Under the pieces are notes generated by a model. It saw nothing but the letters and a program-made list of their open reading frames with translations. It had not been told where the DNA came from and searched no databases. Both the position numbers and the translations under genes were made by a program. From positions 62,001 to 126,000 of the forward strand of contig JAJDCQ010000051.1 in the NCBI GenBank assembly GCA_029260755.1: a stretch of 64,000 nucleotides of DNA. Reading direction: 5' to 3'. Origin of the DNA: Planctomycetota bacterium. GTDB lineage: Bacteria; Planctomycetota; J058; JAJDCQ01. Of this stretch, positions 1-64,000 are shown piece after piece (the stretch's first letter is position 1; each line of letters starts with the position of its first letter).

Positions 1-765
1 CGCCATGGCGAAGGCGGCGTAGGGGGCGAGGTGGATCAGCCCGAGCGGATCGTCGGCGTCGGTCACGACGCAGAACCCGCGCTCGAGCACGCCGGCGCGA
101 CGGAGCCACTCGACGTTCGCGGCGATCTCCGCGCCCCGGCTTCCGATCGCCACGTAGACCGAGACGACGTCGGGCTCCTGCGCGGCGAGGATGTCGAGGC
201 AGAGCTCGGTCTTCCCCGTCGTCCGGTCGCCGATGACGAGCTGCCGCTGACCGCGCCCGATCGGGATCATCGCGTCGAGGACGAAGACGCCGGTGCGGAG
301 CGGACGCGAGACGGGCTCTCGCTCGACCAGGGGGACGACCACGTCGTCGACCCGCGCGCGGCGTCGCGTCTCCAGTGGCCCGAGGCCGTCGCGCGGCGAT
401 CCCGTTGGATCGACGACGCGACCTATCAGCTCGGGCCCCGCGGGGACGTCGAGGACGCGCCCGTGACGGCGAACCGGGTCGCCAGACTCGACGCCGCGCG
501 CATCGCCGAGGAGGACGAGCCGCATCGTGTCACGGTCGATCGCGTCGACGCGCGCTGCCGTCCCGTCGATGTCGAGGAGCTCTCCGGCGAGCGGCCGCTC
601 GAGCCCGGTCGCGATCGCGACGCCGTCTCCCGCGCTGACGACCCGCCCGACGTGCGTCACGCGCGCGACGGGCTTGGCGTGGTCGAGCCGGCCACGAAGC
701 TCCCGCACCGCGTCGAGTGCGACGGTGCGGGCTCGCTCCTCGAGCGTGAGCGTGTCGGCCGTCAC
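1..765 (-). CDS. atpA: N-type ATPase alpha subunit, 3' part cut by window edge
   Basis: Nucleotide-binding, largely non-catalytic alpha subunit of the soluble head of an N-type rotary ATPase. About 255 residues are present; the rest lies left of the window. The start is a GTG at 763-765, chosen because it overlaps the atpF stop in a GTGA, the same coupling used elsewhere in this operon. The N-terminal beta-barrel region (about residues 30-100) is followed by the P-loop GDRTTGKT, whose Gln-to-Thr change relative to typical GDRQTGKT is visible. The gene order matches known N-ATPase operons (D-C-Q-R-B-E-F-A-G), so atpG is expected just outside the window. Confidence 0.93.
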   Translation of the reverse strand, partial: MTADTLTLEERARTVALDAVRELRGRLDHAKPVARVTHVGRVVSAGDGVAIATGLERPLAGELLDIDGTAARVDAIDRDTMRLVLLGDARGVESGDPVRRHGRVLDVPAGPELIGRVVDPTGSPRDGLGPLETRRRARVDDVVVPLVEREPVSRPLRTGVFVLDAMIPIGRGQRQLVIGDRTTGKTELCLDILAAQEPDVVSVYVAIGSRGAEIAANVEWLRRAGVLERGFCVVTDADDPLGLIHLAPYAAFAMA

Positions 766-1538
766 GAGACCTCCTCACCGGTTGCGAGGCCAGCGGCGAC
801 CGGCTCGTCCGGCGGGGCAGCGTCGCCCCCGGACTCCGCCGTGTCGGCGATCCAGCCCTCGAGGCTCGCTCCGGCGCTCGCGTCCACCTCGAGGTCGCGA
901 AGGACCAGGCGCACGCCGCCCCTCAGCTCTTGGTCGACGCTCGTCTCGAAGTCGCAGCCATCGCCGATGACCTCGGCGAGCATGCGCTCGATCGCGGCGG
1001 CGTCCGCGTCGGGGCTCACGAGCACGCGTAGGCGCGCGCCCTCCGTCGGCCTGCCCGAACGGCGGAGGAGCTCCTCAGCTGCGCGTCGGGCGTAGGCCGC
1101 GGCGACGTCGGTGCCGGCCGCATCCGTGGCGACGCGCGACGCCGCGTCCACCGCGAGCTCGAGCACCTCGCTCCGCAGGTCGAGGAGGGCCCGCGCGCGG
1201 GCGGCCTCGATCTCGGTCTCGGCCCGTCGTCGCGCCTCGTCCATCTCGGCCCGCGCCTCCGCGACGATCTCCTCGGCGCGGCTCTCCGCCGCGGCCCGCG
1301 CCTCGCGGCGGATGCCGTCCGCCTCCTCCCCGGCCGCGTCGAGCTTGGCCTGGTAGCTCTCGCGGAGGGCGTCGGCCGCGTGCTCACGCTGGCGGATCTC
1401 CTCGTGGCGCTCCTCGGCCTGCTTCCGGCGCTTCTCGAGAACGCTCCGGATCGGGTCGAAGAGAAACCGCGTGAGGAGGAAGACGAGGACCCCGAAGTTC
1501 AGGATCTCGAAGGCGACGAGCTTCCAGTCGATCTCCAT
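762..1538 (-). CDS. atpF: N-type ATPase b subunit with delta-like C-terminal part
   Basis: Peripheral stalk subunit, 258 aa. One membrane segment (about residues 8-27) is followed by a long charged Ala/Glu/Arg-rich coiled coil to about residue 130. The C-terminal domain (about 135-230) resembles the delta subunit rather than a plain b subunit. This fits the family: N-ATPase operons lack atpH, and the b subunit carries the delta-like part. It starts 7 bp after the atpE stop and its stop overlaps the atpA GTG. The last 30 residues are an acidic, Pro/Ala-rich tail. Confidence 0.9.
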   Translation of the reverse strand: MEIDWKLVAFEILNFGVLVFLLTRFLFDPIRSVLEKRRKQAEERHEEIRQREHAADALRESYQAKLDAAGEEADGIRREARAAAESRAEEIVAEARAEMDEARRRAETEIEAARARALLDLRSEVLELAVDAASRVATDAAGTDVAAAYARRAAEELLRRSGRPTEGARLRVLVSPDADAAAIERMLAEVIGDGCDFETSVDQELRGGVRLVLRDLEVDASAGASLEGWIADTAESGGDAAPPDEPVAAGLATGEEVS

Positions 1539-1545
1539 GGTCGCC

Positions 1546-1809
1546 TCAGGACGCCGCCGGCAGGAGCGGGTTGGCGAAGAGGAGGATCAGGGCGATGACG
1601 AGGCAGTAGATCGCCGTCGACTCGACCATGGCCATCCCGACGAAGAGCGTGCGCGTCAGGCTGGGAGCTATCTCGGGCTGTCGCGCCATCGCGTCGAGGG
1701 CTGACGCGAGCCCGCGGCCTTCGCCGAGGGCTGATCCGATCGAGCCGAGCGCGACGGTCAGCCCCGCGGTGGCGATCGAGACCGCGGCGATGAGGTCGGT
1801 TCCACTCAT
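1546..1809 (-). CDS. atpE: N-type ATPase c subunit (rotor ring)
   Basis: Membrane rotor subunit of 87 aa with two transmembrane helices joined by the polar loop ARQPE. The outer helix carries the ion-site signature VESTAIY (Glu63, Ser64, Thr65, Tyr68). The inner helix has a second acid, Glu30, at the place of Gln32 in the sodium-binding Ilyobacter ring. A double-carboxylate site is a known trait of N-type c subunits; the Burkholderia N-ATPase ring with such a site was reported to be proton specific, so ion choice cannot be read from the sequence alone. The gene overlaps atpB by 4 bp (ATGA). Confidence 0.95.
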   Translation of the reverse strand: MSGTDLIAAVSIATAGLTVALGSIGSALGEGRGLASALDAMARQPEIAPSLTRTLFVGMAMVESTAIYCLVIALILLFANPLLPAAS

Positions 1810-2501
1810 GACTTCTTTGCCTCCGGGACGGTCGCGTCACCCGCGATGTCCTTCTCGACCTGGATCGCAGCGGCGATGTAGACGGCCGCCAGGATCCCGA
1901 AGATGTAGGCCTGGATGAGCCCGGTGAGCAGCCCGAGGACGAGCAGCGGCACGGGCACGAGGAAGCCGGCGACGAACAGGATGATCGCTCCGATCATCTG
2001 CCCGCTCATCGCGTTGCCGAAGAGCCGGACGCACAGGGCGAGCGTGCGGGTGAGCTCGCCGACGACGTTCAGCGGGAGGAGGATCCAGCTCGGCCGGGTG
2101 TAGCCGCGGAGGTAAGCGAGCACCCCCCGCCGGCGGATTCCGAAGTAGGGGACCGCGACGAACACGACGAGGGCGAGCGCCAGGGGCGTCGAGAGGGCCG
2201 CGGTGGGAGGCCGGATGAACGGGACGACCGACAACGTGTTGCTCACCGCGATGAAGACCATGAGGCCGCCGATCAGCCCGACGTACGGACGGGGCTCCTC
2301 CTCGACGACCTCGCCGATCGTTCCGTCGATCCACGTCACGAACATCTCGAGCGCGGTCTGCCAGAGCGTGAGCCCCTCGACGCGCAGTCGATGAGACGCG
2401 AGCCAGCACATGAACCCGAGAAGCGCGGTGATGGTCGCTGAAACGACGGCCGTATCGGGGATCTCGAGACCGGCGAGGCGCAGGGTGAACGTCGGGCTCA
2501 T
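1806..2501 (-). CDS. atpB: N-type ATPase a subunit
   Basis: Stator membrane subunit that forms the ion half-channels next to the c ring, 231 aa, five to six predicted membrane helices. The essential arginine lies in the conserved stretch VRLFGNAMSGQ, and the last helix has the typical GLIQAYIFGILAAVYI pattern. Residues 66-85 form an acidic loop (GEVVEEEP). The gene overlaps atpR upstream and atpE downstream by 4 bp each, so translation is probably coupled. Confidence 0.95.
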   Translation of the reverse strand: MSPTFTLRLAGLEIPDTAVVSATITALLGFMCWLASHRLRVEGLTLWQTALEMFVTWIDGTIGEVVEEEPRPYVGLIGGLMVFIAVSNTLSVVPFIRPPTAALSTPLALALVVFVAVPYFGIRRRGVLAYLRGYTRPSWILLPLNVVGELTRTLALCVRLFGNAMSGQMIGAIILFVAGFLVPVPLLVLGLLTGLIQAYIFGILAAVYIAAAIQVEKDIAGDATVPEAKKS

Positions 2502-2788
2502 GCCGGACCGTCCTCGTCCACGGGTGAGCGTGACGCGTGCCAGCGCGCGGCCTGGCTCGCGATGACGATCCCGACGAGCGAGCCCGCGATCGCGGCCAGC
2601 CCGAGCGGGGCGAGGGCGAGTACGACGAGGGCCGGGAGCAGGATCCGCAGGGGCGCTCCCAGGAGCAGCGCGGCGGGGCGGCCCGTGTGCACGGCTCGCG
2701 CGACGGCACGGTGGAGTAGGAGCGCGTGGGTCGCGCCGGCCAGCAGGCCGGCCAGGGCGGCCAGGACGAAGACGACGGCGCCGCTCAT
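2498..2788 (-). CDS. atpR: N-type ATPase accessory membrane protein AtpR
   Basis: Small hydrophobic protein of 96 aa, with a start ATG at 2786-2788 that overlaps the atpQ stop. It has about three membrane segments (roughly residues 3-25, 40-58, 60-78) with Arg residues between them. By position between atpQ and atpB and by size it is AtpR, which is found only in N-type operons and is proposed to help c-ring handling. Longer in-frame extensions upstream run antisense to real genes and were not used. Confidence 0.85.
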   Translation of the reverse strand: MSGAVVFVLAALAGLLAGATHALLLHRAVARAVHTGRPAALLLGAPLRILLPALVVLALAPLGLAAIAGSLVGIVIASQAARWHASRSPVDEDGPA

Positions 2789-3155
2789 GGCTGGCCTCCT
2801 CGCGAGGCGCGCTCGACTTGATCCGAGGTCTCCTGGATCGCCCGCCAGTAGAAGTAGCCCCCGATCGACAGACCGACGAGCATCAGCCCCAGCGCCATGG
2901 CGATGCCCGTGCCGAGACGCATGTCGAGCAGATGCCCGAGGAAGGCACACGCGACGGGCGGCAGCGCGATCAGCCAGCCGAGCGTTCCCACGTGGGCGAC
3001 GGTTCGCCAGAGGCTACCGACTGGCTCTCGGCGAGCCTTCTCGCGAAGCTCGTGCTGACGCCGGACGCGCTCGACGAGGAGACGGTCGCTCTCGCTCGCG
3101 CGTCGGTCGCCCGCGTCCCTGGGCTGGCCCGCGGCCGCTTGGGGGTCGGTCGCCG

Positions 3156-3159
<4 letters not shown>
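2785..3159 (-). CDS. atpQ: N-type ATPase accessory protein AtpQ (AtpI-like)
   Basis: 124 aa, start GTG at 3157-3159 overlapping the atpC stop (GTGA). The first 55 residues are polar and Arg/Asp-rich. Two membrane helices follow (about 65-85 and 92-112) with the pattern GTLGWLIALPPVACAFLGHL. This is the two-helix AtpI/AtpQ layout. Members of the family are suspected to assist c-ring assembly or carry Mg ions; neither role is shown here. Confidence 0.85.
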
Positions 3160-6504
<3,345 letters not shown>

Positions 6505-7000
6505 GACGTATCTCCGGGGTTTTCAGGGTGAGGAACAAACCGCGTGCCGGACGCGCTCCGATCGAGGCTGCCCCGAAAGTGCCGTTGCGACGCCGTGTGG
6601 CGCGAGAACGGCGCGCGGCCGGTGCACGCCGGCCACCCGCCGTGCGGAGAACCTCACTAACCCGGTGCGAATAGTCTCCCGTCGCGGCCGTGGGGAGACG
6701 TGTGGGGTGTCCGAGGCCAGGACCCGCTCGTCGTTCGTCAACGATGCGACCACGCCGTCGCCACCAACGTCGCCCGGGTTTACGCGGATCGCCGGGGCGG
6801 CGTCCAACTGTGACGCTGGCGTCTCGGGTGTGGGGAAGCGGGTCACGATGTGGCCCTTGGCGGCCGACGGAAACCGGCGCGTGTTTCTTCGCAGTGGAGG
6901 TCTGGCATGAGCCAGGCATCGAATCGAGAGCGCGGAAGGGGAATGCTCGATCGCGTCGGCCTCTGACCGCGGCCTCGACCGGGACGACGTCTCGCCCGCG
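6505..7000. other. Intergenic region of 496 bp
   Basis: No convincing gene. Open frames here have no family signal and no usable start context. The stretch must hold the promoter of the MBL-atp operon (minus strand) and the end of the cytochrome operon from the right. Two TGTGA/TCACG half-sites are visible near 6808-6848 (a TGTGACG and a GGTCACG), similar to dyads seen elsewhere in the window, but no full palindrome. The repeated TGGC/GCCA at 6902-6917 could form a small hairpin. Confidence 0.5.
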
Positions 7001-7804
7001 TCAGTGGTGCTTGTAGAGCCCGACGCCCCGGATGTCGATCCAGGACGTCGTTTGGTGGCAGGCGAAGCACTGCTCGACACGCGCATGTGGTCTACCCGCG
7101 ACGCGCGCCGAGACCATCTTGAAGTGTCCCATGTAATGGCTCGGCGGCGCGGCGTGACACTGAGCGCAATCGCGACTCCGCGGGGAGGGATGGCGAAACT
7201 CGAGGAGCGTCCAGCGGTCGGTCGCGTGGCACGCCCCGCAGTCGTCGCCGAAGAACTCGAAGTGAGGGTCGTCGTTCGCATGGCAGGTCTCGCAAGCGAG
7301 GACGGCCTCCTCGGCCGAGAGATGGCGGTTCCCCGTCGCGGGACCCGATCGGACGCGTGTCCGCGCGCGCCAGTCCGCGAGGCGGCCGTAAGCCTCGGCG
7401 GCCTCGTCGTCCTCCTGCGCTTCGGCGAGCTGGCGGAGGCCGACGCGGGCGAGGGCGTCGTGGTCCATCGCCTCGATACGGACGTCTCGGCCGAGGTGCT
7501 CGGGGTGACACTCGCGACAGCTCCCCACGCTCGCGTGAAACGCGGTGGGCTGGCGCTGGAGCAGGTCAGCGTCGTTCGCGTGGCAGATGATGCACTTCAC
7601 CGGGTCGGCGCCCGTGACCGAGGTGTGGCACGCGTCGCAGTCGTCCTCGAGGTTGCGGTGCGCTCGGAGCAGCGGGCCCGGGCTGGCGAGGCGTTGCCAG
7701 GTCGATGCGCGCTTGATCGCGAGGTCGTCGGGCAGTGTGGTCCAGATGATGCCCGCGCCCACCGCCACGACGACGAAGACGATCGCCTTCACGAGCCCCC
7801 TCAA
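7001..7804 (-). CDS. Seven-heme periplasmic cytochrome c, membrane-anchored
   Basis: Electron carrier of about 267 aa with an N-terminal hydrophobic anchor (VFVVVAVGAGIIW) and seven CxxCH heme-attachment motifs in order: CDACH, CIICH, CRECH, CETCH, CGACH, CAQCH, CFACH. I chose the TTG at 7802-7804 because GAGGTGG lies 5 bases upstream and the TTGA overlaps the stop of the preceding gene. The in-frame GTG at 7792 is the alternative. Distal His residues for bis-His ligation are plentiful. It is the last gene of the 11.5-7.0 kb operon and probably accepts electrons from the cytochrome b-like protein. Confidence 0.85.
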   Translation of the reverse strand: MRGLVKAIVFVVVAVGAGIIWTTLPDDLAIKRASTWQRLASPGPLLRAHRNLEDDCDACHTSVTGADPVKCIICHANDADLLQRQPTAFHASVGSCRECHPEHLGRDVRIEAMDHDALARVGLRQLAEAQEDDEAAEAYGRLADWRARTRVRSGPATGNRHLSAEEAVLACETCHANDDPHFEFFGDDCGACHATDRWTLLEFRHPSPRSRDCAQCHAAPPSHYMGHFKMVSARVAGRPHARVEQCFACHQTTSWIDIRGVGLYKHH

Positions 7805-8571
7805 GAGAACCACCTCAGGCCGTAGTGGATGGCCGCCCAGATGTGGAGGGCGAGGAGCACGTAGAGGCCGACAGAGATGATGATGTGGAACTTGAGCCAG
7901 CGGGAGAACCAGGCCTTGAACACCTCGTGCGTCCGGATCGCGTACTCGACGTCGGCGACGGCCTCGGAGAGCCGAACGACGGCCGCGTGCGTCGTCGGGC
8001 GTCCCGTCGCGACCGACACGGCGCCGCCTTCCGGCGCGAGGAGCCCCAGAACGAGTCGGCCGGCCACGCCCGAGAAGCGGTGAAGGACGGCGGCCTCGGC
8101 GGGGCGGGTGGCGAGCGCGCTGGCCGCCCGCGCGTGGGCTTGCTCGAGGTCGGCGAGCATCTTCTTCTTCTCGCGGAGCTCGCGTGAAACGTGGCTCATG
8201 AGATAGCGCCCGACCGCGCCCGAGAGGACGACGACGAGCGTCAGCGCGGTGAGGGCGATGCCGAGCGGACTCTCGAACTTGTGGCCGGTGTGGAGCAGGA
8301 CGAGGATCGGTCCGAGGAGGCCGGCGTAGATGTGCCAGGCAAGGAGGGTGCGCATCGACACGACGCGGGTGACGAGGCGCTTCAGCAGCCCGATGCGCTT
8401 GATGGCCGAGTAGAGGAGGGGGACGAGCATGAGCGCGGCCCCGGTGACGGCGAGCACGCCGCCCCAGCCGCTTCCCGCGAACCGCGGCGAGCGGTGGACG
8501 AGGAAGCCGAGCCACAGGAGCACGAGTAGGCCGGTGAGACCCGTTCCGACGATCCGCTCGCGCTCCTTCAT
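7801..8571 (-). CDS. Cytochrome b-like four-helix membrane protein
   Basis: 256 aa with membrane helices at about 8-25, 35-55, 77-95 and 230-250 plus a central cytosolic or periplasmic coiled-coil-like block. His residues suited to heme b ligation sit in helices (AWHIYAGLLG, LHTGHKF, LKFHIIIS, LALHIWAAIHYG). No single named family is certain; it looks like a ferric-reductase or b561-type electron-transfer subunit. Its stop overlaps the start of the seven-heme cytochrome and it starts 21 bp after the reductase gene. Confidence 0.75.
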   Translation of the reverse strand: MKERERIVGTGLTGLLVLLWLGFLVHRSPRFAGSGWGGVLAVTGAALMLVPLLYSAIKRIGLLKRLVTRVVSMRTLLAWHIYAGLLGPILVLLHTGHKFESPLGIALTALTLVVVLSGAVGRYLMSHVSRELREKKKMLADLEQAHARAASALATRPAEAAVLHRFSGVAGRLVLGLLAPEGGAVSVATGRPTTHAAVVRLSEAVADVEYAIRTHEVFKAWFSRWLKFHIIISVGLYVLLALHIWAAIHYGLRWFS

Positions 8572-8592
8572 CTCGTGCGCCTCCGCATGACG

Positions 8593-10527
8593 CTAGGCGT
8601 CGACGACGACGTCGGCGCCGGAGACCGCCTGGCAGGCCAGGATCATCCCCGCCGCCTTCTCCTCCGGCTCGAGCGAGTCTTCGCACTCCATCGAGACACT
8701 CCCCTCGAGGAGCTTCACCTTGCAGGTGCCGCACGTGCCGGACCGGCAGCTGTTCTCGATCTCGACGCCCGCATCGTCGGCCGCGTCGAGGACGGTCCTT
8801 CCGGCACCGAGGGGCGCCGACTTGCCGGAGGCCCGGAACGTGACGTTCGCGCTCGCCGGCGCGGTGGGCTCCGATACGGTGTCGGCTCTCGGTACCGCCG
8901 CATCGCGCGGTGGAGGCCCGAAGGCCTCGACATGAACGCTTTCGTCCGCGACACCCAGCTCGGCCAGGGCGGAGCGTGTCGCCGCCATCATCGGCGCCGG
9001 CCCGCAGATGTGCACACGGCACCGGGCGATGTCCGGGACGGAGCGCCGGAGCAGCTCCGCGTCGATGCGGCCCGCCGGTCCCTTCCAGCCCGTCCCGTCG
9101 GGCCGTGTGATCGTCGTGACCACGTGAATGTTGGGATGGCGCCGGACGAGGACCGACAGCTCGTCGGCGAAGATTTGGGCGTCCGGCGTCCGATGGCTCA
9201 CCACGAGGTGGGCTTCGCCGCTCCAGCCGCGGTCGGCCAGGTAGCGGAGCACGCTCATGAGGGGCGTAATCCCGACGCCGGCGCCGATCAGCGCGATCGC
9301 GTCCGCCTCGTCGCCCGTGAACGTGAAGCGGCCCGATGGGGCGGTGATCTCGAGCTCGTCACCCTCGGCGACGCGGTCGTGGAGGAAGCGGGAGACGAGC
9401 CCTTCGGGCTCTCGCTTGACGGTCAGCTCGATGAAGTCGCGATGCGTCGGCGACGAGGCGATGGTGTAGGCGCGCTTGACGGTGCGGCTGCCGTCGGGCG
9501 TCACCGCGAGACGTGCGAACTGCCCCGGGATGAACTCGAACGGCAGAGGTGATCCGTCCGAAGCTGCGAGCCGGAAGGTCTTCACGCCCGGCGCCTCCTC
9601 CAGGACCCGACTCACGCGGAGCCGTCCGGTCCACGTTCCCATGCTCGCCGGCGGCGAAGGGGCCGCCACGACGGGAGGAGCCGTCGCCGGAGTCGCGGCA
9701 TCGTCTGGCGGGTCGGGCGCGACGGCCGGCGTTACGGCGGTGATGCGCGCGAGGAGCTCGGAAGCCCGGCGCATCTTGAAGAAGTACATCCCGATCATGA
9801 CGCCGGCGAACGTGCCGAGGAGCACCATGACGAACCAGTGGAACAACGAGAGTCCCCAAGGGCCGTTTGACGGCTCGTGTCCGCTGGCGGGGGGTGGCAG
9901 GAGGTTCATCTCACGCTTGAACCAGCGGAGCGCGACGTTGCGCGGCGCCTTGCCTTCCGCCAGCGCCCGGTGGGCGGCGAGGCCGCTGTCGAACTCCGCG
10001 AGCCCCTCGCGCATGAGGGCGGATGCCTCCTGCATCGCGGCGAAGTCGTCGGTCGCGGCGGAGGCCGAGAGGCGCTCGAGGCCGTTCGAGAGAAGCGCAG
10101 CGCCGGCCTTCATCCGTTCGTGCGCCTCGCGCTGAACTTGCTCCCGCCGCTCGAGCGGCAGGTCGGGGAGCTCCATGAGGGAGGGGTAGAGCGGCTTCTG
10201 CGCGGGCACGCCGCGGCCGCCCATGGCGCCCATGCCCCCGCCCATCATGCCCCCCATCATCCCGCCCATCATGCCGCCCGGTCCGCGCTGGCCGGGACCG
10301 CGCTGGCCGGGACCGCCAGGGCCGCCTGCGTCGCGGCCGCGACTGCCCTCACCCTCCTTCTCCGTCCCGTCCCCGTACTGCTCCGGGTGGTGACTGCGGT
10401 GCTCTTCCTCGGAGATCTGACCGAGCAGCGCCCGTGGAGAGCCGACGAGGACGAGGACGAGAGCGGCCGACCCGGCTGCTATGGAGGAGAGGCGGCCGGG
10501 TCGGAGGTTGTGGCGGAGGCGATCCAA
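8593..10527 (-). CDS. Membrane-anchored NAD(P)H:FAD/2Fe-2S oxidoreductase with Met/Gly-rich export domain
   Basis: 644 aa fusion. A signal-anchor (about residues 15-38) leads to an exported part with Met/Gly repeats (GGMMGGMMGG around 85-100) and a helical segment to about 215. A membrane helix at about 222-250 (WFVMVLLGTFAGVMIG) follows. The cytosolic half is a ferredoxin-reductase module: FAD site RAYTIASSP, NAD(P) site GAGVGITPLMS, and CGPAPMM. It ends in a plant-type 2Fe-2S domain with CRSGTCGTC plus a distant Cys. It likely moves electrons from NAD(P)H into the membrane for the cytochrome b and c partners downstream. The fusion with a metal-binding-like exported head is unusual. Confidence 0.85.
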   Translation of the reverse strand: MDRLRHNLRPGRLSSIAAGSAALVLVLVGSPRALLGQISEEEHRSHHPEQYGDGTEKEGEGSRGRDAGGPGGPGQRGPGQRGPGGMMGGMMGGMMGGGMGAMGGRGVPAQKPLYPSLMELPDLPLERREQVQREAHERMKAGAALLSNGLERLSASAATDDFAAMQEASALMREGLAEFDSGLAAHRALAEGKAPRNVALRWFKREMNLLPPPASGHEPSNGPWGLSLFHWFVMVLLGTFAGVMIGMYFFKMRRASELLARITAVTPAVAPDPPDDAATPATAPPVVAAPSPPASMGTWTGRLRVSRVLEEAPGVKTFRLAASDGSPLPFEFIPGQFARLAVTPDGSRTVKRAYTIASSPTHRDFIELTVKREPEGLVSRFLHDRVAEGDELEITAPSGRFTFTGDEADAIALIGAGVGITPLMSVLRYLADRGWSGEAHLVVSHRTPDAQIFADELSVLVRRHPNIHVVTTITRPDGTGWKGPAGRIDAELLRRSVPDIARCRVHICGPAPMMAATRSALAELGVADESVHVEAFGPPPRDAAVPRADTVSEPTAPASANVTFRASGKSAPLGAGRTVLDAADDAGVEIENSCRSGTCGTCKVKLLEGSVSMECEDSLEPEEKAAGMILACQAVSGADVVVDA

Positions 10528-10567
10528 GACAGACTCCTCGGCTTGCAGGCGGCGACGAGGTCGGGGC

Positions 10568-11524
10568 TCAGTGATCGGCGTGCGAGGGGTCGGCGTCCGG
10601 CTTCTCCGGTGCGCCGAGACCGGTGACCGTCTTGCGCTGTCGTTCGGTCAGGGTCTGGGCTGCTTCGCCGACGGCGCGGATGAAGGAGAGGCGTTTCTTC
10701 TTGGCGAGATCGGCGACCTCGTCGATCTTCTTCTCGATCTTCGACGCATCGGGAGAGTCGGCAGCGGTGAGCACCCAGAGCTCTTGTTCTCCCTCCTCGA
10801 TCTTTCGCTCGAACGTCGCGTTCTCGAGGAGGGCCTTCTCCTTGATCTTGGCGAGCGTCGCGATCTGCGCGTCGTCGAGGCCGAGGTGCTCGGCGTGGTC
10901 GAGGAAGAACCCGGTCGACCCAACGTGGTAGATGTGCGACGCGCCGGGGAATCCGGGCAGAGCCGACGGCGTGGGCATCGTTCCCTGACCCATCCGACCC
11001 ATGCGACCCATCATTCCGTGGCCCATGCCCCCGGAGCCCCCCATCATTCCACCCATCATGCCCATGCCACCGGAGCCGCGGCCCATGCCGCCCATGCCTC
11101 CGGAGCCGCCCATCTTGCCGCGCATCATTCCCATGCCACCGGAGTCGCCGCCCATGCCGCCCATGCCTCCGGACCCACCCATCTTGCCGCCCATCATGCC
11201 CATGCCACCGGAGTCGCGGCCCATGCCTCCCATGCCACCCATGCCACCGGAGCCGCCCATCGTGCCGCCCATGCCGCCCATCGTTCCGGAGCCATGTCCC
11301 TGACTAGCGCCGTCACGTCGCTCGGCGGGAGCCCTGCCGGTGTGATCGCGCTCGAGGGCGGCCTCGAGCTTCGCCACCTTCCTTCGCAGCTCGTCGACGA
11401 TCTTCGTCAGGTCGTCCTTCGACTCGTCGTGCTGGTGCGCGTCCTGAGCACGCGAGACGGCCGGGAGCATCATGCCCGACGCGATCGCCAGGGAAACGAT
11501 GACGGCTCGATGGTGAAGTTGCAT
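10568..11524 (-). CDS. Periplasmic Spy/CpxP-like protein with Met-Gly-rich repeats
   Basis: 318 aa. The start ATG at 11522-11524 opens a signal peptide ending near SRAQDA. A short coiled coil (about 40-58) is followed by roughly 110 residues of GGM/GGS repeats (for example GGMGMMGGKMGGSGG), then a helical C-terminal domain with the LTERQ pattern of Spy/CpxP chaperones. Met-rich repeats of this type can bind Cu(I) or Ag(I); that is inference. It heads the electron-transfer operon, 40 bp before the reductase gene, whose own exported head carries similar Met/Gly runs. Confidence 0.75.
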   Translation of the reverse strand: MQLHHRAVIVSLAIASGMMLPAVSRAQDAHQHDESKDDLTKIVDELRRKVAKLEAALERDHTGRAPAERRDGASQGHGSGTMGGMGGTMGGSGGMGGMGGMGRDSGGMGMMGGKMGGSGGMGGMGGDSGGMGMMRGKMGGSGGMGGMGRGSGGMGMMGGMMGGSGGMGHGMMGRMGRMGQGTMPTPSALPGFPGASHIYHVGSTGFFLDHAEHLGLDDAQIATLAKIKEKALLENATFERKIEEGEQELWVLTAADSPDASKIEKKIDEVADLAKKKRLSFIRAVGEAAQTLTERQRKTVTGLGAPEKPDADPSHADH

Positions 11525-11575
11525 GAGATCGTCCTTTCGATTGGGTTCGACGGGCTCCTCGCAACTGCCGTGCCC

Positions 11576-11616
11576 GGTCACTGGGACCGGGATGGTCACA
11601 GTGTGGGGAGCGTCAC
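11576..11616. promoter_or_regulatory. GGTCAC direct repeats in a divergent promoter region
   Basis: Between the divergent genes at 11524 and 11651 there are two GGTCAC hexamers spaced 18 bp apart (start to start) and a third CGTCAC further on. Similar GTGAC/GTCAC units form palindromes upstream of other stress genes in the window. This supports a shared regulator but does not identify it. Confidence 0.3.
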
Positions 11617-11650
11617 TTGCTAGTGCGCGTCGCGAAGGAGGCAAGCTCGG

Positions 11651-12211
11651 GTGAAAGTCGTCCTTCGCGCATCGCGCACCTCTCTGCCGCTTGTCTGGAT
11701 CGCCGTCGTCGCCTTGGGGGGCTGCGTCGAGGCTCACGGCCCCGTCCGCAAGGCCGTCGCGCGGGAGCAGGCGGCGGAGGCGATCGGGACGCGTCCTCCC
11801 GAGACTTCGTACCGCGCCCCGGATGGCCGCGCGCGTCGTCTGCGAGCACTCTTCGGCGAGGCGACGGTCGTCGCGTTCGTCGAACAGGCCTGTCCCGACG
11901 GGGGAGACCTCCTCGGCCCGGCGGCGCGAACGTGGGGCGAGCGCGGAGTCGCATTCATCGAGCTCTGCAGCGAGCCCGACGGGTGTCCGACGCACGGGGA
12001 CTGCACCCTCGTGCAGCACGACGACGGGAGCGACCACCTGTCGTTGCTCTGCGACGCCGGTGGGATCGTGCGGAGACGCTGGGCGGTCGCCGCGGGAACG
12101 ATCTTCGTCCTGGATCGTCGGGGCGTGATCGTCGCCACCGATACGATCGAGGTGCCTTCGGGGCTGGACGACCTCGTCCAACGGGCAGTCGAGATGGCCG
12201 ACGGGCGTTGA
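11651..12211 (+). CDS. Thioredoxin-fold (redoxin-like) lipoprotein
   Basis: 186 aa. GTG start with GAAGGAGG eight bases upstream. The lipobox VALGGC places it in the periplasm or at the outer membrane as a lipoprotein. The core (ATVVAFVEQACPDGG, then RGVAFIELCSEPDGC and GTIFVLDRRGVIVATD) has the beta-alpha-beta pattern of AhpC/TSA or SCO1-type redoxins, but the usual CxxC is replaced by a single Cys followed by PDGG; several other Cys lie in a middle block. It is transcribed away from the electron-transfer operon and could serve redox or copper chemistry there. Confidence 0.6.
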   Translation: MKVVLRASRTSLPLVWIAVVALGGCVEAHGPVRKAVAREQAAEAIGTRPPETSYRAPDGRARRLRALFGEATVVAFVEQACPDGGDLLGPAARTWGERGVAFIELCSEPDGCPTHGDCTLVQHDDGSDHLSLLCDAGGIVRRRWAVAAGTIFVLDRRGVIVATDTIEVPSGLDDLVQRAVEMADGR

Positions 12212-12222
12212 GGCCTACCGCG

Positions 12223-13629
12223 TCAGGCCGCGTCGTCTCCGTTCCGTGGTCGGAACGCGTTGGCGGCCAGGCCCAGCTTCCGGATGATCCGGTGAAGAGT
12301 CTCGCGCTCGACCCCTGCCGCCGCGGCCGCCCTCGTCACGTTTCCCTCGTGGCGGCCCAGGAGCTCCTCGACGTAGTGGCGCTGGGCGCACTTCGTGACC
12401 GTGTCGAGGTAGTCGCGGTAGTCCTGGTCTCCGACCGGAGGCAAGCCGACGGACGGACCACTCGCCCGGGCGAGCTGAGGGAAGTCCTCGAGGACGAGGC
12501 GCTTGCCGTCGGAGAGGAGGATGGCACGCTCGACGACGTTCTCGAGCTCGCGGACGTTGCCCGGCCAGCGGTACCGTTCGAGCGCCGCCAGCGCCGCGTC
12601 ATCGACCTTCTCCACGTTTCGGCCCAGCTTCTCGTTCAGCTTCCCGATGAAGTGCGCTACCAGCAGAGCGAGGTCGCCCGCGCGCTCGCGAAGGGGCGGG
12701 ATCGAGATCGGGTACACGTTGAGGCGGAAGAAGAGGTCCTCCCGGAATCGGCCCGCCGAGACCATCTCCTCGAGGTCGCGGTTCGAGGCCGCGATGAGTC
12801 GAACATCGACCTTTCGGTCGGTCGTTTCGCCGATCCGCCGCACCTCGCGCTCCTGGATCGTCCGCGTCAGCTTCACCTGAAGAGGGATCGGGAGCTCGGA
12901 GATCTCGTCGAGAAAGAGCGTTCCCCCATCGGCCTCCTCGATGAGCCCCTTCTTCAAGCCGGCCGAGCCGGTGAAAGCGCCGCGCGCGTGCCCGAAGAGC
13001 TCGGCCTCCATCAGCCCCTCGGGGATCGCTGCGCAGTTGATCCCGACGAAGCGACGCTCGGCGCGCGGGCTCCGCGCGTGGATCGCTCGAGCGACGAGCT
13101 CCTTGCCGGTTCCGCTCTCACCCGCGATCAGGACCGTCGCATCCGACTCCGCCACGCGGTCCACGAGGTTCAAGACGCCTTGGATCGGCTCGCTCTCGCC
13201 GACGATGTGCCGTGTGTGACTCCGATCGACCTGTGCCTGGAGCTCGATGGCCCTGCGACGCAGGCGCCGGCGCTCGAGGGCACGGTCCACGATCTGGAGG
13301 ATCTGGTGAGGCTCGAAGGGCTTGGTCAGGTAGTAAAACGCCCCCTCACGCATCGCCTCGACCGCCTGCTCGATCGTCGCGAACGCGGTCATGAAGACGA
13401 ACTCGATCTCGGGCCGCGCGACGCGCACGTCCCGGAAGAAGGCGAGGCCGTCCTTGCCAGGCATCCGAACGTCGGTGACGATCAGATCGGGCTCCTCGAG
13501 ATCGATGGCCGAGCTGGCGGCCTCCGCGCTCTCGGCGGTCCTGACGCTGTAGCGCTCCCGGAGCATGCGCAGGAAGAGCTTCAGCATGTTGAGCTTGTCG
13601 TCCACGACGAGGATCTTCTCGGGCGACAT
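12223..13629 (-). CDS. NtrC-type sigma-54-dependent response regulator
   Basis: 468 aa. Receiver domain to about residue 120 with phosphoacceptor Asp53 (IVTDVRMPG). AAA+ domain with GESGTGKE (about 169) and Walker B GGTLFLDEI. The sigma-54 loop reads GAFTGS instead of the usual GAFTGA. The C-terminal Fis-type HTH (VTRAAAAAGVERETLHRIIRKLG) ends the protein. It lies 3 bp downstream of its kinase gene. A candidate -24/-12 element exists at 20076, but no link is proven. Confidence 0.93.
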   Translation of the reverse strand: MSPEKILVVDDKLNMLKLFLRMLRERYSVRTAESAEAASSAIDLEEPDLIVTDVRMPGKDGLAFFRDVRVARPEIEFVFMTAFATIEQAVEAMREGAFYYLTKPFEPHQILQIVDRALERRRLRRRAIELQAQVDRSHTRHIVGESEPIQGVLNLVDRVAESDATVLIAGESGTGKELVARAIHARSPRAERRFVGINCAAIPEGLMEAELFGHARGAFTGSAGLKKGLIEEADGGTLFLDEISELPIPLQVKLTRTIQEREVRRIGETTDRKVDVRLIAASNRDLEEMVSAGRFREDLFFRLNVYPISIPPLRERAGDLALLVAHFIGKLNEKLGRNVEKVDDAALAALERYRWPGNVRELENVVERAILLSDGKRLVLEDFPQLARASGPSVGLPPVGDQDYRDYLDTVTKCAQRHYVEELLGRHEGNVTRAAAAAGVERETLHRIIRKLGLAANAFRPRNGDDAA

Positions 13630-13632
13630 GGC

Positions 13633-15138
13633 CTATCCGATCTCCTCTTCGCGCGAGGACGATGCCGGGAGCGTCACCGTGATCGTCGTGCCCTCACCGG
13701 GCGCGGTCTCGACGTCCACTCGTCCGCCGACGCCCTCGACGATGCCCCAGCAGATCGCGAGGCCGAGCCCGGTGCCTCGGGGCTTCGTGGTGAAGAACGG
13801 CTCGAAGATCCGGTCGCGCTGCTCGTCATTCATCCCGCAACCCGTGTCGCGAATCGAGAGGACCGCGCGGGGACCATCCGCGTGATCGCTTCGGACGGAG
13901 ATGCCGAGACGCCCGCCGTCCGGCATCGCATCGATCGCGTTTCGGATGAGGTTCGCGATGAGCTGCTTGAGGAGGCGGCGTTCCATTGGAACGGCCGGAG
14001 ACGGGTCGGCGAGATCGAGCTCCAGTGCCGGGGGATCCGCCGGTGGCCGCACGAGTCCCTCGATCCGCCCAGCTTCCTCCTCCACGACCTCGGCGAGAGA
14101 GCAGACTTCGTCGGTTCTGGCGACCGGCCGGGCGAAGGCGACGAGGTCCAGGACGATCTTGTGGCACTGCTCGGCCTCCTCGACGATCGATTGGAGGTCA
14201 TCCCGGTCGCTGGCGTCCTCCCGACGCTCGGCGAGCATGGTCTTTGCGTAGCCGAGGATGATCCCGAGCGGATTGTTGATCTCATGGGCGACGCCGGCGG
14301 CGAGTCGGCCGAGCGATGCGAGCTTCTCCGCCTGGATGAGATCGCGCTGGTTCTTCGCGAGCTCCCCGACCATCCGGTTGAAGCGCTCCGACAGCCGGGA
14401 CAGCTCGTCGTGCCCGGTGACCTCGGCGCGTCGGTCGAGGTCACCCGCCGCGACCGCGTCGGTCAGCTCGACGAGTCGTGCGACGGGTCGGGTCACCGAC
14501 CGGGCGGTGAGGAACGCGATCGCTCCCGAGAGCAGCACGGCTGCGACCAGAAGGGCCGCCGACCGGGCGAAGACCGCGGCCGTCTGTCTCGCGGCGTTGG
14601 TCTGAGCGTCACCGATTCGTAGGCGGAAGCTCTCGATGAGCCGGTCGTTGTCGCCGACGATGGCCTGGACGACCCGATCGGCCTCCTCGTGGAGGCGACG
14701 CGTGTCGTCGGTGCGCCCCTCGCGGGCCGCGGGGATGATCCCGCTGGTGAAGATCTGGTCGAGCTCGGAGACTGACGCCTTCATGCCCGCGAGCGCCTCG
14801 CGCTCGTCGTCGGTCGCGACGTGGGCCGCAGCGACCTCGCGCCAGCGCTCGAGATCCTCCATGGCCTCCTCGTAGTGCTCGACGTGCGAGAGCCCCTCGA
14901 TGATGACGTGAGCCTGGTGCATGTACATGTCGCGTGCCGCGCTCGCCATCTGCAAGCTCGCCCGCACCCCGTCGCCCAATCGCCGGATCTTCACGAGGTC
15001 TTCGCCGTGGCGGCGCAGGTGCAAGTGGCAGACGACGCACGCCGCGACGAAGGCGACGCTCGAGATCGTGAACCCTCCGAGGAGTCGGGCGCCGACGGAT
15101 CGGCGCGTCGGAACGTCGGGCATCAGGGAGTCCCTCAT
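13633..15138 (-). CDS. Sensor histidine kinase with a possible c-type heme motif
   Basis: 501 aa. TM1 at about 18-38, a periplasmic helical sensor of about 150 residues, TM2 at about 194-213, HAMP to about 265, phosphoacceptor His285 in GVAHEINNPLG, and ATPase motifs NLIRNAIDAM, DTGCGM and GTGLGLAI. At the outer end of TM1 the sequence CVVCH (residues 34-38) matches the CxxCH heme c attachment rule, and more His follow directly (HLRRH). With multiheme cytochromes next door, redox or heme-based sensing is plausible but unproven. It partners the regulator 3 bp downstream. Confidence 0.92.
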   Translation of the reverse strand: MRDSLMPDVPTRRSVGARLLGGFTISSVAFVAACVVCHLHLRRHGEDLVKIRRLGDGVRASLQMASAARDMYMHQAHVIIEGLSHVEHYEEAMEDLERWREVAAAHVATDDEREALAGMKASVSELDQIFTSGIIPAAREGRTDDTRRLHEEADRVVQAIVGDNDRLIESFRLRIGDAQTNAARQTAAVFARSAALLVAAVLLSGAIAFLTARSVTRPVARLVELTDAVAAGDLDRRAEVTGHDELSRLSERFNRMVGELAKNQRDLIQAEKLASLGRLAAGVAHEINNPLGIILGYAKTMLAERREDASDRDDLQSIVEEAEQCHKIVLDLVAFARPVARTDEVCSLAEVVEEEAGRIEGLVRPPADPPALELDLADPSPAVPMERRLLKQLIANLIRNAIDAMPDGGRLGISVRSDHADGPRAVLSIRDTGCGMNDEQRDRIFEPFFTTKPRGTGLGLAICWGIVEGVGGRVDVETAPGEGTTITVTLPASSSREEEIG

Positions 15139-15297
15139 GGCTGTCGGACCCGCGACGCGATCGGCACGTCGCCCAGCCTGTGACTCATGAGGTTACACTG
15201 TATCCAGAGCGGGCACGCCTCTGGAGCAATCTCGATGGGGCTTCCGGACGTCGGCCCCCGCCCGCGGCACTTCAGGGAAAGGACTTCCGAGATCATC

Positions 15298-16224
15298 CTA
15301 GGTCCGACTCTCGCGGGAGGACGGCACCGTCAACACCGGGCACTCCGCCGCCTGGATCACGGCTTCGGCCGTGCCGCCGAGCAGCTTCCGGGCGAGGCCG
15401 TCGCGTCCGTGCGATCCGAGAACGACGAGCCTGGCGCCGACGTCCCCCGCGCACTTGCGGATCACCTCGGCGGGCGAGCCGGTTCTGGGGTGCTGGATCA
15501 TCTGGATCTCTGCGGCGGAGCCGCCGCCCTGGCGCGTTCGCTCGCGGAGGGCGTCGGTCGCCGCTGCGAGTCGCGACCCTGCTCCAGCGAGAAGGTCGGT
15601 CGCGCCGTCTGCCCATCCCTCGCCCTCGGCGACGTGGACGAGGTGGAGCTCCGCGCCGACCTCCCGGGCGAGCCAGACGCCGAGGTCTTCCGCAGATCGA
15701 GACTCCGTCGATAGGTCGGTCGCAACCAGGACCTTCTGGAGTGGTAGGTAGGCCGTCGGTGCGCTCCGACGTCGGTTCGCGGGAGCTGGCGCCGCGGCGA
15801 CAGTCAGAACGGAACGCTTCGTCTCGCGAACGACCGTCTCCGCAACACTTCCAACGATCAGGCGTCTGAGTCCACGCCGTCCGTGAGTCCCCATGACGAC
15901 CAGATCGGCGTCATGCTGCTCGATGGCCGTCAAGATCTCCTTGGCCGGATCGCCGAACCGGACGGCCGGCTGCACGATCGCGAGGTCGTCGAGCGTCTCT
16001 GCCGCGAAGTGTGCGACACGTCGCTCGAGCTTCCGTTCCTCTTCGTCCAGGAACTCCCGCGCGGCGTTCGCGGCCGGAAGTGAGGGCGGGCGGGCGACGT
16101 GCAATGCGATCACTCGCCGCCCCTCGCCCCCGAGGCGCGCGAGGAGTCCCATGGCTACGTGCAGGGCACCCGCCGCTCCTTCGGTGAAGTCGACCGGGAC
16201 GATGACGTCCTGAAAGCCGCGCAT
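15298..16224 (-). CDS. Tandem universal stress protein (two UspA domains)
   Basis: 308 aa, two full Usp domains (about 4-145 and 160-300). Both keep the ATP-binding signature G-x2-G-x9-G-S/T: GTHGRRGLRRLIVGS and GSHGRDGLARKLLGG. The first residues DVIVPVDFTEGA and later KVLVATDLSTES are typical strand 1 regions. Usp proteins bind ATP and support survival under stress and low energy. A perfect dyad lies about 220 bp upstream of the start (16445-16464). Confidence 0.92.
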   Translation of the reverse strand: MRGFQDVIVPVDFTEGAAGALHVAMGLLARLGGEGRRVIALHVARPPSLPAANAAREFLDEEERKLERRVAHFAAETLDDLAIVQPAVRFGDPAKEILTAIEQHDADLVVMGTHGRRGLRRLIVGSVAETVVRETKRSVLTVAAAPAPANRRRSAPTAYLPLQKVLVATDLSTESRSAEDLGVWLAREVGAELHLVHVAEGEGWADGATDLLAGAGSRLAAATDALRERTRQGGGSAAEIQMIQHPRTGSPAEVIRKCAGDVGARLVVLGSHGRDGLARKLLGGTAEAVIQAAECPVLTVPSSRESRT

Positions 16225-16444
16225 CGAGTGCTCCCTTCCGAACGTTCGGCTCGCGTGGCGTGCGACCGACCCGCATCAGACCGCAACTTGCCTGCCGAAG
16301 ATGTGGACTGGCATTCCTTCAGGTCGATCTCCGGGTTCACCCCCATGGGGCTCCGCGCGACACCACTCGCTTTCACAGAGTCACGTCCGGTTGGCGCCGA
16401 CCGAGAGATGGACTTCGCTCAGCGCCGAGGCCCTCGATCGCTCA

Positions 16445-16464
16445 GTGTGATCGCGGCGTCACAC
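16445..16464. promoter_or_regulatory. Perfect GTGTGA-N8-TCACAC dyad
   Basis: An exact 6-8-6 inverted repeat lies in the 266-bp gap between nhaA and the tandem Usp gene, both on the minus strand. The arms resemble CRP/FNR-family half-sites (TGTGA), but the spacer is two bases longer than the CRP standard. It probably controls the Usp gene downstream. Confidence 0.45.
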
Positions 16465-16490
16465 CACGCGCGGCGAGATCACGCGCGAAG

Positions 16491-17768
16491 TCAGTCGTTC
16501 ACGACCGGCTCATGCTCGCCGCGCGTTCTCGGGGGCGTCTCAGGTCCGAGCCTTCGCAGCAGGATCCAGCCGACCGAGCCCGAGACGAGGGAGGCGCTCA
16601 TCACGGCTACCTTCGCGATCGGGAGATGATCCGTTCCCCGGAAGGCCAGAGAGCTGATGAACAAGGACATGGTGAAGCCAATGCCGCCGAGCCAGCTCAC
16701 GGCGTACAAGTCTCGCCACATGGTCCCGGAGGGAAGGGCGGCCCACCCCCGTCGGACGAAGAGCCAGGTCGCCGAGGTGATTCCGAGCTGCTTGCCGATC
16801 ACGAGACCGACGAAGACGCCGAGGCCCGTCGGGTGCGTCAGGATGACGGACGGGCTCTCCTCGATCCGCACGCCGGCGTTGGCAAGCGCAAACAGGGGAA
16901 GGATCAGATAGGCGCCCCAGGGGCGCAGGGCAGCCTCGAGCCGGGGCAGCGGAGCCGGCGTGGCGCCCGTCGACCTCGCGGGGACGGTCGCCGCGACGAG
17001 GACCCCGGCGATCGTCGGGTGGATCCCCGAGAGAAGGAAGCAGTGCCACACGCCCACGATGCCGACGACCGCGTAGACCCAGACGCTCATCACTCTCAGC
17101 CGGTTGGCGCCGATCAGGACCGCCACGTACCCCGCCGCCATGAGGAGATGCCACGGGTCGAGGCCGGAGCGATAGAAGAGGGCGATGACGATCACGGCCC
17201 CGAGGTCGTCAGCGACGGCGAAGGAGATGAGGAACACCCTCAGCCCCTGAGGGACTCCACTCCCGGCCAACGCCAGGATCCCCAGGGCGAAGGCGATGTC
17301 GGTTGCCACGGGGATGCCCCACCCCGGGGTGCCGTCGGTACCGGTGTTGATCCACGCGAAGATCAACGCGGGGAACAGCATGCCGCCAGCCGCGGCGGCG
17401 AGGGGGAGGGTGGCCTTGGGAAGCGACGAGAGCTCGCCGTCGAGGAGCTCTCGCTTCATCTCGAGCCCCACGCCCAGGAAGAAGACGGCCATCAGCCCGT
17501 CGTTGATCCACGCGATCAATGGCTCGGTCACCGCGAGGTCGCCAGGGCCGACAGTGACGCGTGTCTCCCAGACGGCAGCGTATGTCTCGCCCCAGGTGGA
17601 GTTGGCCCAGACGAGAGCGATGGCGGTCGTCGCGACGAGCAGGATGGCTGGCGCACGGTCGCCTGCGACCGTGCCCATGAGCAGCCGCATCCTCGAGAGA
17701 AGGAGGCCGCGTCGTGAGCTCACGCCGGTCGACGGCTGGGGCGCCGAAGCGACGTCTTGGCTCGCCAT
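16491..17768 (-). CDS. nhaA: Na+/H+ antiporter NhaA
   Basis: About 425 aa from the ATG at 17766-17768; an ATG at 17780 is equally possible, and either start overlaps the preceding gene by about 50-60 bp. Family motifs: WINDGLMAVFFLGVGLE-type helix 2, GIPVATDIAFALG with the transport Asp pair region, FAVADDLGAV carrying the two adjacent aspartates of the ion site, and the C-terminal GIGFTMSLF. Roughly eleven to twelve membrane helices. It exchanges cytosolic Na+ for outside H+. Its neighbours are stress proteins; the N-ATPase is 11 kb away. Confidence 0.93.
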   Translation of the reverse strand: MASQDVASAPQPSTGVSSRRGLLLSRMRLLMGTVAGDRAPAILLVATTAIALVWANSTWGETYAAVWETRVTVGPGDLAVTEPLIAWINDGLMAVFFLGVGLEMKRELLDGELSSLPKATLPLAAAAGGMLFPALIFAWINTGTDGTPGWGIPVATDIAFALGILALAGSGVPQGLRVFLISFAVADDLGAVIVIALFYRSGLDPWHLLMAAGYVAVLIGANRLRVMSVWVYAVVGIVGVWHCFLLSGIHPTIAGVLVAATVPARSTGATPAPLPRLEAALRPWGAYLILPLFALANAGVRIEESPSVILTHPTGLGVFVGLVIGKQLGITSATWLFVRRGWAALPSGTMWRDLYAVSWLGGIGFTMSLFISSLAFRGTDHLPIAKVAVMSASLVSGSVGWILLRRLGPETPPRTRGEHEPVVND

Positions 17769-18364
17769 CGGAAGTCGCATCGATCTGCACCGCCGACGAG
17801 CGTCCCGCGCCGCTCGAGGTCGGCGCCCCAGCGTGTGGCGAGGGGATAGTCGAGGTTGCACCACGACGCGATGCAAAGGCCGGGGAGGCCTTCCGCTGTG
17901 AAGTGCTCGGCGACCGGGCAGCGACGGACGTCGAATGCGACCGTGCCGCGCTCGGCTGGAACGTCACACATGACGTAGGCCGGTGGAGCGAACGGAAACC
18001 GGCGGAACAGCGAGGTCGCGACGCGGAGCCGCATGGAGGTGCTGCCCGTTGCGAGGCGCGCGACGAGCCACGGAACGGCGGCCATCCTCTCGTAGACCGC
18101 GCCGGTGACGCTCGCGGTGACCTGGGTCGCTTCGCACTCGGACAGCCCGCGTGCCCGGAGGGTCCGATAGAGCGCGATGGTGATCGCCGCGCCGTGAGTC
18201 ATGAGTCGCCCGCCGAGCCCGGGTTCTGCCGGTATCGTCGTGCGCTTCCGCTCGTAACGATCGAACGCTTCGTCGACCACGGCGCGTGCCTCGTGGCCGA
18301 AGCGGGGCGCGAGCGTGGGGACGGCGACGCGTCGCAGCCAGGCGCGGATGAGCCGGGTCATCAT
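17720..18364 (-). CDS. L-2-amino-thiazoline-4-carboxylate hydrolase-like protein
   Basis: 214 aa with the layout of the ATC-hydrolase-like family: helical N-terminal half, central RRFPFAPPAYVMCDVP stretch, AEGLPGLCIASWCNLDYPLA, and the family's C-terminal CDFRW. The start ATG (18362-18364) overlaps the stop of the upstream Usp-like gene (ATGA). Named enzymes of the family open a thiazoline ring on the way to cysteine, but many members have unknown substrates. Its downstream end overlaps nhaA. Confidence 0.6.
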   Translation of the reverse strand: MMTRLIRAWLRRVAVPTLAPRFGHEARAVVDEAFDRYERKRTTIPAEPGLGGRLMTHGAAITIALYRTLRARGLSECEATQVTASVTGAVYERMAAVPWLVARLATGSTSMRLRVATSLFRRFPFAPPAYVMCDVPAERGTVAFDVRRCPVAEHFTAEGLPGLCIASWCNLDYPLATRWGADLERRGTLVGGADRCDFRWRAKTSLRRPSRRPA

Positions 18365-18978
18365 GACGAAGCCGCCTCGCTGATGGGGCCGCTGATGGGC
18401 GTGTTGCGCCGATCGGGGTTGCCGGCGACCCGACGCCGGATGCCGCTCACGAGCAACCACGGCGAGGTGACCGGATCCGGCGTCGCCGGAGAGGGAACGG
18501 GGACTCGCCTCAGCGGTACGCCGAGGGCGACTGACAGCCGGCGGGCGAGCTCGTCCGCCACGGCCGACCCGCCGTCGTCGGGCACGACGACGAGTCGGGG
18601 CTCGAATGCCATCCCGGAAGCGTTCGGCGCGTCCGGCGGCGTGTCGCTCGTCAGGACGGCGACGACGGGGCAGGGTGCGTCGGCGATGACGGCGCTCGTC
18701 GTCGCGCCGAGCGCCGCCTCTCCGGTCGCGTCGCGGGCGCCAATGACGATGAGGTCGACGGCCCGCCGGCTCGCCTCGCGGAGGATGTCGGGCGCGCTCG
18801 GCGCGGCGTTCGGCCATGAGGAGCGGACGACGAGGCGCTCGCCGTGAAGCGTCTGGGCGAGGCGCATCGCCAGGTGACGCGCGCTGGCCGTGTCGCTCGA
18901 GCCATCGTCCGTCGTGAGCACGGACGGCGGGGACGGGTCGGCTCGGAGCGCGGCCTCGGTCGGGCGGGTGCGATGCAA
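18361..18978 (-). CDS. Degenerate universal stress protein-like protein
   Basis: 205 aa. It lacks the usual strand-1 start; the recognisable part begins with PSVLTTDDGSSDTASARHLA and contains VDLIVIGARDATGEAALGATTSAVI, a weakened Usp signature without the full G-x2-G-x9-G loop. A second half (PRLVVVPDDGGSAV, then SPWLLVSGIRRRV) is shared in outline with the next Usp (its HYPWLVINGERRP), so the two are paralogues. It sits 3 bp after that gene in one operon. Confidence 0.65.
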   Translation of the reverse strand: MHRTRPTEAALRADPSPPSVLTTDDGSSDTASARHLAMRLAQTLHGERLVVRSSWPNAAPSAPDILREASRRAVDLIVIGARDATGEAALGATTSAVIADAPCPVVAVLTSDTPPDAPNASGMAFEPRLVVVPDDGGSAVADELARRLSVALGVPLRRVPVPSPATPDPVTSPWLLVSGIRRRVAGNPDRRNTPISGPISEAASS

Positions 18979-18981
18979 GGC

Positions 18982-19713
18982 TCAGCTCGCAAACCGCGGG
19001 GACCCGAGGGGAGCTGCGTGCGTCTGCAGGCGGGCTGGCTCGACGGCGGAGATGAGCGGGCGACGCTCGCCGTTGATGACGAGCCATGGGTAGTGGACGG
19101 GATCGTGCTCGGCCTCCCCGCTGCGGGGGCTGCGGGTCACCTGGACGGGGACCGAGAGCGCGTCGGCAAGCACGTCGGCGAGGCTCTCGCCCATCCAGGA
19201 CGCGGACGAGCCGTCGCTCGCGAAGGAGACGTGCTTGGGAGCGAAGAACGTCTCGGACACTCCCGTGCACGGTTGGCGCGGCGCCGAGGCGATGACGAGG
19301 GGCCGGGGCGGGTCCTTCGTGAGCGCGTCCGCCGTTTCGCCGAACAGCGCTGGCGGCGTCGCGCCCGAATCTCCGTGGGCGCCCAGGACGATGAGATCGA
19401 TGCCGAGGTCGTCGGCCTCGCGTCGGATCGCGTCATGGGCCGTGCGTCCGAGGCGCACGACCGCCTCGATGCCATCGGTGAGCACGAGCGTCTCCCGGAC
19501 GATTCTGTCGAGGCTTCGCCGCGCGGCGACCACGTGCTCTCCCGGGTAGAGGGCCGGCTCGAGGAATGGCCCGTCCCTGGGGTCCACGAGCGGCTCGACG
19601 ACGTGGAGCACGACGAGGCGGGCCTGGAGTGGGGCTGCGAGCTCGGCGGCGAGCTCGAGAGCATTGGGTGCGTCGAGAGAGCCGTCGACGGGCACCAGGA
19701 TCGTGGCTGACAT
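18982..19713 (-). CDS. Universal stress protein with divergent second domain
   Basis: 243 aa. ATG with AAAGGAGG seven bases upstream. The first domain is typical (ATILVPVDGSLDAPNALELA; DLIVLGAHGDSGATPPALFG). The second half is shorter and diverged. It is the first gene of a minus-strand operon Usp, Usp-like, ATC hydrolase-like, nhaA. Its first 11 codons and whole upstream region exist a second time at 25.7 kb in front of the multicopper oxidase. Confidence 0.88.
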   Translation of the reverse strand: MSATILVPVDGSLDAPNALELAAELAAPLQARLVVLHVVEPLVDPRDGPFLEPALYPGEHVVAARRSLDRIVRETLVLTDGIEAVVRLGRTAHDAIRREADDLGIDLIVLGAHGDSGATPPALFGETADALTKDPPRPLVIASAPRQPCTGVSETFFAPKHVSFASDGSSASWMGESLADVLADALSVPVQVTRSPRSGEAEHDPVHYPWLVINGERRPLISAVEPARLQTHAAPLGSPRFAS

Positions 19714-19784
19714 CGTGGGGCCTCCTTTGAAAAGCGTCCTCACGAGGTCTAGCAAGAGCCGCTCCAGATCGACCGGAGCCGTGT

Positions 19785-19799
19785 GGTCACGGCGTGACC
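19785..19799. promoter_or_regulatory. Palindrome GGTCAC-GGC-GTGACC
   Basis: A perfect 6-3-6 inverted repeat 72 bp upstream of the Usp start, followed 7 bases later by a further GTCAC. It is fully conserved in the duplicated copy (25793-25807), although surrounding bases differ, which suggests selection for a protein-binding site. Confidence 0.5.
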
Positions 19800-20075
19800 C
19801 CTGCGTCACAGGTGGACGGTCCGTCTTGTAAGTCGAGGCCATCGAGTGATGACGTTCGTCGCTCGATGTGCGGAGCTCGACACGCCGGCGGACGCGCGCG
19901 TTCGGAGGTGTGACTCGGCGCCTCACTGTGACCCGCTCGGCGACGCGCAAATTCCTGTGACCAACCGATATATGCCGCGTGACCATCTCGGGACTCAGGA
20001 CGCGGAAGAGATCGCGATCCGCGCTTACTCGCTCGGCCGACGGGGATTCCGGACGGCTCCGAACGGCCTCGGCTC

Positions 20076-20091
20076 TGGCACGCCGGTTGTT
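20076..20091 (+). promoter_or_regulatory. Candidate sigma-54 (-24/-12) promoter
   Basis: TGGCACGCCGGTTGTT matches TGGCACG-N4-TTGC except for the last C. It lies about 38 bp upstream of the ATG at 20129, leaving a normal leader with GGAGG. It is unchanged in the duplicated copy at 26087-26102. The non-consensus -12 base keeps confidence modest. Confidence 0.35.
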
Positions 20092-20128
20092 ACTGCGTTG
20101 GTTGCTCACTCTGGAATGGAGGCTCGTC

Positions 20129-21250
20129 ATGACTGCCCGATCGAACAGTTCCCTGACCATACTCGTCGGCCTCGCCGTCGCGGTGATCTGCCTTCCGCGC
20201 ATCGCCATGGCCGACGATGTCGTCGTCATTCTCCAGAACGGCCGGCGGATCACGGGGGCCGTCGACGACGCCGACGACCAAGGGGAGTGGGTCGTCGTGA
20301 CGCGGTCGCTCGGCTCCGTCCGCATCGCCCGCGCCGACGTCCTGCGGATCGAGCGGCTCTCGCTCGGAGAGTCGGAGGAGGCGCACGCGCCGGGATCCTC
20401 GGCTCCGGATCGCGAAGTGGTGGGCGCGGTGATCCTTCGCGACGGCCGCCGCGTCGCCGGCGGTATCTCCGTGCGACAGGACTCCGTCTCGGTGGGCGCG
20501 CCCCTCGGGAGCATCCGGTTGTCGCGAAGCGACGTCGCGCGCATCGAGATCGACGAGGCGGCGACCGCCCGACAGCGAGAGCTCGTCGACGCGGCCGAGG
20601 GCGGCGGCGCCGTCGAGCGGCGTGCACTCGCCCGGCACTTCGAGGAGCTCGGTTGGAGCCACCGTGCTCGCGAGGCCTACCGGAGCATCCTCGACATCGC
20701 GCCCGACGACGAGCAGGCACATCTGGCGCTCGGCGACGTCCGTGACGAGGACGGCCGGTGGCTCACGAAGGACGAGCTCGCGCTCGCGCAGGGTCTCGTC
20801 CGCTACCGGGGTCGATTCGTCGAGCCCGAGGAGCAGGCGCGCCTGATGGCGGCCGCTGACGCCGCCCGCGAGAAGGCGAAGCCCATCTCTCGCTGGAAGC
20901 AGCGGCGCGAGGCGAAGAAGGAGCGCGAGCGCGTCCGGCGAGAGTGGCTCGCCTGGCGGCCCGTGACCGCCAACGTCCCCCGGTGGGACGAGGACCCGCG
21001 CTACCGGCGCCGCTACGGGTCCGGCTGGTCGGGAGGCAGCGGCTGGTACGGATACGACCGTTTCGGCTACTACGGCGGCGCGTTCCTGATCTACGGCTCG
21101 CATGGCTTCCGCGGCTACGGTCACGGCTCCGGCGGCCTCTACACCGGCCACCGCAGCGGAGCGTACAGCGGACACGGAACCGCTTACCACGGACACGGCA
21201 GCGCCTACCACGGTCGGGGAGCGTTCCCCGGAGCCGTGCGAGGGCGTTGA
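20129..21250 (+). CDS. Exported protein with Gly/Tyr/His-rich tail, function unknown
   Basis: 373 aa. ATG with GGAGG six bases upstream; signal peptide ending at IAMADD. Residues about 30-140 hold two similar repeats of a small beta unit (VVVILQNGRRITGAV and GAVILRDGRRVAGGI, each followed by a SVRIARADVLRIE-like strand), resembling Sm-like or SHD1-like barrels. A short TPR-like helical block follows (about 150-200), then a basic coiled coil, and finally a low-complexity tail rich in Gly, Tyr, His and Ser (GYGHGSGGLY, TAYHGHGSAYHG). I do not recognise the family. Its promoter region is the one that was duplicated. Confidence 0.8.
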   Translation: MTARSNSSLTILVGLAVAVICLPRIAMADDVVVILQNGRRITGAVDDADDQGEWVVVTRSLGSVRIARADVLRIERLSLGESEEAHAPGSSAPDREVVGAVILRDGRRVAGGISVRQDSVSVGAPLGSIRLSRSDVARIEIDEAATARQRELVDAAEGGGAVERRALARHFEELGWSHRAREAYRSILDIAPDDEQAHLALGDVRDEDGRWLTKDELALAQGLVRYRGRFVEPEEQARLMAAADAAREKAKPISRWKQRREAKKERERVRREWLAWRPVTANVPRWDEDPRYRRRYGSGWSGGSGWYGYDRFGYYGGAFLIYGSHGFRGYGHGSGGLYTGHRSGAYSGHGTAYHGHGSAYHGRGAFPGAVRGR

Positions 21251-21281
21251 CCTCACCCACGATCTGAGGGGAGCAGGACCG

Positions 21282-21953
21282 ATGAACGCGCGATCGAAGA
21301 GCAGGAGCAGAGTCCTGGTGGCGCTTCTTGGCGTCCTGCTAGTCGGCGTCCTGCTGGCCGGTGGTCCGAGCGCGGGCGGCGGCATGCGCATCGCGTCCGC
21401 CGACGTCGACAGCGGGGACGGGCCTCGCGTCGAGCAGCGACGGATCGGTCCTCCGTGCCACGCTCCACGCGCCGCGGCCGAGCCCGACCTGACGGCGAGT
21501 CGCGGCCCGGTCCGGCTGGGGCGAGTGATCGAGTTGGAGCTGGGCCGGGCGGTCGTCGCGACCATGAGTGGGGATGCGCGCTGCGCGGCCCCTCGGACGT
21601 CGGTGATGCCCGGCTGTAACCACGAGCCCGGTCGATCGTGCGGTCGAAGCGACGAGCGCGTGAAGCTCGGGATCGGCCTCCGGCTCCCCGCCGGGCTCGA
21701 CCTCGGTTGCTCCGCCTGCGCCGTAGGGGCGGCTCCAAGCGATCAGTTCGGGGAGCGCCTCACGGACGACCTGCTCGATCGCTCGGGCTCGTCCCTGATC
21801 GACGGCTCGTCTCTGATCGACGACCTGCATGGGCGCTTTCGTGTTCGCCTCGAGCTGAAGCCGGAAGTCGACCGCTCGGCCCACGAGATCCTCCGTCGCG
21901 AGGCTGGCCCCGGGCTGACGACCGGATTGCTCGGCGTTCGCCTCGAGTTCTGA
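21282..21953 (+). CDS. Possible exported protein, unknown
   Basis: 223 aa from an ATG with GAGGGG 13-18 bases upstream. A clear signal peptide (VLVALLGVLLVGVLLAGG) opens it. The remainder has no recognised domain, contains several Cys (GPPCHAPR, SVMPGCN, LGCSACAV) and ends in RLEF; a final Phe is common in outer-membrane proteins. Third positions are GC-rich through most of the frame, which favours real coding. It follows the previous gene by 31 bp in the same direction. Confidence 0.5.
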   Translation: MNARSKSRSRVLVALLGVLLVGVLLAGGPSAGGGMRIASADVDSGDGPRVEQRRIGPPCHAPRAAAEPDLTASRGPVRLGRVIELELGRAVVATMSGDARCAAPRTSVMPGCNHEPGRSCGRSDERVKLGIGLRLPAGLDLGCSACAVGAAPSDQFGERLTDDLLDRSGSSLIDGSSLIDDLHGRFRVRLELKPEVDRSAHEILRREAGPGLTTGLLGVRLEF

Positions 21954-21999
21954 ACGGCGTACTACGGCTCGCTCCCGCATCTCATTCAGCGCGTGAATC

Positions 22000-22986
22000 T
22001 CAGCGCGCAAACAGGGATGTCGAGAAGTAGCGCTCCATCCGGTCGGGGAAGACCGTGACGATCGTCGCGTCCGGCGGGAGCCTCCGCGCGACGCGCAGCG
22101 CGGCGGCCATGTTGAGGCCGGAGCTCGGGCCGACCGGGAAGCCCATCCGGTGGAGCGTGCGCGTGGCCTCGAGCGCGTGCGTGTCCTCCACGTCGATGAG
22201 CTCGAACCGCCCGTACTCCTCCGCGGTGTAGAGCTGCGACATGCTCTCGACGACGCCCGCGATGCGGCTCGAGAAGCTCGACGCCTCGACGTCGCAGAAG
22301 CACTCGCCCTCCTCGCAGCAGGGCAGCGGTCCGTGGGGCCTGGTGAGCTCGACGGGTCTCGCCACGAACGGGGTCGGGTCGCAGCCCGCGTCGCGAAGCC
22401 CCCGGTCGAGGCCAACCAGAGTGCCGCCCGTCCCCATGCCGGCCACGACGGCGTCGACGACTTGGCGCGGGAGCTGCTCGAGGATCTCGCGGGCCGTCCC
22501 GTGGCGGTGGGCGTCGGCGTTGTCCTCGTTCTCGAACTGGCGTGGGAAGAACCCGTCCCGCTGCTCGGCGAGCTCCGCCGCGATCCCGATGCACGCGGCC
22601 ATGTCGGCGCCCTTCGGCGCGGTGTGCACCTCGCCGCCGAACGCCTCGATCATCTGACGCCGCTCGCCGCTCACGCCCCGCGGCATGACCGCGACGAACC
22701 GGAGGCCGAGCTGGGCGCACACCATCGCCATGGCGATGCTCGTCGAGCCGCTCGATGCCTCGACCACCCGCGAGCCGGGCCGGACGCGGCCCGAGCGGAG
22801 CGCCTTCAGGATGATGAACGCGGCGATCCGGTCCTTCGTCGAGCCCGACGGGTGGAGGAGCTCGAGCTTGCACCAGACGGTCGCCGGCAGGCTCGGCACC
22901 GTCACGCGGACGAGCGGCGTCCGGGGCAAGGGGATGGCGAGGGCGGCGGCGGTCCTCGCGTCGTCGGGGTCGGTGGAGCGCGGCAT
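22000..22986 (-). CDS. PLP-dependent cysteine synthase/CBS-like enzyme with a Cys cluster
   Basis: 328 aa fold-type II PLP enzyme. The PLP lysine is in PSGSTKDRIA (about residue 51), the substrate loop is VEASSGSTSIAMA, and the phosphate loop AGMGTGGTLVG is at about 185. Between about 225 and 240 an insert reads PCCEEGECFCD, a five-cysteine cluster not normal for cysteine synthases and suited to metal or Fe-S binding. It ends the copper-oxidase operon, 7 bp after the TolC gene. Making cysteine or sulfide for metal stress is a reasonable guess; the substrate is not determined. Confidence 0.85.
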   Translation of the reverse strand: MPRSTDPDDARTAAALAIPLPRTPLVRVTVPSLPATVWCKLELLHPSGSTKDRIAAFIILKALRSGRVRPGSRVVEASSGSTSIAMAMVCAQLGLRFVAVMPRGVSGERRQMIEAFGGEVHTAPKGADMAACIGIAAELAEQRDGFFPRQFENEDNADAHRHGTAREILEQLPRQVVDAVVAGMGTGGTLVGLDRGLRDAGCDPTPFVARPVELTRPHGPLPCCEEGECFCDVEASSFSSRIAGVVESMSQLYTAEEYGRFELIDVEDTHALEATRTLHRMGFPVGPSSGLNMAAALRVARRLPPDATIVTVFPDRMERYFSTSLFAR

Positions 22987-22993
22987 CGATCGG

Positions 22994-24358
22994 TCAGGGC
23001 CCCTCGACGGCGAGCCGTAGGGCGAGCGCCTCCCGGTTGCGCGCGATCCGCGCGGCGATCTCCTCGAGAGCGAGGCGCTGGCGCCGCTCTTGCGCGTCGA
23101 GCACCTCGAGGTAGGAGACCTGCATCTTCATGTTCCAGGACCGCGCGTAGTCGTGCTCCTGCTCGACCGCCGCGCGGAGGTCGCCGACGACCAGACCGAG
23201 GGTGTGGTCGGCCGCGCGGAGCGCGTGAAGCGCGGAGACGGCCTCGGCGACCGTCTCCTCCCGGACCGCGGCGAGCTGCTTCTCGGTCTGGCGGATGCGG
23301 TGGTCCGCGGCGGCGAGGCCCGCCTGGTTCTGGTCGAAGATCGGGATCTCGATCGCGAACGTCGGGCCGACGGTCCCCTCGTCGTTCCCGAGCTGATCGA
23401 ACGCGCCCTCGTATCCGGCGCCGGCGCTGACCTCGCGCCAGATCAACGCCTTCTGGACGCCGAGCTCCGCGGCCGCGACCTCGATCGCGTTCCGGGCGGC
23501 CAGCACCGCGAGGCGGCGGTCGAGCGCGGTCTGGATCAGCTGCTCGGGGTCGTTCGCGAAGGCGGTCGCCGGCGTGGGGAGCTCGTCGTCCCGGACGTCG
23601 TCCGCCGCGCCGTCGAGGGACAGGCCCGCGTCCAGCTCCGCGCGTGCCTGCTCGGCCTTCGCCTCGGCCTCCGCGACGATCGCCTCCTGCTCGGCGTGGT
23701 CCGCCTCAGTCCTGGCGACGGCGATCGTGTCCGCGAGACCGTGGCCGAAGAGGAGCTGCGTCCGGACGTGCCTCTTCCGCAGCGTCTCCAGGATCGCGCG
23801 CTCGACCTCGAGCGTCGCCCGGGCCGCGACCAGGACGTCCCAGGCCATCAGCGCGTCGACGGCCGTCTTGATCACTCTCCCGGCGACCTCGAGCTCGACC
23901 GTCCGAGCGTGGAGCCGCGCCGCGTCGCGTCTCATCGGGATCATCCAGAGATCGGAGAGCCAGACGATCAGGCCGAGCCCCGAATCCCCGGCGGAGACGG
24001 GGGCGAGGATCGCCCCGTCGAGGACCGGGTTCCGCGGGAGACCCGCCTGGAGGAGATCGGCGGCGGCGAATCCCAGCCGCTCGTACTCCGCCTGCAGCTC
24101 CCGGCTGTTGAGGACGGCGATCGTGGCGGCCTCGGACCGGCCGATGCCCCCTTCACGGAGCCCCGTGATCTTCTCCGAGATCAGCGCGGCGTCCTCGGCC
24201 GTCTGCTCCCAGAGCAGGTCGGATTCGCCGCGATCTCCGGTCAGCTCCTGGACGCGATCGAAGTGGACGCCGGTGTCGACGGCGCAGCCGCCGACGAAGA
24301 TCAGGGCAAGGAGGAGGAGCAGCAGCAGCAGCGCCGTCCGGGGGACGTGCGGGTGCAT
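22994..24358 (-). CDS. TolC/CusC-type outer-membrane efflux lipoprotein
   Basis: 454 aa. ATG at 24356-24358 overlapping the preceding TGA by one base. Signal with lipobox ALIFVGGC. Two repeats of the OEP family: long helices with alternating Ala/Glu, the strand region PIFDQNQAG in the second repeat, and a final VSYLEVLDAQERRQRLALEE helix. It would form the outer-membrane channel, but no RND or adaptor gene is in this operon, so it may serve another pump. Confidence 0.88.
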   Translation of the reverse strand: MHPHVPRTALLLLLLLLALIFVGGCAVDTGVHFDRVQELTGDRGESDLLWEQTAEDAALISEKITGLREGGIGRSEAATIAVLNSRELQAEYERLGFAAADLLQAGLPRNPVLDGAILAPVSAGDSGLGLIVWLSDLWMIPMRRDAARLHARTVELEVAGRVIKTAVDALMAWDVLVAARATLEVERAILETLRKRHVRTQLLFGHGLADTIAVARTEADHAEQEAIVAEAEAKAEQARAELDAGLSLDGAADDVRDDELPTPATAFANDPEQLIQTALDRRLAVLAARNAIEVAAAELGVQKALIWREVSAGAGYEGAFDQLGNDEGTVGPTFAIEIPIFDQNQAGLAAADHRIRQTEKQLAAVREETVAEAVSALHALRAADHTLGLVVGDLRAAVEQEHDYARSWNMKMQVSYLEVLDAQERRQRLALEEIAARIARNREALALRLAVEGP

Positions 24359-25680
24359 CAGTGACGCTCCTCTTCGCGCGGGTAGGTCCAACTGGCGTCT
24401 CGCCTCCGCGGGTCGTATCCCGCGTCCTTCGGCTCGACGTGGAGGTGCGTGAACATCCCCTCGGCCGGGGCGATCCCCATCGGCATGTCGGGCATCTGGT
24501 TCATGAGGTGGTGCAGGACGTGGCAGTGCATCCGCCAGGTGCCCGGGTTCCAGGCGACGAGCTCGATGTCGCGCGTCTGCCCCGGCGCCACGTTCACCGT
24601 GACCTCGCGCCAGCGAGCCGACTCGGGACTGGGGCCGCCGGTCGTTCCGACGACGGTGAAGACGTGGCCGTGGATGTGGATCGGGTGGGGGAGGAGGCTC
24701 AGGTTCCCGATCCGGATCCGCACGCGGTCGCCCTGAGCGACGCGCATCATGTCGACGTCGGGCGCCGTCTTTCCGTTGAACGTCGCGAAGGAAGGCTCCA
24801 TCGCGTTGATGTTCGGGTTCGGGTTTCCCGGCGCGAACGTCCATTGCTGGAGGAGGAACGCGAAGTCGTGGTCCGGCTTCCGGGCCTCGTCGCGCGGATG
24901 GATGATGAAGAACCCGCCCAGCCCCATTCCCTCCTGCTTCATCACGTTGAAGCCGGTGTGGTAGAGGAGCGTCCCCGACTGGATCAGATCGAACTCGTAC
25001 TCCTCGGTCTGACCCGGCAGCAGCGGCCGCCGCGCCTCGAACGCGTGATAGCCCGAGGCGCCGTCCTCCGAGAACGGGAGCTCGAGCCCGTGCCAGTGGA
25101 TCGACGTGGGCTCCGGGAGCTCGTTCCGGAGCACCACGCGGACGCGGTCTCCCTCGGTCGCCTCGATCGTGGGGCCGGGGCACATCCCGTTGTAGCCCCA
25201 GGTCAGACACTCCTTGGGGACGGTCGGGCGCGGCCCGAACCGCTGCCACTCCGGCGGGATGACGAGCCGTTCGCGCGCCCCCTCCGTGGTTCCCGCGGTG
25301 ATCGTGAGCTCGACCGGTTGCGCGACGAGGGTGAAGACCTTGACCTTCCCGTCGAGCTCGTAGCCGAGGGCTGGCTGTCCGAGGGTCACCACGCGCCCCA
25401 TCTGTCGGCCGACGGTGGCCGGCGGAGGCGAGATCGGCGCGCCGTCGACGCGCCGAGGAAACCGGTCGGCGAGCGGATCCATCTCCATCTTCATCTTCGA
25501 GCCGTGACCCGCGTGGTCCGCGTGGTCCATTGCGGAGCCGTCATCGCCGCCCGCGTCCATCTTCATCGCCGGAGGGTCGTCGTCATCACCCGCGAGCGCT
25601 CGGCCCGGCATCGCGAGGAATGCGGCCGCCGAGCCCGCGGCGACCAGGAAGCGCCTGCGCGTGGGGTGGGCGTCACTCAT
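24358..25680 (-). CDS. Multicopper oxidase (CopA/CumA type), Tat-exported
   Basis: 440 aa. Twin-arginine signal RRRFLVAAG. After a Met/His-rich segment (MDHADHAGHGSKMKMEMD) come the cupredoxin domains with copper motifs IHWHG, HPIHIHGH and HCHVLHHLMNQM. The second trinuclear motif, normally HxH, reads LLYHTGF with one His missing, so the site may be altered. Probable job: oxidation of Cu(I) or other metals in the periplasm. Translation is coupled to a 14-codon upstream frame. Confidence 0.92.
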   Translation of the reverse strand: MSDAHPTRRRFLVAAGSAAAFLAMPGRALAGDDDDPPAMKMDAGGDDGSAMDHADHAGHGSKMKMEMDPLADRFPRRVDGAPISPPPATVGRQMGRVVTLGQPALGYELDGKVKVFTLVAQPVELTITAGTTEGARERLVIPPEWQRFGPRPTVPKECLTWGYNGMCPGPTIEATEGDRVRVVLRNELPEPTSIHWHGLELPFSEDGASGYHAFEARRPLLPGQTEEYEFDLIQSGTLLYHTGFNVMKQEGMGLGGFFIIHPRDEARKPDHDFAFLLQQWTFAPGNPNPNINAMEPSFATFNGKTAPDVDMMRVAQGDRVRIRIGNLSLLPHPIHIHGHVFTVVGTTGGPSPESARWREVTVNVAPGQTRDIELVAWNPGTWRMHCHVLHHLMNQMPDMPMGIAPAEGMFTHLHVEPKDAGYDPRRRDASWTYPREEERH

Positions 25681-25721
25681 GCTCGATCTCCGTCGACGGG
25701 CACCAGGATCGTGGCTGACAT
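25677..25721 (-). CDS. 14-codon leader frame, remnant of a Usp gene
   Basis: The frame encodes MSATILVPVDGDRA. The first 11 residues equal the start of the Usp gene at 19713. The frame then ends in a TGA that overlaps the multicopper oxidase ATG (ATGA). The ribosome site GGAGGC upstream is kept. It looks like a captured translation start that now feeds ribosomes into the oxidase gene. Confidence 0.7.
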   Translation of the reverse strand: MSATILVPVDGDRA

Positions 25722-26151
25722 GATGGGGGCCTCCTTGAAAAGCGCCCTCTCGAGGTCTAGCAAGAGACGCTCCAGATCGACCGGAGCCGTGTGGTCACGG
25801 CGTGACCCTTGCGTTCACAGGTGGGCGGTCCGTCTCGGAAGTCGAGACGAACGAGTGATGACGCTCGTCGCTCGATGCGCGGAACTCGACACGCCGGCGG
25901 ACGCGCGCGCTCGGAGGTGTGACACTCGGCGCCTCACTGTGACCCGTTACGCGACGCGCAAATTCCTGTGACTAACCGATATATGCCGCGTAACCCTCTC
26001 GGGAGTCAGGACGAGGAAGAGACCGTGATCCACGTGTACCCGTTCGGCCGACGGGGATTCCGGACGGCTCCGAACGGCCTCGGCTCTGGCACGCCGGTTG
26101 TTACTGTGTTGGTTGCTCACTCTTGAATGGAGGCTCGTCATGACTGCCCGA
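25690..26151. repeat. Divergent promoter region duplication, copy 2
   Basis: 462 bp matching 19682-20140 in the same orientation, with scattered substitutions and small indels. Leftward it drives the copper-oxidase operon. Rightward it ends 4 codons into the copy of the plus-strand gene (MTAR) and then loses similarity, so that arm now leads nowhere obvious. Palindrome GGTCAC-GGC-GTGACC (25793-25807) and the TGGCACG element (26087) are conserved. Confidence 0.95.
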
Positions 26152-26511
26152 GTGGATGAACCACCGAAGCAGGTGTGTTCCCGTGCACGCGGTGGCTGCT
26201 GCTGGAACCTAGTCGGAGAAGGCGTCGGACGAGGGGAGGGGTGCGGGCGCAGCAACGGCTCAGTGGAGGTGGAGACCCCAGACAGCGAACCAGATCGCGA
26301 TCGCGGCGGCGACGATAGAGACAATCACGGCAGCTTTATCTCCGACGCCGAACGCGCCGCGTCGTCGACGGCCTCGATCCGAGGTGCTCGCTCTCCGAGC
26401 TCGGCGCGACCCCGACGCTCGAGCTTTCGAGCCCGTCGCTCCCTCGCAGGTGGACTACCCCGGGGACAGCGCTCTGATCCGCCTGCCGCTCCAGGCCCAG
26501 CCGATCGCCAG
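26152..26511. other. 360 bp without a convincing gene
   Basis: The plus-strand frame running from the duplicated start codon has low-complexity, Arg/Ser-rich translation and looks non-coding. On the minus strand a frame ends in a hydrophobic stretch (VIVSIVAAAIAIWFAVW, at about 26265-26325) preceded by many Arg. It lacks a start before a stop codon and may be a decayed small membrane protein. Confidence 0.4.
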
Positions 26512-29500
26512 TCATGGCTTGTTTTGATCGTTGGCGTCTGACCTCTCTCGGTTCCCGACGACCACGTACAGAAGCGGAAGCACGAACAAGGTCAGCACCG
26601 TGGACGTCACCACACCACCGATGACCACCGTCGCCAGCGGGCGCTGCACCTCGGCGCCGACGCCGGTCGAGATTGCCATGGGGATGAAGCCGACGGCATC
26701 AGTGACGGCCGTCGCCAGGACGGGGCGCAGCCGCTGTTTCGCCGCGCTCGACACGGCCTCGTGGAGGTTCGTCTTGCCGATGAACGAGCGGATGGCCGTC
26801 ACCAGGATCTGTCCGTTGAGCACGGCGATACCGCTGAGCGCGATGAACCCGATCGCCGCGCTCACGCTGAAGGGCATCCCTCGCAGCCACAGCGCAAAGA
26901 CGCCGCCGACGAGCGCAAACGGTATTCCCGTGTAGATGAGCAAGACGTCGCGCAGCTTTCCAAGGCTGAAGAACAGGAGCAGGAACACGAGCGCGAGCGT
27001 CATCGGGACGACAATCGTCAGTCGCAGTCGCGCGCGCTCCAGGTTCTCGAACTGACCGCCCCAGTCGATGACGTAGCCTGCGGGAAGCTGGAGCTCATCC
27101 TTCACGCGGCGTTGCGCCTCCTCGACGAAGGATGCGATGTCACGTCCCACGACGTTGCACTGGACTCGAATCAGCCGGCGTCCCCACTCGCGGTTGATCG
27201 TCGCCGATCCGTCGGTCTCCGTGACGCTGGCGAGCGCTCGCAGGGGCAAGCGCGGCCCGATCTCGGTCGGAATGATCGTCTGGGCGAGAACGGCGCCATC
27301 GGCTCGATGCGCGTCCGGCAACCGCACGACCAGCGGGAACTGTCGCTGTCCCTCCACGACCTGCCCCACGGTGTGGGAACCGACCGCCTCGACGAGCTCC
27401 AGGACGCGTCGGGCCGGGATGCCGTGCCTGGCGAGAGCTCGCTGATCGACCTCGATTCGGAGCGTCGGCTGGCCCGTGATCTGATCGACGGCGATGTCGG
27501 ACTGACCGGGGATCGGCACGAGGATGCGCTGGACTTCATCGCTCACGCGGATGAGCTCGTCGAAGTCGTCGCCGTAGATCTTGATGCCTATGTCCGATCG
27601 GATGCCCGAGACCATCTCGTTCAGCCGCATCTCGATCGGCTGGGTGGGGATCATGTTCACGCCCGGGAGATCCTGAATCTCGAGCTGAATGGCCTGCACG
27701 AGCTCGGCCTGGGTGCCGGCCTTCTTCCATCGGCTGCGCGGCTCGAGCGTCATGAAGATGTCAGTCAGCTCGGTCCCCATCGGGTCCGTGGCGACCTCGG
27801 CCGTCCCGATGCGGCTCCAGGCGAAACGGATCTCGTCCGGGAACTTTTCGAGCAGCAAGCGCTCGATTCGGCTGTTGTACGCCGTGGACTCGTCGAGCGA
27901 CACGCCGGCAATCCGGATCGTGTTGATGACGAGCGACCCCTCGCTCAGACGCGGGATGAACTCGCCGCCGAGCCGAGTCGCCGTCCAGCCGGTGACGGCA
28001 AGGAGCAGGACGACGACCGGCAATACGAGCCACCAGCCGCGCATGGCGACCGACAAGAGGCGCTGGTAGCCGTTGTTGAGCGTCCGATCGAACCGCCCCT
28101 CGGCGTGCCCGCCGGGTCGGCGCGGAAGGAGGTAGTAGCTCAGGACCGGAGATAGCGTGAGGGCGATCAACAGCGCGCCGCCCAGCGCGAATATGAACGT
28201 CAGCGCCATCGGCTTGAACATCTTCCCCTCGATGCCCTCGAGCGTGAGGACCGGGAAGAACACGACGGCGATGATGCCCATGCCGAAGGCGGTCGGCCGA
28301 GCCACCTCCTTCGCGGACCGAACGACCGTGTCGAGGCGCTCCTGTGCCGTGAGCTGTCGGCCGGCTTTGTGCGCACTCGCGGCGAGGTTGCGCATGTTCG
28401 CCTCGGTCATGACGACCGAACCGTCGACGATGATGCCGAAGTCGATTGCCCCGAGGCTCAACAGGCTTGCGGCGATGGCAAAGTGATACATGCCGAGGAT
28501 CGCGAAGAGCATGGCAATCGGGATCACCAGCGCCACGAGCAGGCCGGCTCGCAAGTTTCCGAGCAGCACGAACAGAACGATGATCACGAGGATCGCGCCG
28601 GCGACCAGGTTGTGCGTGACTGTCGATATGACCTCGCTCGTCAGCTCGGTCCGGTCGTAGACCACCTGCACGACGACATCGTCCGGAAGGGAGCGTCGCA
28701 CGCTGTCGAGCTTCTTCTTGAGCTGCTCCGTGACGACCTTGCTGTTCTCGCCCATCAGCATGAACGCCAGGCCGAGAACGACCTCGCCGCGCCCGTGCGC
28801 CGTGATGGCACCCCGACGAATCTCGCTGCCGATCTTGACCTCGGCGACGTCCGCCACCCTCACGGGAGCGCCATCGGAGGCGGCGATGACGATTCCCTCG
28901 ATCTGCTCGATCGTCGTGACGCGACCGATGCCGTGGACGAGCGCGGATTGGCCGCCCGCAGTCACGACGCCGCCGCCGACGTTGTCGTTGTTCTCTCGCA
29001 GCGCGTCGAAGAGCTTGCCCAGCGTCAGGTCGTACTTGATGAGCGCTTCGGGCGAGACGACGACGTGGTACTGCTTCTCGTGTCCGCCCCAGGAGTTCAC
29101 CTCGGCAACGCCCGGCACCTTGCGGAGCTCCGGCTTCACGACCCAGTCGTGCAGGGTGCGGAGCTCGTGGAGCGTTCGGTTGGGATCCTCCGACGAGACG
29201 ACGTAGTGGAACACCTCGCCGAGGCCCGTCGCGATGGGGCCGAGCTGCGGACGCTCGATCCCGCGAGGCAGCTCCACTCCGGCGAGGCGCTCGGAGACGT
29301 ACTGCCGGGCGTCGGTGATCGACGTGGAGTCGTCGAACGTCGCCACGACCTGCGAGAAGCCGAACTTCGAGACGGAGCGGACATTGGTGAGCCCCGGCAG
29401 GCCGCCGACGGAGAGCTCGACGGGCAGGGTGATCTGCCTCTCGATCTCTTCGGGATTGAGCGCCGGCGCGACGGTGTTGATCTGGACCTGAACCGGGGTG

Positions 29501-29643
29501 GTGTCCGGGAAGGCGTCGACGGGAGTTCGCGACAACGTCCAGAGGCCGATGGCGATCAGCCCGACGAAGGCAACGACTACCAGCAAGCGGTTCTCGAGCG
29601 AGCCCGCGATGAGCCGCTCGAGTATGCCGCCGCGGTCAGTCAT
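26512..29643 (-). CDS. czcA: Heavy-metal RND efflux pump, CzcA-like
   Basis: 1043 aa inner-membrane proton/cation antiporter of the HME-RND family. The helix-4 motif DFGIIVDGSVVMTEAN is the Zn/Co/Cd (HME1) type. TM1 lies at about 17-35, large periplasmic loops follow TM1 and TM7, and the last helices contain TAVTDAVGFIPMAIS. I use the ATG at 29641-29643, which overlaps the adaptor gene by 8 bp. The 53-residue in-frame extension upstream lies inside the adaptor gene. Downstream there is no outer-membrane gene; the czcC-like gene at 32582 probably serves. Confidence 0.93.
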   Translation of the reverse strand: MTDRGGILERLIAGSLENRLLVVVAFVGLIAIGLWTLSRTPVDAFPDTTPVQVQINTVAPALNPEEIERQITLPVELSVGGLPGLTNVRSVSKFGFSQVVATFDDSTSITDARQYVSERLAGVELPRGIERPQLGPIATGLGEVFHYVVSSEDPNRTLHELRTLHDWVVKPELRKVPGVAEVNSWGGHEKQYHVVVSPEALIKYDLTLGKLFDALRENNDNVGGGVVTAGGQSALVHGIGRVTTIEQIEGIVIAASDGAPVRVADVAEVKIGSEIRRGAITAHGRGEVVLGLAFMLMGENSKVVTEQLKKKLDSVRRSLPDDVVVQVVYDRTELTSEVISTVTHNLVAGAILVIIVLFVLLGNLRAGLLVALVIPIAMLFAILGMYHFAIAASLLSLGAIDFGIIVDGSVVMTEANMRNLAASAHKAGRQLTAQERLDTVVRSAKEVARPTAFGMGIIAVVFFPVLTLEGIEGKMFKPMALTFIFALGGALLIALTLSPVLSYYLLPRRPGGHAEGRFDRTLNNGYQRLLSVAMRGWWLVLPVVVLLLAVTGWTATRLGGEFIPRLSEGSLVINTIRIAGVSLDESTAYNSRIERLLLEKFPDEIRFAWSRIGTAEVATDPMGTELTDIFMTLEPRSRWKKAGTQAELVQAIQLEIQDLPGVNMIPTQPIEMRLNEMVSGIRSDIGIKIYGDDFDELIRVSDEVQRILVPIPGQSDIAVDQITGQPTLRIEVDQRALARHGIPARRVLELVEAVGSHTVGQVVEGQRQFPLVVRLPDAHRADGAVLAQTIIPTEIGPRLPLRALASVTETDGSATINREWGRRLIRVQCNVVGRDIASFVEEAQRRVKDELQLPAGYVIDWGGQFENLERARLRLTIVVPMTLALVFLLLFFSLGKLRDVLLIYTGIPFALVGGVFALWLRGMPFSVSAAIGFIALSGIAVLNGQILVTAIRSFIGKTNLHEAVSSAAKQRLRPVLATAVTDAVGFIPMAISTGVGAEVQRPLATVVIGGVVTSTVLTLFVLPLLYVVVGNRERSDANDQNKP

Positions 29644-31516
29644 CGACGCAGCCGGCGCCGAGTCGGGACTTGAGGAACTCCGACATGACGATGAACGTGC
29701 CGCTGACCACGACGGGCTCGTCGGGCTCGAGGCCGGCGATGATCTCCACGCCGTCGTCGCTCTTGTCAGCGATCGAGACCCGCCGAAGCTCGTAGAGGTC
29801 ATCCTCGATCTTCACGAACACGAACGGCTGGCGCTCGAAGCGCTGCACTGAGTCCCTGGGCACTCGCAGGCTCTGTTCTGCCTCGCCAAGGACGATTCGC
29901 GCTTCACCGAAGAGGCCTGCCTTGAGCGTGCCGTCGTTTGGGACGACGGCACGGGCATGCACCATTCGGGTCTTCTCGTCGATACATGTGTTCACCCAGA
30001 CGATCTTGCCGGAGACGGCTCGACCGTCGAGCTCCGGGAAGGTCACGCCGACAGTGAGGCCGGCTCGGATGTGCGGTGAGCGATCGGCTGGGATCGACAG
30101 TGCGAGCCACATCGTCGAGAGGTCGGCGAGCATGAAGAGCGACTCGCCGGGCTCGACGGCCTCGCCTGCCACAGCCTTTCGTTCCACGATGGTCCCGCTA
30201 AAGGGCGCGGACACCGTGTGGCGCGTCAGGGCCTCGCCCGTCTGGGCTGGGATCGCCTCGATCTGCTCTTTCGTGAGACCGAGCGTGAAGAGAAGCCGCC
30301 GCGCTGACTCCAGATCGAACTCGGCTGCCTTCAGCTTGCGGGTGGCCGCTTCCAGCTCGCGCTTACTCTGAAACGCTAGGTCGTCTCGGACGGCGAGGTA
30401 GCTCGCCCACGCGGTCTGAAATGCCGCCTCGGCCGCCTGCACCTCGGCCTTGCTGGAGATGTCGCGGCTCGACAGGTGCTTCTCACGCTCGTAGTCGGCC
30501 TTGCTCGCGACGAATGACGCGTGCGCCGAGAGCAGGTCCTTGCGATTCAGGCCCAGCTCCAGGCCGCTGAGCTGTTCCAGCCCTTCGAGCGTGGGTTGGT
30601 CCTGGAGCAGCCTCAGGGCCTTTCCCGTGTTGACGCGGAGCGCGCGACTTCGCTCGAGGTCGATCGTCGCGAGCTCGACCGCATGCCGATTCGCGAGGAG
30701 CTGCGACTTCGCCTGCGCCAGGGTCGGGCTGTCGAGCTCCACGAGGGCCGCCCCCGACTCGACCTTCGAGCCCACGTCCACCAGGACGCGTCGGACGACG
30801 CCGGGCGTCAGTGTCGTCATCTGCGCCAGCGCGTTCCCGTCGAGGCGCGTCTCGCAGAACGCGGTGATCGTCGGGGCGGTCGTGCTCCGTGCTGGGAGCC
30901 TTGTTTTGACGCCCGCCTTCGTCGTCGAGCGCTTGGAGACGAAGCGCACCTTCATACCCTCGCCCGGCTTCAGGCTTGCTGCCAGCGCTGGCTGGCAGAT
31001 ACCGCACTCGCGCTCGGGGACCCGATGTTCGTTGCAGAACAGCGCAGGCCGCGTGGGCTTACCTGAAGCGTCAGCTACTCTCTTCGGGTGATCGGTCGAG
31101 CGCTGACTCTTCTTGATCTCCTTGTCCTTCGGGGCCCCCTCCTCCGCATCGGACCCCTCGGAGTCACCCTGCTCCTTCAGCTCGGGATGGCAGAGATGGC
31201 ACTCGTCCTCGTAGAGAGAGTGCTCAGCGCAGTAGAGGCGCCCCTTTTCCTCCAGATCGGGTTGGCAGATCCAGCAGCGATCCTCGTAGCACGCGTGCTC
31301 CCGGCACCAGAGGCGCCCCGTCTCTCGAAGACTCGGATCACAGATGAAGCACTTCTCGCCCGCGCTCTCGTGGCTGTGGGCGGCCGGCGCGGACTCCTCG
31401 GAGTCGTCGGAGGAACTCGCATCCGGGCCGGGACATCCGGCGCTGAGCACGAGGAGCGCAACGGCGAGCGGGCCCATGAACAAGTGCGGCGCTCTTCGCT
31501 TGGTCATCGATAGCAC
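29636..31516 (-). CDS. czcB: RND periplasmic adaptor lipoprotein with four Cys/His metal modules
   Basis: 626 aa. GTG start with AAGGGGG upstream; ATG at 31507 is an alternative. Lipobox LSAGC. Residues about 45-180 carry repeated modules CxxC-x-P-x-L (CFICDPSL, CWICQPDL, CHLCHPEL, CGICQPAL) alternating with CxEH units (CREH, CAEH, CNEH). A charged linker then leads to the normal membrane-fusion part: barrel-sandwich, long coiled coil (about 290-420), and beta-barrel. The Cys/His array is a likely zinc or soft-metal capture head feeding the pump. Such heads are known in some planctomycete and myxobacterial adaptors. Confidence 0.9.
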   Translation of the reverse strand: MLSMTKRRAPHLFMGPLAVALLVLSAGCPGPDASSSDDSEESAPAAHSHESAGEKCFICDPSLRETGRLWCREHACYEDRCWICQPDLEEKGRLYCAEHSLYEDECHLCHPELKEQGDSEGSDAEEGAPKDKEIKKSQRSTDHPKRVADASGKPTRPALFCNEHRVPERECGICQPALAASLKPGEGMKVRFVSKRSTTKAGVKTRLPARSTTAPTITAFCETRLDGNALAQMTTLTPGVVRRVLVDVGSKVESGAALVELDSPTLAQAKSQLLANRHAVELATIDLERSRALRVNTGKALRLLQDQPTLEGLEQLSGLELGLNRKDLLSAHASFVASKADYEREKHLSSRDISSKAEVQAAEAAFQTAWASYLAVRDDLAFQSKRELEAATRKLKAAEFDLESARRLLFTLGLTKEQIEAIPAQTGEALTRHTVSAPFSGTIVERKAVAGEAVEPGESLFMLADLSTMWLALSIPADRSPHIRAGLTVGVTFPELDGRAVSGKIVWVNTCIDEKTRMVHARAVVPNDGTLKAGLFGEARIVLGEAEQSLRVPRDSVQRFERQPFVFVKIEDDLYELRRVSIADKSDDGVEIIAGLEPDEPVVVSGTFIVMSEFLKSRLGAGCVDD

Positions 31517-31561
31517 GGGACCTACCCCCTTCTCGGGTGTTGCTGGTCTGTGACCGCTCGG

Positions 31562-31957
31562 TCAAATCGAAGCGACGCTCGTCGCCAGTCCGGCTTGCCG
31601 AACGTGCCGTCGACCGGCTGTGGTCAGCGAGTAGACGATGAACTTGCCGTCTTGTTTCGAGCCCACGAGCCCCGCCCGGCGTAGCTGCCGGAGCCCCTGG
31701 GAAACGGTCGACACCGGCTGACGAAGGGCGTTTGCGAGGTCGCAAACGCAGCAAGCCTCGACGGAGAGCAGATGGAGAATGGCGAGGCGGCCCGGGTGCG
31801 CCATCGCCTTCAGCCATGTCGTTGCGTCGCCGAGCGCTTCGTCAGGGGGTAGAGACTCCCGGAGCATCTCGATCTTGGCTTGATTGAAGCACGCGACGCC
31901 GGCCGCGGCCGAAGCCGGAAGCGCCTTCGCCCCGCGAGAGTCACTTGCGCGAGCCAT
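31562..31957 (-). CDS. ArsR/SmtB-family metal-responsive repressor
   Basis: 131 aa winged-helix regulator. The core is LKAMAHPGRLAILHLLS, the recognition helix VSTVSQGLRQLRRAG, and the wing DGKFIVYSL. The alpha-3 metal site reads EACCVCDLA, the place of the ELCVCDL motif of ArsR/CadC-type sensors, with three Cys. An N-terminal tail has another Cys. It is transcribed toward the czcBA genes and next to a symmetric site at 31972-31997, so it probably represses both directions until metal binds. Confidence 0.9.
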   Translation of the reverse strand: MARASDSRGAKALPASAAAGVACFNQAKIEMLRESLPPDEALGDATTWLKAMAHPGRLAILHLLSVEACCVCDLANALRQPVSTVSQGLRQLRRAGLVGSKQDGKFIVYSLTTAGRRHVRQAGLATSVASI

Positions 31958-31971
31958 GTCGAGCTCCTAGA

Positions 31972-31997
31972 GTCATTCCGTAATTTCTGGAAATGAC
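31972..31997. promoter_or_regulatory. Probable ArsR operator
   Basis: An A/T-rich imperfect palindrome, GTCATTCC at one end and GGAAATGAC at the other, lies 14 bp upstream of the arsR start in an otherwise GC-rich region. Size, symmetry and position fit ArsR/SmtB operators, and it separates the two divergent metal operons. Confidence 0.65.
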
Positions 31998-32076
31998 TAT
32001 ATCGGCCCCTCGATCAGCGGTCAAGCCGCGTGCGAGCGAAGGCCTTGGTAGTTTGCGCGGGAGCAAGTCGGCGGCT

Positions 32077-32439
32077 ATGTTCCATTCCATGACGTGGGTT
32101 GCTCGTCTGTCTCTGCTGGTTCTCGTCGGGGCGCTCCTGAGCGCGTCGCTGCGCATTCACCACGACGAGGCGGGATCAGGCCGCGATCACGACGAGCAGC
32201 AGCAGGAGCTCTGCACCGAGCAGGCGCCTCCTTCCGGCCACCACGACCACGACGCCCCCGGCACGCCGTGTAGTAGTCCGACGCACTGCTCGCACGGATG
32301 CTCTGGGCACTACGTCGTCGCCCCGGTCCCTCCTGGAGGCGTGAGCTTCCAACGCCTTCTCGCCGGCTTCTTCGCCGACAAGAGCGACACACTCCTCACC
32401 GGCAGCAGCCGGTCCATCGACCACCCTCCAAAGGCCTGA
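32077..32439 (+). CDS. Small exported His/Cys-rich metal-binding protein (CzcI-like)
   Basis: 120 aa if it starts at the ATG at 32077; the ATG at 32089 is also possible. A hydrophobic export segment (VARLSLLVLVGALLSASL) is followed by a polar region with HHDEAG, HHDHDAPG and CSSPTHCSHGCSGH, then a short C-terminal part. The size, the signal plus His/Cys region, and the position just before czcCBA are like CzcI-type periplasmic sensors or buffers; sequence identity to them is not certain. Confidence 0.6.
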   Translation: MFHSMTWVARLSLLVLVGALLSASLRIHHDEAGSGRDHDEQQQELCTEQAPPSGHHDHDAPGTPCSSPTHCSHGCSGHYVVAPVPPGGVSFQRLLAGFFADKSDTLLTGSSRSIDHPPKA

Positions 32440-32581
32440 CTGCTGGCGGGGTCTCTCTGACCCCGATCTGGCCGTCCCGCATCCCTGACGCCCGGAGTCC
32501 GTCTCCTCGTCAGCCGGATGCTGGACGGAGAGCAGCGGCGTGCGCTCACCGCGGCGCCGGGCGCCTTTGGAGGAGACCGAC

Positions 32582-34063
32582 GTGTTTCGGAGAGACAAGC
32601 TGGCTGGCCTGGTGGCCTTCATCGCTGCTGGCTTTGCGTCCGCGGGATGCGCGGCCACGGCACGCGATGCGGGATGGGCCGATCCGCGGCCTCTAGGCCG
32701 CGATCTGTCAGTGAGGAGACCGGGCGAGCCGACGGCCGCCGCAGCTTCGCCGGAGCGCCGCGCGGTGGACGCGGGCCCGCTCACCCTACGTGAGGCGCTC
32801 GCCCTCGCGCTGCTGGGCAACCCGGACCTCGCAGCGGCGTCCTGGCAGGTGCGGGTGCGCGAGGCCGAGGTCCTTCAGGCCGGGTTACTGCCGAACCCGG
32901 AGCTCGAGATCGAGGTCGAGGAGTTTGGCGGCTCGGAGGACCGCGGCGGGTTCGACTCCGCAGAGACGACCGTGTTGCTGAGCCAGGTCATCCAGCTCGG
33001 CGGGAAGGTCGGCGCCCGGACCCGGGTCGCCGAGCTCGAGCGTGACCTCGCCGGCTGGGACTTCGAGGCGGCGCGGCTCCAGGTGCTGGCCGATACGGCG
33101 GGCGCCTTCATCCGCGCCGTCGCGGCGCAGCGGCGGCTCGCGCTCGCCGAGAAGTCACTCGGGCTCGCCGAGCAGGTGTTCGAGGTGATCCGTGAGCGCG
33201 TCGCCGCCGGGAAGGTCTCGCCGCTCGAGGAGAGCCGCGCGGGCGTCGCCCTCGCGACGACACGGATCGCCCGCGCGCGGGCCGAGCGCTCGCTACTGGC
33301 GGCGCGCACCGACCTCGCGGCCCGCTGGGGCGGCACGGCCGACGAGATTGCCGAGATCGACGGCGACCTGGAGCGGCTGTCGGCGCCTCCGGCGCTTGCG
33401 AGTCTCCTCCAGGCGGTCTCGCAGAGCCCCTCGATCGCCCGGTGGGAGACCGAGGCCGCTCACCGGCTCGCCACGCTGGAACGGGAGAAGGCTGCCGCGT
33501 GGCCCGACGTCGCCGCGAGCGGAGGCGTGCTGCGGTTCGAGGAGACCGACGACTGGGCCTTCGTCGTGGGGCTCTCGATCGACCTGCCCATCTTCGATCG
33601 GAACCAGGGCGGGATCGGTGCTGCGAGGCACCAGGTTGCACGTGCTCGCGAGGAGCGGCGAGCGGCGGTCGTTGCGCAGCGAGCCGCGCTCGAGATGGCC
33701 TATCACTCGCTCGTGGCCGCCTTCGGTGAGGCCTCGAGCCTGCGCGACGACGTAATGCCGGCAGCTCAGCGCGTCTTCGAGGCTTCGCGCGAGGCTTACG
33801 AGCGCGGCAAGGTCGGCTACCTGGAAGTGCTGGACGCGCAGCGCACGCTGTTCGAGGCCAGAGGGCAGTATGTCGACGCCCTCTCGAGCTATCACGAGTC
33901 CGTCGCCGAGGTCGAGGGTCTCGTCGCCGCGCCGCTTGTGCCCGACGCAGAGGCTCCCGATCAGGACGAAGAGGACGAGAACAGGGCGCCCGATCAAGAA
34001 GAGAAGGACGCGGAGAAGGCGCCCGATCAGGACGAGAAGGACGAGGACGATGAAAACGACTGA
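32582..34063 (+). CDS. czcC: RND outer-membrane channel, CzcC-like lipoprotein
   Basis: 493 aa. GTG start with GGAGGAG 6-8 bases upstream, chosen over the upstream ATG because the lipobox FASAGC then falls at the right distance. Two OEP repeats; typical motifs are LPNPELEIEVEEFG, PIFDRNQGGIG and GKVGYLEVLDAQRTLFEARGQ-like helix. The last 35 residues are an odd acidic repeat (PDQDE, PDQEEKD, PDQDEKDEDD), possibly a metal-attracting tail. It overlaps the adaptor gene by 14 bp. Confidence 0.92.
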   Translation: MFRRDKLAGLVAFIAAGFASAGCAATARDAGWADPRPLGRDLSVRRPGEPTAAAASPERRAVDAGPLTLREALALALLGNPDLAAASWQVRVREAEVLQAGLLPNPELEIEVEEFGGSEDRGGFDSAETTVLLSQVIQLGGKVGARTRVAELERDLAGWDFEAARLQVLADTAGAFIRAVAAQRRLALAEKSLGLAEQVFEVIRERVAAGKVSPLEESRAGVALATTRIARARAERSLLAARTDLAARWGGTADEIAEIDGDLERLSAPPALASLLQAVSQSPSIARWETEAAHRLATLEREKAAAWPDVAASGGVLRFEETDDWAFVVGLSIDLPIFDRNQGGIGAARHQVARAREERRAAVVAQRAALEMAYHSLVAAFGEASSLRDDVMPAAQRVFEASREAYERGKVGYLEVLDAQRTLFEARGQYVDALSSYHESVAEVEGLVAAPLVPDAEAPDQDEEDENRAPDQEEKDAEKAPDQDEKDEDDEND

Positions 34064-35657
34064 GACCAAGAAGCTCCTGGTGGTGGCGGGCCTGGCGATC
34101 GCGCCCATCGCCGTTCTGCTGCTCGCTCTCGCCACGGGATGGGTCGCTCGGCCTGGCGCCGCGCGAGCGCAGGACAGCCATGATCACGACGACGATGATC
34201 ACGACAAGAAGGGACACGACGAGGACGGTCATGATCACGGCGCCGGCGAGGACGATCACGGCAAGGAAGGCCACGACGACGGCAAAGAGGGGCACGAGGG
34301 GCACGGAGGCCATGACGACCACGAGGGAGAAGACCGCCACGTTCGCCTGAGTGCCGAGGAGCGTCGCGAGTTCGGTATCGAGCTCGCCTCCGCTGGCCCC
34401 GGCGAGCTCCACGTCTCGGTGAGCCTGCCGGGCGAGGTAGTCCTGAACGCCAATCGGGTGGCGCACATCGTGCCGCGCGCCAGCGGGATCGCAACGGCAG
34501 TCCAGAAGAACATCGGTGACCTCGTCGAGGCCAACGAGCCGCTCGCCACGGTCGAGAGCGCCGAGCTCGGAGGCGCGATCGTCGAGTATCTCGCCAAGCT
34601 CCAGCAGCTCGAGCTCACCCGGACCGATCTCGATCGAGCCAAGGCGGTTCACGACAACACGCGCAAGCTCCTGGACGCGCTCGCCGCGAAGCCAGACGCG
34701 ACCGCCGACCCGGTGAGCGATGTGCTCGAGGGAGAGATGGGCGCGAACCGGAGCATGCTGCTCTCGGCTCGCGCCGAGCTCGTCTTCGCCTTGCAGACGC
34801 GCGACCGGGAGCGACAGCTCTTCGAGAAGAAGATCGGCAGCGAGGCGGAGCTCCTATCCGCGGAGAGTGCCCTCACCAAGGCGCAGGCGCACTATGCAGC
34901 AGAGCGCGACAGCATCGCCTTCGCGATCAAGCGGGTGCTGCTTCAGGCGGACCGCGCCGTCAAGCTCGCCGAGCTAGACGTCCGCGCCGCGCGCCACCGC
35001 TTACTCGTGCTCGGTCTTCCCGATGACGAGGTGACCGCGCTCACCGTGCAGGAGGAGCCGGAGGAGGGCCATACGCGCTACTCCGTCCGGTCGGCATTCG
35101 CCGGCACGGTGATCGACAAGCACGTCAGCCTGGGCGAGCGGGTGGATGACGAGACCGAGGCGTTCACCATCGCCGACCTCCGCACCGTCTGGGTTCATCT
35201 CACCGTCTATCAGAAGGACCTTGCCACCGTCCGCTCGGGCCAGAAGGTTCGCGTTCGGGCCGAGCAGGGCGGCCAGTCTGCTCAGGCGAAGATCGACTAC
35301 GTGAGCCCGATCGTCGCCGAGTCGACGCGGACGGCGACCGCCCGCGTCGTTCTCGAGAACGCGAAGGGAGACTGGCGCCCCGGGATGTTCGTGACCGGCA
35401 ACGTGGAGCTGTCGCACGTCGAGGCCCCGGTCGTCGTTCGGCGATCTGCGGTCCAGACCATCGACGGCAAGGCCGTCGTGTTCGTCGAAGAGGACGGCCA
35501 GTTCGAGCCCCGCCCAATCGAGATCGGCCGGGCCGACGCGGAGTCGCTCGAGGTCGTCTCGGGCCTCTCGGCCGGCGATCGGTACGTCGTCAAGAACGCC
35601 TTCACCCTCAAGGCGGAGCTCGGCAAGGGATCGTTCGGTGACGGCCACGCGCACTGA
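34050..35657 (+). CDS. czcB: RND periplasmic adaptor with His/Asp-rich head, CzcB-like
   Basis: 535 aa. The ATG at 34050 opens a signal anchor, then 70 residues alternating His and Asp (HDHDDDDHDKKGHDEDGHDH), an obvious low-affinity zinc binder. The adaptor core follows: lipoyl-like half GIATAVQKNIGDLVEANEPL, coiled coil with TRTDLDRAKAVHDNTRKLL, and barrel SAFAGTVIDKHVSLGERV. It ends in GHAH. It is co-transcribed with czcC and czcA and differs clearly from the Cys-type adaptor of the divergent operon. Confidence 0.92.
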   Translation: MKTTETKKLLVVAGLAIAPIAVLLLALATGWVARPGAARAQDSHDHDDDDHDKKGHDEDGHDHGAGEDDHGKEGHDDGKEGHEGHGGHDDHEGEDRHVRLSAEERREFGIELASAGPGELHVSVSLPGEVVLNANRVAHIVPRASGIATAVQKNIGDLVEANEPLATVESAELGGAIVEYLAKLQQLELTRTDLDRAKAVHDNTRKLLDALAAKPDATADPVSDVLEGEMGANRSMLLSARAELVFALQTRDRERQLFEKKIGSEAELLSAESALTKAQAHYAAERDSIAFAIKRVLLQADRAVKLAELDVRAARHRLLVLGLPDDEVTALTVQEEPEEGHTRYSVRSAFAGTVIDKHVSLGERVDDETEAFTIADLRTVWVHLTVYQKDLATVRSGQKVRVRAEQGGQSAQAKIDYVSPIVAESTRTATARVVLENAKGDWRPGMFVTGNVELSHVEAPVVVRRSAVQTIDGKAVVFVEEDGQFEPRPIEIGRADAESLEVVSGLSAGDRYVVKNAFTLKAELGKGSFGDGHAH

Positions 35658-35684
35658 CCCGGCACGGACGGAGAGCAAAGAGAA

Positions 35685-38600
35685 ATGATCGAACGCATCG
35701 TCGACTTCGGGCTGAGCAATCGGCTCCTCACGGGCGTCATGGCGCTGCTCGTCATGGGAGCCGGCGCGTGGAGCTATGGCCGCCTGCCGGTCGACGCGTT
35801 CCCGGACGTGTCGCCGAACCTCGTCCAGGTCTTCACGACGACCGAGGGGCTGGCGCCCGAGGAGGTCGAGAAGTATGTGACCTACCCCGTCGAGGCTTCG
35901 ATGACGGGGCTGCCGGGCGTCGAGAAGGTCCGGAGCGTGTCCAACTTCGGCCTTTCGGTGGTGAACGTCTACTTCGAGGACGGTATGGACATCTACTTCT
36001 GCCGGCAGCTCGTAAACGAGCGCTTGCAGGAGGCGCGTGAGCAGATCCCAGAAGGGTTCGGTGAGCCTGGGATGGGACCCATCTCCACGGGAATGGGCCT
36101 CGTGCTGTTCTATTTCCTGAAGGACGAAAGCGGGACCTACTCGCTCGAGGAGCTTCGGACGACCCATGACTGGATCGTCAAGTTCCACCTTCAGACCGTT
36201 CCCGGGGTCACCGAGGTTCTCGGAATCGGCGGCTACGAGAAGCAGTTCCACGTGGTCGCGCGACCTGACGCCCTACTCCGCTACGACGTCACGCTCGCCG
36301 ACCTGGGTGAGCGGATCGAGGGGAACAACCTCAACGTCGGGGCGCAGTTCATCGAGCGTAACGGCGAGGAGCTGATCGTTCGCTCCGTCGGGCTGGCCGG
36401 CGGCGTGCCGGATCTCGAGCAGATCGTCGTCAAGACCGACGACGGCCGGCCGGTCTTCCTGCGCGACGTCGCCACGATCGAGGTTGGCGGCGCTGTCCGG
36501 CGCGGGCTTCAGACCCACAACGGGACCGACGAAGTGGTCGCGGGAATGGTGATCAAGCTCTACGGGACGAACGCGTCGACCGTGATCGAGCGAGTCGAGG
36601 TGAAGATCGCCGAGATCAACGACATCCTGCCGGCGGGACTCCGCATCGTTCCCTACTACCAGCAGAAGGACATCGTGGAGGCCTCGGTCGGCACCGTGAC
36701 GGCCGCTCTCGTCCAGGGAATCATCCTGGTCGTTCTCGTGCTTCTCGTGTTCATGGGTGGGTTTCGCGCCAGCGTCGTCGTCGCCGCGGCGGTCCCCTTC
36801 TCGATCCTGTTCGCCTTCTCGCTCATGAGCTGGTTCGGCATCTCGGCGAACCTCATGTCTCTCGGCGGGCTGGCGATCGCAATCGGGATGATGGTGGACG
36901 GCACCATCGTCATGGTCGAGAACGTCGACCGTGGACTGCGGGCAGCCCCACCCGGCGAGCGGCGCCTCGTCGTCATCGGCCGGTCGTGTCACGAGGTGGG
37001 GCGGCCAATCGTCTTCGCGATCGCCATCATCATCGTCGTCTTCCTCCCGCTGTTTACGCTGCAAGGGGTCGAGGGAAAGACGTTCCGACCGCTCGCCTAC
37101 ACGATCGCGCTCGCGATGGGCGGCTCGCTCTTGTTCGCGCTGGTCCAGGCGCCGGCGTTCAGCTACATCCTCATGCGCCGGCCAAAGAAACCTGACGGCA
37201 AGACGGAAGCGAGCGAGCCGATCGTCGTGCGGACGTTACTCAAGCCCTATCTGCCACTCGTGCGGTTCTTCGTCCGCAAGAGGCCTGTCGCGATCGCTGT
37301 CGCAATCGGGCTGCTGGGCGTCGGCGTGGGGGTCTTCCCATTCCTCGGTTCGGAGTTCACCCCGTCGCTCAAGGAGGGGACGGTCGTCGTTCGCCTCACG
37401 ATGGCGCCGTCGATCTCCCTCGAGGAGAGCAAGCGGACCACGATGATCGTCGAGCGCCGGCTGGTGAAGATCCCCGAAGTGCGCGAGGTCGTTACCCGAA
37501 TCGGGCGTGGCGAGGTCGGCGCGCACGCCGACCCGATCAACTCCGCGGAGATGTTCGTCCTCCTCGAGCCGATGAGCGAGTGGCGCCGGCAAGGCGACCA
37601 GGGCGTCGTCGAGGAGATCATCCGTGAGGAGCTCGGGAACGTGCCGGGCGTGCAGATCAACCTGACACAGCCGATCGAGATGACGGTCGACGAGCTCCTG
37701 GAAGGCGTGCGGGCCGAGCTCGCCATCAAGATCTTCGGCGAGGACCTCGAGCGGCTCAAGCAGGGCGCGGACGAGATCGCAGCCGTCGTGGGTGGTGTCC
37801 GTGGCGCGGCTGACGTGCAGGTGGATCAAGTGAGCGGCACGCCGCAGCTTCTGATTCGACCAGACCGGGCGGCGGTCGCGCGCTACGGGCTCAACCTCTC
37901 GGACGTCCAGGAGGTCATCCGCGTGGCCGTCGGGGGCGCGACGGTCGGCCAGGTCTTCGAGGGAATCCGACGCTTCGACATCCTGCTTCGCTACGCTCCG
38001 GACGCTCGGACGACGGCCGAGGCGATCCGCGAGATCGTGATCGAGGCGCCAGACGGGAAGCGCGTGCCGCTGAGCGAGCTGGCCGAGATCCGCGAGATCG
38101 TCGGTCCACGCCAGATCACCCGCGAGAACAATCAGCGGTTCATCACGGTGCAGTGCAACGTGATCGGTCGCGACATCGGGAGCTTCGTCGAGGAAGGCCA
38201 GCGGGTGATCGCCGAGAAGGTCGATCTACCCGCGGGATACCTCGTCACATGGGGCGGGCAGTTTCGACTCCAGCAGGAGGCGAACCGGCGGCTCGCCATC
38301 GTCGTGCCGATCACACTCCTCGTGATCGGCTTCATGCTCGTGATCAGCTTCGGCTCGATCAAGAGCGCGGCGTTGATCATGCTGAACATCCCGCTCGCGC
38401 TGGTGGGTGGCGTCGTCGCCCTCGGGCTCACGGGGCAGAACCTGTCGGTTCCGGCCTCGGTCGGCTTCATCGCGCTCTTTGGGATCGCCCTCGAGAACGG
38501 GATGGTCCTCGTCACCTACCTCAACCATCTCGTCGAGCACGAGAAGGTCCCGATCGATCAGGCGTCGGTACGCGGAGCTTGCACGCGCCTGCGACCCGTC

Positions 38601-38819
38601 CTGATGACGGCGGTTACGACCGCTCTTGGGCTCATCCCACTGCTGGTCGCGAGCGGGATCGGGAGTGAGGTGCAGAGGCCGCTGGCGACCGTGGTGATCG
38701 GTGGGCTCGTCACCTCCACGATCCTGACTCTGCTCGTGTTGCCGGCGCTCTACAAGTGGTTCGTTCCGTGGCAGGGTCTCTTGCCGCAGACGCACCCACA
38801 TGACCACGAGGGCGCCTGA
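35685..38819 (+). CDS. czcA: Heavy-metal RND efflux pump, second CzcA-like
   Basis: 1044 aa. The helix-4 motif is AIAIGMMVDGTIVMVENV, between the Zn/Co/Cd and Cu/Ag types, so metal choice is uncertain; the His-rich adaptor suggests divalent ions. Twelve helices and two large periplasmic loops are evident, and GIALENGMVLVTYLNHL marks helix 10. It begins 27 bp after the adaptor stop. The protein ends in a short His-rich tail (HPHDHEGA). Confidence 0.93.
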   Translation: MIERIVDFGLSNRLLTGVMALLVMGAGAWSYGRLPVDAFPDVSPNLVQVFTTTEGLAPEEVEKYVTYPVEASMTGLPGVEKVRSVSNFGLSVVNVYFEDGMDIYFCRQLVNERLQEAREQIPEGFGEPGMGPISTGMGLVLFYFLKDESGTYSLEELRTTHDWIVKFHLQTVPGVTEVLGIGGYEKQFHVVARPDALLRYDVTLADLGERIEGNNLNVGAQFIERNGEELIVRSVGLAGGVPDLEQIVVKTDDGRPVFLRDVATIEVGGAVRRGLQTHNGTDEVVAGMVIKLYGTNASTVIERVEVKIAEINDILPAGLRIVPYYQQKDIVEASVGTVTAALVQGIILVVLVLLVFMGGFRASVVVAAAVPFSILFAFSLMSWFGISANLMSLGGLAIAIGMMVDGTIVMVENVDRGLRAAPPGERRLVVIGRSCHEVGRPIVFAIAIIIVVFLPLFTLQGVEGKTFRPLAYTIALAMGGSLLFALVQAPAFSYILMRRPKKPDGKTEASEPIVVRTLLKPYLPLVRFFVRKRPVAIAVAIGLLGVGVGVFPFLGSEFTPSLKEGTVVVRLTMAPSISLEESKRTTMIVERRLVKIPEVREVVTRIGRGEVGAHADPINSAEMFVLLEPMSEWRRQGDQGVVEEIIREELGNVPGVQINLTQPIEMTVDELLEGVRAELAIKIFGEDLERLKQGADEIAAVVGGVRGAADVQVDQVSGTPQLLIRPDRAAVARYGLNLSDVQEVIRVAVGGATVGQVFEGIRRFDILLRYAPDARTTAEAIREIVIEAPDGKRVPLSELAEIREIVGPRQITRENNQRFITVQCNVIGRDIGSFVEEGQRVIAEKVDLPAGYLVTWGGQFRLQQEANRRLAIVVPITLLVIGFMLVISFGSIKSAALIMLNIPLALVGGVVALGLTGQNLSVPASVGFIALFGIALENGMVLVTYLNHLVEHEKVPIDQASVRGACTRLRPVLMTAVTTALGLIPLLVASGIGSEVQRPLATVVIGGLVTSTILTLLVLPALYKWFVPWQGLLPQTHPHDHEGA

Positions 38820-38866
38820 TGTTCGTCTTGTCCCGGAACGCCGCGTCGCGCGGCAAGGAGATCGAC

Positions 38867-39061
38867 ATGAAGCACCGGTTCGCATGGACTCTCGTCGGAG
38901 GCACGCTGCTCGTGTTCACTCTTGGCTGCCCGGCGAAGCCCGAACACTCGGAGGGTGATGGGCACGATCACGGCTCGACCGAGACCCACGAGGACGGCGA
39001 CGGTCACGATCATGAAGGGGAGGAAGAGGGTCACTCCGAAGATGACGGACACGACCACTAG
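38867..39061 (+). CDS. Small His-rich lipoprotein
   Basis: 64 aa. ATG with AAGGAG six bases upstream. Signal with lipobox VFTLGC, then only His, Asp, Glu and Gly-rich sequence ([20 protein letters not shown], ending DDGHDH). Likely a periplasmic Zn/Ni/Cu buffer for the neighbouring pump and ATPase. Its last 20 bases overlap the following P-type ATPase gene if that starts at 39042. Confidence 0.7.
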
Positions 39062-41255
39062 CCGCACGATGCAGGAGACTGGCTCCGAACCGTCGGCGCC
39101 TTTGGTCTTTCGGATCGAGGGCATGGACTGCGCCGAGGAGGTCAGCGTCCTGCGGGACGAGCTCGCATCCCTCGTGGGCGGTGAGCAGCACCTGGCCTTC
39201 GATGTCCTGCGCGGCCGGATGATCGTCCGCGATCCCGAGCGACGCGTCGGGCCCGAGGAGATCGTCGACGCGATCGCCCGGACCGGGATGCGGGCCAGTC
39301 CCTGGCGCGACGACCGCTCCGACGGAGGCGACGAGTCAGCTCGCTCGTCGCGGACCGGCCTGACGATCGCGTGCGCCGTGCTCGGTGCGGGAGGCTTCGC
39401 GGCGCACGCCTTCTCGGCGGGCAGCGTGGGAGCTGCCCTGGGCGAAGGAGCGGAAGGGGGCATCCCGCTCGCGGTGCGTGTCCTCTACGGGGTCGCGATC
39501 GCGGCGGGCGGCGTCCACGTGCTTCCGAAGGCGTGGAGCGCCGTTCGCCGGCTCCGGCCCGACATGAACCTGCTCATGACGGTGGCCGTGGCCGGAGCGA
39601 TCGGGATCGGCGAGTGGCTCGAGGCGACGACCGTCACCCTGCTCTTCGCGGTGTCGCTGGCCCTCGAGAGCTGGAGCGTCGGCCGCGCCCGGCGGGCGGT
39701 GGAGAAGCTTCTGAGCGTCGCGCCTCCGACGGCTCGACTCATCAACGAGCCGGGCGGACCCCGCGAGGTCGCACCGGAGGAGGTCCACGTCGGTCAGACG
39801 GTGCTCGTCAAGCCGGGAGAGCGGATCCCGCTCGACGGTCGCGTCGCCAGCGGCGAGAGCGACGTGGACCAGTCGCCGATCACCGGCGAGAGCCGACCGG
39901 TCGAGAAGGCACCGGGGGACGAGGTCTTCGCGGGCACCGTGAACGGCGCGGGCGCGCTCGAGGTCACATGCGAGAAGGCTGCCGCCGACTCGACGCTCGC
40001 ACACGTCGTCCGGCTCGTCGCCGAGGCGCACGCCGGCCGCTCACCCGCGGAGCAGTGGGTCGAGCGTTTCGCGCGCGTCTACACACCGGCCGTGCTCGGG
40101 TTGGCGCTCGCTGTCCTGCTCGTCCCGCCGCTCGTCTTCGACGGCGCGTGGGGCGAGTGGCTCTACCGTGCTCTCGTGCTACTCGTAATCGGTTGCCCGT
40201 GCGCGCTCGTCATATCCACGCCGGTCAGCATCGTCAGTGCCTTGGCCGCCTCGGCCCGCCACGGCGTGCTGATCAAGGGAGGCGTCTATGTCGAGATGCC
40301 GGCCCGGCTCAGGGTCGTCGCGATGGACAAGACGGGCACGCTCACCGAGGGGCGTTTCGCCGTCGTTGAGGTCGTGCCGCTTGCCGGCCACGGCGAGGCG
40401 GACCTGATCGAGCGGGTGGCCGCGCTCGAGCAGCACAGCAACCACCCGATCGCTCGAGCGATCGTGGCCCACGCGGAGGAGCGCGGGCTCGCCCTTCCGC
40501 CGGTCGAGGGGTTCCAGACCATCGCCGGCAAGGGAGCAACGGGCCGGGTCGAGGGGCGCGAGTACTGGCTCGGCTCGCACCGCTACCTCGAGGAGCGTGG
40601 GCAGGAGACACCCGAGATCCACGACCGCCTCGAGGCGATGTCGGCCGCGGGACGGACCGTCGTCGTCGTCGGGAACTCGGAGCACGTATGCGGCCTCATC
40701 GCCATCGCCGACGCCGTCCGCCCGGAGGCGGCGAGGACCGTCGCGGAGATCCGGGAGGCGGGCATCGAACGCGTCGTCATGCTCACCGGTGACAACCGCG
40801 GCACCGCCGAGGCGGTGGGGCGCGCGACGGGAGTCGACGAGGTGCAGGCCGAGCTTCTGCCCGCGGACAAGGTAGCCGCGGTGGAGGAGCTCGTCCGGCG
40901 GTACGGGACGGTAGCGATGGTCGGTGACGGCGTCAACGACGCCCCCGCTCTCGCCCGCGCGAGCCTCGGAATCGCCATGGGCGCGGCCGGGAGCGACGCG
41001 GCGATCGAGACGGCCGACGTGGCGCTGATGTCGGATCAGCTCGACCGGATCCCCTGGCTCGTCCGACACGCCCGCCGAACGCTGTCGATCATCAGGCAGA
41101 ACATCGTCGTCTCGATCGGCGTGAAGATCGTCTTCGTGGCGCTCACGTTCGTCGGGCTCGCAACGCTCTGGACCGCGATCGCCGCAGACATGGGCGTCTC
41201 GCTGCTCGTGATCCTCAACGCGCTGCGACTGCTCCGCCCGCACCGCGATACGTAG
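39042..41255 (+). CDS. zntA: Zn/Cd/Pb-type P1B ATPase
   Basis: 737 aa from ATG 39042; ATG 39069, just after the previous stop, is an alternative. One N-terminal HMA-like domain has the degenerate motif GMDCAEEV with a single Cys. Six to eight helices; metal motif VIGCPCALV, phosphorylation DKTGT, hinge [10 protein letters not shown]. The conserved Lys and Asp of Zn/Cd/Pb pumps are in the last helices ([16 protein letters not shown]). It exports divalent metal from cytosol to periplasm, feeding the RND pump before it. Confidence 0.92.
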
Positions 41256-41282
41256 GCGGCCCGAGACGGCGCGCTCACACGG

Positions 41283-42155
41283 TCAGAAGCTGAGGTGGTC
41301 AGGTCCGAAGACGAGCGACCCGCCGTAGAATCCGGTCGCGCCGAGGAGCAGTGCGGCAACGAGCAGAGCCGCGCGATAGCCGAGGAGCAGCTTTGGATCC
41401 TCGCGACGTCGGGCGAGCTCGGAGAGCACCGCCGCCGCGACGATCACGATGGCTGAGCCCGTGCCAAGCCATCGGTGCCAGCCAAGAACCGACGCGAGCT
41501 CGCCGGGGTATCGAGCGAAGGCGCCGGCCGCCCAGCCGAGTCCGGCGGCGACGACCGCGCCAGCCGCTCCTGCGGCGATGTTGACGCGCGCGGTCGCCTC
41601 GGCGAGCGGCCTCGGGCCCCGGACGAGGACGAGGAGCTCGGCCAACGCCGCGACCAGGACGAGCGCGATCGGGAAGTGGATCGCGATCGGGTGGAGCTTG
41701 CCGAGGAAGCGGACGAGGCGTGCCGGGCCGTGCGGGTGATCGCCGTGGTCGGTCGCGTGGTCGTGACCAGTGCCTCCGTGGTCGTTGCCATGCGCGTCGT
41801 CGCCGTGGGCGTGGGCGGAGCCCCCACCGTTGCCGTCGTGGTCGCCGTGCCCGTCGTCATCATGGGCGTGCCCGCTGCCGGCGTCCGGGGCAAGCTGCGG
41901 CACGTTGGCGAGGAACGGCGTCGGGTCCTCGAGGAACTTCTTGCGGCAGCGACCGCAGCAGAGCCAGACGCGCGTGCCCTCGTGATCGACCGAGATCTCC
42001 GGGTCGACCGGCTCGTCCGGCATGACGGGGCACATGAGGTTCGTGGGCTTGGGGTCCGAGGACTCCTGGGCGGAAGCGTCCGGCGAGGCGGCGAGAAGCA
42101 CCAGAGCCAGAGCCAGCGCGACGGCGAGGGTCTGCGTTCGGGGCGGGGCTCTCAT
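41283..42155 (-). CDS. Membrane protein: TRASH/YHS-like metal domain, His linker, DUF2231-like helices
   Basis: 290 aa. Signal peptide to about residue 29. A metal domain has MCPVMPDEPVD, then VWLCCGRCRKKFLEDP, the TRASH/YHS pattern. A 60-residue His/Asp/Gly linker (HAHDDDGHGDHDGNGGG) precedes four helices starting KLHPIAIHFPIALVLVAAL, characteristic of DUF2231 membrane proteins. It faces the P-ATPase gene tail to tail. The fused layout suggests metal or heme sensing or handling at the membrane; no exact role is known. Confidence 0.75.
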   Translation of the reverse strand: MRAPPRTQTLAVALALALVLLAASPDASAQESSDPKPTNLMCPVMPDEPVDPEISVDHEGTRVWLCCGRCRKKFLEDPTPFLANVPQLAPDAGSGHAHDDDGHGDHDGNGGGSAHAHGDDAHGNDHGGTGHDHATDHGDHPHGPARLVRFLGKLHPIAIHFPIALVLVAALAELLVLVRGPRPLAEATARVNIAAGAAGAVVAAGLGWAAGAFARYPGELASVLGWHRWLGTGSAIVIVAAAVLSELARRREDPKLLLGYRAALLVAALLLGATGFYGGSLVFGPDHLSF

Positions 42156-42245
42156 CGCGACCTGCTCCGTCTGAGAAAGCGGCGGAGGAGGCTCCTCGAC
42201 GAGCGGGGAGCCTCCTCCGCCGTAGGGGAGGGGGTAGGGAGGGAA

Positions 42246-43022
42246 TCAGTGATCGTCGTCGTGGCCGTCGTGGCCCTTCTTCTTGCCGTGATCGTCGTGG
42301 CCCTTCTTGCCGTGCTCGTCATGATCGTCGCCATGACCGTCGCCGTGACCGTCGCCGTGACCGTCGCCGTGACCGTCGTGACCGCCGTGCCCGAGCTTCG
42401 CCAGGTGGGCGGCCGGGTCGGCGTGCACCTTCTTCACGCACATCTTGCAGCAGAGTCGGACCAGCCGGTTGCCGAGGACGACGTCGAACGGCTTACCCAT
42501 CGCGTCGAGCTTCTCGCCGGAGACGACGCACGTGTCGAGGGTGTAGCTCCCCTTCTGCTCGGCGATGATGCGTTCGTCGAGCTTGGCGAGGAACTTCGCC
42601 GGGTCCTTCTTCAGGTCCTTGATGCAGCCCTTACAGCAGAGCTGGAGATACCGGTTGCCGTGGACGTAGTCGACCGGGTCGCCCATGTCTCCGCCCATCT
42701 CGTCGCCGCTCACCACGCATGGGCCCGCGGGGTAGTGCGGCTTCTGCTGGGCGATGATCGCCTCGTCCACCTTCTTCAGGATCGAGGCTGCGTCCTTGTG
42801 GAACTTCTTCGTGCAGCCCTTGCAGCAGAGCCGGATCTCACGTCCGTCGTGCTCGACCACGACCGGCTTGCCCATTCCGCCGAGCTTCTCGCCCGAGACC
42901 GGGCAGGTGTCGAGCGTGTAGGGGTCGGCTGCGCCGTCGTCGGCCCTCGTCATCGCAGTGAGGCCGACCGCCGCGCCGATCGTCAGGGCGGCCACCAGGA
43001 CGAGCTTCTTCGTTTGAGCCAT
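42246..43022 (-). CDS. Periplasmic metal protein with three TRASH-like domains and a His tail
   Basis: 258 aa. Signal peptide ending TRADDG. Three tandem units of about 60 residues each have an initial single Cys in (T)CPVSGEKL, PCVVSGDEM or TCVVSGEKL and a later CCKGCTKKFHKD, CCKGCIKDLKKD or CCKMCVKKVHAD. This is the CxxxG plus CCxxC pattern of TRASH/YHS metal domains. The tail is GHGDGH repeats and ends GHDDDH. It could bind several soft metals. It is divergently transcribed from the BNR protein gene. Confidence 0.85.
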   Translation of the reverse strand: MAQTKKLVLVAALTIGAAVGLTAMTRADDGAADPYTLDTCPVSGEKLGGMGKPVVVEHDGREIRLCCKGCTKKFHKDAASILKKVDEAIIAQQKPHYPAGPCVVSGDEMGGDMGDPVDYVHGNRYLQLCCKGCIKDLKKDPAKFLAKLDERIIAEQKGSYTLDTCVVSGEKLDAMGKPFDVVLGNRLVRLCCKMCVKKVHADPAAHLAKLGHGGHDGHGDGHGDGHGDGHGDDHDEHGKKGHDDHGKKKGHDGHDDDH

Positions 43023-43169
43023 CGTCGCGTCTCCTTCGCGTAGGGAACCAGTGCGGCCGTTGGACGTCCGCCGGACGCATCGTCTTCGGCGTCGGTCGGA
43101 GCGTGGTCGCGGCCTTCCGACTGCAAGTCCAGGCCCATCCGCGCAACCCCTGCGCCTTGGTCTTGGATC

Positions 43170-43199
43170 GTGACGCTCGGGGTCACACCGTGATTCACG
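43170..43199. promoter_or_regulatory. Two adjacent GTGAC/GTCAC dyads
   Basis: In the 253-bp divergent region between 43022 and 43276 a GTGAC-N7-GTCAC inverted repeat (43170-43186) is followed by the perfect CGTGA-T-TCACG (43189-43199). They lie about 80 bp upstream of the plus-strand start and about 150 bp from the minus-strand start. Confidence 0.4.
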
Positions 43200-43275
43200 C
43201 CGGCCGTGCCGACGCGCGTTGCCTCCCCCGTCCATCGATGACATCCTCGTCTCGTCACCTGCTCAGGAGGATCTG

Positions 43276-44490
43276 ATGCGTCTTCGTACCGTCCTCGCCG
43301 GCCTCGCGATCTCCTCGATCACCCTCTTCAGCGGGTCGTCGCTCGCACTCGCGGAGGGTCCGGTCCGTGTCGCCAGCGAGCTGAGCCCGATCCAGCCGAG
43401 CATCGCGATGGATGGCGACGGCAACATCTACGTCGCGTTCATCGGCGGCCGCGGGAGTAAGGACATCTACGTCATCAGTTCAGCCGACGGCGGCCGGTCC
43501 TTCGGTGAGCCGGTGAAGGCGATGGACGTCGGCGGCGAGGCGGCCGGCGGTCGCCAGCGCGGGCCGCGGATCGGCGTCGACGACAAGAAACGGATCTACG
43601 TCTCCGCCGTTCAGCAGCTCGAGGGCAAGGGGCCGGGCCAGAAGTTCCCGCAGGGCGACGTGTGGCTCACCGTCTCGAGCGACGGCGGCAAGACGTTCTC
43701 GAAGCCCGTGCAGTGCAACGACCGGCGCAAGGCGGTCGACACGGAAAAGGCGAAGAAGAGCGCGAAGGAAGGCATGCACTGGATGGCGGTCCAGGGCGAC
43801 GGGACGGTCCATCTCTGCTGGCTCGACCACCGCCTCGCGCCGAAGCTCGGCCAGATGATCGCCTACACCAAGGTGACCGACGCGGGGACCAAGGTGGCGC
43901 CCAACGTCATCGCCTACGCCGCGCCGGACACCGTCTGCCAGTGCTGCACGCCCGGGCTCGCCGTCGACGCGAAGGGCAACCCATCGATCGCCTTCCGCAA
44001 TGCGATCGCGGGCGACAACCAAGTCTGGGTCGTCCGCTCGACCAACAAGGGCAAGTCGTGGAAGAAGGCCGCGCCCGTGACCCGGGCGAAGGCCAACATC
44101 AACCAGTGCCCGATGGACGCTCCGTCGGTCGCCGTCACCTCCGACGGCAAGAAAGTCGCCGTCGCCTGGATGGACCAGCGCAGCGGCAAGCGGAACACCT
44201 GGCTGCGGCTGCCGAACGGCAAGGAGATCCCGCTCGCCAACGCCGCGGGCGCCCAGCAGGGCCATCCGAACGTCACGCTCGACGCGAGCGGCAACGTCTG
44301 GGCGGTGTGGACCGAGATCGGCGGCGGCGAGCGCGCGATCTACGGGCTCGCTCCGAAGGCGAAGCGCGCTGTCCGGATCTCGGAAGAGGCCGACGTCGGG
44401 TTCCCCGTCATCGCCTGGAGCGAGAAGACCGGCGCCGTCGTCGCCTACGAGGTGGGCGGCGGCGTCGTCGTGCGTCGCTGGCCGGAGTAA
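43276..44490 (+). CDS. Exported BNR/sialidase-like beta-propeller protein
   Basis: 404 aa. ATG with AGGAGG five bases upstream; signal peptide ending ALAEGP. Several BNR (Asp-box) repeats are visible, such as SSADGGRSF, SSDGGKTF and STNKGKSW, so the fold is a sialidase-like propeller. There is no sialidase arginine triad that I can assign. A conserved-looking DTVCQCCTPG motif with three Cys could hold metal. Its last 87 bases are repeated at 45832-45918. Confidence 0.8.
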   Translation: MRLRTVLAGLAISSITLFSGSSLALAEGPVRVASELSPIQPSIAMDGDGNIYVAFIGGRGSKDIYVISSADGGRSFGEPVKAMDVGGEAAGGRQRGPRIGVDDKKRIYVSAVQQLEGKGPGQKFPQGDVWLTVSSDGGKTFSKPVQCNDRRKAVDTEKAKKSAKEGMHWMAVQGDGTVHLCWLDHRLAPKLGQMIAYTKVTDAGTKVAPNVIAYAAPDTVCQCCTPGLAVDAKGNPSIAFRNAIAGDNQVWVVRSTNKGKSWKKAAPVTRAKANINQCPMDAPSVAVTSDGKKVAVAWMDQRSGKRNTWLRLPNGKEIPLANAAGAQQGHPNVTLDASGNVWAVWTEIGGGERAIYGLAPKAKRAVRISEEADVGFPVIAWSEKTGAVVAYEVGGGVVVRRWPE

Positions 44491-44507
44491 GTAGCCCACA
44501 CCGTCAG

Positions 44508-44864
44508 TCAGTCGTCCGCTCTCAGTTGGACGCGCTCGATCGTGCCGGCGGTCAGCCCGACCCGGTCGGCCGTGTGGCGGAGCTGCTCATTACTGACGGG
44601 CCGACCGGTCAGCCGAAACGAGACGTCCCCGCGGATCAGGTCCACTCGAGTGTCGTTGACGCCGTCCAGGCGTCCAAGGGCCTTCTCGAGGCCCGTCGTT
44701 CACGCGCCTCAGGTCGCTCCGAGGATCTCGATCGTCACCACCTCGGCGGCGGCCGGCTCGGCGGTGTGCGTCGCCCGGGGTGGTTCCGGAGCGGGCAGTC
44801 GGTCGAAAACCGCGTGGGCATTTGGGGATCGAGTCGGACCCTTGAGATAGTCCGCTCGGTCCAC
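44508..44864 (-). CDS. HMA-domain protein with two in-frame TGA at the CxxC site (putative selenoprotein A)
   Basis: Read through two TGA codons (44711-44709 and 44702-44700) the frame gives a 118-residue protein from GTG 44864. The HMA part is VTIEILGAT-U-GA-U-TTGLEKAL (Sec52, Sec55), then RLDGVNDTRVDL and a normal beta-alpha-beta end. The TGAs replace both cysteines of GMTCxxC. No signal peptide is present; the first 35 codons have lower third-position GC and may be linker or non-coding. The frame is the same as that of the upstream thioredoxin gene, whose TGA stop is 3 bases before this GTG, so a longer fusion is possible. Metal binding is inferred from the HMA fold. Confidence 0.65.
44658..44674 (-). 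promoter_or_regulatory. SECIS-like hairpin of HMA copy A
   Basis: In the mRNA, GACGCC and GGCGUC pair around the loop UGGAC. The stem begins 25 bases after the second UGA, so the loop is at about +32, inside the range of bacterial SECIS elements, and a G is among the first two loop bases. A second 5-bp stem (44678-44694) lies closer to the UGA. Confidence 0.45.
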
Positions 44865-44867
44865 GTT

Positions 44868-45641
44868 TCAGCGATTCGCGGCCTCCAGGGCGACCAACAC
44901 CTCGTCGGCGGTCTTGAAGCCGACGAGGCGAGCGAGCTCCTTGCCGTCCGCGGAGAGGACACGTGCGTCGGGAAGCCCGGAGACGCGGAACCACTTCGAG
45001 ACCTCCGGGTGGGCGTCCGTATCCACCTTCACAAAGACGAACCCTTCGAGCTTGGCGACAACCCGAGGCTCGACCCACGTCTCCTTCAGCATCTTCTTGC
45101 AGGGGCCGCACCAGTCGGCGTAGAAGTCGAGCAGCACCAGCTTCTCTTCGTCACGGGCCCGATCAAGCGCCGTCTGGATGAGGTCGGGCACCGGGCCGGT
45201 CGGCGCGGCGGTCGCGCGGCTCGGCACCTGCTCGGGCGTCAGCACCGTGGCGCCGAAGTTGAGGGCCTCGACCGCGTCGACCATCTCGTCGTCGGTTGGC
45301 TGCTTGCCGTCGGTCGTGACCGAGAAGAGGTCACGCTCGAGGTCCATCTCCACCTTCGCTACTCCGTGAAGCCCTTCCAGGGCTTCCTTGACCCCTTCGG
45401 GTCACGTCATTCACGTCGCCCCTGCTTTGCTCTTCATCATGCCGGTCACCTGGAGCACGACGGTGCGGCCCGTGGGAGTCGATGACGGGGGCGGGTCGAC
45501 CTCGGGCGGCGACGGTGCTGCCGGCGCCTCCGTCGGTCCCTCGCGCGCGGGTGGTGTTTCCCCGCCCTCGCAGCCGGCGGCCATCAAGAAGATGGTCCCG
45601 AGCACCGCTCCCGCGACGACTCTCGACATGATTCTCTTCAA
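44868..45641 (-). CDS. HMA-thioredoxin lipoprotein with UxxU site (putative selenoprotein B)
   Basis: 257 residues if two TGA codons (45413-45411 and 45404-45402) are decoded. TTG 45641 or ATG 45629 starts a signal with lipobox LMAAGC. A Pro/Ala linker leads to the HMA domain VVLQVTG...GAT-U-MT-U-PEGVKEALEGLHGV (Sec77, Sec80). Residues about 145-257 are a thioredoxin domain with FYADWCGPCKK (Cys178, Cys181). Conventional calling gives a 76-residue lipoprotein fragment and a separate thioredoxin from an internal GTG. The upstream and downstream halves are in exactly the same frame. A periplasmic Trx partner could reduce the UxxU pair or the metal. Confidence 0.75.
45369..45385 (-). promoter_or_regulatory. 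SECIS-like hairpin of HMA copy B
   Basis: AAGCCC pairs perfectly with GGGCUU around the loop UGGAA. The stem starts 16 bases after the second UGA, placing the loop at about +23. A second perfect 6-bp stem with a GAAG loop (45389-45404) includes the second UGA itself. Confidence 0.5.
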
Positions 45642-45831
45642 CGGTCACCACTCCTCTAGCTCTCGCCAATCTAGTTTCGGCGATCTCGGTCTCTGGATGC
45701 GCGGAAAGCAGAAGTGCTCCCACGACGACGCCGAGGCAGACGAGCAGATGTCGGCCGGCGTCGCCCGTCCGCCCCGTCGATTGCCGCGCGTCTGATCGGT
45801 TCCACCGGAGGGCCACCGCAGAGCGGTCACG

Positions 45832-45918
45832 CCCGTCATCGCCTGGAGCGAGAAGACCGGCGCCGTCGTCGCCTACGAGGTGGGCGGCGGCGGCGTCGTC
45901 CGGCGCTGGCGGGAGTAG
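45832..45918 (+). pseudogene. Duplicated 3' end of the BNR-protein gene
   Basis: These 87 bases match 44404-44490 without gaps and still end in a stop codon. The translation PVIAWSEKTGAVVAYEVGGG is identical at first, then three residues differ. No upstream part of the gene is present. It lies 7 bp from the convergent HMA copy C, as the intact gene lies 17 bp from HMA copy A, so an ancestral gene pair was duplicated and trimmed. Confidence 0.85.
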
Positions 45919-45925
45919 ACGCACC

Positions 45926-46477
45926 TCAGCGCCGCCAACGCGCCGCGACGATGCGGACCTCGCCGTCCGCGTGATCGAGCTCCGCGTCGAGCAGCCCCTC
46001 GCCAGTGAGCTCCGTCGCCAGGGCGATCGGCCGGGCGGAGCCGTCGATCCGGAACCGCGACGCGCCCACGGCGTCCCGCTCAACGCGTCCCCGTGCGAGG
46101 ATCGTCATCGCACCCGGGTCAAAGCCGCTCTCGCGCACCGCCCGTGGGATGGCGGCCAGGTCGAGATCGGCCTGCTGCGCCGGCTCGATCGTGACGATGT
46201 TCTCCTGGAGCGCAACGCGCACCTGGGCGACGCCCTCCAGGCGCCGCAGGCCGTCGGAGACGGCCTTCACTCACGGCAGTCACTCGAGGCCGCGAGCCAC
46301 GATCGTCGCCTGGACGAGGCCGGCCTCCACGGCGTCGACCGGCGCGGCGGCCCGCGGCGCGCGGTCGGGCGCGGTGTCGGGAGCCGGTGCGCTCGTGGTA
46401 GTCGCGCAGCCGGCGGCCGCCACGGCGGACGCGAGGAGGATGGGGCACAGCGGACAGGGGGCGGGGGCGCGCGTCAT
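45926..46477 (-). CDS. HMA-domain lipoprotein with UxxU site (putative selenoprotein C)
   Basis: 183 residues from ATG 46477 (AAGGAG seven bases upstream) if TGA at 46282-46280 and 46273-46271 are decoded. Signal with lipobox AVAAAGC. The HMA domain reads VQATIVARGLE-U-LP-U-VKAVSDGLRRLEGV (Sec66, Sec69) and continues AQVRVALQENIVTIEP and IPRAVRESGFDP, a full beta-alpha-beta-beta-alpha-beta pattern. About 40 C-terminal residues form a further unknown beta-rich part. It follows the outer-membrane protein gene by 20 bp, behind a MerR-type promoter. The domain makes a soft metal the likely ligand. Confidence 0.75.
46229..46245 (-). promoter_or_regulatory. SECIS-like hairpin of HMA copy C
   Basis: GGCGCC pairs with GGCGUC (one G-U) around the loop UGGAG. 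The stem begins 25 bases after the second UGA, identical to copy A. Another perfect 7-bp stem (46249-46265) with a UCC loop lies closer to the UGA. Confidence 0.45.
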
Positions 46478-46497
46478 GGGAGTCTCCTTCTCGTTCG

Positions 46498-47382
46498 CTA
46501 GAACCGGATCTTCACGGCCAGCCCGGCGCCCAAGCGCCGGTGGCCGAGGTCGTCCTCGATCTCGTCGACGACCGGGATGCGGACGTTCACCTCGAGCTGG
46601 ACCGATGGCGTGACGTAGAGCTGCAGGCCGGGGGCGGCCCAGACCTCGAACCCCTCGTCGTCGGCGCCGCGCTCTCCGGCGCGGCTCTCGACGCGATAGG
46701 TCGCCAGCAGCTCGGCGACGAGCCGTACCTCGAGCTCCTCGCCCGTCTCGAAGCGGGCCGGGTGGAGCCGGAACCAGTAGGCGACGTCGAGATGGGCGGT
46801 CGGGCCGGCGCGGAAGCCGTCGTGCCGCGTCGTGTGTCGCAGCCACGCGTCGGCCGAGAACCGGTGCCGGTCGCGCACAAGCGTGACGACGGCGCCGATG
46901 CCCGAACCCCAGCCACCCGTCCCGAGCTGGAGCCTTCGCGGGATCTCGACGCCCCCGTCGCGGCGGTCGTGCTCGGCCGTCGGAGCGACGAGCTCGGCGA
47001 GCGCGGCGAAGCGCGTCGACTTCATCACCTCGTCCGACTGGAACAGGCTCACCTTCGCGCGCAGGCGGACGTCGCCCAAGCCTGCGAGCGCCTTGTCATT
47101 GCCGCGGCCGGCGGCGTCGGCGAACTCGACGCGGCGGTGGAGGACGAGCGGCGCGGTCAGCCGAAGCTCGATCTTGGTCGTCAGCCCGACGATCGCTTGC
47201 GCGTCGAGGCGGAGGTCGCGGAGGTCGCCGGTCTCGGTGTAGCGGAGAAAGCCACGTGCGGTGGGCAGCTCGGGCGAGGTGACCCCGCCGTCCTCGGTCT
47301 CGATGTTGGCCCGGGCTGGCGTCGGGAGGGCGCCGGCGACGACGAGGGCGACGATGGCAATCGCGGGTGGGGCGAGGCGCAT
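46498..47382 (-). CDS. Outer-membrane beta-barrel protein of a metal operon
   Basis: 294 aa. Signal peptide ending TPARANI, then alternating amphipathic strands (TKIELRLTAPLVL, DVRLRAKVSLFQ, HRFSADAWLRHT) and a final AVKIRF, typical for outer-membrane barrels assembled by BamA. It resembles transporter-type barrels often annotated next to copper genes, but I cannot name the family. The ATG lies at the predicted transcription start of the MerR-type promoter, so the mRNA may be leaderless. HMA copy C follows. Confidence 0.75.
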   Translation of the reverse strand: MRLAPPAIAIVALVVAGALPTPARANIETEDGGVTSPELPTARGFLRYTETGDLRDLRLDAQAIVGLTTKIELRLTAPLVLHRRVEFADAAGRGNDKALAGLGDVRLRAKVSLFQSDEVMKSTRFAALAELVAPTAEHDRRDGGVEIPRRLQLGTGGWGSGIGAVVTLVRDRHRFSADAWLRHTTRHDGFRAGPTAHLDVAYWFRLHPARFETGEELEVRLVAELLATYRVESRAGERGADDEGFEVWAAPGLQLYVTPSVQLEVNVRIPVVDEIEDDLGHRRLGAGLAVKIRF

Positions 47383-47388
47383 GGCCTG

Positions 47389-47420
47389 ATCCTACACCCT
47401 GCACCCGGGTGCAAGGTCAA
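47389..47420 (-). promoter_or_regulatory. MerR-family promoter with 20-bp spacer
   Basis: On the minus strand TTGACC (-35, 47420-47415) and TAGGAT (-10, 47394-47389) are separated by 20 bp holding the dyad TTGCACCCGGGTGCAGGG. Over-long spacers with central dyads are the hallmark of MerR/CueR-controlled promoters. The stop codon of the merR gene is embedded in the -35 box. The expected start site coincides with the ATG at 47382. Confidence 0.8.
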
Positions 47421-47854
47421 GGGCCTTTCTCGAGCCGTCTCCCGTCGGTCCTCGTGGCCGCCTCGACGAACCCGGCGATGACGCGACATCGGCCGGCCGC
47501 GGTGCCCGCGCGGCAGCGGCCGAGCAGCGTGCGGAGTGCGTCGCGGAGCCGTTGCAGCTCGCGCAGCTCCGCGTCGAGGTCGACGAGGCGCTCCTCGATG
47601 AGCTTCTGCACGCGGCGTCGTCCGCCGCGTCCGTCGCCGAGGCCGAGCAGCTCGGCGACGTCGTCGAGGCGAAAGCCGGCGCGCTGCGCGGCCTTGATGA
47701 AGCGGAGGCGCTCGATCGCTTCCTCTCCGTAGACGCGGTAGCGGGCGCTCGTCCGGGCGGCGGGCTCGAGGAGGCCTCGACGCTCGTAGTAGCGGACCGT
47801 GGAGACGGGCACGCCCGCATCCGCGGCGAGCTTGCCGATCGTCAGGGCTCTCAC
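47417..47854 (-). CDS. MerR-family metal regulator
   Basis: 145 aa. N-terminal HTH LTIGKLAADAGVPVSTVRYYERRGLL and wing RYRVYGEEAIERLRFIKAAQRAGF. A dimer helix follows, then CRAGTAAGRC, two Cys with eight residues between, the spacing of the mercury sensor MerR rather than CueR (seven). The third MerR cysteine, expected after DG in the dimer-helix start, is Gly here (GDGRGGRR). The ligand is therefore open: Cu, Ag, Hg or Zn. It ends the copper operon and abuts its likely target promoter. Confidence 0.88.
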   Translation of the reverse strand: MRALTIGKLAADAGVPVSTVRYYERRGLLEPAARTSARYRVYGEEAIERLRFIKAAQRAGFRLDDVAELLGLGDGRGGRRRVQKLIEERLVDLDAELRELQRLRDALRTLLGRCRAGTAAGRCRVIAGFVEAATRTDGRRLEKGP

Positions 47855-47874
47855 GCGTCGTCCTCTCGCTCGCG

Positions 47875-54370
<6,496 letters not shown>

Positions 54371-54374
<4 letters not shown>

Positions 54375-56335
54375 TTCCCTCCGCGCCCGAGGTGCCGCTT
54401 CTTCACGGAGCCGCAGGTGAGCATCGACGCGCCGAAGTAGGGATTCCGCACCTCGGCGCCGAGCTGGAGCCAGCTTGCACCGTCCCCGAACGCCATCGGG
54501 CAGTGCGTCTCGGCGTAGACGTCATTGCCTTCGTGTCCAACCTCTCGCTCGAGGGCGAGGAGTGCGTTGGAGGCGTTGCGAAAGGCTACACGAGCACCCT
54601 TGATGTCTTCGCTTCCCGCGGCGGCGCCGGCGCTCCGTTCGAGGGCGGCGGCGCTCTTCATCCAGAGACCGTGGGCTTCACCCTTCGCGAGCGTCATGTC
54701 GACCTTCGTGACGGCCTCGCTCATCCGCTCGAGCGCGGCCCGGGCGCCCGCCAGGTCATCGCCGGCCAGGGCGTCTTGCGCGGTGAGGTACGCCGAGTAG
54801 ACGGGCGCGAGCGCGGAGCGGAGCGGGCCGAGGCCGTCGTCGGGCTCCTCGCCCTCGATGCTCATCATCGAGGGCTTCGCCTCGATCTGAAGCGCGCTGT
54901 CGATCTTGAAGTTGCCGTTCACGACGATGCGGTCGCCCTCGTCGAGGCCCGAGAGGACGATGTAGTGGCCACCCGCCCGCGCGCCCAGCACCACCTCGCG
55001 GCCTTCGTAGGTCGGCCGCCACTCCTCGTCCGTGGGCTCGCGGCCGTCGGTGTCCTTGGCCTCGACGTAGACCACGGCGCGGCGACCGGTCTTGAGGACG
55101 GCGCGGACGGGGACGACGAGCGGCTTGCTCGCGTCTCCGGCGGCCGGGGCGTAGCCGAGCTCCTCGGCCGGGACGAGGTCCATGCCGCAGACGTCGCATT
55201 CGCCGGGGCCGTCCTTGACGATCTCGGGGTGCATCGGGCTGATCCACTTGCCGGCGAGCTTCGGGTCCATCACCCGGCCGCCGCTCGCCACACTGCTCGC
55301 TACGATTGATCGGACGAACATGCCGGGCTTCAGCCGACCGTCCTCGTTCTCGACGTTCACCCGAATCTTGATCGTGCGGGTCTTGCGATCGAGGACGGGA
55401 TCGATGAACGCGATCCAGCCCTTGAACTTCTCGCCTGGATAGGCCTCCGTTTCGATGGTCACCTCCTGTCCGTAGCGGATCCAGGTGAGGTCGCTCTCGT
55501 AGGCGTCGAGGCGCACCCACACGTGCGACAGGTCGGCGACGACGTAGATCGGCGTCCCCTCGCCGACGTACTCGCCCTCCTGCCGGAGCTTTTCGATGAC
55601 GACCCCCGCCATGGGAGAGTTGATCTCGACCCGGTCCTCGGGCGTTCCGCGCGTCTCGACCGCGCGGATCTGATCGTCGCCGAGGCCCCAGAGGCGAAGC
55701 TTCTCGCGGGCGGAGTCGAGGCTCCGCCGGTCGCTCTCGCGGAGGAACTCGCTTCGCTCGGTAGACTCGTCCACGCGCTTCTTCGCCTGGATCAGCTCCT
55801 CCTGAGCCTTGTAGAGCGACGGGCTGTAGACCTGGACGAGGTGGTCGCCGGTGCGCACCTCGACGCCCGTGTAGTCGACGTAGAGGCGGTCGAGCCGCCC
55901 GGGGACCCAGGCGGTCACGGTGCGGACGCGCGTCTCGTCGTAGTCGACCATGCCGACGAGGCGCACCTGGGCCTCGACGAAGGCCCGCTCGACCGGGGCC
56001 GTCGAGATCTCGGCCAGCTTGCGGTCCGACTCGCTCATCGCGAGGGCCCGGGGTCCCGGATCGGCGCCGCCGCTCGCGAGGGGGATCAGGTCCATCCCGC
56101 AGATCGGGCACTTGCCGGGCTTGGGCAGCTTGATCTGCGGGTGCATCGAGCACGTCCAGATCGTCGCCGCGCGAGGCGCATCGCTCTGCCCATCCGGAGC
56201 CGCGGCCGGCGCGGTCGCGTGGCCCCGGTTCCATCCGATCATGTAGCCAGATCCGATGGCCGCGACGACCGCGAGACCCGCGATTGCGATGGCGAGGATC
56301 TTCCAGGGAAAAGGACTCTTCACGGACTCGTTCAT
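54371..56335 (-). CDS. cusB: CusB-type adaptor with two HMBD domains and DUF3347-like end
   Basis: 654 aa. One N-terminal membrane anchor (about 11-33). HMBD 1 reads TCSMHPQIKLPKPGKCPICG at about 60-85. A membrane-fusion core with hairpin helices (VDESTERSEFLRESDRRS) follows. A second HMBD (SPMHPEIVKDGPGECDVCG) is inserted in the barrel region near 365-390. The C-terminal 170 residues are helical with HCPMAFGDGASWLQ, as in DUF3347. Two HMBDs in one adaptor are unusual. It overlaps cusC and cusA by 4 bp. Confidence 0.93.
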
Positions 56336-57717
56336 CGGACAGGTCCTCCCACGAGCGCCTCGATGTCGGCGATGCGCTGCTCGTAGCGCGTGACGGCTCG
56401 CCAGTAAGACCGTTCGAAGGACAGGAGCTGGCGCTGGCTGTCGATGAAGTCGGTGAGAGTCGCGCTGCCGGCCTCGTAGCTGGACTGCGTGACGTCGAGC
56501 GCCTGCCGCGCCCGAGGCAGGAGCGTGTCTCGGTAGAGGGAGATCTGTCGCGACGAGTCGTCCTCTTCGAACAGGGCGAGCGCGAGCGCGGCGTGGAGCG
56601 CGTTCTCACGCTGAGTGACGTCGCCCTCCGCGGCGTGACGTGCCGACCTCGCCTCGCGCTCGGCGGCGGTGTACCGCTGGCGCCAGATGGGGAGGTTGAG
56701 CGAGATGCCGATCCCGAACGGGTCGTCTCCGTCGCCTCGCTGATTGTCGATCACCGCGCTCCCGGTCTCGAGGAAGTCGAAGCCGATGGTGATGTCGGGG
56801 AAGCCCTCGAGCCTGGCGAGCTCGACGCGCTTGCCTTCGCGAAGGACCGCCTGGCGGAGCGCGTGAAGCTCGGGGTTCGCCTCCAGCATCCGACGCTGGA
56901 GGTCGGAGAATGCGAGAGAGACCACGTCGGCCCCCTCGACCTCCGGAATCGGCAGAGGACCGTCGCCCGTTCGATTGAGGACGGCGTCGAGGCGCGCCGC
57001 GAGCGCAGGACTGCGGGCCCGAAGCGAGTCGAGGTCGTTCTCGAGCTTGCCGATCTCCACCTGAAGCCGGACGAGGTCGGCCTGGTCTCCGCCGGTCTGG
57101 ACCTTGCGTTGAACGACGGGCTCGAGCTGCCGGAGGAGCTCGAGGTTCTCATCGGCGATCCGGATGGCGTGGGCGAGGTAGCCGTACTCGTAGAACGCGA
57201 CGACGATGTCGCGCCGGACGGCGAGCCGCGTCGCCTCGACCCGCGACCACATCGACTCCGCGTGCCGGTCGGCGACCTCGCCGCGGAGCTCGAGCTTCCC
57301 GAACCATGGGAAGGTCTGAGCCAGACGCAGGCGGCTTCGCTGCGGCCCGGTGCGCGTCTCGACCCGCTCGATGAAGTGCGAGAAGGAGAGTCGCGGGTCA
57401 GGGAGCGAGGTTACCTGCGGGACACGCTCCAGGGCGGCGATCCAGCGATCGAAGGCGGCGCGGAGGCCGGCGTGGTTCTCGAGGCCGAAGCGCAAGTAGC
57501 TCTCGAGCTCACCGTCGCGCGGAGTGCCGCCCGACGACGGCGCTTCGAGCGTCCGGCGCCGCCGTCGAGCGCTTTCGTCCGACCACCGATCGGACTCACC
57601 GTAGAGCCTCGTTTCGCGTTCTACGATACGCGCCGCGGTGTCGGCACAGCCGAACAGCGCCGTGCTAGTCAGCGCGGCGATCGAGAGCGCGAACGGCGGA
57701 AGGAGGGTGCGGTTCAT
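56332..57717 (-). CDS. cusC: CusC-type outer-membrane channel lipoprotein
   Basis: 461 aa. Signal with lipobox TALFGC. Two OEP repeats with LPDPRLSFSHF, TFPWFGKLELRGEVADRHAE, LNLPIWRQRYTAAEREAR, and a C-terminal helix SYEAGSATLTDFIDSQRQLL. It completes the Cus complex. It starts 19 bp after the small HMBD lipoprotein gene. Confidence 0.92.
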   Translation of the reverse strand: MNRTLLPPFALSIAALTSTALFGCADTAARIVERETRLYGESDRWSDESARRRRRTLEAPSSGGTPRDGELESYLRFGLENHAGLRAAFDRWIAALERVPQVTSLPDPRLSFSHFIERVETRTGPQRSRLRLAQTFPWFGKLELRGEVADRHAESMWSRVEATRLAVRRDIVVAFYEYGYLAHAIRIADENLELLRQLEPVVQRKVQTGGDQADLVRLQVEIGKLENDLDSLRARSPALAARLDAVLNRTGDGPLPIPEVEGADVVSLAFSDLQRRMLEANPELHALRQAVLREGKRVELARLEGFPDITIGFDFLETGSAVIDNQRGDGDDPFGIGISLNLPIWRQRYTAAEREARSARHAAEGDVTQRENALHAALALALFEEDDSSRQISLYRDTLLPRARQALDVTQSSYEAGSATLTDFIDSQRQLLSFERSYWRAVTRYEQRIADIEALVGGPVR

Positions 57718-57736
57718 GGTTCAGCTCGCTTCGTGC

Positions 57737-57940
57737 TCAGTCCTGGTGAACGAGTTCCATCTCGCAAATCGAGCATCGTCCCGGCTTCGGCGACTCGACT
57801 TGCGGATGCATGGGGCAGGTGAACACGTGATGGTGGCCGTCGTGAGCTGCGGGAGCGTCTGCGCCGCCGTGCGTGGCGCAGCCACCTCCCAGGCTCAACA
57901 CGAGAGCTACCGCGACGGCACTTGCGAAGATTCTCAGCAC
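57737..57940 (-). CDS. Small HMBD lipoprotein, putative copper chaperone
   Basis: 67 aa. GTG start with GGAGG eight bases upstream. Lipobox LSLGGGC, a His run (HDGHHHVF), then one HMBD: TCPMHPQVESPKPGRCSICE. It is the free form of the domain that is fused into CusB and CopA in the same operon, so it probably delivers or buffers Cu(I) in the periplasm, a CusF-like role. Confidence 0.8.
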   Translation of the reverse strand: MLRIFASAVAVALVLSLGGGCATHGGADAPAAHDGHHHVFTCPMHPQVESPKPGRCSICEMELVHQD

Positions 57941-58105
57941 TTTTCGTTCCTCCGTGGTCGTCGGTCAGGACGCCGACGACGATCGGTCGGGCGACTGCGG
58001 TCGCGCAGGGACATCCGTGCGACCGGGGCGCGTTGCTCGATGGGCGAACCTCGAGCCGTAGCGGCATCGACCGCGAACGGCTCGGGGCTCCGGCCGGCGA
58101 GAGCG

Positions 58106-58498
58106 CTAGCGCAGAAGGACGGCGTTCAGGAGAAAGATCGGACGGCCAGGAGGGCGGGCCGTGGTGGTCGGCCCAGAGCGATCGGGCTGATGCATCGGGC
58201 GTGGATGATCATCGATGCGCTGAGCGAACGAGTTGCCCGCGACGTTCACTGGCGGGTTGTTCTCGGCGCGGAGGGTAGGATCCGTAGAGGCGTCTATCGT
58301 CGGGCAATCGCAAGGACTCTTCAGTCCGGCGGTCGCCTCGGTCTTCGGTGCCGTGGAGCAGCATGAGACGGGCTGCTCGATCGTCGGCGGGCCGCAGTGT
58401 GACTGGCCCGCTCGTGCGTCGCTGCACCAGCATACGTGCATGGCCAGCCCGGGAAGGGCGACGAGGGCGCAGAGGGTCACGTAGAGCAGGCGCATCAT
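58106..58498 (-). CDS. Exported Cys-rich small protein, function unknown
   Basis: 130 aa from the ATG pair at 58498/58495. A signal region (LLYVTLCALVALPGLAMH) leads to Cys-rich segments CWCSD, SHCG, VSCCS and CDCP. The rest is polar and ends PIFLLNAVLLR. The ribosome site is weak. It is the first frame of the copper operon behind a dyad-rich region and could be a Cu buffer or sensor; I do not recognise it. Confidence 0.6.
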   Translation of the reverse strand: MMRLLYVTLCALVALPGLAMHVCWCSDARAGQSHCGPPTIEQPVSCCSTAPKTEATAGLKSPCDCPTIDASTDPTLRAENNPPVNVAGNSFAQRIDDHPRPMHQPDRSGPTTTARPPGRPIFLLNAVLLR

Positions 58499-58538
58499 CT
58501 CGGGGCCGATCGTAAGTCCAGGCTGTCCCTGAGGCAAG

Positions 58539-58576
58539 AAGTGACCCGGGCGATCACTTGTGACTTAGGCAGTCAC
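58539..58576. promoter_or_regulatory. Tandem inverted repeats upstream of the copper operon
   Basis: AAGTGA-N9-TCACTT is followed directly by GTGACT-N5-AGTCAC, both perfect. They lie 41-78 bp upstream of the Cys-rich gene. Similar half-sites occur at 16445, 19785, 25793 and 43170, so one regulator may touch several metal and stress operons. Confidence 0.5.
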
Positions 58577-58760
58577 GCGGGCGTTTTCGTGCGCGACTGA
58601 AAAAGTCCCGTCACCCAAGTGAATGAGCTCTCGCTCGAGTATCCAATGCGACCGCTGCGAATCAGGTCGTGCTCGTCGGCAGCATCGGCGAGCCGGATTC
58701 GAGAGGTCGTTGCCGCACGACTCGCCTCGCGCGAGAGCGAAGCGAGACACCCGAGGTGAT

Positions 58761-61700
58761 TCAGTCGGGCCGCGCGCAGAAGACCGCAAAGCGCACGTCG
58801 TCGACCAGGCGATCGACGGCGGGGTTCCGGTGCGGCTCGAGAAGATCGACATCCCGGCGGCGTCCAAGGGCGGCGATGCATCGAGCAGCGAGTTGCAGTT
58901 GCCGCTGAGTCGGGCGCGTCCCGAGCCATCGATCGATGATCGCGGCGGCTCGATCCGGCGGGTCGCGTCGCTCACGGAAGCGCCGCGTCCAGAGCCAGGC
59001 CTCACCGGTGTGTGCTGGGCTGTCCTTCATCACGTCGAGCTCGGCCTGGAGCTCATCGTCGCTGGGGTGAGTGCGACGCCTGTGGTCGTCGCTCAGCCGC
59101 GGAACCATGTGCTTCGCGCTCCACACAGGTTCGCCGATTCTCAGGCAGGTGCAGGCGATGTGGAAGGCTACTTTCGGAGAGATGCGTTCGGCATGCCGCG
59201 CGAGCACTTGGAGGTGCCGACGTCGGAGTCTCCAGGAACGGGCCGTGACGGTGAAGTCCCAGATCCAGCCGACGTCGTCGAACAGATCGACATTGGCGGG
59301 ACACTCGGCGACGGCGCGATCCGCGAGAGCTCGAGCCTCACGGGCATCGAGGTAGAGCGCGGCGAGGATGAACCGCGGACAGCGTCGCAGGCCATCCCAG
59401 AACGAGGAGACCAGCTCGAGGGCCGTCGCCGCCGGAAGGTAGGTCAGCAGCGTCGCAAGGGAGGACGCGCGATCACTTCGTCCGCCCGAGTAGTCGTCGG
59501 GCGCGCTCGCTGCGAGACGTTCCAGATCGCCTCGTGTGACATCCTCAAGTTCGCGAGTCCAGAGCCGGTGCGCGCCCTCGTACCACCGCCAATCCCCCGC
59601 TCTGAGGATCTCGGCAACGGCGCCCGCGGCCGACCGATCGCCGAGCCGAGCTCGGAGGCTGAGCGCTGAACGGAAGAGCAGAGAACCCTCGCCGATCGAC
59701 CGGGCGAGAGCGAGGTCGGCTCCCGTCGCCGTGACCGACCACAGCTGAAAGGCTCGCCGGCGGAGATCGTCATCGGCATCGTGTTCTTGCCACGTTCTCC
59801 GGAGCTCCTCACGCGACGGAGGTGACAGCGGCCTGCCCTCGTCTCGGCGTCGTCGCCACTCGCTCGCCGATCCGTCGAGCCATGATGGTGTCCCCCCAGC
59901 GGCTCTCGAAGCTCGATCGCGTGAGGCGAGCGCCTCGACGACCAGTCGAACGGCGTGAGGGTCATCGACCTGTTCGAGGAGATACGTGAGGTGGACGCGG
60001 AGCCGCGGACGACGCCGCACCTCGTCGGCGATCCACCGAACGACGTCAGGGCGAACGCCCCGCCCGAGTGCGTAGGTGAGCTCGTTTGCGACTCGGCTCA
60101 TAGGGCTTTCGCCGACGTCGTTCTCGTCGGTCGAGAGCGTCTCCCAGTGATCGAGCATCTCCGAGAGCGCCTCGCGGCCCTCACTGGCGCAGCGGATCGC
60201 CGCCCAGAGGAACTCCACGAAGACCTCCTCGCGCCCGGAGGCTTCGTTCCAGCACTTACCGATCGCCTCGGCGAGATCGGGGGTTCCCACGTGTCCGGCG
60301 ACCCCGAGTGCTCCGCTGAGCTGTTGCGTGGGTGTGCGGATCAGCTCGAGCATCAGCCTGAGCTCAGCGAGAAACGGCTCGCGATGTCGTACGATGGCGT
60401 GGGCGAGCAGCGCTTCGTACTCCGGGCTCCGGGTGCGCGGCTCGAACCGTCCGAGCTTGGAAGCGTAGGTCACGGCGCTCTGGACACAGCCGTTTCGGAT
60501 TCGGGCGAGCCAGCTGGCGAGGTTCGGGAAGTTGGGGTCGAGCATCTCGAGCACCGCCGGTGAGTCCGTATCGACGAGGACTTCGAGCATAGCGGTGGCC
60601 TGCGCGGCCGCCTTGCGGCGAATGGCAGACTCGAGGGCCTCTTTCGCCGCCGGTACGATCGAGTCGAAGGACGGATGCCGCGGCGTCGCGCCGAGGCGGA
60701 TCGCCTCCAGCAGGGCTAGGGGCTGATGTTCGCGCACGGCAGGAAGTCGTGTGATGTTCCGGAGCAAGGCGCGTCCCGTGATCTCGGCGAGGTACGGGTC
60801 CGCGATCTGATTTGCGCTCGAGTCCGGCTCGTCGAGGAGCTGGCCCATCTGCTCGACGAGGAGCTCCGTGCGAATCCGCTCGTGGAGGAACTCGATCCGG
60901 TCTCCGGGTGACGTGAGTGTGAAGAGCCGCGCCTGCTTCGCGAGGGCCCCCAGAGCTGCCAGACCACGGCGGTCGCTTCGAAACCACTGCCGCACGATCG
61001 TCCACTCAGGTTGCAGCTCACGGTTCAGGAGCATGTACTGGCCTAGGGCGGCGAGCGCAGCCCGGAAGTCGGCCACCAGGAGGTCTCCGCTCGCGGCAGC
61101 AATCTCGATGTCTCGTTCGATCGACCGAGACACGACGTCGTCTGGGCTGACGGGCTCGTCCTCTCGCTCGTTGGCGAGCCGTCCGAGGAGGCCGATCAGG
61201 ACTCCGGCGCGGCCTAGGCGGTTCGCTAGGGACGTGGCCTCGGTCATCGTGAGGTCCAGGCGCGAGGAGTGCGCGGTGGCGGCGATGATCGCCCGCGCAG
61301 CTTCTCGTTCATGGAGCCGCGGTACCCGGACGATGTTGACCCACGACTTCTTGAGCTCGGCTCGGAACGGTCCCAGGCGCTGCGGCTGGACGGGACAGAG
61401 CGCGGTCACTGCCTCCTGTCCCGATGACTCTCCCGACATGGGGAGCTCCAGCCACGAGAGGAGACGTTCGAGCGCGCCCTTCGGGTCGGAGCAGGCCCCG
61501 ATGTCGTCGACAACGAGTAGGAGAGGAGCGTGGCCGTCAAGTAGAGCGAGGGCGTCCTGTCCCGCACCGGGTAGCAGATCGGGATGATGTGTGGTGAGGC
61601 AGGTGCGGATCGCGTCCGCGAGAGACTTCGCCTCCAGGATGGTCTCGGGGGCAAGATGGAGTCCGAGACCCGCCCGTGCGATGCGACGACGGAGCGCCCC

Positions 61701-62423
61701 GGCCGCGATGACGCTCTTCCCTGCTCCAGAATCCCCCTGAAGGAGATGAAGACGGAAGCCCGGATCCTCTAGGTCACGGTCAATGACGTCGTCGAGGTCA
61801 CGATCGACGACCCGTCGAAAGTCCGCGAGGCGCAGCTCGAGCTCGTACGCATCGTTGCTTCGGACCGCGACATCCTCGAGTAGGTTCCGAGAGACACTTT
61901 CGGTCTTGATGTCGAGGAGCTCGTGCCGCAGCCAGTGTCCATCCGGGCTTGCGTCGAGGAACGTGGTCAGGCGGGATTGTTCCCAGAGATCGTGCAGCAC
62001 TCCGAGGGATCGTGCCTTCACGAGGATGGCCTCGGTGAGGCCGGCACCGCTCGGGCCGCTCAGGCTCTGGTTCGTTCCCAGCACGACCGTGAACCGGGCG
62101 TCCGGGGACTCCTGTCGCAGTCGTTCCGCTTCCTGACCGGCCTTGATGAGGTCACCGAGGCCCCCCTCCTTCGTCGAAAGCCACTTCCGTTGGAGGCCGG
62201 AGCGATCGACCGTCGTCGCTTCGACGAGCACGTAGTGAGGTGGCTCGCTTCCCGGCACGAGAGTGAACGCGTCGAGGGGCGCGCGGACCGTCTCGTCGTC
62301 GGCGTTGATCCCGGTGCTGATCAGGCTGGCGTAGTCCGGATTCGCTAGTCGGAGGATCGACCCGAAGAGTCGCTCGAACCTTCCCCGATCGCTGAGCTCT
62401 GCAAGTGCCTTTGCGGTTCGCAC
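58761..62423 (-). CDS. STAND NTPase with putative N-terminal nuclease domain (anti-phage type)
   Basis: 1220 aa. Residues about 1-130 look like a restriction-endonuclease fold: Asp51, then VLVEATT with Glu68, and Lys80, a PD-(D/E)xK-like spacing. The P-loop GDSGAGKS is at 230-237 and Walker B LLLVVDDIG near 300, with a winged-helix-like part after it. From about 500 on, Ala/Leu-rich helical repeats run to the end and would sense the trigger. This order (effector, STAND, repeats) is that of Avs-like defence ATPases. Codon use is less GC-extreme than in the metal operons, suggesting transfer. Confidence 0.75.
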   Translation of the reverse strand: MRTAKALAELSDRGRFERLFGSILRLANPDYASLISTGINADDETVRAPLDAFTLVPGSEPPHYVLVEATTVDRSGLQRKWLSTKEGGLGDLIKAGQEAERLRQESPDARFTVVLGTNQSLSGPSGAGLTEAILVKARSLGVLHDLWEQSRLTTFLDASPDGHWLRHELLDIKTESVSRNLLEDVAVRSNDAYELELRLADFRRVVDRDLDDVIDRDLEDPGFRLHLLQGDSGAGKSVIAAGALRRRIARAGLGLHLAPETILEAKSLADAIRTCLTTHHPDLLPGAGQDALALLDGHAPLLLVVDDIGACSDPKGALERLLSWLELPMSGESSGQEAVTALCPVQPQRLGPFRAELKKSWVNIVRVPRLHEREAARAIIAATAHSSRLDLTMTEATSLANRLGRAGVLIGLLGRLANEREDEPVSPDDVVSRSIERDIEIAAASGDLLVADFRAALAALGQYMLLNRELQPEWTIVRQWFRSDRRGLAALGALAKQARLFTLTSPGDRIEFLHERIRTELLVEQMGQLLDEPDSSANQIADPYLAEITGRALLRNITRLPAVREHQPLALLEAIRLGATPRHPSFDSIVPAAKEALESAIRRKAAAQATAMLEVLVDTDSPAVLEMLDPNFPNLASWLARIRNGCVQSAVTYASKLGRFEPRTRSPEYEALLAHAIVRHREPFLAELRLMLELIRTPTQQLSGALGVAGHVGTPDLAEAIGKCWNEASGREEVFVEFLWAAIRCASEGREALSEMLDHWETLSTDENDVGESPMSRVANELTYALGRGVRPDVVRWIADEVRRRPRLRVHLTYLLEQVDDPHAVRLVVEALASRDRASRAAGGTPSWLDGSASEWRRRRDEGRPLSPPSREELRRTWQEHDADDDLRRRAFQLWSVTATGADLALARSIGEGSLLFRSALSLRARLGDRSAAGAVAEILRAGDWRWYEGAHRLWTRELEDVTRGDLERLAASAPDDYSGGRSDRASSLATLLTYLPAATALELVSSFWDGLRRCPRFILAALYLDAREARALADRAVAECPANVDLFDDVGWIWDFTVTARSWRLRRRHLQVLARHAERISPKVAFHIACTCLRIGEPVWSAKHMVPRLSDDHRRRTHPSDDELQAELDVMKDSPAHTGEAWLWTRRFRERRDPPDRAAAIIDRWLGTRPTQRQLQLAARCIAALGRRRDVDLLEPHRNPAVDRLVDDVRFAVFCARPD

Positions 62424-62516
62424 GACTCGCCGTCTCGGGGTCCGGATGGACCGTTTGGTACGACGACAGGGTACCCGATGTGTTGCGGTGGTTGGATCCC
62501 GGGTGCGGTGGCGGGG

Positions 62517-62909
62517 TCAGCTCTTCGATCGCTTCTTCCGTGGCGGTCTGGGCTTCGGGCTGGCCAGGTTCGGCACTCGATCGATCGCGTCGAGCAGGCG
62601 TTCGACGGCGCGAAGGTAAGTCGAGTCGCGTCCTCGGAGGCGGGCAGCGATCCGATCGACGGTATCGTTCCGAGCCGGACGCGGGCTTCGGCCATCCTTG
62701 ACGAGCTCGCTGAGCTCGATGCCGAGAGCCTCGCTGAAGGCCTCCAATGTGGCAATCGTGGGCGCTCGCTCGCCCCGTTCGACAGCGGCGACCTGACTTC
62801 GACTTGTGCCTGCGCGCCGAGCCAGTGACTGCTGGGAAAGGCCGCGCTCCTCCCGCGCTGCGCGCACGCGCGCTGCGACCCGCTGCTCGATCCTGAGACG
62901 TTGCCCCAT
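62517..62909 (-). CDS. XRE-family HTH regulator
   Basis: 130 aa. N-terminal HTH: RAAREERGLSQQSLARRAGT, SRSQVAAVERGERAPTIATL, then IELSELVKDG. The C-terminal part has a helix (VDRIAARLRGRDSTYLRAVERLL) and a basic tail (PRPPRKKRSKS). It precedes the STAND gene by 93 bp on the same strand and may control it. Confidence 0.88.
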   Translation of the reverse strand: MGQRLRIEQRVAARVRAAREERGLSQQSLARRAGTSRSQVAAVERGERAPTIATLEAFSEALGIELSELVKDGRSPRPARNDTVDRIAARLRGRDSTYLRAVERLLDAIDRVPNLASPKPRPPRKKRSKS

Positions 62910-63062
62910 GGTTCCCCCACTCGGGGGGGAGATTCTAGAGCGACGGCTGGATCACAATGGTGGACATACTGTAGGATCACTTATGTGGTCAGTCGGCTCC
63001 GGCGGAGTCGCATGTGCGGGGCGTCGCGAACCGCGCGAGAACCACGGAGAGGAGTTGCTGCC

Positions 63063-63677
63063 ATGGCTCTCATGGAGTGCACCGAGTGCAGGAAGGAGGT
63101 TTCGGATGAGGCGGCCTCCTGTCCGCACTGCGGGAAGGTCATCAACGTCTCGGCTGCGAGGAGCGGCCGCTCAGTCAGGGCTCTGATTGCTTTGCTGGTG
63201 CTCGCCGGAGTCGTGGCCGGCTACTACAAGTTCTTCATGCCGAGCAGTCAGAAGGACGTGGTGGCTCGGGTCGCCGCGACGTCGAGCGTCGGAGTGGTCG
63301 TCGTTCCTTGGGTTGACCGGGCCGAGGCAGCGCTCAAGGCGCAGCTGCGGACCCCCGGACAGCTCGACGTCCTGGGGAACTCAATTGTGAACGTAACGCA
63401 TCCAACCGGGAACAACGCCAAGGTCGGTCACCACGCCATCCGAAAGGCAGGTGACGCCGTGATCCTTGCGGTCGCTGTCGATTGGACGGGCGGGATCCTG
63501 GGGACGGCGTACCGGACGTCCGTCGAGTGGCGGTTCACCGAGTCCCGCCACGAGTCGCTCGAGATCACCGGCGACAACTCGCTTACTGGCGTTTCCGACT
63601 CTGCGAAGCAAGACCTCGAGGAGTACTTCGAGCGGGAGCTCTATCCGGTCGTCTCGAGGAACGCAGGTGCGCGATAG
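63063..63677 (+). CDS. Zinc-ribbon single-pass membrane protein, function unknown
   Basis: 204 aa. The first 27 residues form a zinc ribbon, CTECRKEVSDEAASCPHCGK. One membrane helix (ALIALLVLAGVVAGYYKFF) follows at about 40-58, and the exported or lumenal part of about 140 residues contains beta strands (ILAVAVDWTGG, TSVEWRFTES). The family is not recognised. It is divergent from the XRE gene. Confidence 0.7.
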   Translation: MALMECTECRKEVSDEAASCPHCGKVINVSAARSGRSVRALIALLVLAGVVAGYYKFFMPSSQKDVVARVAATSSVGVVVVPWVDRAEAALKAQLRTPGQLDVLGNSIVNVTHPTGNNAKVGHHAIRKAGDAVILAVAVDWTGGILGTAYRTSVEWRFTESRHESLEITGDNSLTGVSDSAKQDLEEYFERELYPVVSRNAGAR

Positions 63678-63896
63678 TCACGTCGGTGCCCCACCCGGTC
63701 CAAGCCGCGGGGAGTGACCGCGGGAGTGCGTGCGCCAGCGTGCTCGGTTGCGCACCACCGCGCGCGGTTGTGAGCTACGTCCCGTCCGGTTCTCGGTTTT
63801 CCTTGGCGCACGTCGGTGTCGGAATAGAATCGACGTTGGTGCACGACTGGGCGCGTTTCTCCCCGGGCGTGCCGGGCCCCCCGTGGGAGGGAACCG

Positions 63897-64000
63897 ATGT
63901 CACTCTACAAGCGAGGCCGTGTCTGGTGGGTCGAGCGATGGATCGCTGGGAAGCGGAAGCGCAAGTCACTCGGCGTGCGGGACCGGAAGGCGGCCGAGAT
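63897..64000 (+). CDS. Tyrosine recombinase (integrase), 5' end only
   Basis: 34 codons before the window ends. ATG with GGGAGGG five bases upstream. The start MSLYKRGRVWWVERW, then GKRKRKSLGVRDRKAAE, is the N-terminal arm-binding strand pattern of phage-type integrases (Arm-DNA-bind/XerD-like). It marks the probable right-hand region of an island that also carries the STAND and XRE genes. No attachment repeat could be seen. Confidence 0.7.
   Translation, partial: MSLYKRGRVWWVERWIAGKRKRKSLGVRDRKAAE

Follow-up and report, generated by a model that had tools for sequence, protein, structure and literature searches.

Usual MerP, CopZ and HMA domains carry a CxxC motif. The protein described here, P1, shares with MerP, CopZ and the HMA domains of P1B ATPases (PF00403) the same fold and the same position of the two ligand residues, but combines a predicted UxxU pair (U, selenocysteine, Sec) with a putative lipobox anchor, the CxxC form being seen in its Cys homologs. 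UxxU metal-binding selenoproteins with two Sec have already been predicted, as listed in tables within the accessible parts of two reviews (PMC13188914, PMC9312934). The family model NF041115 (UxxU_metal_bind, a “putative mercuric reductase” UxxU family) resembles P1 in describing a metal-binding domain with UxxU and two Sec, but P1 lies far below its cut-off of 95 bits: P1 scores 19.8 bits and its neighbors P2 and P3 score 46.6 and 37.3 bits, and none of the 392 genomes of the phylum holds a match over the cut-off. P1 further differs from NF041115 by its putative lipobox, its C-terminal beta region and its porin partner. A second family, NF045683 (MerT_CopZ_Se), is by its description a heavy-metal transport selenoprotein with a CopZ-like part, akin to the P1 kind; it is a MerT/CopZ fusion with a cut-off of 375 bits, and its C-terminal part is matched by P3 with 21.0 bits and by P2 with 13.7 bits. 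In the portions of the literature accessible to our search, we found neither a SECIS made of tandem hairpins nor a planctomycete Sec-HMA lipoprotein, and likewise no mention of the lipoprotein family, its porin partner, the P2-type fusion or the two-hairpin element.

The P1 gene, its neighborhood and its relatives

The window, i.e. the whole 64-kb stretch of DNA that was analyzed, contains the following features around P1:

56332..57495, minus strand: CusC-like outer-membrane channel, named from its position (no NCBIfam match at E 1e-20)
54371..56335, minus strand: RND adaptor, CusB-like (TIGR01730, 116.8 bits, cut-off 94.9)
50340..54374, minus strand: CusA/CzcA-family RND pump (TIGR00914, 752.3 bits, cut-off 701.45)
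47875..50343, minus strand: copper-type P1B ATPase (TIGR01511, 608.5 bits, cut-off 397)
47417..47854, minus strand: MerR-family regulator (best model MerR, 106.6 bits, below the cut-off of 150.85)
46498..47382, minus strand: outer-membrane porin-like protein, whose homolog adjoins the P1 homolog in relatives
45926..46477, minus strand: P1, predicted HMA lipoprotein (lipobox-like motif) with two in-frame UGA codons and a C-terminal beta region (ORF translation, Pfam, alignment, AlphaFold)
46477-46475, minus strand: ATG start codon of P1
46280..46282, minus strand: UGA1, predicted Sec66 of P1 (Cys in homologs)
46271..46273, minus strand: UGA2, predicted Sec69 of P1 (Cys in homologs)
45928-45926, minus strand: terminal stop TGA of P1
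44868..45641, minus strand: P2, lipoprotein (TTG at 45641 or ATG at 45629) with a UMTU HMA domain fused to a thioredoxin domain (WCGPC)
45413-45411 and 45404-45402: UGA codons of P2
within 44508..44867, minus strand: P3, HMA domain with UGAU
44711-44709 and 44702-44700: UGA codons of P3

With TGA written as U, P1 reads MTRAPAP...AVAAAGC24...RGLE-U66-LP-U69-VKAV...WRR before the terminal TGA, and an AAGGAG lies upstream of its ATG. The preliminary description, without naming a strand, had placed two in-frame TGAs, nine bases apart, at the CxxC site of an HMA domain whose frame and fold were otherwise undisturbed. Translation of the minus strand confirmed this: the two internal TGAs are the only in-frame stops between the start and the terminal stop, both ligand positions of the CxxC-type metal site are UGA where homologs have Cys, and Pfam HMA (PF00403) matches residues 62-120 at 32.3 bits, against a gathering cut-off of 24.8, with both TGAs read as Cys. 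The chance that two random stops among the 182 codons of P1 would hit exactly both ligand codons is about 6e-5. The lipobox-like motif AVAAAGC24 lies near the N-terminus and, in terms of motif conservation, its C24 is invariant in the nine rows of alignment A1 (nine P1-type sequences) and conserved to at least 90% in the 19 sequences of alignment A5.

An AlphaFold model of P1 (19 sequences, TGA as Cys) reached a mean pLDDT of 85.7 and predicts HMA-like strands and helices at residues 54-134 and further strands to residue 182, residues 1-50 being of low confidence. “Free HMA lipoprotein”, the label first given to P1, was right as far as it went but left out these strands predicted after the HMA domain. 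The best Foldseek match of model residues 52-130 was MerP, the PDB matches also including CopZ and copper-ATPase HMA domains, and sequence profiles agreed with these MerP, CopZ and copper-ATPase matches.

The same-strand run ahead of P1, P2 and P3, from the outer-membrane channel through the RND adaptor, the CusA/CzcA pump, the copper ATPase and the MerR regulator to the porin, is a metal efflux cluster. Within it, the regulator stays under every metal-specific model cut-off, and the window's own porin-like protein has no Pfam match. P2 and P3, two further UxxU HMA domains, follow just downstream of P1 on the same strand, and translation of P3 may either begin at a separate GTG or continue from P2. 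An 86-nt direct repeat, 95% identical, occupies window positions 44404-44489 and 45832-45917; through it the 3' end of the BNR-repeat gene is found again in the gap between P1 and P2, which hints at an insertion or duplication of the P2-P3 stretch. Exported TRASH/YHS-like metal-binding proteins are encoded beside the Sec genes (window positions 42246-43022 and 41283-42155), and the former, which has no internal UGA, weakly matches NF041197 (dual-CXXC small (seleno)protein) at 21 bits against a cut-off of 40.

A search of 5.8 billion predicted proteins, which reaches only relatives sharing exact five-residue words, gave a single match at E 1e-3, the window's own truncated 114-aa frame, and gene callers seem to miss such Sec-HMA proteins. 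The P1 query had no match over named genome contigs with search patterns that include one across the site requiring Cys codons. At the level of genomes, it matched 15 of 148, the source genome included. The sites of the 14 others comprise seven UxxU (L022-L026, L029, L032), one CxxU (L030), one UxxC (L033), one CxxC (L028) and four HMA domains that are ATPase-like by reading (L027, L031, L034, L035), so that homologs, whose CxxC or UxxU forms the preliminary description had proposed to look for, exist in all four forms, UxxU, UxxC, CxxU and CxxC. The same lipoprotein carries UxxU in other Planctomycetota, usually next to the same porin gene: a porin homolog lies directly upstream of the P1 homolog, on the same strand, in 13 of the 17 loci compared (all except L039, L042, L044 and L045). 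When the porins of four relatives were compared with Pfam PF13557, one reached the family (25.7 bits, cut-off 22). The two TGA columns of P1 are also TGA in other genera, with the frame conserved on both sides. Because the two-TGA pattern recurs in related genomes, neither chance nor assembly error is a credible origin, and an assembly error at the TGAs of P1 was rejected on this ground.

Used as a wider query, A1 matched 145 of the 392 genomes at 1e-8, many via general HMA domains, and added further UxxU genes, a UxxC form (L060) and a CxxU form (L062); searching the classes of genomes G319 (29 genomes) and G150 (23 genomes) added no new genome. Reading of 19 further stretches gave UxxxU (L128, L129, L130), UxxxC (L133, L134), UxxC (L131, L135), CxxU (L137) and CxxxC (L132) sites, the rest having no such frame by pattern or falling outside the by-eye reading. 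The UxxxU frames (these three plus L173 and L176, described below) and the UxxxC frames are HMA-like, with ligands three residues apart instead of two. At L090 (minus strand, from 8425), one frame comprises a lipobox-like motif, a UPMU HMA domain, a middle region, a UMAU HMA domain and a WCAPC thioredoxin domain, i.e. four predicted Sec in a protein that joins P1-like and P2-like modules.

RNA hairpins downstream of the UGA codons

Two hairpins were delineated in A4, a gapless alignment of 72 nt from UGA1 for 22 sequences (P1, UPIU and P3 kinds), which does not include two P2-type sites that have a different register. In the window they are:

46248..46266, minus strand: hairpin 1 (A4 columns 17-35, 8 bp, starting 4 nt after UGA2)
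46228..46246, minus strand: hairpin 2, the predicted SECIS (A4 columns 37-55, loop G-[G/U] 31-32 nt after UGA2)

The stems, A4 columns 17-24/28-35 and 37-44/48-55, form in 88.1% of the 352 pair cells, and RNAalifold unaided recovers the same two hairpins. Changes on both sides of a pair affect 47 cells, versus 17.1 in shuffles and 8-16 when the pairing is slid, the shuffle comparison overstating the support because the A4 rows are related. Each hairpin has at least six of its eight pairs in 20 of the 22 rows (all but L082 and L088_P3a) versus none of 11 Cys homologs, four of which are ATPase-like, and the loop of hairpin 2 has G then G/U in all 22 rows. Compared with the expectation imposed by the protein, the P1 gene itself is only slightly beyond for hairpin 1 (P 0.12) and further beyond for hairpin 2 (P 0.02), with a joint P of 0.003, P values overstating the support for the same reason. 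Fold z-scores versus synonymous recodings ranged from -4.4 to +0.2 over 24 sites, 20 of them below -1.3 and L088_P3a being without structure (+0.16), from -2.1 to -0.6 for four single-Sec forms, and from -2.1 to +0.8 for the 11 Cys homologs, among which L035 folds better than its own recodings (-2.07). The single-Sec forms are few and vary: both hairpins persist in UxxC L060, hairpin 2 persists in CxxU L062 and L030 with hairpin 1 out of register, and in UxxC L033 neither is in register. The initial expectation of one hairpin per UGA, both under the SECIS loop rule, did not hold in full, many hairpin 1 loops, mostly of the UPIU kind, having no early G.

The bacterial SECIS model, as quoted in the accessible part of PMC13188914, comprises a G-[G/U] loop, 16-37 nt from UGA to loop and an energy of -7.5 kcal/mol or better, and the same text states that some selenoprotein genes fall outside it. 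UGA2 has a rule-meeting hairpin at 22 of the 24 sites, where synonymous recoding would give 3.2, and UGA1 has one at 14 of them, where it would give 4.2. The SECIS sought downstream of the P1 codons was obtained for UGA2 (-15.1 kcal/mol, loop GGA, 32 nt) but not for UGA1, whose best hairpin, at -6.7 kcal/mol, just misses the -7.5 limit; 10 of the 24 sites, this gene among them, have no rule-meeting UGA1 hairpin. Both P2-type sites meet the rules though not in the A4 register, and at some sites neither hairpin 1 nor hairpin 2 is the rule-meeting one, the best in L039 being a different hairpin. Some Cys homologs also pass the energy test at the corresponding pseudo-sites (L034 and L035 at both; L067, L027 and L031 at one), so the SECIS energy test alone is weak at high G+C. 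With its small G-[G/U] loop 31-32 nt after UGA2, hairpin 2 is like the bacterial SECIS of the bSECISearch model; the locus departs from that model by the extra conserved hairpin between UGA2 and the SECIS hairpin and by the two UGAs that precede. A search of Rfam over window positions 44400-46600 returned three matches at E up to 5, none of them above the gathering score.

A covariance model of both hairpins, R1, matched 40 of the 392 genomes at 0.01. Of the 30 loci returned, 18 were training sequences, and on reading, every one of the 12 others gave a Sec-HMA frame, with UxxU in nine, UxxC in one, which is the same gene as the already known L060, and UxxxU in two (L173, L176). Three of these UxxU loci were compared with Pfam HMA, one being over the cut-off and two below. 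In both UxxxU frames, the hairpins keep their distance from UGA2 and not from UGA1. Within the window, R1 gives 71.5 bits for P3 and 68.8 bits for P1, both training rows, and a weak 21.9 bits for P2.

Selenocysteine machinery and its co-occurrence with Sec-HMA genes

The Sec machinery was searched across the source genome (12.26 Mb, 276 contigs), a search for selA, selB, selC and selD having been set beforehand as a refutation test in the preliminary description. SelA (438.9 bits), SelB (334.7 bits) and SelD (343.4 bits) are all present over their cut-offs, together with tRNA-Sec. Two of these features are located as follows:

contig positions 127087-127180, on the same contig as P1 and about 1.1 kb past the window end: tRNA-Sec (69.4 bits, gathering score 47)
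116660-117586 of another contig (C11; locus L018): SelD, with one internal in-frame TGA in SGG-U-AGKL

ARAGORN calls the same tRNA as tRNA-SeC with anticodon tca, and 12 other RF01852 matches in the genome are all under the gathering score. The TGA of SelD lies at what we take to be the active-site position, and with this in-frame codon SelD is itself a predicted selenoprotein.

SelA is found in 245 of the 392 genomes of the phylum. It is present in all 22 genomes in which Sec-HMA frames were first read (P 2.2e-5) and in 38 of the 39 genomes of a set enlarged by six from further stretches and 11 from the RNA model (P 9e-8), these P values being indicative only since the genomes share ancestry and were selected by score. 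The exception is G279, whose UxxxU frame (L173) comes with both hairpins while no SelA match is present in an assembly that is 87% complete, reflecting an incomplete assembly or a loss. Among 11 genomes with Cys matches to A1 (seven read, four taken from a no-stops listing), two have SelA (G236 and G367), and G236 also has a UxxU gene (L170). Sec machinery and Sec-HMA genes thus go together.

Probable function of the UxxU pair and proposed decoding of its two codons

P1 is predicted to be an anchored lipoprotein whose Sec-x-x-Sec pair probably serves as a ligand for soft metal ions, Cu(I) for example. The insertion of Sec, the metal and the redox partner are predicted; we infer the identity of the metal from the neighboring genes, and the stronger binding by Sec put forward in the preliminary description would be expected. 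Once exported, the lipoprotein would bind Cu(I)/Ag(I), or conceivably Hg(II), through two selenolates and would exchange metal with the porin and the pump along the envelope, and the thioredoxin domain of P2 would keep the Sec pairs reduced. The fusion of both module kinds in the single frame of L090 supports a shared job of P1-like and P2-like modules.

Mercury, instead of copper or silver, is an unlikely physiological ligand. MerR is the best model of the regulator and MerP the best Foldseek match of P1, but the former score lies below its cut-off, no mercury model reaches cut-off among the genes tested, the ATPase is over the copper cut-off of TIGR01511, and CopZ models outscore MerP for P1.

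We regard as quite improbable a role of UxxU as a redox center, be it in a diselenide-forming periplasmic oxidoreductase or in a protein that pairs, as redox partner, with the thioredoxin domain of P2. Such a role would fit the statement, in the accessible part of PMC9312934, that redox defense is the task of almost every selenoprotein whose function is known, as well as the fusions of UxxU-HMA to thioredoxin in P2 and of both modules in L090. The fold, however, is that of a metal-site HMA domain, and the neighboring genes form a metal efflux cluster.

Two in-frame stops in P1 could also be ordinary nonsense mutations in a decayed gene, a reading already disputed in the preliminary description and now very hard to maintain, with the same two columns being TGA across genera, no other internal stop, and a frame and hairpins that are conserved around them. 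A genome-wide reading of UGA as another amino acid (Trp or Cys), to which in-frame TGAs in three neighboring genes might point, is scarcely conceivable: the Sec machinery is complete, and TGA terminates 32 of the 40 genes called in the window, P1 included, so that it is normally a stop there and was not reassigned wholesale.

As to how the predicted selenolate metal carrier would be decoded, SelB would bind hairpin 2, with its loop 31-32 nt after UGA2, and deliver Sec-tRNA at UGA2. The same loop is 40-41 nt from UGA1, beyond the usual range. Hairpin 1 would assist the reading of UGA1 in one of two ways: by binding SelB itself, its loop being 18-21 nt away, or by acting as a folded spacer that shortens the path to hairpin 2 and so puts it within reach. 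Hairpin 1 would be melted once UGA2 reaches the A site. Tentatively, and with opinion almost evenly divided but tilting toward doubt, we propose a dedicated planctomycete double-Sec element consisting of a UGA, two or three codons, a second UGA and a pair of directly adjoining hairpins, one adapted to each UGA. Of these, hairpin 1 would serve the first UGA or shorten its path to hairpin 2 and melt as the ribosome advances, hairpin 2 would serve the second, and the element would have spread as diselenol HMA metal carriers diversified within metal-efflux operons.

According to the accessible part of a 2026 review (PMC13188914), metal-ligand roles have been suggested for some selenoproteins, and roles in metal detoxification need further work. 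If true, the present reading would bring in, across the phylum, a set of selenoproteins whose Sec acts as a metal ligand pair and not as a catalytic residue. E. coli recodes a single UGA at 30-40%, according to the accessible part of PMC4513850, from which two independent events would be expected at about 10-15%; these genes would thus offer a compact natural test of how the ribosome decodes two Sec codons nine bases apart.
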